A stretch of 64,000 nt of DNA from Dermatophagoides farinae (lineage: Eukaryota; Arthropoda; Arachnida; Sarcoptiformes; Pyroglyphidae): positions 4,529,001 through 4,593,000 of the forward strand of contig NC_134677.1 of assembly GCF_024713945.1 (NCBI RefSeq), in the 5' to 3' direction. A model generated the notes under the pieces. The model saw only the letters and a list, made by a program, of their open reading frames with translations, was not told where the DNA came from and did no database searches. The translations under genes and the position numbers were made by a program. Below, in pieces: positions 1 through 64,000 of the stretch. Within the stretch, counting starts at the first letter, position 1. Each line of letters opens with the position of its first letter.

Positions 1-640
1 GATCCTACTTGAAACTTGCCAAAATAGGCCAAACCATATACAATTAGTGAGACAAATCTCTGGATACACAATGACCATCACCGACATCTACATTACATAT
101 TGAATCTAATATTGGCACTGCCATAAGATATCAAGATATCACAATTTTTGCTTTCATCCATTAATAATGAATTTTATTCGGTTCTAGTCACAGATTAAAC
201 AAGAAAAAATAAAATGAATAATTTTAGCAACAAAGAAGTAAAGAAAAGAATGCAGCCATATTCTAAATGGTGATCCAAATGTTGTTTTAATCATAATTGA
301 TCGATTGACATGGTCAGCCATTGTGAATGCCATTTATTATGCAATAACCGGATCATTCGTTTGTTTTGTCTATGATTCGCTTTAATCGAAATGGAAATGA
401 TCACCTATGGATTTGTTTTTCATTTGTTTGTTCCGCATTCAATCATCATTCATCAAATTCACCATCATTTACAAGATATATTGTCCATGTCTATATCGTA
501 TCATCAACAATCATCATAATATATCGATCGATTCAAGGAGAGAATTAAAGTTTGAGCTAGAACACACCCCATTTGGATATGTGGCTAAAAAAGATGCAGA
601 TCATATATGGCGAAATATAAAAACAAATTATTGATTTTTT
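1..640 (+). pseudogene. Possible decayed membrane-protein coding remnant
   Basis: No intact gene is visible. Coding-like stretches occur in different plus-strand frames: an open stretch from the left edge to about 111 (ending DIYITY then a stop), a hydrophobic piece around 271-372 (containing RLTWSAIVNAIYYAITGSF), another around 390-470 (EMITYGFVFHLFVP), and a final piece ending at 634 (ELKFELEHTPFGYVAKK). They read as parts of one multi-pass membrane protein broken by frame changes and stops. The pattern weakly recalls NRF-6-type membrane acyltransferases, but I could not establish a family. Alternatives are the last exons of a gene lying to the left, or chance. Confidence 0.25.
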
Positions 641-793
641 TTAACAAACGAAAACTTTTATCCTTCAACAAGACAATACGTGCATATCAATAAATATCAT
701 CGAAATTTTATTATTTGATGATTTTTGAATTTTTTGTTTGATTAGAATTTTTCTGTTTGTTTTAACAATAAAATTTATACAATAATGCAGATT

Positions 794-1743
794 TTAATTA
801 CAAAGATCACTTAAAATAGTTTCAATTGCTTCGGCAAATGTTGCAACAGTTAATGTTGGTGATGGATTGATTTTATTTTCATCGTCTGGCCGATATTTTC
901 CGGTTCGAACAAGTATACCTTGCATACCTAATGCCATGGCTCCGGCAATATCATCACGAACATCCTTTATGGTTAAATATATTCAATATCAAGCGTGTTA
1001 GTCAATCAATTTGATTTTCTAAATTGGCTATCTGATGATAACACTTACATCACCGATCATAACAGCTTCATCAGGTTGAATATTTGCATTTAACGATTGG
1101 AGAGCCGAAAGGAAAAAATTACGATCAGGTTTACCTACTACTTTAACATCTTCAGGTTTAATGTCAGCCCCATAAGCTAGAGCTTTCACGAAAGGACCAG
1201 GACCAAGTGCTAAACCTTTTGTTGTTTTATAATATCGACCTTGATGTATGGCCACTAATCGAGCTCCGTTTAATAATTTATCAAATGAATCATTTAACGT
1301 ATCATAATTGAATTTTGATGGTGCCAATCCAACAACGACTGCTTCGCCTTTATGACTATCAACTAATTCTTTGGTTACATCCTGAAAATCTTCCATTGCA
1401 CACTCTTCAAGCAATAAATGTGGCCAAAGTTTTTCATTTCGGATAAAATCTCTAGCTGCCACTAATGATGTGAATATTTCATTTTTTTCAATATCAAATC
1501 CAATGGATTTTAATCGTTCGTAGAGAAAATTTTGACTCTCTTTCGTCGTATTTGTTACAAACTTGTAACGAAGACCAGATCTACGTAATCTATGTAATCG
1601 AAACATTAAAAATGATCCATAATGATTAAAATTTGAATTCCAATTTACCTTGTCAATGCATCAATAGATCCGACAATTTCATTTGATTCGATATGAATCG
1701 TACCGCTTAGATCAATAAGTACGGCTTTTAATTTACAAAACAT
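794..1743 (-). CDS. HDHD2: HDHD2-like HAD-superfamily hydrolase
   Basis: Haloacid dehalogenase-like hydrolase domain-containing protein 2, 268 residues and close to the family's usual length. Three exons join in frame: 1649-1743, 1049-1589 and 794-964, with GT-AG introns of 59 and 84 bases. HAD motif I reads DLSGT (Asp11, Ser13), motif II is in FVTNTTKES, motif III is the Lys of VVGKPD, and motif IV is MIGD at the second splice junction, continuing [18 protein letters not shown] and ILVRTGKY are also typical of HDHD2. The usual acid/base Asp of motif I is Ser; as I recall this is also true of the vertebrate orthologue, so it is a family trait. Substrate is unknown; probably cytosolic. The gene is divergent from MCM7, 298 bases away, and probably shares its promoter. 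LHPP is the nearest alternative, but the motifs favour HDHD2. Confidence 0.9.
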
Positions 1744-1917
1744 TCTCAGTATTTTGACAATTTTACCATCAACTGGTTGTTAAGTGAATTAGTTAACTGA
1801 AAATGATTTATTTTCAAGGAAATTCAAGGGTAAAAAAAACAAAAACAATAAAAAAAAAATCAACACATACTATCGTTTATGAATGATACTCATTGTTGCC
1901 CGCTCATTGCATTGTTG

Positions 1918-1931
1918 TTGGCGCCAAAAAA
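1918..1931. promoter_or_regulatory. Palindromic E2F-type site in the HDHD2/MCM7 divergent promoter
   Basis: The sequence TTGGCGCCAAAAAA is a perfect GGCGCC palindrome with a T-rich arm when read on the minus strand (TTTTTTGGCGCC), matching the E2F consensus TTTSSCGC. It lies about 110 bases upstream of the MCM7 start codon. E2F control of MCM genes is well established in animals; function here is inferred. Confidence 0.6.
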
Positions 1932-2041
1932 TTTCAATCCATTCAAACAAAGAAAAAGCATACACATGTCCACTGTTGTGTACTTTTAAATTTTAAATTC
2001 CATCATTTATTCATAACCTTTTAATAAATTTTTCTCTAAAA

Positions 2042-4297
2042 ATGTTCATTCGAGATTATGAAAAAGATAAAGAAATTATTCGTAAAGTGATTCTCGGTCC
2101 GAATTATACGGAAAAATTAATCAAGATTGCCGACCGAGACGAAATCATATTGTCAATCGATTTGGATGATGTCGAAAAAGTTGATCCAGATTTATGTGCA
2201 GCAATCGTTAACAATACGAAACGCTATGTTCAACTATTCTGTCAAGTTGTCGATGAAATTTTGCCAGATTTTCGTGTGAGAGAAAATGTTTCTAAAGATA
2301 AGTTGGACGTATTCATTGAACATCGTATTCTGGCCGAGATGCGTAATCGTCAAGAAGAAAATCAAGGTGATTTAAGCGCACAGAATATTGCTACTAAATA
2401 TCCACCTGAATTGATGCGTCGATATGAACTTTATTTTAAACCGCCAACTACACAAAAACCGATTCCTGTTCGTCAGGTACGTGGCAAAGATATTGGTAAA
2501 TTGGTTTCAATAACTGGTGTGGTTACTCGATGTGCCGAAGTGAAACCATTGATGGTGGTTGCCACCTACACTTGCGATTCATGTGGTTCTGAAACTTATC
2601 AACCGATCGGTTCACAATCATTCATGCCATTGGAACGTTGTACTAGCCAAGAATGTAAAGCTAATAAAACATCGGGCCGATTAAGTCTACAATCACGTGG
2701 TTCGAAATTTATGAAATTTCAGGAGATACGCGTGCAAGAACATAGCCGCGATGTTCCCGTAGGTAATATTCCGCGTAGTATCAGTGCTATTTGTCGTGGT
2801 GAAATGACCCGACAATGTGCACCCGGTGATCATGTCAATGTATCTGGTATATTTTTGCCAATAAATCGAACTGGATTCCGACAAATGGTCGCTGGTTTAC
2901 TTGCTGATACATACATTGAAACGCATTGTATTTCAGTTACGAATAAAACGTTGGAAGAAGACGAATACGATATGACTGATGAAGAATTTATCAGAATGAT
3001 TGAAAATGAAAATATTAATATTAATCGATTGGCAAGCAGTATCGCTCCAGAAATTTACGGCCATTTAGATCTTAAAAAAGCTTTACTTTTATTATTAGTT
3101 GGTGGTGTGGATCAGAACACTGCAGGTATGAAAATTCGTGGAGCTATCAACATTTGTTTAATGGGCGATCCTGGTGTGGCTAAATCTCAATTGCTTGGCT
3201 TTATCGGTAAGGATTTTCTTTTTTTAAAAAACTTTATTGATTAATTTTATTTCTAATAATAATTAAGATCGAGTTGCTACACGAAGTGTCTATACAAATG
3301 GCCGAGGTTCATCGGGTGTTGGTTTGACTGCAGCCGTTATGAAAGATTCGATTACTGGAGAGTTTGTTCTTGAAGGTGGTGCTTTAGTATTAGCCGATCA
3401 AGGCATCTGTTGTATTGATGAATTCGATAAGATGCTTGAAGCAGATCGTACAGCCATACACGAAGTGATGGAACAGCAAACAATTTCGATTGCCAAAGCT
3501 GGTATTATGACCACCTTGAATGCTAGAGTATCGATTTTGGCTGCTGCCAATCCAGTATATGGGCGATATAATACAAAAAAATCAATCGAACATAATATTC
3601 AACTTCCAGCAGCTTTATTGTCTCGTTTTGATCTTTTGTGGTTGATTACGGATCAGCCGGACAAAGATAATGATTTTAAATTGGCCCAGCATATTGCCTA
3701 CGTACACCAGAATTGTACGCAGCCTAAGCTCCAATTTGAACCATTGTCAATCAAAGTAATGCGTCGTTTTATCCAAGTTGCACGCCGTCATAATCCAGTG
3801 ATACCACCGCATCTAACAGAAGATATTGTTGCTGCATACATCAATATGCGAAATGAAGCTCGAAATAATCAGAATATGACTTTCACTTCCCCACGAACAT
3901 TGTTGGCAATATTACGTTTATCGACTGCTTTGGTTTGTGATGAATTTCTAACAATTTAGCAATTCTTATAGATTTTATTTTTTTTTATTAGGCAAGGATT
4001 CGACTTGCTGACACCGTTGACCGCGTCGATATTTGTGAAGCTATGCGATTGATTGCCGCATCCAAAGCCTCTATTCAACCAAATCAAGAGGATAAACCTG
4101 CTGTATCGAAAATCACTAAAATCTATCAAATCATTCATAATATGGCTGAAGATCGTGTGGTGAATATGGCCGATGCTATTGAACGTTGTATCATTCTTGG
4201 ATATTCAAACGATGATATCGAAGAAGCCATTGAAGAATTCGAAAATAACAACATGTGGAGTGTTACCAAAGATGGATCTCGTATTCTTTTTGTCTAA
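2042..4297 (+). CDS. MCM7: MCM7 replicative helicase subunit
   Basis: DNA replication licensing factor MCM7, a subunit of the nuclear MCM2-7 helicase that unwinds origins and forks with CDC45 and GINS. Three exons join in frame: 2042-3206, 3268-3932 and 3992-4297, giving 711 residues against about 720 in vertebrates. The introns are 61 and 59 bases. The N-terminal zinc-binding cysteines are Cys178, Cys181, Cys200 and Cys205. The AAA+ core has Walker [10 protein letters not shown] (Lys381), Walker [10 protein letters not shown] (Asp439, Glu440) and the arginine-finger motif SRFD. The first splice junction falls inside the conserved [19 protein letters not shown] block and restores it exactly. 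The C-terminal winged-helix region is present. All catalytic motifs are intact. The gene is divergent from HDHD2 and convergent with BOP1, 154 bases away. Confidence 0.97.
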
Positions 4298-4451
4298 CTT
4301 TTGATTATTTAATAATTTGTATTTTAATCTCAATCTTTTACTTGATATTAATGAATGGATTTTAATTATTTGAAAATTTCCATAATTTACAATTTTTTTT
4401 TAATTTTTAATTTGCTCATGATAAAATTTCACAAAGAATTAATGTTCATCA

Positions 4452-6923
4452 TCATGTGAATAAACGTACTGTATTGGATGAGATGGCAAACAGCCATGGC
4501 CGATTTGGATGGAACAAACATTGCATAATTTCTGTTTGTTTTTTAACATTTTGAGCTTTTAATACTTTTACTGGAACAATGAGAGCGTTCTGTAAAAGAT
4601 CATTATAAACCATTCCATGACAAACGACAACTGTTCCATCATCCGAAGATGATGCAAACAATGGATATTTACGATGAAAATCGACGCATCGTACAGCTTT
4701 TTTGTGATAACGCATCGTTTTATATGGTTTATCCGAAAGATCCAAATCGAACCATTGAACACGTGGATCCATACTGCTAATGATAATATTATCACCACCA
4801 GGATGAATGGCCATGCTTGATATTTCATTACAATTGGCTGACAATTTCTTTGTCATTTGTTGTTTGATCAGATCATAGATTCGAATAGTTCGTTTAGTTG
4901 CAACGAAAAAGTATGCTTTGGTTGGATGAAACTTCACATATTGTATGATATCTTTAATTTTCTTAAATGGAACCTGCGATTTCATTCTGGAAAGATGATG
5001 AATTACAATTGATCTATTTGAAGCATGTGGCATAACAGTAGAAATATATTCTCCTGCAGCATGCCATGCTAATTGTTTGATCTCAAAATCGTGTTTAATT
5101 ATCAAACGAATGCCTTTAAGCCAATCTTCAGCATCATTTTCCTGATGAATACGTTTCCAATGGCAGACAGGATTTTCTTTCCTTTTTGGTATATTGGATT
5201 CTTCCTCACCACTCGGACCATCATCGTCATTATTTTCTGGATTTAAATTTTCAAAATATTGCTCTGTTTGTTGTACAATTTGCCGTTGACCTAAGCCAAT
5301 ATTTATAATATAAACCATATTCTCTACAACAATGGCTACAATTGATTTGCTGTCATTTGGAGACCACGAAAGATTGCTAATAGGTCCGGAAAATTTAAGC
5401 GTCTTAAAACATCGGCCAGTTAGTATTTCCCATATTTTAACCACACCATCTTTATCACCAGAAGCCATATATTGACTCGATTGTTCAACAGTAATGCAAA
5501 CAATATTTGCTTCATGTCCACTATAAACCATTGATTGTATGGATGGAAATGGTTGTAAATCCGATGGCTTTGGTAATTCTGGTATAAGATCTTCTGGATT
5601 GACTCGAATACGATTCTTTCGGACACGAGGACATAGATAAAGATCTAGTGAACGTTCAAATCTTTCTTTGATAAAATCAGGATAAGCAGGCACTTTGCGT
5701 AATGAACTATAACTACGCGGTATAAAATTAATTTTACGATCTTCAGGATCTTGTTCGAGCCATTCTTTTTCTTCTTCGTCAGTGAACAAATATTCAGGTG
5801 GTGGATTATAAGATTCTTCGTGGCCAGGTGGTTTGGGCTTAGGTGCTGGAATATATCGATCTAATCGTGGATTTTTTTCGCCATCTTTTTCCCAAAGATC
5901 ATAATTGAATTCGAATGGTTTAGGCTTCTTAATAACCGGTTTTGGTTTTAATCGTGCTTTTTTGATGGCTGAAACTAACTTGCTAACCAATCTTTTCTCT
6001 GATAATGACGGAATAAAAGCTGCTTTTGGTTCCGGACGATTTGTAACAGGATGAATCATTTTCTCATATGTGAAAAAATCAATAAACGATTCATATTGGT
6101 TATATGTCGGATCCGGACATTTGGCATTTCGAATTCGTTTGACAAGATTGACATCTTGATCGCTGAGAACTACTTTCTGTCCAGCAAGATTATCTTTGAC
6201 AGTACGCCAATAATTTGGATCATCAATCTGATTTAAAAATTCTTGAACTTGATCATCATTTTTAGGTTTGATAATTTTACGGCCATCAACATCATAGCCA
6301 ATGTGAACATAATCTTTATACCATTCGTACGGAATGTTTCCGATAGTATTGAGAACATCCTATGAATAATAAATTTATGTAGAATGGATAGAGTTCAACG
6401 AATTATTTCATTTTACATACCTCTTCATCAGAAGAGTCATATTCATATTCATTAATTACGGCCTTATTTTCCCCAGTAAACACTGGTTCCGTATCGTTTT
6501 GAATACTTCTCACATCAGGCTTATTTTCCAAGGCAATATTAGCTTCTTCACCGTTTTCCGGTGTAACTTTAGCAAATAAATCCTCATTGTCATCAACATC
6601 ATCAGTACTAGAAAATTCAACACCATCATCATCGCTTATATCCTGAAGAGTTATCTAGATTAGAAAAAATAAATTATGTACATATCAAAAAATTGAAAAT
6701 TATGTTCTTATTAAAAACAACTTACATTATTTTTTACGCCTTCAATTTCACCAGCTAAAGATTCTTCATCTGTATTATTCTCATCATCATCATCATCATC
6801 GTCGCTTTCATCGTCCTCTTCATCTGTTTCATATTCTTCATCACTTTCTTCGTATTCTTCTTCTTCAGAACTTGTTTCGACAATTTCATCTTCAGGTATT
6901 TTACGTTTAATTGACTTCTTCAT
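4452..6923 (-). CDS. BOP1: BOP1 ribosome biogenesis WD40 protein
   Basis: Block-of-proliferation 1, the nucleolar scaffold of the PeBoW complex (PES1-BOP1-WDR12) needed for 27S/32S pre-rRNA processing and 60S subunit assembly. Three exons join in frame: 6726-6923, 6421-6654 and 4452-6359, with introns of 71 and 61 bases, giving 779 residues. The first about 140 residues are very acidic (runs of Asp and Glu), typical of nucleolar assembly factors. The BOP1 N-terminal domain starts near residue 147 (GNIPYEWYKDYVHIGYD) and includes YESFIDFFTYEKMIHP. WD40 repeats follow from about residue 433 (SGHEANIVCITVE, GDKDGVVKIWEI) to the C-terminal TVRLFT. A CACGTG E-box lies about 105 bases upstream of the start codon. 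The third exon holds more than 80% of the protein. Confidence 0.95.
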
Positions 6924-7170
6924 CTTTCAATGACTTTCAAATACTCTTATGAAATATAATAAATAATAAATATATTAATATATCAAACATTAACAATAAT
7001 CGATTCTCGGAATATGAATATTGAGACCACGTGAATCGCATGAATTTATGCATCAAGTGCCGGTCATAATATACGTTCAGTTCAATTCAATTCAAAATAT
7101 TTGGCAGCAAGAAAAAGAAACATTCTATGATAATTTTTAACATTGTAAATTAATCATAATTTAATTTAAT
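6924..7170. promoter_or_regulatory. BOP1 upstream region with CACGTG E-box
   Basis: This short spacer separates two minus-strand genes. It contains a perfect CACGTG E-box at 7028-7033, about 105 bases upstream of the BOP1 start, in otherwise AT-rich sequence. Ribosome-biogenesis genes including BOP1 are classic Myc/Max targets, so a role in BOP1 transcription is plausible but inferred. Confidence 0.4.
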
Positions 7171-8049
7171 TTAATATCTGTCAAAGTAAGAGATTAAACC
7201 TAAAGATCTTATCGAATAGAATAAACCTATGGTGAAGACTATGCTCAACAAAAAATAAACAAAATTCATTGATGAATTTTGGTTTGGTAGCTCCGAGTTA
7301 TCAATCGTTTTGTTTGATAACGATCCATTAGCTTCATTCAACGATATTTTGCCATCAAAAAGTGTTAGATTTTGCATATTTTTGAGCAGCATATTCAATG
7401 ATAACGGAATCTGGCTCCTGGATCTTTGAAATCCAACGTATGTGATTGGAAATAATGACTGAAAAAGCCATTTTTTGTTATCATCTGATAGTTCTAACCA
7501 TTCGGACCTGTTTATCAATTGTACCCGATCAAACAAGTAATTCTTGGATATTTTAATGAATTGACGACATTCTTTGTGATTTGATAGATTGAGATGGTCG
7601 ATCAAATTTTCAGATAATGAATGTGATAGATCAAATGTTTGTTTGATTTGTTGTGAACAATTTATTTCTCTTGGACCGAAAATATTTTCAAATCCGATAG
7701 CCTCAATAATAGATTTTACTGGTCCATTTGTTCCATTTAGAATTTGATATTTAAGCAAAGGCAATAAATGAGATGCTATACGACGTCGACCTTGTTCATC
7801 CAATTCTTTCCAATAGGAATGGGTTGATTCTCGTAATTTCAGACTTAGATATTCAATAAAAGATTGACAAGAGAGATCATCGTTTAAATTGACCAGGATA
7901 AGGTTTTGAATATTTTCACTAAAATCTTCACCAAAATTGAATTCATTTTCAATCATCTCTAAGCATGATGTATTCTCGTCAGCAATGGAAATCTTGCCAA
8001 TGGCACTAAAAATGAAAATAAATAGATGTACGTACATTTTCTTGATCAC
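7171..8049 (-). CDS. Unrecognised type I membrane protein with a duplicated cysteine-paired domain
   Basis: Single-exon gene of 292 residues; I do not recognise the family. A hydrophobic N-terminal segment (about residues 5-23) looks like a signal peptide, and residues 262-283 form one transmembrane helix followed by a short tail, so the bulk should be extracellular. The ectodomain is two copies of one domain, about residues 28-103 and 130-206. Each has two cysteines with similar spacing (Cys29/Cys61 and Cys131/Cys161), a central SEN motif (SENIQNLI, SENLIDHL), an acidic or amide patch before the second cysteine, then a WxEL motif (WKELDEQGRRR, WLELSDDNKKW) and a leucine-rich end with Pro. 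Several N-glycosylation sequons are present. It stands beside two further unrecognised secreted-protein genes. A receptor or adhesion role is possible, but no function can be assigned. Confidence 0.7.
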   Translation of the reverse strand: MIKKMYVHLFIFIFSAIGKISIADENTSCLEMIENEFNFGEDFSENIQNLILVNLNDDLSCQSFIEYLSLKLRESTHSYWKELDEQGRRRIASHLLPLLKYQILNGTNGPVKSIIEAIGFENIFGPREINCSQQIKQTFDLSHSLSENLIDHLNLSNHKECRQFIKISKNYLFDRVQLINRSEWLELSDDNKKWLFQSLFPITYVGFQRSRSQIPLSLNMLLKNMQNLTLFDGKISLNEANGSLSNKTIDNSELPNQNSSMNFVYFLLSIVFTIGLFYSIRSLGLISYFDRY

Positions 8050-8139
8050 TGGATAAATGAATTATTAAATTCATGTAACAGTTATTTATTTATTTCATGA
8101 TAAAAATGTAAATTCAATAAATTAGAAAATTTGATAATG

Positions 8140-8898
8140 TTAGAATTTCAAATAAATAATTTGAACAAATAAAATTATAGTAATCAGAAAAATATTGCCA
8201 AAATTGGTACGGGCAAAATTACCATCATCCGTATCAGGCTTTACAGTTGTTGTTGTTGTTTTCGCTTTATTCGGTGACGAAGTAGTCGTCGTTGAATGAG
8301 TTGAAGGCATTATGGTGGTGGTAGTCTGCGGTGTATGCGGTGGGAAGGACTTGGTTGATTTTGTGGAAGATATCGTGCCCGAACGATTAAAAAAATTCGT
8401 TGTTTCCTGATCGAATTGAAAATCTGTCGCCGTTGTAGTCGATTTAGTTGTCGAAGTGGTTTCATTTGTATAATTTGGTAATGAAGTAACAACTTCACCA
8501 ATATGAGAAACATTTTTCGAGGGAGAAATTTGAGTTGTGCCAAGAGATTCCAATTTGCTGTTCGTTTCGTTTTTGGGAACTTCCCGACTGATAGCAGCGG
8601 TTGTACCGTTAATATCCTGTTGATCAGAATCGATATTGTCTATGTAATGGCTTGGAAAAGTACTGCTCGATAAATTTTGAGCAATCGACATCTTAATTGC
8701 TTTTGATTCAGTGACATTGTCTGAATCATCACTATTGAATGCTTCAAAGAATGCATCAATAACTTCATTATTGTTGAACACACCATCGTTGTCAACATCT
8801 TTGTTGGCCGTCGTGTTGCCAAAACCATCATCGAGTGCTGACGACGAATATGCCAAACAAGCAAAAAGAAAAAATATAAAAAATTTTGGTGAAATCAT
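8140..8898 (-). CDS. Mucin-like, probably GPI-anchored protein with one EF-hand loop
   Basis: Single-exon gene, 252 residues from the preferred start. An in-frame ATG at 8944-8946 would add 16 residues, but it lies upstream of the transcription start predicted from the TATA box and initiator, so the ATG at 8896-8898 is chosen. It begins directly with a good signal peptide (MISPKFFIFFLFACLAYSSSA). Residues 34-45, DVDNDGVFNNNE, match the EF-hand loop, with acidic or amide residues at positions 1, 3, 5, 9 and 12 and Gly at position 6. The rest is Thr/Ser/Asn-rich with many N-glycosylation sequons and Thr runs, like a mucin stalk. The C-terminus is a hydrophobic tail ending at the last residues (IFLITIILFVQIIYLKF) after a polar region with small residues, the layout of a GPI-attachment signal. 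Function is unknown; a surface or cuticle glycoprotein is the best guess. Confidence 0.65.
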   Translation of the reverse strand: MISPKFFIFFLFACLAYSSSALDDGFGNTTANKDVDNDGVFNNNEVIDAFFEAFNSDDSDNVTESKAIKMSIAQNLSSSTFPSHYIDNIDSDQQDINGTTAAISREVPKNETNSKLESLGTTQISPSKNVSHIGEVVTSLPNYTNETTSTTKSTTTATDFQFDQETTNFFNRSGTISSTKSTKSFPPHTPQTTTTIMPSTHSTTTTSSPNKAKTTTTTVKPDTDDGNFARTNFGNIFLITIILFVQIIYLKF

Positions 8899-8933
8899 GA
8901 TGATAATCGAATTTGCAAAAAAAAGTTTGATTG

Positions 8934-8970
8934 CAGTGATTTTCAAACATATTTAGAAGCAATTTATATA
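8934..8970 (-). promoter_or_regulatory. TATA box and initiator for the mucin-like gene
   Basis: On the minus strand TATATAAATT runs from 8970 to 8961, and an initiator-like TCACTG has its +1 A at about 8937, 33 bases downstream. This is normal TATA-initiator spacing for animals. It places the ATG at 8946 outside the mRNA and so decides the start codon at 8898. Confidence 0.5.
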
Positions 8971-9181
8971 GGAGACAATGGTCTACTCATCTTAATTTTT
9001 GTAATAATGTTCAAACTTAAATCACATCGACCAACTATCGTTTGACCGATGAAGTTTTTTTTTCGTTTGAAGAAAAACATCAGAAAATCAGTCATTAAGA
9101 GAAAACGTATTTTTGCATTCTTTCAAAAGTTTTTTAATCGATTGGTTTAAGCCGAAAAATATTTTATTGTATCCTAAAATT

Positions 9182-9535
9182 ATGGCTCGAATTCTCACCA
9201 TCACCATGATTCTAGCTTTGATCATATCATCTGAATATATAACAATCAGCGCCCAACGATCCCTTCGTATGGAAGATGATGTATGTAAAAACAATGAAGA
9301 CATGGAATGCCTTGACCGACATGTGAACGAATTATTTGTAAACATAAATCGTTTCTACAGCCCAAATACTGGTTATATTGACATAAGCTATCTAAATCAT
9401 CCCTGGTACAATTCGACTAACATTTTCAATCCGGCTGCTTCCATCAAATGTATCGATAATATTTCGCCATTGAATGGTTATGATGATGAAGAAAAACAAA
9501 TTATACGTTCATTTCCATCACGCCCATTGAATTAA
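9182..9535 (+). CDS. Unrecognised small secreted protein
   Basis: Single-exon gene, 117 residues from the chosen ATG. An upstream in-frame ATG at 9113 would add 23 residues of unlikely leader, whereas starting at 9182 gives a direct signal peptide (MARILTITMILALIISSEYI). The mature part has three cysteines (Cys35, Cys43, Cys90), a Tyr/Asn-rich middle (RFYSPNTGYIDISYLNHPWY) and an acidic patch near the C-terminus. No family is recognised. An AATAAA at 9588-9593 follows the stop. It is divergent from the mucin-like gene, 283 bases between start codons, and its 3' end runs into that of PSMB4. Expression as a secreted product is inferred only from the leader. Confidence 0.55.
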   Translation: MARILTITMILALIISSEYITISAQRSLRMEDDVCKNNEDMECLDRHVNELFVNINRFYSPNTGYIDISYLNHPWYNSTNIFNPAASIKCIDNISPLNGYDDEEKQIIRSFPSRPLN

Positions 9536-9587
9536 TTATCTCTTAATATTATTGTTTAAATTTATTTATCATTTTATTTTTAAAAAA

Positions 9588-9593
9588 AATAAA
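9588..9593 (+). terminator. Polyadenylation signal of the small secreted protein gene
   Basis: AATAAA lies 53 bases after the stop codon. Cleavage 10-25 bases downstream would fall at about 9603-9618, over the PSMB4 stop codon on the other strand. PSMB4's own signals (AATAAA on the minus strand at 9573-9578 and 9561-9566) lie within this gene's 3' untranslated region. Confidence 0.55.
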
Positions 9594-9610
9594 GTATTGA
9601 TTGACAAAAA

Positions 9611-10330
9611 TTATTCATATCCTCTGACTGTTTTAGCAAATTCCCATTCACCAACGAAATTAAAGGGACCTTCGATACGGGAACCACGATCTGCTGTAAC
9701 AATTGCCAATTGATATTTATTCAATGATCGTGCATCACGATAATAGAGGGTATGCAAACATTTATTCAATAATTCAATAGCTTCGGCTTCAGTAAATTGG
9801 CCACTTTTTGCTTCATATTCTTGACGCATTAATGGAACGGCAAGATAGTTTCCAAAACCAGTTGCAATATGTGGAGAACAATATGCTGTGCCAAGCCGAT
9901 CGGCCAAGCCAAGATATGGTTTACCATCATCCTCGATACCGCCGATCACCCAACTACACCATAATGGATCGAATTTTGAACGTTTATTATATTGAACTCG
10001 TGTAACCCAATTGTGAAGAGCTTTCGGTCCAATTTGTTGTCCATCTTCATAAGACGATTCATCAATAACTTTTTGTTCAATCAATTTTGCAATATATTGA
10101 TAATCTGCATAATCACCACCGCAACCAAGAATGGTACGATCATTTACACAATTTACTCGTTGAACATTACGAAATCGAGCCAATGAACCATAACTGACCA
10201 ATTGATCAGCTGCAATTACAACACCTTTATCGAATACGAGGCCCAAAACTGATGTACCAGTGGCGATAGGTTGTTGACTATGTTGCTTTTCAATAGAATC
10301 ATTATACTGGAATTTGGAATTTATAGCCAT
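9611..10330 (-). CDS. PSMB4: Proteasome subunit beta type-4 (PSMB4)
   Basis: 20S proteasome core subunit PSMB4 (beta-7 in systematic naming), a structural, non-proteolytic member of the beta ring. Single exon, 239 residues, somewhat shorter than the about 264 of the vertebrate precursor because the N-terminal propeptide is shorter. Family hallmarks are TGTSVLGLVFDKGVVIAADQ near residue 24, YGSLARFRNVQRV, GGDYADYQYI, WVIGGIEDDGKPYLG, ATGFGNYLAVPLMR and TLYYRDARSLNKYQ. The missing N-terminal catalytic threonine arrangement is normal for this subunit. It is tail-to-tail with the small secreted gene. No intron is evident. Confidence 0.95.
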   Translation of the reverse strand: MAINSKFQYNDSIEKQHSQQPIATGTSVLGLVFDKGVVIAADQLVSYGSLARFRNVQRVNCVNDRTILGCGGDYADYQYIAKLIEQKVIDESSYEDGQQIGPKALHNWVTRVQYNKRSKFDPLWCSWVIGGIEDDGKPYLGLADRLGTAYCSPHIATGFGNYLAVPLMRQEYEAKSGQFTEAEAIELLNKCLHTLYYRDARSLNKYQLAIVTADRGSRIEGPFNFVGEWEFAKTVRGYE

Positions 10331-10553
10331 TTGGATAAATTTTCAAAATTAAATTTCAAACAAAATCAACATGAAAAATTTTTGCTTTATAATGCTGTCA
10401 TGACAAGCAAATTTTTTTCGAGTGCCCACAAAGCATGCCGTACATAAACAATGTTTCGGTTAAAACCTTTTTCTGTAAACAGATGGCATTAATGAACAAT
10501 TTTTGACATTCTTTAAAAATTTTCTGTTCTCGATATATAGAGATTTACATTGT
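10331..10553. other. PSMB4 upstream spacer
   Basis: This 223-base spacer separates the PSMB4 start from the PIGU stop, both minus strand. It presumably holds the PSMB4 promoter. An AGATGGCA octamer occurs at 10481-10488; similar octamers recur at 15826, 20402 and 25232. No TATA box is convincing. Confidence 0.3.
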
Positions 10554-12117
10554 TTAATTATAGCTTAATTCAATACGAGGAGATTTTCCAGTCTTTTTAC
10601 AAATTTTAAAAAGATCAACATTGTTGAAATAAAATTCACGCTTAATGTAAGCGAATATCAGATCGGTGATGAGGAAAATCTAATAAAATTTCAATATTGT
10701 ATTTTAAGAATTTGAATAAAAATTTTTTTTTTGTTTACATACCTGTCCAATATTGAAGGCAAGTGTTATACCAAAGTAAAAATTGGAATTTGCAGTACCT
10801 AATACGATCCAAAGATACCAAAGAATAGGAGCCAATACACTGGTGGTTGCTATAGTACCGGAAACAACCAATGTGCTTTTCATGTCTATTTAAGAAGAAA
10901 CAAAGATTAAAGTTAAAAAAATATGAATATAGAACAAATAACTAAAGTAGATTACATTCAAACAAATGGCTCCATTGTGGCAGCATACATAAGTATAGAA
11001 CAAAATCGGAAACAGTAGGATATGGCTTGAAAATTGAATGATTCATCAAAGTAATCATGAATAAAAAATATGGATTATCATTTAGTTTCAATGTCAATGG
11101 TATCAGATAAAGAAAATAATTGATTTGAAAAACCCATATGAAAAACGTTCGAAAATGATCAAACATTTCGGCAAAAAAATACCAGAAAAGACCAATGTTT
11201 GGCGTCAAATCTGATACGGTCCACATGAAAACATAAGTAGAATGAATGAACTGAAAAGATCCATTTTCGATACATAGACAAAGCAATAAAAGTGAAATCA
11301 ATATGGTTAGAAAAATGAACAAGGATGAAATGAATGATTTCATTTGAATGGTCGATTGTTGTGACTTTGAATCGTCGGTATTTTTTGTTGAATGTTCCAA
11401 GATTAAAATGATTGGTGGCAAGAATATGAGAGAATAAAAGGTATTGACCACTGACAAGGCGAGAAGTGAAAATGACAAAAATTTTTGACCATTCGAAGCC
11501 GTTAACATAACCAACGAGATGAGAAAATTCTGCAATACTTGTGTTGACTGAGCAACACATGGTAGTATAGAATAGGGAGATAGGGCATATATCCAGATTA
11601 TCCATTCGGCACAGTTAAAAATTGATCCAGGTTTAATAAATAGCTTTTCACACAATTTCTTATCATCATTATCTTTCAGATGTGTTTTCATTCGATTTTG
11701 GTCATTTGTTTTCATCAAATTTAACTGTATTATTGACACCTTTGATAGAATGAAAGCTGTCATCATATCGATTAGCATGAAAAAGATGACAATTTGGAAT
11801 TCATTTAAATAATTGACTATGAATTGATAAAAACGAAGAAATATTGGCGACTCATGAAATGTGTTTCCATCGTATGGTTGAATGTTCAACTTTTTTAGTT
11901 TAACCCCTTCGACCACTGAAAATTAATGATTTACAATTAATAAAATTTAAAGTTTTACAAATCTGATGATCTTACCTCTAACCCAAGCAGATACCGGCGA
12001 TGATACTTCAACACGTTTAGATATCTCGCCATAATACGAACTATAACGGAATGAAAAACGTAGAAATACACCTAAAGAAATAACAAATAATAATTTCCAA
12101 TTTCCGAATGCCATCAT
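10554..12117 (-). CDS. PIGU: PIGU, GPI transamidase subunit
   Basis: Phosphatidylinositol-glycan anchor biosynthesis class U protein, a multi-pass ER membrane subunit of the GPI transamidase that attaches GPI anchors. Four exons join in frame: 11976-12117, 10956-11915, 10743-10885 and 10554-10679, with introns of 60, 70 and 63 bases, giving 456 residues against about 435 in vertebrates. Family motifs include ISKRVEVSSPVSAW near the N-terminus, the highly conserved DLTPNIGLFWYFFAEMFDHF, YPTVSDFVLYL, and WYLWIVLGTANSNFYFGITL followed by FNIGQ. Splicing is supported because each junction falls in conserved sequence. The start is chosen at the Met-Met pair that matches the family N-terminus; an in-frame ATG at 12193-12195 would add 26 mostly hydrophobic residues. 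A Ser/Asn-rich loop (KNTDDSKSQQ) looks lineage-specific. Confidence 0.93.
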
Positions 12118-12365
12118 CAACAAAATTATTGAATTACAACGAACATCGAAGATCGATATAATCACAATAAATAATAAAAAAATCAACGTATTCAATCAGC
12201 CGGCCACATGCATGCATAACAAAGGCAACACTCACATACAATGTATGTGTGCGGAAAAAATTTCAAAGCGAATTATAAATTTATTTAATAAAAAAAAATG
12301 TATGTTAACATTGATTTTAAAATTCTTAACAAATTTTTGTATATAATTAAAACAGGAACCAAATT

Positions 12366-14588
12366 TTAGGAATGTGTATTGCCAGCAGCAGCATTCTGCT
12401 GCTTATGTAGATGTTTTTGTTTAGATTTTTCATTCATACTTTTCCGCCGTTTGAATGCTTTGGTGTTTCGTAACGTATTTCGTACGAGCATCGATTGATG
12501 AGAAATTTTATTACGGAGATTATTCTTGAGATTTTCTGTTGCTGATAATGCTGTTGTGTTAGCAGCCGAACCACCAGTGTTACAAATAATCACCGGTGAA
12601 TTATTACTAACATCGGATAACTGTCTGTTAGACAATGATTGACCCTGAACATTGAATTCATTCGTCTTTTTCGGCAAGTATTGATGGGCTTTTTTACCAT
12701 AATTATCTCGAATATCTGGATTTGCATCTAAGTGAAAGCAAAACAACTTATGATTAGACACATTTAGAACATGAAAAGTATTATTATACCAACCATAATG
12801 ATAAATAAGCATCTTCATGATGTCTTCATTTTTAAATTGAGCTGCAATATGAAGTGGTGTACTGCCACTAAATGATTTAACATTTGGGTCGGCTTTGAAA
12901 GTGCCAGCCATCAATTTGATTATTTCAGGTTTATTGAATTTGGCTGCCCAATGCAAAGCACTATAACCCATAATACAATCACAGTAACGACATAATTCGG
13001 GATCTTGTTTGAGTAATGAAACAAGTTCCTGATAATCACAGTCTGAAGATGCGATGATCCATCTCTTCTTTAATGGATCGGTTAGATGTACTGAACCGGA
13101 ATCGGTGTCCGATTGCTGTGAGCTAGGATTATAACGAATTTTATTATTCACCACTTGTGATATGGAATTGGTTGTTGTCGTAGGCATGGGCAATTTTGTA
13201 TCCTGTACCAATTTATTCAATATTTGTGCATGCTCTTTAACACGTCCGGGTGTACGAGATAATTCTTGGATCTCTTTTTTCACCGTATTCACTGTTTCAA
13301 TTGTTTCTATCAAAGCCTAAACAAATTGAAAGTTAAATGTAAAAAATAATAATGAAATCATTTCACAATTGAAAAAATAAAAATTTCATTCATTTTAAAC
13401 ATACGTCATTGGATTGTTTTAATCGATGATTATGGTGATGAAGGTGGGCATTATTACGTAAAATAGGATCATTATTAGAGGCGGATGTTGAACCAACAGA
13501 GGATGCAACCAGGACATTCGATGTTGATGATGGCGATATTGCTGGTTGGCTGAAACTATTTTTCTTTCTTGGTGGTGGTCGTGGTGGAGGTGAATCATCA
13601 GCTACTGTTGCCGTTAACAATAATGGATCATTATCATTTTCATTGCAATTATTGTTAACAATAGAAGAGGACGTTTTAGTTGAATTAATATTATTATTAT
13701 TAATATTAATTTCGTTGATTGTTGGAAGGACATTTTTGACGCTACCATTGCTAGCACCATTATTCATCAACGAGCTATATCTTGCCGTTCTATTGTGATT
13801 TGAATAATATGGCAGCTGTTTCTGTTTCAAGTCAGCATTGTAGACAAAATTGTTGGCCAACATATGTTGCGGATTGTTGATGACATTTGTTTTATCTTCA
13901 TTTTGTTGAATACTGTTGTTGTTGCATGCTGATGGTGAAAGATTTAAATCATTTAAATCGTTAATTATAAGCAAAGATGATGGTCGATTTGGTTTACTAT
14001 TATTCGATGAACTCATAGAAACATTATCAACATTTAGATTTAAATGATTGAGATCGTTTGAATGTTTAAGGCCATTGCCATTGTTACTAGTACCATATTC
14101 GTTCGAATGGCGATAATTAGTTGTCAATGTGGTAATAGCTTTTGGCTGTAATGGCGATGTCGGTGGAGAGCTTGATGATGACGACGATACTGATGATGAT
14201 GATGAAATTGAATTTGGTGCTAAATTTTCTCGTGACAAAGTTTTCATATATTTTGGTCGTAAAATCAGGTATTTCATTCCCTATTTATTTGAAAAATATG
14301 TGGTAAATTATTCTAATAATAATGTAAAATATATCACATACGTCTTCATTAATCACTGTGGCCAATGTATTTACATAGTTTTTAAATATAACTCGTGCAT
14401 TTGCTATGGAAAAAGTTGAGAATTTTTTTAAATATTAATCAATCTAGATTTTTTTCTAATTGCATACCTAATGTATTCGGGTTGGACAACGCAGCTTTGA
14501 AATGAGTAACCAATTCAGTATAGATTACTTTACCACCTTTTTGCTCAAAATAACCAAGTATATCGTTCAATGTAAATTCGATGTCCAT
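12366..14588 (-). CDS. sowah: Sosondowah (SOWAH) family ankyrin-repeat protein
   Basis: Homologue of the sosondowah/SOWAHA-D family; molecular function is poorly known. Five exons join in frame: 14468-14588, 14342-14403, 13405-14280, 12794-13316 and 12366-12727, giving 647 residues. Residues 1 to about 75 are the SOWAH domain: MDIEFTLNDILGYFEQKGGK, then VNTLATVINED and KYLILRPKYM across three exons. A long Asn/Ser-rich disordered linker follows, with a proline-rich SH3-ligand-like DSPPPRPPPRKK. From about residue 433 is the family's DPLKKRWIIASSDCDYQELV segment and then ankyrin repeats (GYSALHWAAKFN, GSTPLHIAAQFK, DIRDNYGKKAHQYL). The C-terminus is basic (KAFKRRKSMNEKSKQKH). The last intron (12728-12793) is 66 bases with no in-frame stop, so retention would insert 22 residues into an ankyrin repeat. 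Confidence 0.9.
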
Positions 14589-16037
14589 TTTTGGCTGTTG
14601 GTTTCCAATAATAAAAGGTAAATATTGTAATAATATTGTATTAGGTCAATGATTAAGCACTATTTGAGATTTTTTCTGGGTATCACACAACAATAACAAA
14701 ACGATTGCAATGACAAATCATTAATTAGCAAACAAAAACAGCTTTAATAATACCATGGGTTCTAATAGTGATTATCATCGATGGCAATTAAAAACGACCA
14801 CAATACAGTATAAAGGATAGGATGATTCACACTTACAATAATTTGATGGATTTGTGACTGAATCAAACTAGTTGCAATCACTTTTTCCACGTTGCTTCTT
14901 ATCCAAATTTGTAATAATGTGGCAAAATTGGTCGTTTAATAAATGTGGATGTTTATATGAAACTCAATAGAAATAGAAAATAAATTGACAATAACAATAA
15001 TAAAATCTCGTTGTTGTTGTTGTCTGATTGAATCGTCATTCGAATTCATGATTTTGACACAATTAAAATTTATTTATTGATAAATCAATGAAAAATGTGT
15101 TGTTAAAAAAAATAAATCAGTAGAACGGGAACAAAAATTGTATTATCAATGCATTATTTAGCAATGATTTGACTTTTAATTTCATTCAAACTTTTTTTTC
15201 ACTCAGCTTCCTAGTTTTTTTTTCTAAAAAAATATACACAAATACATCATCATCAGGATTATTAAGGATCATAATCATCAAATGATGATGACGACAAAAC
15301 TCTTGAACAATGATCATCAAACTCAGAGCTCAAGCTTGCTGAACTTGTTGCTCATTTCACATAACATACGTACACATACACAGACTCTGGAGACCAATAT
15401 ATTAAAACGGCCACATTCTTTCATTGGTTTTTCATTTTTTTTTCAACGTTTTTTCCACACTCTCACAGAAACTGGTCCTGGCCAGTATCAATTGTTAGCT
15501 GCAGCGTTACAGCGCCTAATGCAGCTATAACCTAAAACTCACCTATGAATTTCAATATTTTTTCGACTGGTCTTTATTGGACAAAAATTGAAAAGGAAAA
15601 TTTGTTTAGATTCTTCAAATTTTGCCACTGGACAGGTACATTCTTGAGATTTTTTTAAAATATTCATTTATATAATTTAATAAATTATGCAATATAGCTA
15701 TTTAAAATCTTTTTAGTTTATTTTCATTTTGCAGGTTTATCCACAAAGCAAAATCCTGTCAAACTGGATCTCAAAAATGAACTTTTTCTCTCCTAATTTG
15801 TTGGTTAATTATCATTTTCAATAATAGATGGCATCGATACCAAAAATGGTTCAACATGTGTTGTATATATACAATATATATAGAATTGTAATTCTATAGA
15901 ATATAGAATATGATAAAAACAAATTCCAATTTGGTAATTTGGTTTAAAAATAATGTGGTAAATTTGTTTTTATTAAATTTATTTCATATCAACCTTATTC
16001 GTTTTTTCCTCCTAATATAGAAACGAATAAATACAAT
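14589..16037. other. Intergenic region between sowah and the POLB-like gene
   Basis: This 1.45-kb AT-rich spacer lies between divergent genes and should hold both promoters. Most of it is unremarkable. A GC-richer patch at 15469-15531 stands out: a good pyrimidine-tract acceptor ending at 15470 precedes a short open frame (TGPGQYQLLAAALQRLMQL then stop), which also contains the inverted repeat TAGCTGCA/TGCAGCTA. An AGATGGCATCGATA string begins at 15826. No complete additional gene is seen. Confidence 0.35.
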
Positions 16038-17150
16038 ATGTCGGACAATCCGAATAAGGATATTTGTGATATGTTGATCAAATTAGGCGAACATGAACGC
16101 GATGTCAATGGTATCATTTATAAATATCATGCCTATCGAAAAGCTGCTAAAGCTTTAGAAGCATATGGTAAACGAGTAGAATCTGGTGCTGAAGCTCAAA
16201 AATTATCAGGTATCGGACCAAAAATTGCAGCCAAAATAAATGATTTTCTTCAAAATGGTTGTGATGAAGATATTCAAGGTTCATCAAAAGAGATTGAACA
16301 AGAAACATCACCAACATCTGAAAGAAAATCGAAAAAAATTAAAAAAGATGACAAAAAAGATACATCATCGAATCACCATAACAACAAAAGCAACATTGAA
16401 GCCAGTTCTACTGATGATGACCTTATAGAAGAGAGCTTCGATAAAATCTATGGAATGACTAAAATTGATGTAATGTATCTGAAAATCAAAGGCATCAAAA
16501 CGATTGGTGATCTAAGGAATAATATAACGATAGCTGAATTGAATGAAGCTCAACAAATATGTCTAGAACATTATGATGATTTGCGTTTAAAGATATCGCG
16601 TAAAGAAATCAAAAAATTCGAAAAATTAATTTCGCAATCATTGAAAAAATTATCAAACGTAAATGTAGAGATTGAAATTTGTGGTCAGTTTCGTAGAAGG
16701 ATTGAAGAATGTGATAAAATTGATGTGTTGATTATTGATATGAAAACCAAATCTACCGATTCTGATGCTGAACGCAAATTGAAAAAAAGCATGAAAATTA
16801 TTGGCAAAACTCTGCTTGCTGAACATATTATCAAGAAAAGTCTTGCTCTTGATGGTAGTTATTTTGCTGGTATTGTTAATCTAGAACAATCAAGTCCATA
16901 TAGACTAATGAATTTACATGTTGTTCCCAAAGATCAATACGTTGGTGTTCTATTCCATCTGACTGGAAGTGAACAATTCTGGGAACGGATACGTTTACAT
17001 TGCATAAATCAAGGATTCATTTTATCGTCTCGTACACTATGTCGTATTGGCCAAACATTAGTACCAGGTCTACCTATTAAAATCAAAAGTGAAGAAGAAT
17101 TATTTGATTATATTGAATATCCATATGTTGAACCAAAAGATCGACAATGA
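16038..17150 (+). CDS. POLB: DNA polymerase beta-like protein, probably polymerase-inactive
   Basis: Family X polymerase related to DNA polymerase beta (base-excision repair), single exon, 370 residues against 335 in human. The 8-kDa lyase domain is well kept: HAYRKAAKALEAYGKRV, ESGAEAQKLSGIGPKIAAKI, with Lys66 matching the Schiff-base Lys72 of human, plus equivalents of Lys35, Tyr39 and Lys68. A Lys/Ser/Asn-rich insert occupies about residues 75-125. The palm begins CGQFRRRIEECDKIDVLII: aligned without gaps, Lys227 replaces catalytic Asp190, Asp229 keeps Asp192, and Asn292 (MNLHVVPKDQY) replaces Asp256. In the nucleotide-binding segment, TGSEQFW has Trp315 where human has Asn279. The C-terminus ends FDYIEYPYVEPKDRQ, as in the family. 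This looks like an intact, expressed gene with lyase activity and no, or altered, polymerase activity. An AATAAA lies at 17267-17272. Confidence 0.85.
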   Translation: MSDNPNKDICDMLIKLGEHERDVNGIIYKYHAYRKAAKALEAYGKRVESGAEAQKLSGIGPKIAAKINDFLQNGCDEDIQGSSKEIEQETSPTSERKSKKIKKDDKKDTSSNHHNNKSNIEASSTDDDLIEESFDKIYGMTKIDVMYLKIKGIKTIGDLRNNITIAELNEAQQICLEHYDDLRLKISRKEIKKFEKLISQSLKKLSNVNVEIEICGQFRRRIEECDKIDVLIIDMKTKSTDSDAERKLKKSMKIIGKTLLAEHIIKKSLALDGSYFAGIVNLEQSSPYRLMNLHVVPKDQYVGVLFHLTGSEQFWERIRLHCINQGFILSSRTLCRIGQTLVPGLPIKIKSEEELFDYIEYPYVEPKDRQ

Positions 17151-17943
17151 ATTAACCATTTTTTTTGTCTTCAATATTATTGATTTCCACTATTACATCG
17201 ATTGATTAACGTTAAATATCTTACGACATAATTATTGCCTCAAACGATTTTATTTATTCATATGAAAATAAATAGTACAATGCGTACAGCGGTTGTTTTC
17301 GTTAATAACAAGAATATTATGCATGTTTCTGGAGGAAAAATACAAAATAAAAAAATAATTTTATTTTCTGATAATCATTGATCATTTCTTCAATTTCTCT
17401 TCAATCTTCTTCTTCAATCAGACCGGTTTGACAACGATGGATGATACTTGACGATGGCAACTATGTGCCATACGAAATGGAAAATATTTTGTGATATTAT
17501 CTTTAATATATTATGGACACCTCTATCGTTTTTTCGTTTTCATCTTCTTGGTTTTGATCCTCTTCATTTCAATCATGACGTTTTCATTGCATGCACCGAT
17601 ATAAATGTACATGATCATCATGTAACTAACTTGAGTGAAGAATCTGAATTTTTTTGAATTCATCTTTTATTAATAAACACTACAAAAGTTTATTTTCCCT
17701 GAACAAATGATCATACCACTTTTACTATCCATCAAATGAATCGAATGTTTTTAATAAAAAAAAACATTCATTTGTATGACAATTCTAATTGTCTTAAGAC
17801 CAATATCTAATCTGGTTAAAAGTAAATAATTCCAGAATTTCAACTTGTCTCTTAATTCATTGCTTATTTTTATTTTAACTTGTGTCGATTCTTAATTTTG
17901 AATAAGACATATAAAGATACAATTTTTCATCTTGTGAAAAATT
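17151..17943. other. Intergenic region between the POLB-like gene and TAT
   Basis: This 793-base spacer carries the POLB-like polyadenylation signal (AATAAA at 17267-17272) and presumably the TAT promoter. Short open stretches near 17448-17657 show no recognisable protein on either strand. Nothing else was identified. Confidence 0.4.
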
Positions 17944-20191
17944 ATGATCATAATGGAATCCACAGTAACTACGGCGTCATCACTTCCATTTTCAATGACA
18001 AATGGTTTTTCATCAACGCCACCACAGCCAACATCAACTGAATATGATAATAATGATTTAATTGAATCGAATGAATCTTTGACGATTACTGAATCCAGAG
18101 AATGGTCTATTCGAGCATCACCTCGAGCATTGGCCACAATCAATCCAATTCGAAAAATTGTCGAAACAATGAATTTAACTCCTAATCGAGAGAAACCATT
18201 CATCCCGTTATCAATCGGTAATAAATGAGAATTTTTGCTAGTGTTTTTTGAAGACCATTATTTGTTTCTATTTAACTTTGACTTATAGGCGATCCAACAT
18301 TGTTCGGAAATTTCAAACCATGTGACGAGATAATTGACTCAATGTTAACTACGGTCAATTCCTCAAAGTATAATGGTTATCAGCCAGCATCTGGCCATGA
18401 AGATGCTCGTAAAGCTGTTGCTGAGTATTGTTCATCATATGGAATGGATATTGCAGCCAAGGTCGGGAAAACTCTTATCAATTAATGTAGCAAAAAAAAT
18501 TCATGTCTAACTAACGCAATAGATTTTAAAGTTATCTCTTCCTCCCTCTCTCTCTATCTATCTTTCTCTCTTTCTATTTTTAAAAACAATTATTAACAAT
18601 ATATTCAGTTTCTATCAAATTTCACATTCTCATCTCATGATGATGATGATGATCAAATTCAATCAATGAGCGATAGAGAAAACAAGCAACAGGTACATGT
18701 GATTGAAATTCAAACGAACGAAAGAAAAATGTATAAATTTCCCCAAATTTAAAAACTACAAGCGAGCAAAAGAATTTTGTTCGGCTTTTCTCTAAAATCA
18801 AGGTCAACAAGATGAATGTTTTCAATTTAATCAACCAAAATGACTTGGATGAATGAAAATTCACATTGTTGATGAAGGATTTCAACATTTTTTCTTGTTT
18901 AAAATTCTCATATTAATTAGATTTGATCATACGCTCAATGTGTGTTCAAAATTTTTGAATACTGATTGAATGAAAATGTTTACATTAAAGCATTTTTATA
19001 TAATTTTCTATCAATCAACTGTCTTCTTTGACAAATGCGTCAATTGAATTTCAATTTCTAATATATTATTTTTATCCACTAGGATATCGTATTATCATCC
19101 GGTTGTTCCCATGCATTAGACATGGCTATGGCCATATTGGCTTCACCTGGTTGCAATATGTTAGTACCAAGACCTGGTTTTCCTCTTTATAAAACATTAT
19201 CGGCATTGATGGATGTACAGATTAAATATTATAATCTTATACCTGAACGTAATTGGCAAATTGATATCGATGATTTAGAATCAAAAATCGATGAACATAC
19301 AACAGCAATCATCTATAATAATCCTTCTAATCCATGTGGTTCAGTATTCCCTGAAAATCATATTCGACAAGTGCTGAATGTAGCCGAAAGACATCACATT
19401 CCAATCATTGCCGATGAGATATATGAAAACATAGTATTTCCGGGCCATGAATTTCATGCAATAGCATCGTTAACAGATGATGTGCCCGTACTTCATTGTA
19501 GTGGAACAACAAAAAAATTTCTTATACCCGGATGGCGTTTAGGATGGATTGCGATCAATGATAAAAAAGATAGATTTGGACTAAATGTAAGCCTATCAAT
19601 TTCAAAAAAGAAAATCAATGTTCTAATATTATTATTTTGTTGATGTTTTTTCTCATAGATTCGTACGGGACTTAATTCTTTAGCACAAAGAATTATCGGC
19701 CCAAATTCTCTGATACAAGGGGCTATCGGTCGGATTTTAACTAAAACCCCGAAATCATTTTTCGATGAAATCATCGCTAATGTCCATGTAATTATCTACT
19801 AGTTATTGTTGATTTGAAAAAAAAATTTAAACATTTTCCCATTTTCTAATAGCGTAATGCTGATCGTGCATTCAATCGATTACGTACGATGAAAGGATTG
19901 ACACCAATACAACCTGCTGGTGCATTCTACATTATGGTTCATATTGAAATGAAATATTTTCCAGCATTTCATAATGATTTACATCTTGTTGAAACATTGG
20001 TTGCTGAAGAATCGGTATTTTGTTTGCCAGGTGCCTGTTTCGAATATCCTGGTTATGTACGACTTGTATTGGCCATTGATTATGATATGTTGGAAGAAGC
20101 TATGGATAGGATCGAATTATTTACAAATAGATATTTTACTGATGATCAAACCACTAATGTATCGAATGAATTAGATATTGAAATGAATTGA
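17944..20191 (+). CDS. TAT: Tyrosine aminotransferase
   Basis: PLP-dependent tyrosine aminotransferase, which starts tyrosine breakdown by transferring its amino group to 2-oxoglutarate to give 4-hydroxyphenylpyruvate. Five exons join in frame: 17944-18217, 18289-18461, 19083-19586, 19659-19787 and 19853-20191, giving 472 residues (human 454). Introns are 71, 621, 72 and 65 bases. Conserved blocks are WSIRASPRALATINPIRKIVE, SIGDPTLFGNF, YNGYQPASGHEDARKAV, SGCSHALDMAMAILASPG, NNPSNPCGSVF, IADEIY (Asp260, pyridine-nitrogen contact) and GTTKKFLIPGWRLGW, where Lys293 should form the PLP Schiff base. The last exon has LPGACFEYPGYVRLVLA with the substrate-binding Arg. The N-terminal about 50 residues are Ser/Thr-rich and not conserved. 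The second intron is about ten times longer than its neighbours and has an unusual donor (GTCGGG), so that junction is the least certain. Confidence 0.92.
18462..19082 (+). other. Long TAT intron
   Basis: Intron 2 of the TAT gene, 621 bases in a locus where introns are usually 60-90. It contains a pyrimidine-rich CTCT stretch near 18543-18575 and short GAT repeats near 18640. I see no coding exon whose insertion would be required: the proteins of the flanking exons join directly at the position expected for the family. Confidence 0.5.
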
Positions 20192-23100
20192 AATTTTCAA
20201 TCAATCCATTTTTGTTATTGGTTTTTCTTTCTTATTCTCGTTCACAAATTGTCTTTTATTATTTTTTTCTATGTAATATATTCTAAATTTTGCTTCGATT
20301 TAGATATTTTTTTTTTTCATTGTCAAATTTTCTATCGTACTTTGTCTTATTTTTTGAAAAAAAAAAATTTTACGAATGTTTTATTTGCAATGAACTTCGA
20401 TAGATGGCAGTAATTCTCCATAATAAAATAAAAAATATATTCTTTAGAAAACAAAATTGATTGTTGTGGTTTGATAAAATTCAAATGTTTATTCTCAATG
20501 ATGTGGTTTGTTCTGTCTGTCATATTGTCATTGTCATATATCCGATAATAGTGGTTGTCATTTGATATGGCAATGATGAACGACCTAACCAACCGTTGTT
20601 GTTGATGATGATGATGATGATGATGACAACCGACGACCGAAACGGATCCTATTGGCGCCATTTAGTCTGATTGCTTATGTTTCATTCATTTGTGTCTAAT
20701 GTCAAACTGTATATATTTCCTAATTGAATGCATATATACCATATATTCATGGTCATTCGTCATTCTATGCTTTATGCTGATGATAATTTAGATTCTATAG
20801 AGAGATAGATAGAAATCTGGACAAAAAAAAATCAACAAATATCATGGCATACAACATCAAACTGGTAGTTAGTCTGGTTCCAGCTTAAATATTATTAATT
20901 AATTACTAAAACAACAACGACAACCCAAAGACATGAATTACAACGACAACAACAAAATTTGAATGAGTGAAAACCAAAAGAAAAAAAATGACAGAGACAA
21001 TGACCGTAACCCATATTTGAATTTTTTCTCTTCTATTTCAATTATCATCCTTTGGATAATGGAAATTTAAAAAAAAAGTTCTCAAACTTTTTTTTGGAAA
21101 ACTTTTCCCATAATTTACTGCCATCGACCGTATGACACTTGTGATTCGAAACATGACATAGCCAAGATTTAAATTTTTTTGTTTTTGTTTTATTTCAATG
21201 GAATAAATGTCACTACATTTTTCAGTGTCTGTTTGTCAGTAAATAAAACTTTGGTGTTAATTTTAGCACTTTTTCAAGAAAAATTCTTTTTAGATGAAGA
21301 GCGAAGAAAATGATCTATGCATTTGAGATGCAAAGTGATTGTAAAAAAATGGATTTGAATTTGGAATTTCAGTTATAAAAAACAGTGAATAGATAATTAA
21401 TTTAATTGAATCTAATGTAAATGATACAAAAAAAATGGTTTTTTTCGATTTAATTCTCGATATAATAAAAATGAAAATTCTATGCTTTTATTCTATTCTC
21501 TTCTTTCTCTTTCTCTCTCTCTTTGCAATTCTTTCATAATGTTCAATAATTTAATTTCGAGATTCGATCTGGTTGATAGAAATTAATCTACGCTAACCAA
21601 AAAAAAACCAACAAACATGATAGATTGAATTACAGCTTCATGATATCATAAATCTAGAGGCTAAAGACGATCAAGACGATGCTAAGAATCAGTGTGTAGT
21701 CATTATTTATATAAATTCAAAACATAAAAAAAATAAAAAAAAAATTCAAGTCAAAGTGTAATAATTGATTGATGATAGATTATCCATTTGAATGGAGAAA
21801 AATCCTAAAAATCATTTTTTTCTTTTTCTTCTTGGATAAAAAATGAGGTTCAAAATATACAAATTTCGATTGATGATTTTGATGCAAATCTTAACAATTT
21901 CATCATCATCATCATCATCATGATGATCAAGTCATTTGATATCCATCCATTTTGAATAATCAATTTAAACTTATTTTTTAGCTTCATTATTAAACATATA
22001 CAAACTCTGGCCATCACCATCATGTGGTATATTTAATCGATTTTATGTTTTATTTTTTATCAATTTTTATCCGAATCATTTGTAACCAGTGAGACCGCCC
22101 ATTCTCATATACATGATTTAAAATTGAAAGAAATGAAATTAAATTTTTTTTGAATAAACAATTTAGGCTTGTTTATTTCATTGTCAAGAAAAAAAAACGA
22201 TGACAACTTTATGTTACAACTGAATTATCTTATGAACTTGTCTTTAATGGAATGTCAACCAAAAAAAAAAAAAATTCATGTATTTATTTATGTTCAATTG
22301 ACACTTTGAAAAACCGATGGTAGATAAATGGAAAACAACATTCATTCATTTCAATTCCGTTGTTGTACTGAATAGGTTACTGAAATCGATCGTATATATA
22401 CATTTAAACGAAAAAAAGTGCCAAAAAGGCTGTAAACAACTTTGTTTTTTTTTCTTCTTTTCTTTTTTTTCGACAACTGTCAATCGATTCACAACAAAAA
22501 AGTTAACATTTTTTTTCTTATTTATATATTTTATTATGGATATCGAAAGTTTAAACTGAAAAGTATAATGTATAATGTATTAATGTAGCAATTTTCGGCA
22601 ATTTTTCGGCAATAGATGTTGAATTTCATCAAATTACCATTAATATGGTGCGTTATCCTCATCATCATCATCATCATGAATTGATTGATTGAGATATTGA
22701 TTTTTTTTTTGTTTACAATTTTTTTTTATATTGTGTCCATATTTGTAAAATTGTTGTTTATCTTTTTTAATCAATGGCCATCCATACAATCAAATAGAAA
22801 TCACTATATAGTGAAATAATTTATAAAACTATATCTTGACTGAAAAATCATAAATACATTCATAGAGTCATATTGAATCGAATGTATGTAATTTGATACA
22901 TTCTTAGTGTTTTTGTATGTGTGTTTGTTTGACGCCATCACCATTATTTGGAGTCAAATCGATATTATCGTGATTATATGATAATAATTTTTGAGTGTTT
23001 ATGGATGTTTATGCACAATATATTCTTTTGGTGAAGGATTAATATTCACTTAAATATATCATTATTTTAAATCAACAGACAATAGATTTTATCAAATGAT

Positions 23101-25490
23101 AAACAAATTTTTTTTCCAATCAGTTCAAAATGAATTTTACAACAAAACAAAACAAAACCTATTTTGGATATATATATATGAAATCGTGATCTAACAATTA
23201 CATTTACAGAGAAAAACAAACAAAATTGAAAACCAATAGCTAAACTAATCTAAAATTGTTTTTTTTTCTTAATGACAAAAACCTGAAATCAACATGGGAT
23301 TAATATTAGGATTATGGATGAAACAGGATTTTTGTATGACTATCATATCAAGTGGTGAATATAGAAAATATTTTTTTTTTCGGTAATATTTGTACCTGGA
23401 TTGTATGTAAATAAATTGCCAGGAACTAAATACGAAACAAAAAGATACTTCCAGTTTGCTTTAATTATACGAAATTTAATACAAACGGAAAAAAATTTGT
23501 TGTTTCCAAGAATTAAATAAAATGGTTGTTTTTGTAAGTGTAAATCGGTGTGTGTGTAAACTCATATATACAGAGATTGGATCGATACATTTGATTGATC
23601 GAATGACTAGAGACTTGACTTTCAACAACTTTTAACTTTTTTCTCCTGTTGTTTGTTGTGTATTTTTTTTTTGTTTTTTTTTTGAAAAAAACTGTTTGGT
23701 TTTAAATTTCAAACGAATTTTAGTTCTCAAGAACTTTTTCTTTTACGAATGATAAACAAAAATAAGTAACCCCAAACAAGAAAAATAAACTTATCGTTTG
23801 TTTAAATGAATAGGAAAAAAAAGGAAATTCTAAACTTTATGAATGAAAAAAAAATCAAAGTGTTGGGCAATATAATAAACCTCAAAATAAAGATTTAGAA
23901 AATGTTCAACAAAAAAAATCAGATAATTTTATTATTATTATGACTCGACATATCATTATATGATGACATGACATGAATCGAATGATGACAATCAAAAGAC
24001 AAAAATCATATCATCTATATGGCAATTGGATCCATTTGGTCACAATTGCCCATTTGACAAAATCCAAATCAATTTTTTTTCTTTGATTTTCTACATTATC
24101 ATCACTATCAACACTAAAAAAAAAAATCACAAATCTAATCGATTTATCACTTACAAATAATTTTTACGAGTATTATGTTTCATTTTCTGCCCTCTTGATT
24201 TTTTGATCAAACTAAAAATCCAGAAATTTTTTTCTTTTTTTTTGCATTCATTTTGTTTGTGTATCAATAAATGTATCAAATTACTTGTTTTTTTTTTGTT
24301 CATTTCTTGAACGATTGTCGTATTCAAATCATAATACGTGAAAAGTGAAAAAAAAGAAAAGATATCAACACTACCATTATGGACTTTGATTGATATTTTT
24401 GCTTGAATGATAAATCTTGATGGCCATCATCTTTGTCATTATCATCATTGTCGCCATAGTGTACAAATTAAATATTGAATTAGGATTTAAGATTTAGATC
24501 ATCATCATCATCATCATTTACACCCACATATGGACATACATTTTTGGAATTTCAAAAAAAAATGTCATCACATTTTGTAGCAAACCGCTTTATCTGTTTT
24601 ATATATTTACCACACAAGTGTAGGTGAATACAGTGTTTGAATAAATTAGATTTGAGGTTAGAAAATTATTTGAACATTTTTGGCACTTGGATATGACACT
24701 TAATTAAGTTGTTGTTGTTATGGCAAAGTTTTTTTCCGGCTGTCGTTTTCATGATTCTTTTTTTTTTATTTGTTATATGTCGCAGCCCTTAATAAAAATT
24801 AAGTAAGCCATGTATGAATTCACAGATTCAGGGTGAGGCCGCACAAAAACCACGAATCACCACCACCAACTGATTTGAACAAATTTTTCTTCGTCATTGT
24901 CATGGTGAAAAAAAATAAATGTAATAAAACAGTGTTTGTGTTTATGTTTGAAAAATAGAACCACAGGTAACGAGTGTTTGACATTTTTTTTTCATTATTG
25001 TTACTTGCATCATGTAGCAGCAGTCGGAATTGTTATATCTGAAACACTTGAAACATGCACAGGTGTGCGATCATATTGGTTCAATCTCTGCACGGTAGTG
25101 TCAATTGTTATTGAAAATTTTTCCGAATTTATTCTAAAAAAAATCAAAATGTTGTTCACAATCACAACCTAATACATGATAAAAGTACAAATTCAATTTC
25201 TTCAAAATCATATATGCCTGTAATCAACTATAGATGGCAGCACAAAGCTTGAATTTGATATTTTCAAGTGTTAATTTTAAAAATTAACACCAACTTTTTT
25301 TTTGCTACCGATGTATGTCAAAGATGATAAGAACGCCCTTTGATCGAATAAAGAGAAAAATTCAACAAGAAAAAAATTCGTCTTAAGTATCTGCATCTGT
25401 TTCAATAACATTTGGGAATTCTTAAATTGTTGTTTTTTTCTTTATTTTCAGTATTTAGAATACTTTATTTGAATTTATTTAAATATCATA
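20192..25490. other. Gene-free, microsatellite-rich region
   Basis: About 5.3 kb with no supportable gene on either strand. It contains GAT repeats (20602-20627), short ATC runs (about 21900, 22655 and 24500), A and T runs and AT-rich filler. Near its left end are two short motifs: AGATGGCA at 20402-20409, and GGCGCCATTT at 20654-20663, a PHO/YY1-like GCCAT core. AGATGGCA recurs at 25232-25239. Open frames seen here are low-complexity or lack splice and homology support. Confidence 0.5.
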
Positions 25491-26040
25491 GCATCGTTAT
25501 GAAGAATTATCGATCGATCGATAGAATCGATTTGGCTAGGAAATTTATTATGGCGCCATCTTCAAAAGTTTTTATTTAGGCTTATGCATTGTTAAGCAAT
25601 AATGTCGGTGGTCGTACATTGCGATGTATGAACTATGCTAACTCTAAAGAAAAAAAAATTATTCGATAACAGCATTGTCGAATACGACTACAAGATTGGT
25701 ATATACAACACGCCTGTTAATTTGTAATATACCAGAAAACTACATTTAACAGATATGAAAAAAAGTACAGAAAAAGTGATGCGGACAAAATAACATCAAT
25801 GACATGATGTGATGATGTTCATAGTTACAAACATACATGTCAAAATAGTCAGAGGAATTGGAAAAAAAACATGCGATTCACATCTTTGTAATACAAGCAA
25901 ATACAACACAACACAACACACGCCTAACAAGGATGTCGCTGGTAATAATCATGCTATTTGATTGGTCGATCATGACCACAATTGGGTGGAGCCAAATAGA
26001 TATTCACCAATAGAATGAATATGAGTACAACTCTTTGTAT
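25491..26040. promoter_or_regulatory. Candidate promoter or boundary cluster upstream of the Iroquois gene
   Basis: A concentration of recognisable motifs in an otherwise featureless desert: a perfect 16-base palindrome TATCGATCGATCGATA (25508-25523), made of two inverted CGATA units as bound by DREF/BEAF-type factors in flies; ATGGCGCCATCTT (25550-25562), a YY1/PHO and arthropod-CTCF-like core; and three CCAAT boxes within about 51 bases (inverted at 25961 and 25981, direct at 26007-26011) with a GGGTGG CACCC-type box between them. It lies about 2.7 kb before the first modelled coding exon, so it could drive a 5' non-coding exon of that gene. No transcript evidence is available. Confidence 0.35.
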
Positions 26041-28740
26041 GTAAAAAAGATGATGATGATAACGACAAGAGAGGGATGCAGTATCTTTCTATCTATCAGC
26101 TATGTATACTAACCATGTCATGTATATTGTACCATTGTATGTAACGACTGATTGCTACAAGTTTTGTTCATGTTGTGTGTTAATGCCAGTTGTCGAACAA
26201 ACACAATAACATTGTGTTGTGTTGTATATTATATGACACGGGTATCTCTCTCATTCTCGATGTATGTGAATTGCAAAAAGAGAAAAAAAAAATGATCCAA
26301 GAATATGTAGCGGCAGATTTGTAGCAGCATATGTTTTGTCGTGTTTTTTTTTATTATTATTTCATTATTATGCTACTAGCATTAATTTTTTTAAAACAAG
26401 CATTATGAAAACAATATACAACAACAACAACAGGCGGGAATCAATGTATGTATGTTTGTATCGTATCTTGGTACAAATGATTCGGTTGTTTTCGTTCGGC
26501 CACCGTACGTTTGCTACAACAACAACAGCAACAACAACAACAAAAACATCAGCGTATATACACTACATATGTACCATAAGAGCATATGTCGATTGTGTTG
26601 TAGGTACAAAATGGTACTACTGTTGTTGCTGCTGCTCATTTTGCTATTTCATGGATATATGTGTGTGTAGAATACAAGAACATAACAACAACAAGTCGAT
26701 ATATGTAATATACGCACATATACATGATGTAGCAGTTATGTTCGACAACACCACAACAACACAACCAAACAACGAAACAAGTCCAGCCTTTTTTTCCACA
26801 ATCCATATCTCTCTTTTTGTTGGATTTTTTCATCCTCTCTCTCTCTCTTTTTATTTTTTTTTTATTATTTCGCGCTCTTGTATATCTTGTATCTTACCAA
26901 TGTATTTATTGTGTATTATACATATATATACAAGAAGAGAAAGCGAAAGAGGAGGATTTTTATGTTGTGAACATGCATGTCACACACACACAAATACAGG
27001 CATGTATTCCCGTTAGACCCACACAAATAAGCAAAGAGCTGTGTTGAACATGTGCGTATTACATGTAGCAAAACACACCTATCATCATCATCATCATCAT
27101 CTAAAATTTGAACAACGAAAACAACAACAACAAGAAGCATAACACAACACGACAACCTAAAAAACTACTAACTACCACACACACACATACACATAGAAAG
27201 AGATATACAGAGATATTACAGACAAGAAGGACAAGAGCAAATTCGTTCCATGGTTTTAAATTTTGTAGTTGTTTGTATGTTGTGTGTCGTCATCAAATCC
27301 AATGTATATGCATATATACATGTGTATATATCTTGTAGTTGCAAGTTTTTTTTTTTTTTTTTGATTGTAAGTTTTGTTCGTTTCAAATTCATTCAGTATG
27401 AAGATGATCATCATTTGTGTAAGTCATACTGTCAATTCAGCTACATGTGTTATACCTAAATTAAAAAAAAAATGAAGACTTACCGAACAAATTTGTTTCA
27501 ATGGTTATTTGTTCTCTTGTCTTATGCAATAAATACTATCATCATCATGTAAATTTGTGTTGATCTTCTGAAAACAAAAACATTCAAATGTTCCGTTGTT
27601 TATCTATCTGATCATATCTATCTATTTACACATGCACACTGTTTTGTAACATGTAACTGATGTCCACTTCATCAAATCTATCTAATTAAAATATTTCAAT
27701 AATTTGAATCTATATTAACTGTTTTCTTCAAATTCAATTTTTTATAAAAACTTTAATATCCGCCACTTACAATCGAACATTGAATCAAAATCTTATTTCA
27801 TCTTTATCATTTTTATCTTCATCAAAAAGTAGTGACATCAATTGATCGATTTATTAATAGAATGATCAATTGATTGATTAATTGAAAATCAATCAATCAA
27901 TCAAACAATTAAAAACAGACAGTAAAAAGACAAATTTATCTAATGAAGATAACAAACATCATTGTCAACATCATCACAATGATGTCGATTTATTTTTTTG
28001 TTTTTTTTTATGTCGACATCAATAATATCAAAATCTGAACCTGTATACAATTAATCTGGTCTGGATTATCTCCATCACTTTTTTTGTTATTGTATACTCG
28101 TGTGTGTGTGTATGTCAAGTTAATTTCAAATTGATCTAAATCATTGATAAATCTCATTTCGATATAAATATAATTGATCTCACTTTTGATTGGTCGTTGT
28201 TAATTTTTTTTTGTTGTTTTCCTTTCTTTCATCATTATTATCAGGTGTTGCATACCTATTCTATCTATAAATTCAATAATCCATTAATGATCAATTAGTA
28301 ATCATTCATATCATCATCATCATCATTGGGTGGTTATGGTTTTGTTGTATTAGTTTGAAATTATCATTTTTTTTACATATTTGTTTGTGTGTGTGCAAGT
28401 TTTTTTTGTGTTACACAAAAAAAACTGTTTTTCACCTACCTGCAGGTCTTATCACCGGTTTATAATTTATGATTAATTAAAAAAAACATACTTGTTGTTT
28501 TTCTATCTCTAATATAATTACTGTGGCGTTTCAACATTTCTTTCAATAAATCATCATTAAGTCGTCACATTATAATTGTAATCAGTTAAAAAAAAAGCAT
28601 TATTATCATTACTGACATACATATCCATTGTTTTCAAGATTCCCGTTTCTTAGTATTGAATTCAAATTTTGGTGTTTTGATTAAAAAAAAGAAACAATAA
28701 AGATTTCGATTTTTTTTCTGTTGAATGATTGAATCAAGTC
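26041..28740. other. Low-complexity upstream region of the Iroquois gene
   Basis: About 2.7 kb of AT-rich DNA with many CAA/GTT, ATC, CA and CT repeats (for example CAA-rich 26516-26545, CT-rich 26835-26850, ATC repeats 27080-27100). It gives long but meaningless open frames on both strands around 26300-27300. A 5' untranslated exon may lie here, but I cannot define it. Confidence 0.4.
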
Positions 28741-29100
28741 ATGTCATGTACCGAGCATCAAAAACAAAAGCAATCTGGTCATCATCATCATCATCATCAT
28801 CATTCTAATTCAAAGATAACCATACAAAGTGCTACGTTGAATAAATCATCTAAACGCCGATCTTCATCATCTTCTTCCTCCTCCTCCTCCTCATCATCAT
28901 CTGAATCATCTGAATCATCATGGTCATCTGAATCATATGTTCCATCATTAGATAACAATAAATCAAATAAAAATAGTAGTAATAATAAGAACATAAAACG
29001 ACAATTGCCTATTGGTTGTGATTCACAGTCTTCATCATCATCAAATATAAATCGATCAAAAGAGACAAAAGGCGAAAATAATAAAAAATCAGCATCATTG
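28741..29100 (+). other. Iroquois gene, putative coding exon 1
   Basis: This 120-codon exon begins [13 protein letters not shown] and consists mostly of His, Ser, Asn and Lys runs, including an eight-His tract and a long Ser/Glu tract. It ends at a perfect GTAAGT donor in phase 0, matching the exon 2 acceptor (CAG then CTC AAC ATG). There is no homology support, so membership in the gene is inferred. Confidence 0.5.
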
Positions 29101-32100
29101 GTAAGTTAACAATAATGGACAATTCTATTGAATTTTTCTTTTTCTTTAATATCATTTTCAAACAAATTCTAAATTAAGCCTTGAATTTTGTTTGAAAATT
29201 AAGTAAAATGAATAAATAAAATAAACATGTAGCTTTTATTTGATGGAAATGAGAAAGAAAAAATACACAAAAACACATCTTTTTGTTTTTCAATGATGAT
29301 GATATGTTTTAAACTACGCAACAAATTGGATGCGTTTTTAATTGGATTTCAATTGAGAAAATGTTATCCCTATCATCATCATCATAATAATAATTTAATG
29401 CAATTGTGATTGTGTTTTTTTTTCACTTGTTGTTATTATTATTATTGTATACTAAATCTCTCTTTCTTTCCTTTGGCTCAATCGGTAATAAAGTAATAAA
29501 TTTGTATTTTGGATGTACCAAAAAAAAAAAAAAGTTTTTGTTGGTCACAAATTTATTAAATCCGGAATGATTCATTATTGATCTATATGCATATAGTTGT
29601 TGTACCACTTGATATATCTATCTGTTTTCTATTTTTTTTTTTTTTTTTTTTTTTTTTTTATTGCTCAACATAATACCCTCGTTCGTTAAATTGATTGCTG
29701 TTTTTTTTCTGCAAAATAGCACCATATAAAGTTAACTAGTCAAGATAGCCCAAGATCATCATCATCATCATCATCATCGCCATTGACCTGAACACAAACC
29801 ATTTGTGTTTGAATTTGCCATTTGATGACTTGATTGTAACATGTTTTTTTCAAATGGCACAGGTTTGGCTATGTATATTTTGGCTACTTATGATGATGAT
29901 GATGAACAAGAATAATAAAAAAAAAATTGGCCGAAAACAAGCGAGCAAACAAACAAACAACCAATAAAACAATTTACAACTAGACTTTTTTTCAACACAA
30001 ATATGGGGGCAAGCAATTTGACAACAAACAAAAACATAGAAAAATCAGAGATAAATTCAGATCATCATCATTTAAAATAGATCGTATAAGAAATGCCCAT
30101 GTTTGTCTACTACTATCATGTTGTCCATCTCATTATTTTGGCCCCAAAAAAAAGTTTTATTGTGTGTGTGTGTGTGTATGTATGCAACAAAAGTTACGAT
30201 GTTATTCAATTCGATTCACATAACTCGGATACAACAAAACTAGAACATTGAATCAATCGAATCATTACGTGTAATGAATGAATGATTGATGAAAAAAAAA
30301 TTTTTTTTTCTCCTTGAAATGGCAATATTGTTGATAAGTTTAAAGTTTTCTTCATCTCAATGGTGATAACAATTTTTTTGACAGGTCTATAGTCAACATA
30401 ACAAGAACCATACATACATATACAATATACAATTTCAGAATGCAAAAAAAAACTTGTATGAAAATGCTTTTTTACCATTGTAAATATTAGGGTCAAATAA
30501 TGATAATGTTTGTCAACATTTATTCGAATATGAATTTTTTTTTCTAAAAAAAAAGAGATATATTTCTATTCACCAAATACAGCGGTGTTCATATTCACTA
30601 CAACAACGATAACATAGATATATTTATTTGTTGTTGTTGTTCTGTTATTACTCAAACAACGACCAAAAAAAATCTATCTCTATGTCGTTCATAATCATAA
30701 TAAAAGAAATGTCACATGGACATTATATCAATCAAGAGAATTATATTGTATCCAGTTATTTTATAAATATTTTTCGAGTAAATAAACGGTTATTTATACA
30801 TGAACAAATAATATGTTTGAGATATATCTTGTCGATATGTTTGAAATATTTAGTAGTTACAAAAAAAAATAAAATAATACAAGTGTGTTTGCACTTGTAT
30901 ACACAAACACACACACACACACACTCAAAAAAACAATTCGGATTTTTCATATAGAATTTGGCATTCATAAGTTGAAATCCAAATCAAATCTATGTATATG
31001 TGTGTGTGTTTGTACATTTGTTTGTATGAAAGAATTTCTTCTCATATATAAGATTTGTACTGGGAAAAGAAATTTGTCTAATTAGAAAATCATAGAAAAT
31101 TGAAATGCGCATATATGTGAGGATGATGATAAAACATTATAAAATCAGTGCTTGAATGGAATTTTCTTGCACCAATGATGACGATGACGATGATGATGAT
31201 TGTCGTCATCAATTTCCACATGTGATGTTTTTATGCTGATTGTTAATATTTTGCTATGTGATTAATTTCTATAGTTTTTAATTCATGTTTTTTTTCTTTT
31301 TTTACTCGTACAAGATGATTTGTGTTTTGAATGAATTTGAATATTTTTTTCTGATTGTTGTTGTTGTTGTTTTTACGTGTTACATGTTGTTCGGTGTTTT
31401 TTTTTTATTAGCAATGCATTTCTTGCATTATCATTACATGGTAAGAAGAGGAATGAAATCTTTTTTTTTATATAGAAAGACAAAGAATAAAAGTTGAATA
31501 ATGAGGAAAAAAATCTTCAATGGCGGCGATTATGAATATTGTAAAAAAAAGAAAAGAATTTACTCTTGCTGTTTCTCGGTAGGGAATAGTAAGACATTTA
31601 GTCGTGAATGTGATTGCATGACGATTCCTGATGATAATTTTCATCTCTTTTCAATGTGTATTTATTTGTTTGTTGATATTGTTTCAATTATTTTTCACTT
31701 ATTACAATGACCATTTGTTTGTGGTTTTGTTTATGTGTTGGTGGTTATAGTATCAGTTCAACGATATATAATTGCCGACCATATTTGTTCAATTTTTAGT
31801 TGTTAACGATAATTGATATGTAATGTAATGTTGGTTGGTCAAAATAAAAGATATTTAGCCTAAAGGGGTTATGTCCTTTTGATTTTTTTTGTGCTTGTTT
31901 GTTGTGATGGTGGTTTATTGGTGGTGTTTGTCAATTGTTTACGACTTATATGGCCACAAGACATATTCATATGAACACCAAATGTGAATGATAATTGTGA
32001 AAGACGCAAATTTGAAGCTTGTCAAAGCATAAAAAATTTAATCAATTATCAATAACGTTTGTTTGCAAAATATTTTTGGTACAAAAATTGCCGACAAATG

Positions 32101-35100
32101 ATAATCTGATTGATTTTAATGTTTGATTCAGTTTGATTTTTTCAATATGATTCCGTTGTTGTTGTTGTTGTTTTTTTTTCGTTGTCGTCAATTAAATTCA
32201 AAAATCAACAACAAACTAGATATATTTTGCTATGGCTGACTGATCATATATTCATGTTTGTGTGTGTGTGTTTGTCTTTGCTTGTTTGTTTGTAACAAGA
32301 CGACAAACTTCTAATCTTCTTAGCTTCTTTGCATTCTTACACGCAAACACACACACAGAAGCAATCGAAAGTTTTTCTACGTTTCATTCAAAGACTTAGT
32401 TGAAGCATTATTATCAACCAAGCCAACAGGCCAGGTATACTTCAAAATGCCGACATTTTCCTTGAATCAAATGGAAAAAAATTCCGCAGTTTTTGTATGG
32501 TGACACCTACACATTTAAACTTGTCTTGATGATGATGGAATAAGATGAATCAACCAACCACCGATAAATTTTGACCTACCGCAGTCAATTAGAATGAACA
32601 TCTTGATAGTTCATTGATTCAATTCAATTTTATTATGATAAAGATGAGGGCTTTCATTTCAAGTTTTCATCAAACTGATACAAAACGAAAGAGATTGTGA
32701 GAAAATAAAAATATTCCAGTAGCATTGGTACTGATTTAAGTTAAGCTTAAACTTCAAGTTTAATTTGTAATTCCTGTTTGATGATTCCATGAATTTTTCT
32801 GATGAAATTTTACATTTTTTTTTTTCATTTATCAGCTCAACATGCCTAGTGCATCGACACCTACTTCGTCGACAACATCTGCTATTAGCGCTACAGCTCC
32901 ATTATCAGCTTCATCATCATCAATGGTTCAAAGTCAACAATGTACTAGTTCACCAAATCAACCGGATTTGGTTGTTAGTGCGACAACGACAACATCGATA
33001 AATACATTGACAACACAATCACAACCACCATCATCATCCACATCATCTTCATCTATAATGCCACCACATACATCCGTTTCAACACCAGTTCCATCATCAA
33101 CAACGACAATGGCGACCGCTTGCTGTGAAACTGGTCGCCCAATACTCACTGATCCAATTACAGGCCAATCCATTTGTTCATGTCAATATGATGCACATCT
33201 TTTAAATTATCAACGTTTAGCAGCATCGGCTGGTTTAATGTATAATCCAGCAGCGGCTGCAGCTGCAGCTGCTGCAGCAGCAGCCTATAGTTCATCCTCA
33301 TCGTCATCCTCTTCATCATCATCATCATCGTCATCAACGCCAGGTAGTGGCGGTATTAATCTAGGATCTGATATAGCACCAAATGGTACAATAACAACGA
33401 CAAATACCACCAATAGTACTACATCGACAACAACGACACCATCATTAACAGCAACAGGACCACCTAGTTCAGTCGTACCACCACCACCTGGTTCAGCCGG
33501 TAATGATCCATTTTTACCGCTTTCACCTGAACAATTACAATCAGCGGCATCGTTTTTTCCACCACCGACGGTATGTACAAAATTTGCATATTCATATGTA
33601 TACAAACAGATTGGGAGATACGTTAGTGCGTATACCTAGCCTAGCAGGTGTTTTCAACCAAATTTAAATTTTCCATCTTTTTGCATTTAGTTTTACCAAG
33701 ATCAATCTTCATTTAAAACCAGTAATTAGTAATGACAATTAAGTAAATTACAAGAAAAAATTAAAATAATACACACAAATATGACATATGTACAACGATT
33801 CGCCTAGATGAAGAGAGCATTTTTATGAGATTGAAATAAGTTTTTTTTTCGTACAAAATCATTCACATATAATGAAAGATTTTATTTGTTGATGTTGTCT
33901 TATAATGAAATGAAATTTAGAAAAAAACACGCACACAAAACTACGTTTTATCGTAATTATGATCATTATTCGTTGTTTTTTGTTTGTTTGTTTATTTGTT
34001 TGTTTTACGTAAATCCTAAATCAAAAATCCATCATTTTTCAATATTTAAGACAAGGAAATGTTTCACATATATTTATGATAGATATGACATTGTGATAAT
34101 GATCATTGATGTTTGTTGCTGTTGTTTATCTTGAATACATTATCTTTTTACCTTATTGATGATAATCTTATTATATTAATAATAATTTGATTGCAATTAA
34201 AACATAATGATGATGATTATAATGATTTGATGAAATGATGGAAAATTCACAAATGTCACATGACAAGAGATAATGATGATATATTTTTCTTGTTTGCATA
34301 TGGATCTAATTTTTTAAATTTTTTTTTTCACTCTTATTAAAAACAACAGGCAACCGGATTCGATCTGAAAGAAAATCTAGACATGTGGCGTAATCTACCA
34401 TATTCAATGTATTATCCATATGATAATTCCGGTTTGACCGGATATCCATTCGCTAACGGGTAAGTTTATAGTTAAATAATTACCAATATAGCACATTAAC
34501 ACTAAATGAAGATGTGCATGATCATTACTCTAGATATTTTTGAATTACACATATACTCGAATCTCTTTTTCTTTCTTGAAATAATTATCAATTCGGATGA
34601 TGATGATGATAATTATTCAAAATAAGTGTATATGTGGGAGCCAGATATATATTTGTCTTTATTTTATACAAGAGAAAAGAAAAAAAAATACAAACATCCA
34701 AAAAACCTGCCAAAAAAGACTTGAACATTATTCCTACACACTGTAATACATACATGTCATTTGCATAAGTCGATGTGATAACCAAATGATGATGATGGCA
34801 AAACGAAAGAGAGAAATAGGCGCCAGATGTTTGCTTCAATTTAGTGAGTGAAAGAGAGTCACAAGAATCGAAACTCAATTTTCATTCAAAACTTTTTTCT
34901 TCTTTTTTTTGTCTTTCATTTGTATTGATGATGATGAAGAGCCTATGATGATGTGGATGATGATGATGATGATGATGACAACCACCAAATATCCTAGCAC
35001 AAATGTCACTTCAATACTATATAACACACATAACATACTTGACTCTTGATGATGATGGTGCCATATGAACTGATGATGATGATCATCATCATCATCATCA

Positions 35101-38100
35101 ACAACAACAACATCATCATCATGATGAGTGCATACGAATTTTTCATTTTAATTTTTATTTTTTTCCATGTTGAACTTTGTGTGGGCGTATGTGTGTGTGT
35201 GTTCGAAAAAAAGAGAATGAAAGTTGATGTTTATTTGTATAGCGTGTGTGTGTGTGTGTGTGGCTGAGATTTAAAAAAAATAGGATGAAAAAAAATCCAG
35301 AAGTTCATCGTTCACCATATAGATAAATATTTCATTTAAACAGATATTATTACATAAGAGAATGGGTGGTACCAATCATGGGGTGGGGTGGGGGGTGATT
35401 GATGCATATAAATTTTGTCTCATAAATAACAACAATGACAATCTTGTTATGGTTGTACTTTATAATTATTGTAATTCACATACATGATGATGATTGTCAT
35501 TATTATTATGTTAGAAATTTTTTTCAACAAGAAAAAAACCTAAGAATAATCTCTTTGCGTGCGTGTGTGTGTGTGTTTGCCGTGATTATAATCAACGAAT
35601 GATTAATATATATACACACGAGTTTAAAATGCTAATCCACCATTCATTACTCATTACTATCAATTGATGATTACAATGAACAATAATTATCAGGTAGAAT
35701 GATAATCAAAATCAAAATATTTTTCTTTTGCAAAAAAATGATTGTTTGTTATGTAAATATATTATGATGATGATGATGACTATGTGTGACAATAAACACA
35801 CAATGACAACATATTAACCATCAAAATTCAAATGATGATGATTGACTTTTGAACAACAATAACAAGTTATTTATCCATTCAAAATGAATGGATCGTATCG
35901 TATTGAATAAAACATCGCAATTATTAACCATAATCAGAAAAGTGTGGTACAAAAAGGGACAATAAATTTTTTTTCTTATCCCATTGCTTCAAATCAAAAG
36001 AGTAATTATCCAAGAGAAAGATAAGGTTACTATCGTATAATCAGGACAATCAAGTTCTAATGAATATTATTGATAAATGAATGAATAGATAGACATCATT
36101 GAATTTTCATTTTTTTTTTTTTTTTTGAGAAAAAAAAATCCACAATTTAAACATTCAAAGACAAGGAAATTAAACGACAAATTATTACCCAATCAATAAA
36201 GCAAAGTTTCCATACATAATTTTACAACAACATTTCAAATAGACAGCTGAACAACATTGTATGACGAATGATTAATGTCATCAAGTCTGCAAAATCATTG
36301 AACCATCATATAAACATCAAATGAATAATGATTAAAGTAAGGAAATTATTGTCCATGAACCTGAACCACGATCCACAAGTTAGTCTGCCATCATAAGCCA
36401 GCATTGTTAGTGTCGAATATCGGCGTTAATTAGCCCTAGTTGTTTTTGTTTTTGTTGTTTTTGTCTTAGATTGGTTTTGACATTACTAGATAGACGTACA
36501 GGACATATATTGGCAGACATGTGTGTGTGTGTGTGTGCAAAGAATTTTGTCATTTTGTATTTTTTTTTCTATTTTTGTCATGGATTATTTCACTTGTCAC
36601 TTTGAATATCTCATCATAATCATTGAAACAACAACAAGTTGTAATTCATCATCATCATCATCATCATCATAATAGCAAAGTTCATTTGTAACATTGTTCC
36701 TGAATAAAATGAATGTTTAGTTTAATTCAAAAAAAAAAATTTTTCTTTGCTATTTTTTCAATAGTTATATTTCATTTTTTTTTGCATAATGAAAATTTCA
36801 CTAAATATATCTATAGATAAGATTATGATGAGAAAAAGTAATTTTTGTGTTGTGTGGTCGTTGTCGTCGCCGCCGTTCTTGTCAAAGATATATATTAGGA
36901 GGTAAGAAAAATATTGTCGTTTTTTTTATATGACTTTTTGGAATGACTGTCCCAAAAATTTGGCAAAGGTTTTGACATCATGTATGACCTCAATTTATTC
37001 TTTGGTGATCAGGCTTTAATTCAAAAATAAATTTTTTCCAACTTTGGCTACCGGAAGTGCTAGCCAGCCTCTGGAATTCGCCCCTTTAAAAATCAAAATT
37101 TTAGCCATTTTGATTTTTTGCTCGTGGTGACCCCGACGAAAGAGGTAATGGTCATCTGACCACTCAATGAAAATTCCACATGTCCTGGGAGTTGAAAAAA
37201 ATTATGAGCGTAATTCTTCCGCAACTCATTTTTTCTCAAGAGCGGATCAAAATCCGGTCGGCCGCTATCAGCCACTGTGTTATTCCGCCATAGGAAAAAT
37301 ATGCTTCAAAATGAAATTTTTGAAAAATTTTGATCAATTATTGCACAAAACGATTTTGGCTAACCAAAAAATCAACAAAAAATTTTGGTTGAAGAAAAAT
37401 TCCAAATTCTTGAAAATTTTAAAAATCGCCTAACCGACCATGCGATGCATGTGCCGTCAGCCACTCTGCCAATGGCATAAATGTTCTGTTGGCGATTTCA
37501 TAAACGGCATACAATATGAACTTTTCAAAAACGTTAAATTCATTCCCATTACATTATATCGCATGAACCGGAAAAGGAAATCAAAAATTCGGATTAATTT
37601 CAAATACCACATAGTGCATTACCAATCGCATTATCACCATCATCATCATTTGAATATTATTGATATTTAATGATTTAATGAATAAAATGCAACAAACAAC
37701 AACGAAAGAAGAAATTTGCCAAAATTGGCCAAGTGATATTCACATCCGCCATTTGATGCTTTGTTGGTACAAGAGGGGTGTCAAGGCAACTAGAGCTTCT
37801 GCTGAAATCAACGAAGCTTACGAAAACGCTGTGAGTACCCGTACTATTCAACGGGGGTTTCAGCGATTTCAAGAGGGCGACTTCAACCTGGAGGATTGAT
37901 AGAGGTCTGGCCGACCTCAACAGATTGATGATGATAAATTGGTGGAAACAAACCCGAGGTACACCACCAGTGAATTGGCGGAAATTCTTAATTGTTCCCG
38001 TTTATGAATTCGTATTGTTTTGGTACCATGAATGTCGATATGCAACAGATTCAACATTGATTGAGTGATTGCCAATGGCATTGCCCATTAACAAATTCAA

Positions 38101-41100
38101 TGGGCAATGCCATTGGCAGAGTGGCTGACGGCACATGCATCGCATGGTCGGTTAAGCGATTTTTAAAATTTTCAAGAATTTGGAATTTTTCTTCAACCAA
38201 AATTTTTTGTTGATTTTTTGGTTAGCCAAAATCGTTTTGTGCAATAATTGATCAAAATTTTTCAAAAATTTCATTTTGAAGCATATTTTTCCTATGGCGG
38301 AATAACACAGTGGCTGATAGCGGCCGACCGGATTTTGATCCGCTCTTGAGAAAAAATGAGTTGCGGAAGAATTACGTTCATAATTTTTTTCAACTCCCAG
38401 GACATGTGGAATTTTCATTGAGTGGTCAGATGACCATTACCTCTTTCGTCGGGGTCACCACGAGCAAAAAATCAAAATGGCTAAAATTTTGATTTTTAAT
38501 GGGTCGAATTCCAGAGGCTGGCTAGCACTTCCGGTAGCCAAAGTTGGAAAAAATTTATTTTTGAATTAAAGCCTGATCACCAAAGAATAAATTGAGGTCA
38601 TACATGATGTCAAAACCTTTGCCAAATTTTTGGGACAGTCATTCCAAAAAGTCATATAAAAAAACGACAGTATTTTTCTTACCTCCTAATATATGACTAT
38701 GATGATAAAACTTGTAGAAAAATTTTTTTTTTGTTTTGTTTTGTTTCCATAGCACATTACAAAATCTGATTGTATATTTGTTGTATTTATCAGGAATTCT
38801 CTCTCGCTCTGTGATCATAGATGATCGATCGAAAAAAAATATTTCCAACGATAGAATTATTATGCTTAATGTTGGTTGTTTCTGTCTGTATCAAACATTT
38901 GTCTAACAGGCATTGATTATTGTTTATGGTTATTATTATCATGGATTCTATAGATTCACATAACACATTTTTGAAAAACAGAAAAACAGTAATCATAATA
39001 TACAAATTCTTGATGTTTTAATGTTATCATAATGTTTTGTCATATTGTTTGTAGTGCGATATAATCATATTATGGTTACAATCTATATCGCTCATAAGTT
39101 TGGCCTTTTTTTTACAAAGCAACTATATTATCATTTTTTCTTTGGATGGGGGGTATGAAATACACACATTTACACCAAAAAAAAAAAAACGAAATCTGAG
39201 AATTTGGAAAGTTTTACTTTCTTCACAAATGAAGAAAAAAAAATGATAATTATTATGAATAGGTCCTATTGGACCAATTGATATTGGTATCAAATTCATG
39301 ATGATATTCTCTTGTATTTTGTTGAGCTTTCTCTCTCTCTTATTATATTTACACTGTTGTATATTTGTAATCGAAGTGATTATAATTTATTAGACTAGTT
39401 CCATTAGCCGTTCATAATGTTTGAATTTGAACACATACGATATATACATCTATTCGACAAGTGTTTTAAAGTGTTATGTATCCCTCAATTTTTCTCTCTT
39501 TCTTATGTAGAGAAAAAAGAAAAAAAGAGAGATCAAATACAGCACATAAGTTTTTTTTGATTCAAAATATCTATTCAAATTTTTTTTATCAATATCATGT
39601 AAGTTTAACATTGCTAGAATCATGTACACTACCGTTATGTTCATTGAATCGAAACCTGTTCCCTATTCATAGTTTTATAGTTTGTTTTTCCACACATACA
39701 AATACATACGCACAAATCATCATTTAGAATTTTTTTCCTTTTTTTATGCCTTACACAAGAATCTCTTGTATTCGGTAAATTCAAAAAAAACATATAATTG
39801 AGCTTTAGAGTGAGAGAGAGAGTTCAATTGAGACATTATCGCCATCATCATCATCATTGCAATAAATATTCGGTTGTTTTTATGCTAAAAGTTGTTTTTT
39901 GTGTCATTTTTTTTCGTTAAAATAAAATTGAAAATAAATTTTTTTTGTTTGTTTGTTTGTTTGCGTTTTATCATTCTAAAACTAACGAAAAAAAGAGCAC
40001 AAAAAGTTGGGTAGGTTGGTTAGAAAGTGTGAATTGTGTGACGATAAATGACATCAATACATACAAATACATCGGATATAGCAAATAATCCAACAACTTT
40101 AATAACGACAAAATTGGATAGAAAGCTTACATGGGCCATTTACATATATATGAAATACACAGAGCTCAATGATCATTTTTTGTGATTTTGATAACACAAA
40201 GCCAGTTTCATTCAGGCAAGCTAATAAATTCTAATAATCTAACAAATGTTTTTTTTGGACGAATTTTTTTCAGAAGCATATTTTGAATAGCAGTGAACTG
40301 CCAGTGAAAAGAAAAAAAAACGTTTTTCAATCTCAATTTCAATATGTTTGTGTGTTGTTGGTAATATAAATAGTGTAAATTGAGGCAATAAATTTTCACT
40401 CTAACACTACCAGAAAATAAAATGGAAAGCCAATCTCATAAGATTGGTTTCAGATGAAATTCAGAAAAAGATGTGTACACACACACATTCATTTTCTATT
40501 TGTTTTTGATATTTTTTAAAATTCATACTCTTCTTTGAATATTTTTTGTTGAGATTTAGAAATCAATAAAATTCTTATAATCTTCATATAGATAAATATC
40601 AATTTGTTGGCCAATGTCATGGCCAAACCAAATTGAGGAATACTATGAATGTAAGCAAGAAATTCATGTTTTTTGCATATGAATTGAAAAATTGCGAAAA
40701 ACCAACAGATCAAAAAAAAAAATGATTATTTTTTGAATAATGTTTTGTTGAAGAATGAAAATGACCTCCCACTATTTTGTGTATATAATAATAATATATA
40801 GTAGTAGTAGAAAAAAGACGTTTAGTCACGGTGAAATATAATTTTGATAATTTATATCATCATTATCAAAATGATGATGATGATGATTGCGATCATAACA
40901 AATCGAATGAATGATAAATTTTTTTTCTGTTGTTGTTGTTGTCATTTTAATGGTGATGTTTCGATGTGACTGTCCATTTATCCATTTATTATTATTATTA
41001 TATTTTGTTTTTGGTTATATAATTTTGAAATTTGTCGATCTGTGTGGCTATTGATATATATTCAGTGAAGGAAAAATGCTTCTAAGAAAAAAAAATATGA

Positions 41101-44100
41101 AATTAATCCCATTCGACGTCAGACATTTAGATATATTCGTAAATACATGGATATATGAAAAAAAATATGTTGTCAATCTCAAATTTCGATCTTTATTAAT
41201 TATGTCTTTACTTGTTTATAAATCTTTTACTTGTTTATTTTATTTTCTTATGCTTCTTTTATTCATTCATTCATTCATTTTTTTTCTTGTTTATTACAGA
41301 TATGGTATGGATCTCAATGGAGCAAGACGAAAAAATGCAACCAGAGAGACGACAAGTACATTGAAAGCATGGCTTAATGAACATCGAAAAAATCCTTATC
41401 CAACTAAAGGCGAAAAAATTATGTTGGCTATTATAACAAAAATGACATTAACACAGGTATCAACATGGTTTGCAAATGCAAGACGACGGCTAAAAAAAGA
41501 AAATAAAATGACATGGTCACCAAGAAACCGTTGTGATGATGATGATGATGATCCGGATGATGTTAAAGATGGTAAGTGGTTTAGCAGAGATGTGGCAAAT
41601 GTACTTGAATAAATACAAAAAAAAACACACAGACATTTATAAATAGACAATGGTAATAATTTGAAGATCATTACCGGTTGGAGAAAAAGAGATTATAGCA
41701 TTGCGTCGTGAAAAAAAAATTACGATCATTACTATGAATAAATGAATAATGTTTTTGTATTTAAGTTCTATGTGGCTGTGATAAAATTAGTGGCCAAAAA
41801 ATACCGACAATTTTTTGACTATTATACTAATGTATAATACGTCACTATTATTGGTCCACTATTATAATGATGGAAATGTTTGTGCTCGTCACCACAACCA
41901 CACAAACATAAACGGAAATAATAAGTTAGCAGAACCAATAATAATAATGATAATCATGTGATTACAGTGTCAAATTTGGCACCTTTTTTATGCTATATAG
42001 CAGATTTTAGGTTTTTTTTTCTTTCAAGAAAAATTCAAAATAAAAATAGAAAAACATTAGATTTGATGGTAGATTATACTGTAAACTAGACTTTGATTTG
42101 AATCCAAATTCGTATCCAACATATGTCACAGAACGCCCACACACAGACACACACACACTTTTGAATCGAAACTTATGTGGTAAAATTTATGTAGGCCTAG
42201 CCATATCATTATTATAATGGCATCTAGAATGAAAAGAAATATCGTTTCATCAAATTTACACTCACAGATATATGAATAAATAGTTCACATCAAATGATCA
42301 CCTTTTTTCGATTGAATGATGGTAATGATCATAAGTCACCAGTTTCAACGAAAAAAAAGAAAGAAAATGGTTGAAATAAAATTGTTCATCCGTGTAATTA
42401 ATGTACGGATTTTTTTCAGTCTATGATATCAATGAATTCAGCGAGATTAACGCCTTGTTTGGTTGGTCATAGAATACAAGCCAATCTTTTTGATTTTTTG
42501 ATTTGTTTTTTTTTTGCTCGTATATAAAAAGACAAAATAAATAAATGAATGGATGTTTGTTTGTGTGTGTGTGTATGTGTGTGAGGACTCAAATTAATAT
42601 TGAATTTACTTCCAATTTTTTTTCATCTAAATTTGGATCTTTTCGTTTGTGATGGTGTTGATGATTAATAGTTGTGTTAATGAAGAGAGATGAAAAAAAA
42701 AGTTATAAAAAATTTGATAGCAAACTAAACCAATAGGCTGTAAAATACTTGAAAGATATATCGATGACAAGTTAACGAACGAATTGAGTGGTATAAATAA
42801 TAACCAAAATGAATTGACATTTTGTCAACCATTAATTCATAGAATACATTTGTTGTTGTTGTTTTTGTTTTTTTTATTCATTCAAAGCTCTAGCGATTCA
42901 ATATATTGTAACATATATATATATGGTCGGCATTTTTTTCAATTTAGACATATCATTCAACATGTATATGGATATTCCCAATTGGAATTCTGTCTGTCGT
43001 ATGAAATTAGCTTCTTTTATATTTCTGTTCTGTGTGTACATGTGTTTGAAAATTCATTTGTCTCCATCACAATCACATGGTCATGGCATCCATACCACGA
43101 TCTCTTAGAAATTTTCTTTCTGTATCATTTTCTTTCTCTTTTTCTCTGGGTCTCTGGTGACCTGTCTTCAAATTGAGTGCGAAAAAAAAATTTCTCCGGG
43201 TCGCTCAGTCGCTTTTTGTATTTGATGATTAATTAATCCAACAGACACATTTATTTTCATTCATGTTGATTCATATTGTTTAATTTGTTTTTTCTTTTCT
43301 GCATTTCATCTTGACAGATGATAGTGATATTGTTGACATTGAAGATGATTCGGAATCAAAACCGCACAATAATATCCACCATCATAATCATCATCAAACA
43401 AATCATAATAACCATCATAATAATAAACGAGAATGTTCACCATTATCCGATGTTGGTTCATTATCCGATTCAGATGTTTTACTCAGCCAGCATAAAGGAA
43501 TACCGTCTCATCTTCATCATCATTCTCATCCACATTTAGGAGCAAATAGTCGATTACAAGCCTTACATCATCAGTTAGCTGCTGCTGCTGCAGCAGCAGC
43601 CGCTGCTAGTGATAGTGGAAACGGTGGTGGTGATATTAAACCTCGAATCTGGTCAATTGTAGATACGGCAACTACCAATAATCCTAATAGTCTTCATCAT
43701 TCATCATCAAATCATACAAATAACAATAATAATCATCATCATAATTCATCATCATCATCATCACTATCACCAGGAGCCAAATCTTCTGCTTCGGGTGGCA
43801 GTATTGGCCCGATCTCACCAATCGCTGCCAATCGTGCAGCTCGTCTTGATTATTTGACTGCTCCATATCTGAAACCAGGTTCAAATACAGCCACAGGTAA
43901 TGGTGCTAATGCAGCAGCAGCAGTTGCCGCTGCTGCTGCCGCAGCAGCATTACCACCAAGTTGGTATCCACCAGCAGCAGCTTTTGGCCATTCTGGTTCT
44001 GGGACTCCATCACCATTTCCAGCATCATTATATTCTTGTCCACCGGCTTTAATGAGTCAATTGATGGCAGCAAATGCTGCAGCAGCAGCAGCAGCAGCAG

Positions 44101-44252
44101 CCGCTTCCGGTCAAACTGGTCCGAATTCTTCACAATCAAATGCTGCCGGACAACTTAATCTTCATAATTTGCCATCACATTTAGTAGCATTACGAAGTGC
44201 AGCAGCAGTTGCAGCCGCTGCTGCTGCATCCTCTAATCCAGGAGCAAAATAA
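28741..44252 (+). CDS. mirr: Iroquois-class TALE homeobox transcription factor, mirror-like
   Basis: Patterning transcription factor of the Iroquois family. Five exons join in frame: 28741-29100, 32836-33570, 34350-34459, 41300-41571 and 43318-44252, giving 803 residues. Exon 2 carries the family's N-terminal block ([33 protein letters not shown]). The homeodomain (about residues 411-473) is TALE type, with a PYP loop between helices 1 and 2 and Ala at position 50 ([11 protein letters not shown]), as in Iroquois proteins. An acidic region follows. [12 protein letters not shown] (residues 600-611) matches the conserved KPxIWSxxxTAT motif. [16 protein letters not shown] before the recognition helix resembles mirror more than araucan/caupolican; that assignment is tentative. 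Exon 1 is low-complexity and attached only by phase and splice signals; otherwise translation could start at 32842. AATAAA occurs at 44437-44442. Confidence 0.88.
29101..32835 (+). other. Iroquois intron 1
   Basis: About 3.7 kb of AT-rich sequence with no coding signal I can support. It contains a 28-base T run (29632-29659), TG repeats (about 30162-30178), CA repeats (about 30902-30923) and several GTT/CAA and GAT runs. It may hold enhancers, but none is recognisable. Confidence 0.45.
32836..33570 (+). other. Iroquois gene, coding exon 2 (N-terminal conserved block)
   Basis: Codes residues 121-365: a Ser/Thr/Pro-rich start, the conserved [20 protein letters not shown] segment, a 13-Ala tract, a 16-plus Ser tract and a proline-rich end ([18 protein letters not shown]). 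The donor is GTATGT. The conserved block is diagnostic of arthropod Iroquois proteins. Confidence 0.88.
33571..34349 (+). other. Iroquois intron 2
   Basis: 779 bases between the conserved N-terminal exon and the 110-base exon 3. AT-rich with a few GTTT and GAT runs; no other feature seen. Confidence 0.55.
34350..34459 (+). other. Iroquois gene, small coding exon 3
   Basis: This 110-base exon codes [20 protein letters not shown] and [17 protein letters not shown] just before the homeodomain. Acceptor AACAACAG and donor GTAAGT are good, and the phases match exons 2 and 4. The YPY and GYPF residues are typical of the region preceding Iroquois homeodomains. Confidence 0.85.
35364..35395 (+). repeat. 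G-rich tract with quadruplex potential
   Basis: Four guanine runs occur in 32 bases: GGG at 35364, then GGGGTGGGGTGGGGGG at 35380-35395. The last three runs are separated by single T residues. Such a tract is rare in this AT-rich sequence. It is also compatible with binding of Kruppel-like zinc-finger proteins. Confidence 0.45.
36895..37478 (+). repeat. Left inverted arm of the mariner-derived element
   Basis: 584 bases matching the right arm as an inverted repeat. It begins with the terminal TTAGGAGGTAAG and ends CTGCCAATGGCAT. It contains an open frame at 37167-37433 (88 residues, starting [16 protein letters not shown]) that is identical in the other arm. I recognise no family, and it is probably non-coding. 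Confidence 0.85.
37678..38007 (+). pseudogene. Broken mariner-type transposase N-terminal fragment
   Basis: Starts [17 protein letters not shown] and shows the first helix-turn-helix of mariner/SETMAR-type transposases ([20 protein letters not shown], then [20 protein letters not shown]). Two consecutive stops interrupt it at 37897-37902. The same frame then continues with the GRPQQ linker and the start of the second helix-turn-helix ([14 protein letters not shown]) before another stop at 38005-38007. Nothing of the catalytic domain follows. The product cannot be a functional transposase. Confidence 0.85.
38071..38117. repeat. Perfect 19-base hairpin at the inner end of the right arm
   Basis: GCCAATGGCATTGCCCATT (38071-38089) is followed by a 9-base spacer and its exact reverse complement (38099-38117). 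The outer 11 bases of this stem are shared with the inner end of the left arm (GCCAATGGCAT), so the junction of the long inverted repeat sits exactly on this self-complementary sequence. Confidence 0.8.
38107..38689 (-). repeat. Right inverted arm of the mariner-derived element
   Basis: Inverted copy of 36895-37478. It carries the same 88-residue open frame on the minus strand (38152-38418). Observed differences from the left arm include a T/C and a one-base T-run change near the terminus, two substitutions near 38500-38506 and single changes near 38155 and 38377. Confidence 0.85.
41300..41571 (+). other. Iroquois gene, homeodomain exon 4
   Basis: Codes [19 protein letters not shown] and the complete TALE homeodomain ([40 protein letters not shown]), then the acidic [12 protein letters not shown] segment. 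Acceptor TTATTACAG and donor GTAAGT are clear. This exon is the strongest evidence for the gene. Confidence 0.97.
41572..43317 (+). other. Iroquois intron 4
   Basis: 1.75 kb, AT-rich, with CA repeats near 42142 and TG repeats near 42563. Open frames between 42784 and 43176 are hydrophobic low-complexity strings without homology. No exon seen. Confidence 0.5.
43318..44252 (+). other. Iroquois gene, coding exon 5 (C-terminus)
   Basis: Codes residues 493-803: the rest of the acidic region ([13 protein letters not shown]), His/Asn-rich stretches, Ala tracts and the conserved [12 protein letters not shown]. It ends SSNPGAK. The acceptor CTTGACAG joins in phase with exon 4 (GAT codon split after G). 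Tandem polyadenylation signals follow at 44437-44448. Confidence 0.9.
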
Positions 44253-44436
44253 ACATTTACGTTAAAGCTATAATACGACTAAATTATACTAGAAATTCAT
44301 CAAAACCATCTTTCAATCAGAAAAAAATGAGAATTGTTTAAAAAAATGCATGATCAAACAAAATGACTGGAATTTTGATTTTACTTTTCTTTATTGACGT
44401 CTTTTCCATCTTTATATTTTCTTAATGTACATTTGA

Positions 44437-44448
44437 AATAAAAATAAA
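44437..44448 (+). terminator. Polyadenylation signals of the Iroquois gene
   Basis: Two adjacent AATAAA hexamers (44437-44442 and 44443-44448) lie about 190 bases after the stop codon, giving a short 3' untranslated region. Confidence 0.5.
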
Positions 44449-45204
44449 TGATTTTATCATCGTATATAACAACAACAACATCATACAACATGAAAAAACA
44501 TATTTACAGATGATTAATTGCTTCAGTGATAGCTTACTGAAATTTTTTTTTCTTATTTACTCCATTCATTTGCATCAATTCAATCTAATTCATCTCAACT
44601 GTCACTATACAAATCTTCAGTCGCATTAACCTTCGAAGTATGTATAATAAAGGCAAGAAAGCAAAAAAATGTTATTTGTATTTGAAAAAAAAATCGAAAT
44701 TTCTAATGAATCATTTCGATGATCCATGGCATACACACACACACACACACACAGAGAGACACAGACACATACTCAAACAAACAAACAAACAAAATACTAA
44801 TTCATCCTGTTGTGAATATATGCATACTATTTAGTTAATTTTTTTCTGTTTGTTTGTTATTTTGATATTTGTTGTATATAAAGTGACCATTTATCTTTCT
44901 TATTATTATTATTATCATCATCATTATTATTATAGAAGAGAATCTTGTCAAAATCAAAAAAAAAAAAATTCCAAAATACAAATATACACACACACATATT
45001 ACTCATTGATTCATACCAACCTAGCTTTCTTCTTTCGAATAATAATAACTTCTTGATAATATCATTTAACAACTACATCATCTATCTATTGAAAATAAAA
45101 AAAATTAAACATAAAAAATTTTTCCAAAATTCACAAAAATTTTCATTTGATAATGGTTTGTTTTATCCTCATTTTTTGTTCTCTCTTATTGATTCATATT
45201 AATT

Positions 45205-45247
45205 AGGGTTACCATACGTCCAGAATTTCAGTAATCATGGTGACCCT
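45205..45247. repeat. Short imperfect inverted repeat
   Basis: AGGGTTACCAT (45205-45215) pairs with ATGGTGACCCT (45237-45247) with a single G-T mismatch, around a 21-base loop. It may be a remnant of a miniature transposon end or a structured RNA element; neither can be shown. Confidence 0.4.
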
Positions 45248-48200
45248 ATGGTTATAAATAATATAAAATAATAATCTACACACCGTTTAATCTATGAGGT
45301 GGTTATGTTCTCTTTGATAACATAAATTCGTTCATCCATTCAAACAACAACGATCAATCAATAATTGTTATGATTGATCAAATAATCGTTGTCAATATGG
45401 ATGATGATGCTGATGATAATAATCACCACAAAGGTCAGACGTCAACGTTGGTTGAATATTTGCTTACAGCGGTTTACAAAACAACAATGATGTTGAAGGT
45501 AAATAAAAATTCAGATAAAATTTTAATAAATGAATGAATTAATTAATGAAAATCATCTATTGCCTAGAGTGACATTCCTTTTCATTATCAGTTTAAATGC
45601 AATAATGAACGATTTCGGGGCCGTATTTTTCATTCATTTTTGTTGTTTGTTTTTTCCAGAGTTTCAAACCAAATCGTTCGGCAAAAAAAAAGAAAAACAT
45701 TCATTTGACTAATTATGAATATTTCTCATTATGGTCTTTGTATGATTTTTTGTTTTTGTTCAAAAATGTTGTGTATCGTTCATACGGTTACGTTAACAAT
45801 TCGTTAACAATCAATATGCGTGCCGATAATCAAATCTTCAAAACATTTTTGACAAAACAATGGGAAAATTTTTTCTTTTTAAATCATTTTCATCAATCTC
45901 CAACAGAACGTAAATTTTAAGCTGAAATGATGACAAAGAACAGATGATCACCTCAACATTAGATTGTTTATGGGTGGAATCCAACTGAGTGTTGGTGTGT
46001 GCATTTGTCTTGTATGGCCATTTTCATTGGAGAGAATCAAATCCAAATCGATGAAAAACAAAAAACAAAAAACAAATCTCCATATGTCTCCGTATGTCCT
46101 ATTTTGTTTTCAAAGTTTCGGAAGCTTCTTTGTTATGTAATTTTCAATCTGCAATGTCGGCTTTTTCAATACAAACACTTACAAATAAAAATAGACAAAC
46201 ATATCATATGGGAAATTCAATATGATTTTCAAATGCATTTTTTTATATCGATATATATATTTTGTATGTCAACCACTTGACGTACCTTCACCCGAAAATC
46301 TATTATGAGTATGTATAAAGCATATACTTGACTTTTGTATTCCTCAAGATAAGTGAGAAAGCCGAAAAAAAAATTCGTTTGATGCAATCTAACACTCTAT
46401 GATGTTTTTTGATGAGGATGTAGTCAAACAAATTTGTTAAATGTATCGGATATTTATATCTATTGAATCATTACATATAGCATGAATAAATCGAACATTA
46501 ACGATATTTGTATGATCAACAATAAGCGAGACTTTGTCCATACAATTATCACAAAAAAAACGATAAGTTTTTTTTTGTTTTTTTTCACCAATCAAAAATC
46601 GATAAAGAACCTGTGTGATATATAGAATAGAAACAAGAAAAATAATCACACCGCCATATTTGTTGTTCCTTTCCTTTTCAACATGGAATGAAGTTGCAAG
46701 TTTTTTTTATTATAAATACAATATGGCTAAATTTAATAATTTGCTTTAAATTTATATTAAAAAAAAATCCTGGGAATATCAATGAACGATACCGATTTGT
46801 TCCATGTGTGTGTGTGTGTCTGTGTACAGTTGATCAAGAACATGCCGTAATATCGATAAAATATGATACAAAAGACAAGTAAACACACACACACACACAA
46901 ATGTCTATCGATGAATCGATTTCGTTTGAATAAAAAAATCGACAAACATCAAACTTGTACAAACAAGAATGTCGCACATATTGTATGTGTGATATATGAG
47001 ATTTGATGCAACTTGGATTTTTTTTTATCTTATTTTTTTCCTGTGACCTATCGTCTGTGTGGTCGCCGCCATCGACGACAACATGTTGATGTTGACATTA
47101 TACATACCTTAACTCTACACATCGAATGGAGATAATGTATGAAATTGGATCAAAAAAAAAGAAGAAAAAATCTTCAAAAGAGGCGAATAACTACAACCAG
47201 GTTACTATCATCATGATCATGATTGAAAAATTTATTATGGTTACCCTATGTGTGTGGCCATATTATCATTATTTGATTTTTTTTTTTGCATCAAAAATTT
47301 CAAGTTCGAATAATTGGTTTCTCTTGTTTATTTTTTATCCAGGGTGGTAGGTATTCATCACATCACAGATTGAATAAAAAGATTAAAATTTATTAGAAAT
47401 TTTGTATGTATGTTTTTGATGTAATTTTTGATTTGTTTTTTTTTGTTTGTTGTATATTTTGATATACAAGTAAGTGAATTGAATGACAGATGTACTACAT
47501 ACATATCTAGCGCCTTTACTAAGATCGATGTGATTCCATTCTATTTGGAAGATGTATGGAAAAAAATTTGCATTGCCTAAAGTGAACAAGAACTTGCCAA
47601 AAATTGACCATACACTGATCATCAGCCTCGATGCAAGTCAACGTCCAGTTTTTTTTCAGGATAATTTTCAATGTGTAGAAAAAAAAGAAGCTATCCTGTG
47701 GCGGTAATGGCAAGCTATCTTGATGATTTGAACAGGATCGTCACCATCATCATCAACATCGATGCTAACAAGATTAGTGATCATATATAAATATATAAAA
47801 CAGTAGTGTAGTATAAAGTTAATTTTCAATGGACATTTTGTTTTCAAAACAAAGCTCAAAACATCATCAATCGACAAACAAATCAAGTTTATACAGGGGA
47901 AAAAAATTTGATTCATTGAATGTCTGATCACACACAGTGATCATTGAATAACTGGTTGACTGAATGACTGATTAACCTGAAGTAATTAAGAAATTTAATA
48001 GATACGAATGAAACTTTAAAAGTAAAACTCATCGTTTGTTTATGAATGTGTATGTATGTGCATACGAAGATGGATGAAACACACACACGAATTGATTGGG
48101 GTTGACAAAAAAAAACTAATCTGAACTGTATATGAATGTATGTATGCATGCGACATTGAATCAAAATTTCTTGATATGTTTGATGAAAAATTCGACATGG

Positions 48201-49160
48201 ATCAAAACAAATATAAATACACACACACAGAAACATGCATTTAGATTAGATTATTATCGATAATTATCATAACCGAATAAAATTTATAGATAGAAATGAT
48301 CTGAAACGAATGCACATCATCATCATCAAGTTTGTCATCACAACGAATTAGTCAGGCTGGCTGACCAATAAATGGATTTTTATTACTAGATCATATGAAA
48401 GAAACATTTCATGCTTCCATATTTAATTTCATTTTTGTATCATTGGATTTGTTGATTTTAGATTTTTTAGGATTTCAATTATATGATGATATTTGATATG
48501 AAAATTTCCGTTACTGTTATGCATATATTCGTAGGTAAATGATTAATAATGATGATGATAGATTGATGATCATAGAAACAAAAGGATGAAATATCAGTAA
48601 AATTAACTAAATGATTATGATGTTCATTCATTGATGTGGACTGAACCAATGTATGCATTGAACAATCAAAAAAATTTTTTGTTTTATAAAAAATTCTATT
48701 TGAAATTCTTATTGTTATTAACCTTAAATTCAGTTATTATAATGATGAATGTAATAAAATTAACACACTGGACACTAGATCTAAATGGTCATAAAGGTTT
48801 TTTTTTCTGTATACCAGAGATGATGATTACGACTAAATTTTATTTCCATTTTTTGTTGTTGTTGTTGTTGTTATTGTTCATACAACGTATGTATACACAA
48901 ACACTCACATAATTGTGGCCATGAATAAAAAAAACACACACACACACAATCTATAGAAGATACAAAATATTGGAGACAATTCTATTTTGATGAATAAAAA
49001 TGGTTGAAGCAAATGTTTCTTGTAATAGAAATAAATTTTTTTTTTACGATCTTGTATACAACCGATGTGTGTATAAATAATAATAATATACCATCAACCC
49101 AAAACAATATTCAATTCTATGAAGCGAATCCATCTTTTTTTTCCATCCTAAATTTCAGAA

Positions 49161-49166
<6 letters not shown>

Positions 49167-49197
<31 letters not shown>
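49167..49197 (+). repeat. CA dinucleotide microsatellite
   Basis: About 15 uninterrupted AC units, one of the longest perfect dinucleotide arrays in the window. Potentially polymorphic. Confidence 0.9.
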
Positions 49198-49199
<2 letters not shown>

Positions 49200-50471
49200 G
49201 AGAGAAAATAATAATAAAAATGGCAAATTTACACAAACACGCACACACACATATGGCTGATATGTTTTGCATATAGAAGCATATCCTCCTCTGGAGTTAT
49301 AAAGAAACCAAAAAGGAATTTTCGTTGTTGTTGCTGCTACCGATAAAATTACAGACTCTATTCTTATATTATTACATCATCATTCAATTTATGTTTATTA
49401 TATTCTGTCTTTTGTCTTCTTGATGTGGCCAAAAATTGAGGCAAATTTTTTTTTTTGTAATAAAAGTTTGTCTAAATAGCTCAAATGTTGAAGTGTAAAG
49501 AATAAACAATAACACTATTATCATCAACAACAACAACAACAAAAATTCAACGACAACAATGACAACAATGAATAATGGATCTAGATTTAGTTTTTGTTGT
49601 TGTTGTTGTTGTTATTTTAAGATAAAGTGGGTAATTAAACACACATTTTGTGGTAATGTTGTCGAATTTGGTTGATTATGGCTGTATTATATTGTTAATG
49701 TTACGTGTGATTCATTCATCCATTTTTATAAACTGATAAAACTTTTTTTGTTTTGTTTATATTACTAAAAACAACAACAAAAAAACATCGATCAATCATC
49801 ATTAACAAAAATTTGATCGGACAGGAATTTATCTAACCTTGAAACCAAAATAGAAATAATTTTCATTGTTTTTTTTTTTGCTTGGTATAAACCTTTTTTT
49901 ATCATTCAGCCATACATAATTTAGAAATTTACTCAATTGAATAACTATGACAAATAGATATATTATTATTCAAAAAAAAATAAACAACAATGACATGATG
50001 ACAAATTAGAATTTTGCATTTTGTGTTTAAATTTTTGGATTCCTGTTCCTGAATAATGATAATGTAACACATCTTTGTTTTTACAGAATTAGATAAAATA
50101 AAAATAATTAAAATCAATGAAATAAGTTCATTACGAACATTATGGAACCCGGGAGTTACCATAAAAAAATGATGATTGAAACGATAAAGACACGCAATGA
50201 TGAAAATTCAATATTATGACTTTTTTTACCAAATCAGGTAAAGGACAGCCCAAAGACATTAATGACGAATGTTATACACAAACACCTACAAAGATAAAAC
50301 CAATGGTTCCAAAAAAAAAACTATAGTTAAAGTCAATAATTTACTTTTGAAAAACTACTGATTAATCATTAAACCGGCTACACACACACACGCACAAAAT
50401 GGCTGTTGTTGTTGTTGTTGGTTGGCAACGCACACAAACAACATGTTAGACAAATATACATTTAAAAAACG

Positions 50472-50502
<31 letters not shown>

Positions 50503-53500
50503 GAAGAAAAAATCATACTATTTGACAATTGTGATTGTAAATTTACAATTTCATTTGCTTGCAAAGTACTGACATTTAAAAAAAAATCAACTTTTATCTT
50601 TAGTTACAATTTACCCGAAAAGAAAAAGAAACAAGTAAAAAAAAATTACGAAAAAAAAACAGAATGAATATAGCCTCAAACAGATGACAAAAAGCATGAC
50701 GATGATTATTGTTTTGTTGTAAACACACTCTTTTCCCGTTTCATAAATGGGGATAGAAATATTGCGTGCATGATGCTAATTACTTTGAATAAATATAAAT
50801 ATACAGACAAAAAACCATTGTTTTAAAAACGACAACCAATTTTTTTTGTCTGTCAATTGATGATTGTGATGAGGCGTTGAACAATTTTTTTCTGGTTTTT
50901 TTTGTATAGCACTACTATTCTACAAAGTCTGTGAATAAATTAAATTTTTTTATCATTAAATTCATTCTTTTGTTGTTGTTTTTTCTTTATTTGATTTAAT
51001 GAAATGACATTTTTTTTTCATATTTATCGGACACAGTGACTGACGATTTGGTCCGTTGTTGTTGATTTAACAATGACAAAAATGATGATTATGGATAATG
51101 GTAACCATGTTCTATTGTTTATTATTTTACGATAATAAGAATGAATAAAGACAAGATGGAAAAAAAATGGAGAAAAAGTGTAAAAAAATTTGATGTTTAA
51201 TCATTTAAAATGAATAGTCAGAAATTTTTTTGTTTTTGTTTTTTGAAATCAAACGATTTCTTATTGCAATGTTGCATTTGATAAATGAAAAAAAACAACA
51301 ACAAACTAATAGCTTTTAGGTAGAACATTTTCAATGTTATGGGATGATTGAACAAATACAATAGCAAAAAAAAAAAAATTCATAAAGAATCTGACAATGA
51401 TGAAAACTATAGAACACAAACACAATCGATTGATTTTTCATTGAATCTATTTTAATGATATTCAAACAACAAAATGAATTGGTAATTTTCATTCGTCAAT
51501 AATGTTGATGATGATGATGATCAATCAATGTTATTTGTCTAATTTTTATGATCACTATGGAGTAAACATTTTAATCGATAGTTTGGTTTTTTTTTTGCTT
51601 TCTTCATCATAATCATCATTATTATTAGTTGAACAATTGTATGAATTTTCATTTCTTCAATGATTTTTTTTTTCATCATCATCATTAATGATTTTCTTTT
51701 TTGTCAATTCAATTTGTTTTGTTTGTTTGTCTATTTTTATATTTATGTTGATTTATTCGAATAAATGAATGATGATAGATTCCAAAAATATACAGATTTT
51801 TTGTTGCTAACTGTGCAAATAATCAGAAAAAAACCATGAATTTGATAATCAATTGAATTTCTCAACAATTATGATCAAATTCATATGACAATCAATCAAT
51901 ATGTGAAATCGGTGAAATATTGAAAACAAACAAAATTTAAATTTATTTTAATAGTTGTATTTTTTATGTCTATGGATGGATATAAGATTATTGTGTGAAA
52001 AAATAGACGAAAAAAAGCAGACAAACATATACGTACCGTTTGTTTTTGTTGTTGTTTTATTTTATTGTCTGTGACAAACATCATCATCATCATCATCATC
52101 ATATAATAGAATGGCGTGAATGGTATGGCCAATTTTGATAATGACTACATTTTCCTCACTCTTTTTTTTATTCTTTTCGTTAAAAACTTTTAAAAACGAA
52201 ACGTTTGCAAACTAAATGATATGATACTTGAGATCAACAACTCTTGGAATTTTGATGATCGAGGAAAAACAACAACAACAACAACAACAGCCTGTTTTAT
52301 GACCATTAATACTATACCACACGATCGACATTAAGTTGATTTCAAAGTTTGTTTTTTGTTCATTTTCATTTTCATTCATTCATTCCGGTATAAATTTTTT
52401 TTCTTTTATTTTTTTTTTTTGGGTTGGTAATCAAAAATCATTCGCTATACTATTTACTGGAAAAATAGAAAGAACACACACACACAAACATTGGTCCAAT
52501 GTCTTTACATTCTATGGGTAATTATATTACATAGAAATGAAATGGCAAGAAAAAAACTGGACGAATCAAAAATTGTTATGTAATGTAATGAAATATCAAA
52601 CAGAATTCGATGATGATCACAATCATCATTATGTTTGTTCATAGTTATTGTTGTTCTTTTTTTTTGTTCTATATAATCACAAGTTGTCGATTCATCTTAA
52701 ACGATACAATAGAATTGAATGAGAAAAAAATGAGCATAATCAAATCGAATCTTTTAGAAACATCATTGGCCACAATGTCCACCAAAAATCGACCAAAAAC
52801 GATTGAAGCCAACAAAAAAACAATGACTATAGAACGAAAACACTAATATAAACCCAACAATTTTTGTGCTGACTATTATTATGGTCATATTTAGCATCAT
52901 TAAAAAGAAATAAAAAAAGGTCATTTCCACCAATCATTGTCATATAATGAAATGAATTGTATTTTGAAACGTGAAATGAAAGGATGATGATGATGATGAT
53001 TTTTATGGACAATGACGATGAAGATTATTCGAAATTAAAGTTCATCATTTCTATCACCCTTCTTTTATCATCCGAATCTATGAATGAATCAGAGAAAAAT
53101 ATAGTCAGGTCAATTCTATCATTCAATTCATTTTTTTCTCGTTAATTTTGTTTGACTTTTCTTTTAGTGACAATCACGACATCACACACACACACGCATA
53201 TATAAATACATTAATGAATGATCAATGTAGTTTATGACAAAATTGTCAAACCAAAATGAATTTTGGTGGATAATAATTTTTTTTGTCTGTTTTTTTGAGT
53301 TCAAACGGGAACTAGGAATTTTTATGAGAATTATATTTGCACACACAAAAAAAAACACACAAAGGTAAATTGTACACGAACAAACGTCGTCATCATCTTA
53401 TGTAATTACTTTTTTTAATGTATATTTCATATGATGATGATGATAATAATAATGAAGACCGGTTATAATTGAAAATTTATGGCGATCTTTCAATTAAAAA

Positions 53501-56500
53501 AACCCTTTCGCTATTCTATAGTGACCAGTGATCCAAAATGACCATTTTGATTTTCATTATATTTAGTATGTGCGTGTGTGTGTGTGTGTGTATGTTTTTC
53601 AAATATGGAATAGTTACAGAATTTATTATTATGATGATCATCTATCATTCAAAAATTTTTATTTTTATTCACCCTTTTCATGGCTGCCAACTGTTTTTTC
53701 GAAAAAAATTTGTTCCAAACATTTCTAAATTTTATTTGATTTGGTTTTGATTTAGATTCATCAACAATTCAAGTTTACCAAAGTTGACAATTGTGGTGGT
53801 CAAGTTATTAAAAAAAAATTTTTAATTAAAATCACCGTTCGGTTCATTCAATTTTTTTCTGCTTCAGTAAACATTTTTTATCGTTATCATGATCATGATG
53901 ATTTTGAAAAATCACGAACAATTCATCGAAAATCTAGTTTTGTTTTAAACAAAGAAAAAAAAATTCAACTTTACTTGCTCCAAACGACTGATTTCAATTA
54001 TATTGTGTTGATTGTTTTTGTCTTTTTTGTCCCATTTTAGCGAATGATTTTCTCATTTTAAAATTTTTTCATTTTGAAAAAGTCAGCACAATTTTTTTTC
54101 CATTTGTGTCCATTACAATATTTGTGTGTCTGTATGTGTGTATTTGTTTGTTTTTATATCATGTGGAGCAGACATGTGGCCATCCATCTACTAACGCTTG
54201 ACCAGATTTTCCTCAATAAAATTGATGATGACCGCATCGTTTTTCCGTTCAGATCATTTTATGTTCGGGTCCCCAGTGAAAAAAATCAGTGTCCAAGAAA
54301 AAAAACCGACCGGCAACCAGAAAAAAGATATCTCTAGATTTCTAAATTTTGAAATAATAAAATTGATTGATCCATACGAAAATGTTTGGTTGTTCATTCA
54401 TTCTGACATGTATCATGCCATGTTGGATCTGGTTCGATACAAATATTTGGTATGTGTGTGTGTGTGTGTATGTGTGACCAAAGATTTAGTATTTTTTCTC
54501 TCAGTGACCATGGTTTTCATTTTGATTTTCAATTTATTTTATTTTCATTTTTTAACAGTTGTTGTTTTTTAGTGTTTTTGTTCTTGTTGTTGATATGTGA
54601 AAAATAATCATTTACGTCAATCCGGTATTGTTATTGTTGTTGTTATATCGAAAAGGAAAAAGAAAAATTGTCAATTCTTTTATTTAGACATCTGTTGTAG
54701 AAAGAAAATCTTGTTTTACAGAATGTTTTGTTTTCTGTTATTCTGTTTGTCTGAAAACGATTCTGGTTTACGATTCCATTGTCATGACAAATTGAAATTG
54801 GAATCGACAAGAATTAAAGTTTTTAACAACAAAACTTTTTTTTTTTGCTAGTAAATCGATCCAAAATGCTGTTTATCATTTCATCAACATAAAATGATCG
54901 ATAATTTTCAATGATGATTTCACAACCAGAGATAAACCACTAAAGACTAATCAATTCTTGAGAAATCAGAATGTTTTAAATTTTTAAATTTTTTTTTTCA
55001 TTTTTCATCATAAGATCTTATTGTCACGTTTTTTGAATAATTCTATTTACAACGGATCTTCTTTTGCCCTATTCATGCATAATAATTTGTTTGAGAAAGA
55101 AAAAAAAATGAAATTATATTTTTTGTTATCAACAATAATAACAGTATATCTCTCATTCTCATTCGCTTTCTTAACTAGAAAATTAAACATTCATTCGCTG
55201 GCCATTCTATTTCCATTTATTGCTTCATTGACCATTTGGCGATAACAACCAAAATAGTAATATTAATCTTTCCATAAATATTACTATCAACTATTTGAAT
55301 TTGAATCTAAAAGAAAGAAATTTGCTGACGGATTCAATTTTTTTCCCATTTCGATCTTTACCGAATCAGAAAAAATGTGCATGTGTGTGTGTGTGCGTAC
55401 GTATCGTAGGGTATTACTACGAATATAAAATTCAATTTCCATTACAAATATTGAATGAATTTGTATGAGGATGACAAAAACGTGTTTCAGACAAAAAAAC
55501 GTTCAGCTGCGATTTCATTTGGTGTGTCTGAAGTATGACAAAAGCATCGAATATTATCCAATTGAACAATTCACAACACAACACAATATATATATAGTTA
55601 ATATGGTTACAGTTTGGCATTTTCTTTTGTTTCGAGAACCCTTTGTGTGTGTGTTTGAATGTTATTTTTCCAATTATTATCCTTATTCCTTTAGTTACAT
55701 TATCATCATCATCATCATCATCATACAAGTGCACAAGTCGAGAATTTATATAAGCTTTTCTCTATATATTTTTGGCCATTGTTGTTGTTCATTTCACTTT
55801 TGTCACTGTGATTTTCAAAATTGATCCATCCATTCATTCACAAATATAATGGCGGAAAAAGTCAACTAGAAATAGTTGAAAAGAATTGTAATGCTTTTAA
55901 TGTAAGCATTGCTATCAAAAAATTTTCCCGCCAAGAATCAAAATCGGATAAATTCCTTGCTCTTGTATTCTTGTTTTCTTGTACATTGGATGTGATAGAA
56001 GCCAAAAAAAGGTGACACATTGCTAAGTTTAATTTACTTAGTTCATTGACGTTTTTTTTCTCCATGTGTGAGTCTAGAAAAAAGGGTTTTTTTTGAAAAT
56101 ATTCAATGTTGATAGTTTTTCACATGAAACAATCTGTTTAATTCCAATGTTTATATATAAAAATAAAATTTAGAAATACAATGAGGAAAATTTTCTTCCT
56201 GACAGACGTTTTGAGACAAATTGAAGAATGAATCATTTTGATTTATGTGAGAGAAAAATTCTCGAATATATATTTGTATGTGTCCAAGATTGGCTAAAAG
56301 CGAATATTGCGAAAATGTCATTTTTTCATTTAAAATGGTGATGATGATGGTTTGTGATTCAATCATCATTCAATCATCGATCGAGAACAGTTTAATGGGA
56401 ATGCTTCTCAGATTAATTTTGTTTTTTGTTTTGTTTGTTGCTATTGCATGAAAATTTGCAAAACTGTAATTACATTCGACAAAATAAAGCTTTGTTTTTG

Positions 56501-59019
56501 TTTGTTCAAATAAAATGAATGATACAATACGATTTGTGATGATGATTTACAAAACCCGAAGGCACCGGGTTTATATGCACCAAATATTAAATGAATGTTG
56601 TGAACGAATAAGATCCGATTATCAGCTCTTATTGTACAATACTATTTTCGGCAAACCGACAGACAAAAAAAATAGATTAATCGAAAAAAAAGAATGAGTA
56701 GAAGAAACCCTTTTATCATTTTTTCTTTGTTGATCCGGATTCCAATAACAGTGTTTGTGTATGCTTTCAATTGATGGCAAAAATTTTTTCCATGGAAACT
56801 GGTTTCAATTTTGAGCACAAATTTCGAAATCGAAATGTACACAATAATCACGACAAATCTCATTTAGATTTGCATTTGCATTAGTTTTTTTTTTCGCTCA
56901 CTGTAGAGATGCACACATGTCTCGTATCAGCTTTTCAACTTTTATTATTGTTATTCTTATTTTGTCGTTGTTTTTCGATTGTTTTTAAGCTGAGAAAAAA
57001 AAGTTCACAATCCAACCATATATTTATAGCTAGATGTGTGATATAATTATCTTTTTTTTTCTTACGAAATTTGAATTATATTCATTATAAAATGAATACC
57101 CTCAATGCCAATGTCACTGAACAAAGTTTCAAACACTAATGCTAATACCATAATTGAAATTAAATTCAGTTATTCATCATCATCATTATCATAGTGAAAA
57201 TAACAGATTATTCAATCAATTGGTCAATAACGATTTCCGGTAAATTTAAAAATAATGAGCTATATTTATGAATGAATGTGGAAAAAAATAAAGATGATAA
57301 AAAAATTTACAAGAAATCCGATTGTGGTTACAAAAATATTCATGATGACGATAAATTGGCGGAAATTGGGTATCGTGATGACCTTTTGAGATATACGATG
57401 AGACTGAATATGATTATCATCATCATCATCATCATCTTGAATGATAATCTTTTATTTAATGCGATTAATTGTAATGCTATCATAGTGATAGCTGTTCGAA
57501 AGTAATAATAATGCCCGTGAACAAAGAGATGGAAGAAATTTCAAATTAATAATGAAATTGAATTGCAATCGGAAGAGCGCCCATTAGAGAATGATCGATG
57601 ATGACGCCCAAATCTTTTCATCTATTCATAGTTCATTCATTTATTTGATGTCTGTTTCCATATATATAAAATATTTAGTTTAGTTAGACTTTTCGTATGA
57701 ATTAAGCAATAGCTTTTTCTAGTAATTTTCATATAATCGACATGTACAATCATCATCACAATCGTATTTCGACTATTATTAGTTTTGGTGATGATGATCT
57801 AGTTTCATAATTGTAAAAATAATGATTGTCATCGATATGATGGAAATGGTTTTTTTTACCCCATACACAAATACCGTCAATGAATGCGTGTGTGTTATTG
57901 AGTAAATATTTTTTCTCTGGAATCAGATCTTCAACCCAAACTAATAGAAAAATATCCACTGTTTGTATGCATGTTTGCGTGTATTTGATCCAAAGGTCCG
58001 ATTTGAAAAAGTAAATAGGTTGGTCACACACATACACACACATACGGCGTTGTTGGTCCTCCTTTTTCTCTCATCTCTAAATATATGAGCTGATGATGAT
58101 GTTGTTATTGACAAGAATTGGATTGGATTGAATTTCTTCGTTGACTTTTTTTCTTCATAATCTTTTTGCACAAATTTCAAAGATCCAGAGGCTGTAATCA
58201 AAAATAGAAAAAGTTCTAAAAGACAAACAGTTTGGTTCTTTGCCTGATGTGTGAATGTGTATTCTGTACACACACACACACATGAATCGTAAAGTGTATT
58301 AAGTGAAACTATCGACACTTCAAATATTGTATTTTCCCATTGTTGGTTTCGGTCGGTTCAATTTTGATGATACTTGATTTGTTTGGTAAATATATACTTA
58401 ACTGTACCCTAAGCAAAGAGAGAGAGAGAGAGAGAAAAAAAACCAGTAACTCCGAGAATTCGATTCGTTCACTTACATTCTTGGTTCCCCAATTCCATGG
58501 CGATCCAGCTCAAATGCTCAATTTACTCAAATATTGAACGGAGAAAACAAAAATAAAAGAGAGTGAAAATACACACAAAATAGTTTGCATTACCATTCAT
58601 CGATTTGGTTATTGTTATTGTTGTTGTTGTTGTTGCTGAACACTCACATCCAACTATAAAGTTACATGCACACACAAACACAAATAACACTAACTACTAT
58701 CGATAAGGATTCTTTATTTTTTTCGGTTTTTGCTCACTTTTTAAATGGTATTCTATGTTTCACATACACTAAGGAAATATGTTTTGATATCCATTTCTAA
58801 TATAAGTAAAATGTAAATACATATTACAGAATCTAATGTTTTGTATTGTATTTGGATGAAAAAAAAAATAGAATTGGTGGGTGCCAAAATAGAGTACAGT
58901 ATTTCTATTATCACATAAAATGTGGTGTGTGTGTGCCATTAGGTATTATTAATAGGATAATAAATGGGCATAAATTAAAGATCTCTTGTGTGTGTGTGTG
59001 TAGAATATTCTGTGATCCT

Positions 59020-59041
59020 CTATCTATCTATCTATCTATCG
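59020..59041 (+). repeat. ATCT tetranucleotide microsatellite
   Basis: Five consecutive CTAT units in the gene desert, followed 80 bases later by a 22-base T run. Confidence 0.85.
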
Positions 59042-61089
59042 TTTAATATTGTTGTTGATATTGTTATTGTTCAATAGTTTTTATTATTATTATGGTGATG
59101 ATTATTATTCTTGATTCTTTTTTTTTTTTTTTTTTTTTGGTTACACATAGTGTGTTTGTATAATATAGTATTATATTATATTATATTATGATTGCTCAAA
59201 CATTTTCAAATTCATTCATATCTATGATTCTGAAGATGATGATGATGATGATGATGAGTGTATCGATTATAAGTAGCGCCAATATTGTTATTATGTTGAT
59301 GGTGATAGCTGTGGATATTTTTTACCATTTTTTTTTTTGAAAATGTCTATCACGGTTGAATATATTAAATCGTTGATCAATAATGTAAGCGCTCAATCTT
59401 CAATAAAAATGATTTTTTTTTTCTATTATCGTATTGCAATAATCCAGAAAAACCGTAGACAAATTTTTCAATTCAATTTGAATTTTAGTTTATTTTCTTT
59501 TGTAGTGTTTAGTGCGGAAATTGAAAATATTGTTTTTATTCGTTGTCATTCTTTATAAACATTGATAATAGAGAGAGAGAGAGAGAAAGATGAAGAGCTA
59601 AAATTGTTTTATTTTTTTTAATATCATCATCATGATCATAGTTATTTATCATTTCATTTCAATCAACATAGGAGGAAGGAGTGAATTTTTTCTTGTTGTC
59701 GTTGTTTGGCATTGTTCATGTATTTTTTCCATTATTTCTTCATTTAATAGATTAAAATTAACATTTTATAATGTTGTGTGTTTATCATAGTTGTTTATTA
59801 TTATTATTATTATTATGTAAATGAAATTGTTGATTACATTTTTACATATTTGTTTATGAGAAAAAAAAATGCAAGAGAGATAAAAAAAATGTTTTTGTCT
59901 TTACATTGGAAAACATTACATCTCAAGATATACAAACACACACTCACACACACATACACATAACCAAAAAGCATCAATCACAGGAATAAATTGTATACAA
60001 TAGAATATTTTCAGTTCCTTTATTTTCCATTATTTTTAACAATATAAAGGCAAAAAAATGGAGATAAAAAGCAACTGTGTACAGTGGCTTTAAAAATAAC
60101 TTATATATGTCGTGTTAGCATCAAATTGAGCAGCAAAAATTCAAAACTGAATAGTGATAAAATCTTTTTTCCAAGCATTTTTTTTTATTTGGTGACAATG
60201 TGTGTTGTCAGTCGCCATTGTTTTTAGGTTTTATATTCTCTCTTGATGTTTTTTTTGTTGTTGTTGTTGTTGTAAGAATTGATTCCATTTTTTTTTTGTA
60301 TTCAGCAATTTTTTTCCATTCATTCATTTATATATCCACATTTTATGTTGTCAGTTGTAATATAATATATTGTATAGTGAAATCCTAAGAAAAATGTTGC
60401 TATTGTCAATATGTCGATTATTTGGCCATATATGCATTTAGAATCATTAATAGTATTTTCAGATCTTTCGGACAAGATATTCATTCGTTGATCACAACAA
60501 TGGCAAAATATTTGCAATGATGGAATGAAAAAACTGCCATGAAGATAAGAAAAATTTAATCAATGCTTTTTATGATTAAAATATTCGTTTGAATTGTAGT
60601 TTGATGATGACTTGATTCTAAAAATCTAGAGAGTTTTATCTCTCTACTACCCTCTCATCATGATGATAAATAATTTTTTTTCCCATAGAAAGGATTTGAC
60701 CATGGAAATAATTTTTTACAATCTGAAACAAACGAAAAAAAAACACACGAATTGCGTGAAAAGAGCGAATCGGATCGGTTGAGGACCAAATTCAAATAAT
60801 AATTGTGATGTAAACATCAATTACGAATCTAACGAGCCACGAAATGAGCCATCACGCTTTTTTTTGCTGATTCCATTGATTCAAATTTCAAATTTTTTTC
60901 TGTACAATCATTCACTGTTGTTTTGAATTGTTTTCATTTCATTTTTTTTTTTTTTTTTTTTGGTGGCAGCCCTTGCCCATTTACCACACTACACCAAGGC
61001 CATCATCATCACATTCAGAATTGATGATTGTTTTTTATTATTTTACTTTGACTGTGTGTCCATGCTAGCAAGTGTGTATGTGTGTGGTA

Positions 61090-61330
61090 ACGTGAGAATC
61101 GCACGCGTGACTTAGTCCTTATGAACATTTGAACAAACAGCAGCCACCCAATTTCATTTCGTTTCGGTTTTGGTCTTTTTTATATATTTTTATTTTTCTT
61201 TTTTTTTTTGATCGGTCATGGTTCTGGATGATTGTCGGTTAGCAGCTCATTTGGTACGGTCGCTCGCGCGCGTAGCATTCAACGTTAACTTGACTCGTCT
61301 AATCGACTAGCTGAAACAAGCTGAAACTCA
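61090..61330. promoter_or_regulatory. CpG-rich, promoter-like patch in the desert
   Basis: This patch contains an ACGCGT palindrome at 61103-61108 and GGTCGCTCGCGCGCGTAG at 61258-61275, with about six CpGs in 18 bases, followed by CGTTAACTTGACTCGTC. CpG density this high appears nowhere else in the noncoding part of the window. It could mark the transcription start of a gene continuing to the right, or a conserved enhancer. No coding exon follows within the window. Confidence 0.3.
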
Positions 61331-64000
61331 TCAATGATGATGATGATGATTATGAGGAAATTGAATTGATTCGTTTGATTTTTTTTTTGTTTTATGTGCA
61401 ACCTCCAAAATGGCGTTAATGATTTTCAACATTTGCCGGTTTTTTTTGTGTTTATAAAGGTGGTCGTTGCTAAGAAAAAAATTCAAACATTAATAATTGC
61501 CTACTACTCTACACACACACATTGATGATGGTAGACTTTAACTAAATTAGTTACACTTAATTTGATGAATTCTTTAAAGATTTTTTAAAAAAAAAAAAAG
61601 AAAAGACAAAATAAAACATTATCGTCATTATTATTTGAACAAAATTAAGAAATGGTGATAACTGATGATTGAATGATTGATTGAGGAATTATCTGTCAAT
61701 CAAAAATTCATTGAATAAATAAATGCAATGCTATAGTGGTGATAAACAGATCGCTATCATGTATTTAATCTACAAATTAACGAATTAACATATGCTTTAT
61801 GTTATAACTTAAAAATAAAGAAAAGCTTATCACCAAAAACGAAACTGTAATTGTCAACAAGTGAAATTTTAAAATTAGAATACACAGAATGCAAACAATA
61901 TATGCGTGGTCGTTTACCATTTTTGATCTGGACACTTAGTCATTGACATTATCTTTTTTTCCCATTCATTTTAAAATTCATCACATAAACACAAGAACAC
62001 TCACTCTGTCATGGATGTCTATTCAAAATTGAATTCATTGAAATTTATGAAATGGAAAGATATTTGCATTTTGGCAAATTATTAAGATTTTTGTTCTTTC
62101 TTTATCTCAAACGAAAAAAATTCTTGCTCTTATGACACATATAATTGGTAATATTTTTATAGTAATCGTTTAAGAATCCGATAAATGTCTGTATGTTTGT
62201 TTGTTTACAATGGTTTTCAATTTGAACATATACTTTTTTCAATTTATTTGAATGACGATGATGATCATTGAAATGAATCATTGAGTTTAGTTTAGTTGAA
62301 TGTATCAGGCCAATCGTAATGTTTGAGATAATTCATGATTGTTCATTCATCATTTTAACAGGCTTCATGTGTAGTGCTTAATTTTTTTTTCTCTTCTCCA
62401 TCTTTCGGGTGGATATTTTTGTGTAGAGATAACACATTGCTTATTCTGATCTCATGCAGTGTATGTTTGTGTGTGTGTGTGCATCCAATGATGATAGTTT
62501 GTGATGGTTGGGGCAATGCCATTGATTTAAACCGATGATGATGATGACCGAACAACCACTATCACGTAAATTGTATTTATTATCAATGATAATCTTTAGT
62601 AAACATTTAACTTTGTTTGCAAACATTATGGTTTCCGTTTCGAATTACTTTTCAACGATGACGATGAAGAGTAGTGGTAATAAGTAATCTCCTATTTTTT
62701 TACACATCTAATGTAATCTTTCAATGAGTCTGACCTGACCGGATCGGATCATTGCTTTTAAAAATAATTATTATACGATCGAGTAAAGTTCGTGACACCT
62801 AACCTGAATCGTGAATGAATTGGTTTGATTTGGTGATGATTCGATATGATTTGATATGACCAAATTAAATGATTATGAACAAATTAAACATTGGTGATGT
62901 TGTAGTGGTTGTTCATTATAGACTATTACCTATTAATAGATGATGCATTTCTATTCTTGATTGTTGTTGTTGTTGTTGTTATTTTTTCTGTTGATAAATT
63001 CGAATTTTAATGTGAAATGCATTCAAATTGATTGATGTTTCATCTTGTTTGGTTGTATGCCTTTCCATTGTAATACATTTCAAATCAGAAAATGATGGAC
63101 AAAGTAGAGAGGGAAAAATTGTAGCAAATTTTATGATGCCCGATTTATATTTGTTTTTTTTTTTGCAAATTCGGTCAACAATCACAAAATCATTGGCCGA
63201 ATGGAATAAATGCAAACGACGAGACAATTACTTCTCTTTTTTTGATGAAGGTTTTTTTTCTGGTATTTTTTTTATGATCAACAAGAACAACAACAACAAA
63301 AAACACAACGACCAAATCAATATCTTTATCATCATCATCATCATCGGTATCAATAACATCATCTAAACAACAACAAAAAACACTAACAAACTATATTACA
63401 TGATGATCATTCTGGGCTGTGGCAATTAAATTTTAGAAAAATTTATCACTCATTTTGTTATAAAGAATTTATTTAACAAGAAAATTTAATTGGCCCCTAC
63501 GTTTATGTATGTGATCAGATTGTATTGTGTGCAGATTTGCTTACTTTATCGTGGTCAATGTCCTTTTTGGTCATTGTTAAACATTGTCATATCATTATCG
63601 TTATTGGCATAAAAAAATCATTTCCTCTAAAAAAAGAAAGACTATCAAAATCAGAATAATAATAATGATGATGATGATGAAGATAATAATAACCATAAAT
63701 AATTCACCTCTGTCCTGTCTGTTTTATTTTTCTATTAGAACAAGAAACCATGATATTTGAAAATTGATAATAAAGATATTGACCATAATGGTAATTTGAA
63801 TATTCCTTATCATCGAGTTAAAAGACAGAAATTAGCATATAAAGAATATTTTATTTTTCTTATGTTGTATTTTTCAAGTTTACTGTTTTTTTTAATCATT
63901 TAGAAATTTTCCTTAATTATACAAATGTTATAGTGAAAAAAAAGATTAAAATATAAATACAAAAACTATGGTATTAAACTACGATTCTATTCATTTAGTA

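Follow-up and report, generated by a model that had tools for sequence, protein, structure and literature searches.

A DNA polymerase beta orthologue in the mite Dermatophagoides farinae that appears to have lost polymerase catalysis and kept its lyase lysine

Arguments over which of the two activities of DNA polymerase beta (pol beta), lyase or polymerase, counts for most in the animal have drawn on studies of mice and cells. Among prokaryotic family X polymerases (PolX), the available part of one survey reports altered catalytic triads in 809 proteins, or 27.5% of the PolX that Prostova et al. (2022) examined, and shows two Deinococcus PolX to be without polymerase activity (PMC9226535). According to the accessible portion of a second study, PolX is absent from Drosophila and Aedes, whose base excision repair has been proposed to run by the long-patch route alone, and Aedes keeps XRCC1, PARP1, and pol theta (PMC6849265); these dipterans imply that an animal can live without synthesis by PolX. 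Among the titles and abstract openings listed by literature searches, mostly outside subscription journals, none describes an inactive pol beta from an animal or a mite. The available part of one paper names base excision repair in Sarcoptes and has no bearing on inactive pol beta (PMC9456212), and that of another has no bearing on inactive animal pol beta (PMC11646218). Here, we describe a pol beta homologue encoded in a 64,000-nucleotide stretch of D. farinae DNA (the window).

Layout and identity of the gene

The homologue (Table 1) is encoded by an open frame of 370 codons that runs from ATG to TGA; the first-pass annotation of this DNA had likewise read 370 codons without stops. No stops, frameshifts, or truncation were found, and both ends of the frame align with pol beta. 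The ATG lies 18 bases past a 3' splice-site-like sequence, which points to a putative intron in the 5' untranslated region. Four pol beta modules exceeded their Pfam cut-offs, and no other family exceeded its own. A BRCT domain was absent from the Pfam hits, and no PHP domain was matched among eight Pfam families up to an E-value of 10, the C-terminus being the thumb. The pol beta fold (8-kDa, D, palm, and thumb) was recovered by Pfam, phmmer, structure prediction, and a VIA-align structure search. The low-complexity insert after the lyase domain, previously put at about 50 residues, is real and spans about residues 76–137. By eye, its lysine-rich run, ERKSKKIKKDDKK, could represent a nuclear localisation signal. 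Elsewhere in the window, inspection by eye found frames resembling parts of an Iroquois/TALE-type homeobox gene (32842–33639 and 41076–41612) and two frames resembling MCM helicase exons (2042–3959).

Table 1. Features of the pol beta homologue, in window coordinates
Feature	Position	Strand	Basis
Stretch resembling a 3' splice site (pyrimidines, then AG)	16000..16020	+	By eye
Pol beta homologue, coding sequence	16038..17150	+	370 aa and stop; Pfam and phmmer
8-kDa lyase domain (HHH_8), residues 4-75	16047..16262	+	Pfam, 70.1 bits (cut-off 30)
Lys66 codon (pol beta Lys72)	16233..16235	+	Alignment
Low-complexity linker/insert, about residues 76-137, with lysine-rich run	16263..16448	+	Alignment; pLDDT <50 at 93-140
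D-subdomain (DNA_pol_lambd_f), residues 144-182	16467..16583	+	Pfam, over cut-off
Palm domain, residues 185-298	16590..16931	+	Pfam, 55.6 bits (cut-off 25), profile 1-113 of 113
Lys227 codon, at catalytic Asp190 position	16716..16718	+	Alignments
Asp229 codon, only metal ligand kept (Asp192)	16722..16724	+	Alignments
Asn292 codon, at catalytic Asp256 position	16911..16913	+	Alignments
Thumb domain, residues 305-370; holds W315 (N279), S331 (E295), and R332 (Y296)	16950..17147	+	Pfam
Trp315 codon, at Asn279 position	16980..16982	+	Alignments

A phmmer search of the PDB returned pol beta chains as the best matches (E 4.6e-50, 174 bits), with the best pol lambda match far behind (E 5.3e-18, 68 bits). 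In a 20-sequence tree, the mite protein grouped with human pol beta (support 0.96) on a long terminal branch (1.65, versus 0.39 for human beta). Identity to human beta was 35/78 in the lyase domain (human lambda, 23/70), 27/105 in the palm (lambda, 38/103), and 29/72 in the thumb for both proteins; by this measure, the lyase is the best-conserved domain of the mite protein.

The genome was searched as a 62.4-Mb, 22-contig assembly, exon by exon, with domain profiles and the mite protein. It contains seven places resembling group-2 allergens, and the best of them, the one compared, matched Der p 2 and Der f 2 at 109 bits or less, in keeping with a mite. The first-pass annotation had proposed looking for a second, canonical POLB; none was found, and no other family X polymerase was recovered with the thumb, palm, HHH_8, D-subdomain, or protein queries. 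The palm, thumb, and D-subdomain profiles each matched one place, the pol beta homologue itself. HHH_8 matched two, the second being MUS81, which carries ERCC4 and EME1-MUS81_C domains. A second genome match to the mite protein was discarded as chance (E 0.69, three stops). Exon-by-exon searching could let a gene split into many short exons escape. Long frames were nevertheless found in other repair genes (pol theta, 856 aa; PARP1-like, 531; ligase 1, 584; pol gamma, 1048), so it is unlikely that a canonical PolX was overlooked because of introns. On these sequence comparisons, we conclude that the gene is the POLB orthologue of the mite and the sole family X polymerase recovered by the genome searches.

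Polymerase site and lyase domain

The metal-binding site is largely replaced. The segments CGSFRRGAESSGDMDVL and CGQFRRRIEECDKIDVL pair without gaps, which places D190 on K227, D192 on D229, and G189 on D226, and flanking identities (CG.FRR..E and.DVL) together with the ungapped alignment put the register beyond doubt. In the second stretch, RRIDIRLIPKDQY and RLMNLHVVPKDQY pair so that D256 falls on N292. Thus, one of the three catalytic aspartates (190, 192, and 256) is kept, and the earlier assignments of Lys227, Asp229, and Asn292 agree with both the ungapped pairing and a separate family alignment. A shift giving three carboxylates, raised earlier as a caveat with Asp226 standing in for Asp190, is not supported, as Asp226 pairs with Gly189 and the 256 strand (RLMNLHV) is free of acids.

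The loss extends more widely than first noted. The replacement of Asn279 by Trp315, which the first pass had also reported, was found in both the pairwise and the family alignments. Further changes in the nucleotide pocket and switch relative to pol beta are S180Q, G189D, R149K, R258H, Y271H, F272L, E295S, and Y296R. Altered together are R258, E295, and Y296, which we take to be the switch residues of pol beta, and S180 and R149, presumably its triphosphate contacts. R182, R183, T273, G274, S275, R283, G290, E316, P330, and R333 are kept. On a hand-picked list of polymerase-site residues, the mite protein keeps 4/15 and human pol lambda 13/15 (p 0.0025).

Comparison across the family gave the same picture. 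A further alignment of 49 rows, which left human sequences aside and took in 46 prokaryotic and two viral PolX, placed the conserved aspartate columns of the family at mite residues 227, 229, and 292; columns 227 and 229 were pre-set by the DNA pattern that fetched the rows, and column 292 was not. A larger set came from a palm DNA pattern search that matched 14 viral and at least 118 prokaryotic stretches. The matches listed yielded 131 frames with the motif, of which 103 passed a length filter; with one fusion (L019_217) dropped and L022 and L028, both partial viral frames, added, the set came to 104 rows. The pattern fixed or nearly fixed columns 179–184, 189, 190, and 192, so full conservation there is not independent evidence, and fetching by pattern meant that inactive PolX could not enter the set. 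In columns free of the pattern, the canonical residue was present in 101 of the 104 rows at D256, 101 at R258, 97 at Y271, 97 at N279, 100 at E295, 102 at R149, 103 at G107, and 87 at K72. At the first seven of these positions, the mite residues are N, H, H, W, S, K, and T, respectively. No relatives were confirmed by the protein or by alignments A1 and A2 in viral_contigs, by alignment A2 in genome_contigs, or by the protein in phages.

The predicted palm structure has middling confidence (blocks of 52–91), and the model was built on an alignment of active PolX, which biases it toward that fold. The sequence, in which the fold is kept and the metal and dNTP site is lost, has the hallmarks of a palm that still folds but is catalytically dead.

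The lyase domain presents a different set of changes. Both the phmmer and the family alignments place Lys66 on Lys72 of pol beta, which we take to be the Schiff-base lysine, and this assignment within a conserved lyase domain matches that of the first pass. Ten hand-picked lyase-site residues, this lysine included, gave 6/10 kept in both the mite protein and human pol lambda. Other retained residues are K35, Y39, and K68 along with glycines G64 and G66 of the hairpin; in the pocket, K60, E71, and K84 are altered. H34 is replaced by tyrosine, at a position where an aromatic residue is usual (Phe or Tyr in 103/104 PolX rows, Trp in lambda). Outside the pocket, G107, presumably in the second helix-hairpin-helix of pol beta, is Thr141 in the mite, a change that may weaken DNA binding, and V303, which we assume to lie in the XRCC1-facing loop, is Gln, which may weaken XRCC1 binding. 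Since the protein has no PHP nuclease, the lyase is its sole candidate activity. The sequence, the family-wide alignment, and the open frame together support the first-pass view that polymerase catalysis has probably been lost and the lyase lysine kept.

Repair partners and the role of the retained protein

Several possible partners of the protein were found in the genome. XRCC1 is represented by an XRCC1_N domain (34.6 bits, profile 18–90 of 148) and a BRCT domain at one locus, and a frame named PARP1-like by eye carries two zf-PARP domains. A pol theta-type polymerase domain (C6:4045801-4047075, L151), which in the PDB matched pol theta best (E 1e-82) and pol nu less well (8e-58), marks a candidate gap filler. 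The ligase domain was found in four places. One is ligase 1, another is a ligase-1-like frame carried by contig C11, and the remaining pair are pieces of an mRNA capping enzyme frame. Ligase 3 or 4 was the best match for none of these four. The Ku domain (PF02735) was found in no place in the exon-by-exon genome search, for which the control matched only in Bacillus; the Ku_N profile also found none, with a control silent everywhere, and is therefore uninformative. Because the Ku domain and ligase 3- or 4-like matches were not found, classical end joining may have been lost in this mite.

Two small contigs carry long uninterrupted repair genes, possibly of symbiont or contaminant origin. The ligase-1-like frame on C11 (C11:50536-51210, L154) is the second of its kind and runs for 732 aa without interruption. 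On C15, a helicase-like frame (C15:39630-39905, L150) has a zf-PARP-like match below cut-off and adjoins, on the opposite strand, a frame that by eye resembles XPD. The G+C content does not decide the matter: C11 (0.302) is not set apart, and C15 (0.354) is only slightly so.

We consider it somewhat more probable than all other readings together that the mite POLB is a pseudo-polymerase with dRP-lyase and gap-binding functions, gap filling having passed to other polymerases. The protein would bind nicks and one-nucleotide gaps arising at incised abasic sites through its 8-kDa and thumb domains, and Lys66 would form a Schiff base with the 5'-dRP group, which would be removed by beta-elimination. 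It may also tether the break to XRCC1. The gap would be filled by a replicative polymerase (delta or epsilon) or by pol theta in a long-patch-like route and sealed by ligase 1; more speculatively, the inert palm, with Lys227 at the former metal site, may act as a DNA clamp. Points against this reading are the changes at K60, E71, and K84, the tyrosine at H34, the fast lyase domain, G107T, and V303Q. A bolder version, which we put forward tentatively and hold to be somewhat less probable, is that selection turned the only family X polymerase of the mite into a dedicated dRP-lyase and gap clamp. Short-patch base excision repair would then be split, with the inert pol beta cleaning the 5' end and another polymerase and ligase 1 filling and sealing, and classical end joining might be lost as well.

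The alteration of several lyase-pocket residues also suits a protein in which both enzyme activities are gone and which is kept as a pure scaffold or end binder, for gap binding and recruitment of XRCC1 or PARP1. Thumb and structural residues (R182, R183, G274, R283, E316, and R333) are retained and the XRCC1 N-terminal domain is present in the genome, as this reading would have it. However, the lyase is the best-conserved domain, its Schiff-base lysine, K35, Y39, and K68 remain, and the XRCC1-facing loop has Gln in place of V303; we therefore regard a pure scaffold as improbable, at roughly one chance in five.

Somewhat less probable still is a decaying gene, which lost polymerase function earlier and has since, perhaps recently, escaped constraint. 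In its favour, evolution has been fast in all domains, as the terminal branch in the tree and the branches for single domains indicate, and PolX genes are missing from most insects in the available text of the dipteran study (PMC6849265). By domain, the mite branch measures 1.10 (lyase), 2.08 (D), 2.14 (palm), and 1.24 (thumb), compared with 0.08, 0.69, 0.42, and 0.30 for human beta and 1.29, 1.09, 1.14, and 0.33 for lambda. Acceleration in the palm only had been expected, and the outcome was mixed: the branch is long in every domain, and the lyase is the slowest mite domain yet fast relative to human beta. Against decay stands the open frame. We simulated neutral decay of the gene in 1500 runs per distance, under AT-rich conditions with one indel for every ten substitutions. 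At 0.05 substitutions per site, 0.13% of runs still had an intact frame, and a mean of 1.5 of 13 chosen active-site positions had changed; at 0.1, the frame survived in 0/1500 with 2.7/13 changed; and at 0.8, 10.2/13 were changed. Because these 13 positions were picked for differing in the mite, a change at every one of them is built into the choice; without such selection, the mite and human beta differ at 11 of 15 polymerase residues. Neutral decay thus breaks the frame well ahead of changes at so many sites, indicating that the frame stayed under protection as the polymerase site degenerated. In addition, GC at codon positions 1, 2, and 3 (0.45, 0.31, and 0.21) resembles that of three of the four neighbouring frames compared. 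We infer that the protein was retained during the decay of its polymerase site and is under selection at present, although these data leave room for a very recent loss of constraint after that decay.

It is very improbable that the protein still polymerises through an altered mechanism in which one metal is held by Asp229 and perhaps by His294 or Asn292. In favour of this reading, Asp229 is kept, the predicted strand has His294 only two residues away from Asn292, and pseudoenzymes with migrated catalytic residues exist according to the available part of one paper (PMC10211241). Against it, Lys227 occupies the metal site, the 256 strand has no carboxylate, and S180, R149, G189, R258, Y271, F272, and N279 are changed as well.

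Comparison with known systems

The dead polymerase site, the kept lyase, and the failure to find a second copy raise the possibility that this mite repairs single damaged bases in an unusual way, with its pol beta probably repurposed as a dRP-lyase and kept by selection. If true, a lineage that apparently keeps the lyase, discards the polymerase, and has no detected paralogue is a natural experiment on which activity of pol beta matters most. What is new here is that no other family X polymerase was recovered from the genome.

Compared with vertebrate POLB, the mite protein shares the domain order, the lack of BRCT and PHP among its Pfam hits, the lyase lysine, the C-terminal EPKDR end, and the length class (370 versus 335 residues). 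It differs in that two of the three metal ligands and most nucleotide contacts are replaced and in carrying an insert after the lyase domain.

As in the noncanonical prokaryotic PolX, both the triad and the dNTP site are substituted; in those proteins, the available text describes a lyase domain without specific alterations, which the authors read as belonging to a DNA-processing factor (PMC9226535). The same text gives the prokaryotic proteins a PHP exonuclease, which the mite protein does not have, and reports deletions of palm or fingers in many of them, whereas the mite palm profile is complete (PMC9226535). Moreover, the mite protein is animal POLB itself, and it would extend the idea of inactive PolX from prokaryotes to animal POLB. 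With the insects that have no PolX, as the accessible portion of that work describes them (PMC6849265), the mite would share the absence of gap filling by PolX; unlike them, it retains the gene and its lyase domain, which would show a route for PolX in arthropods other than plain gene loss.
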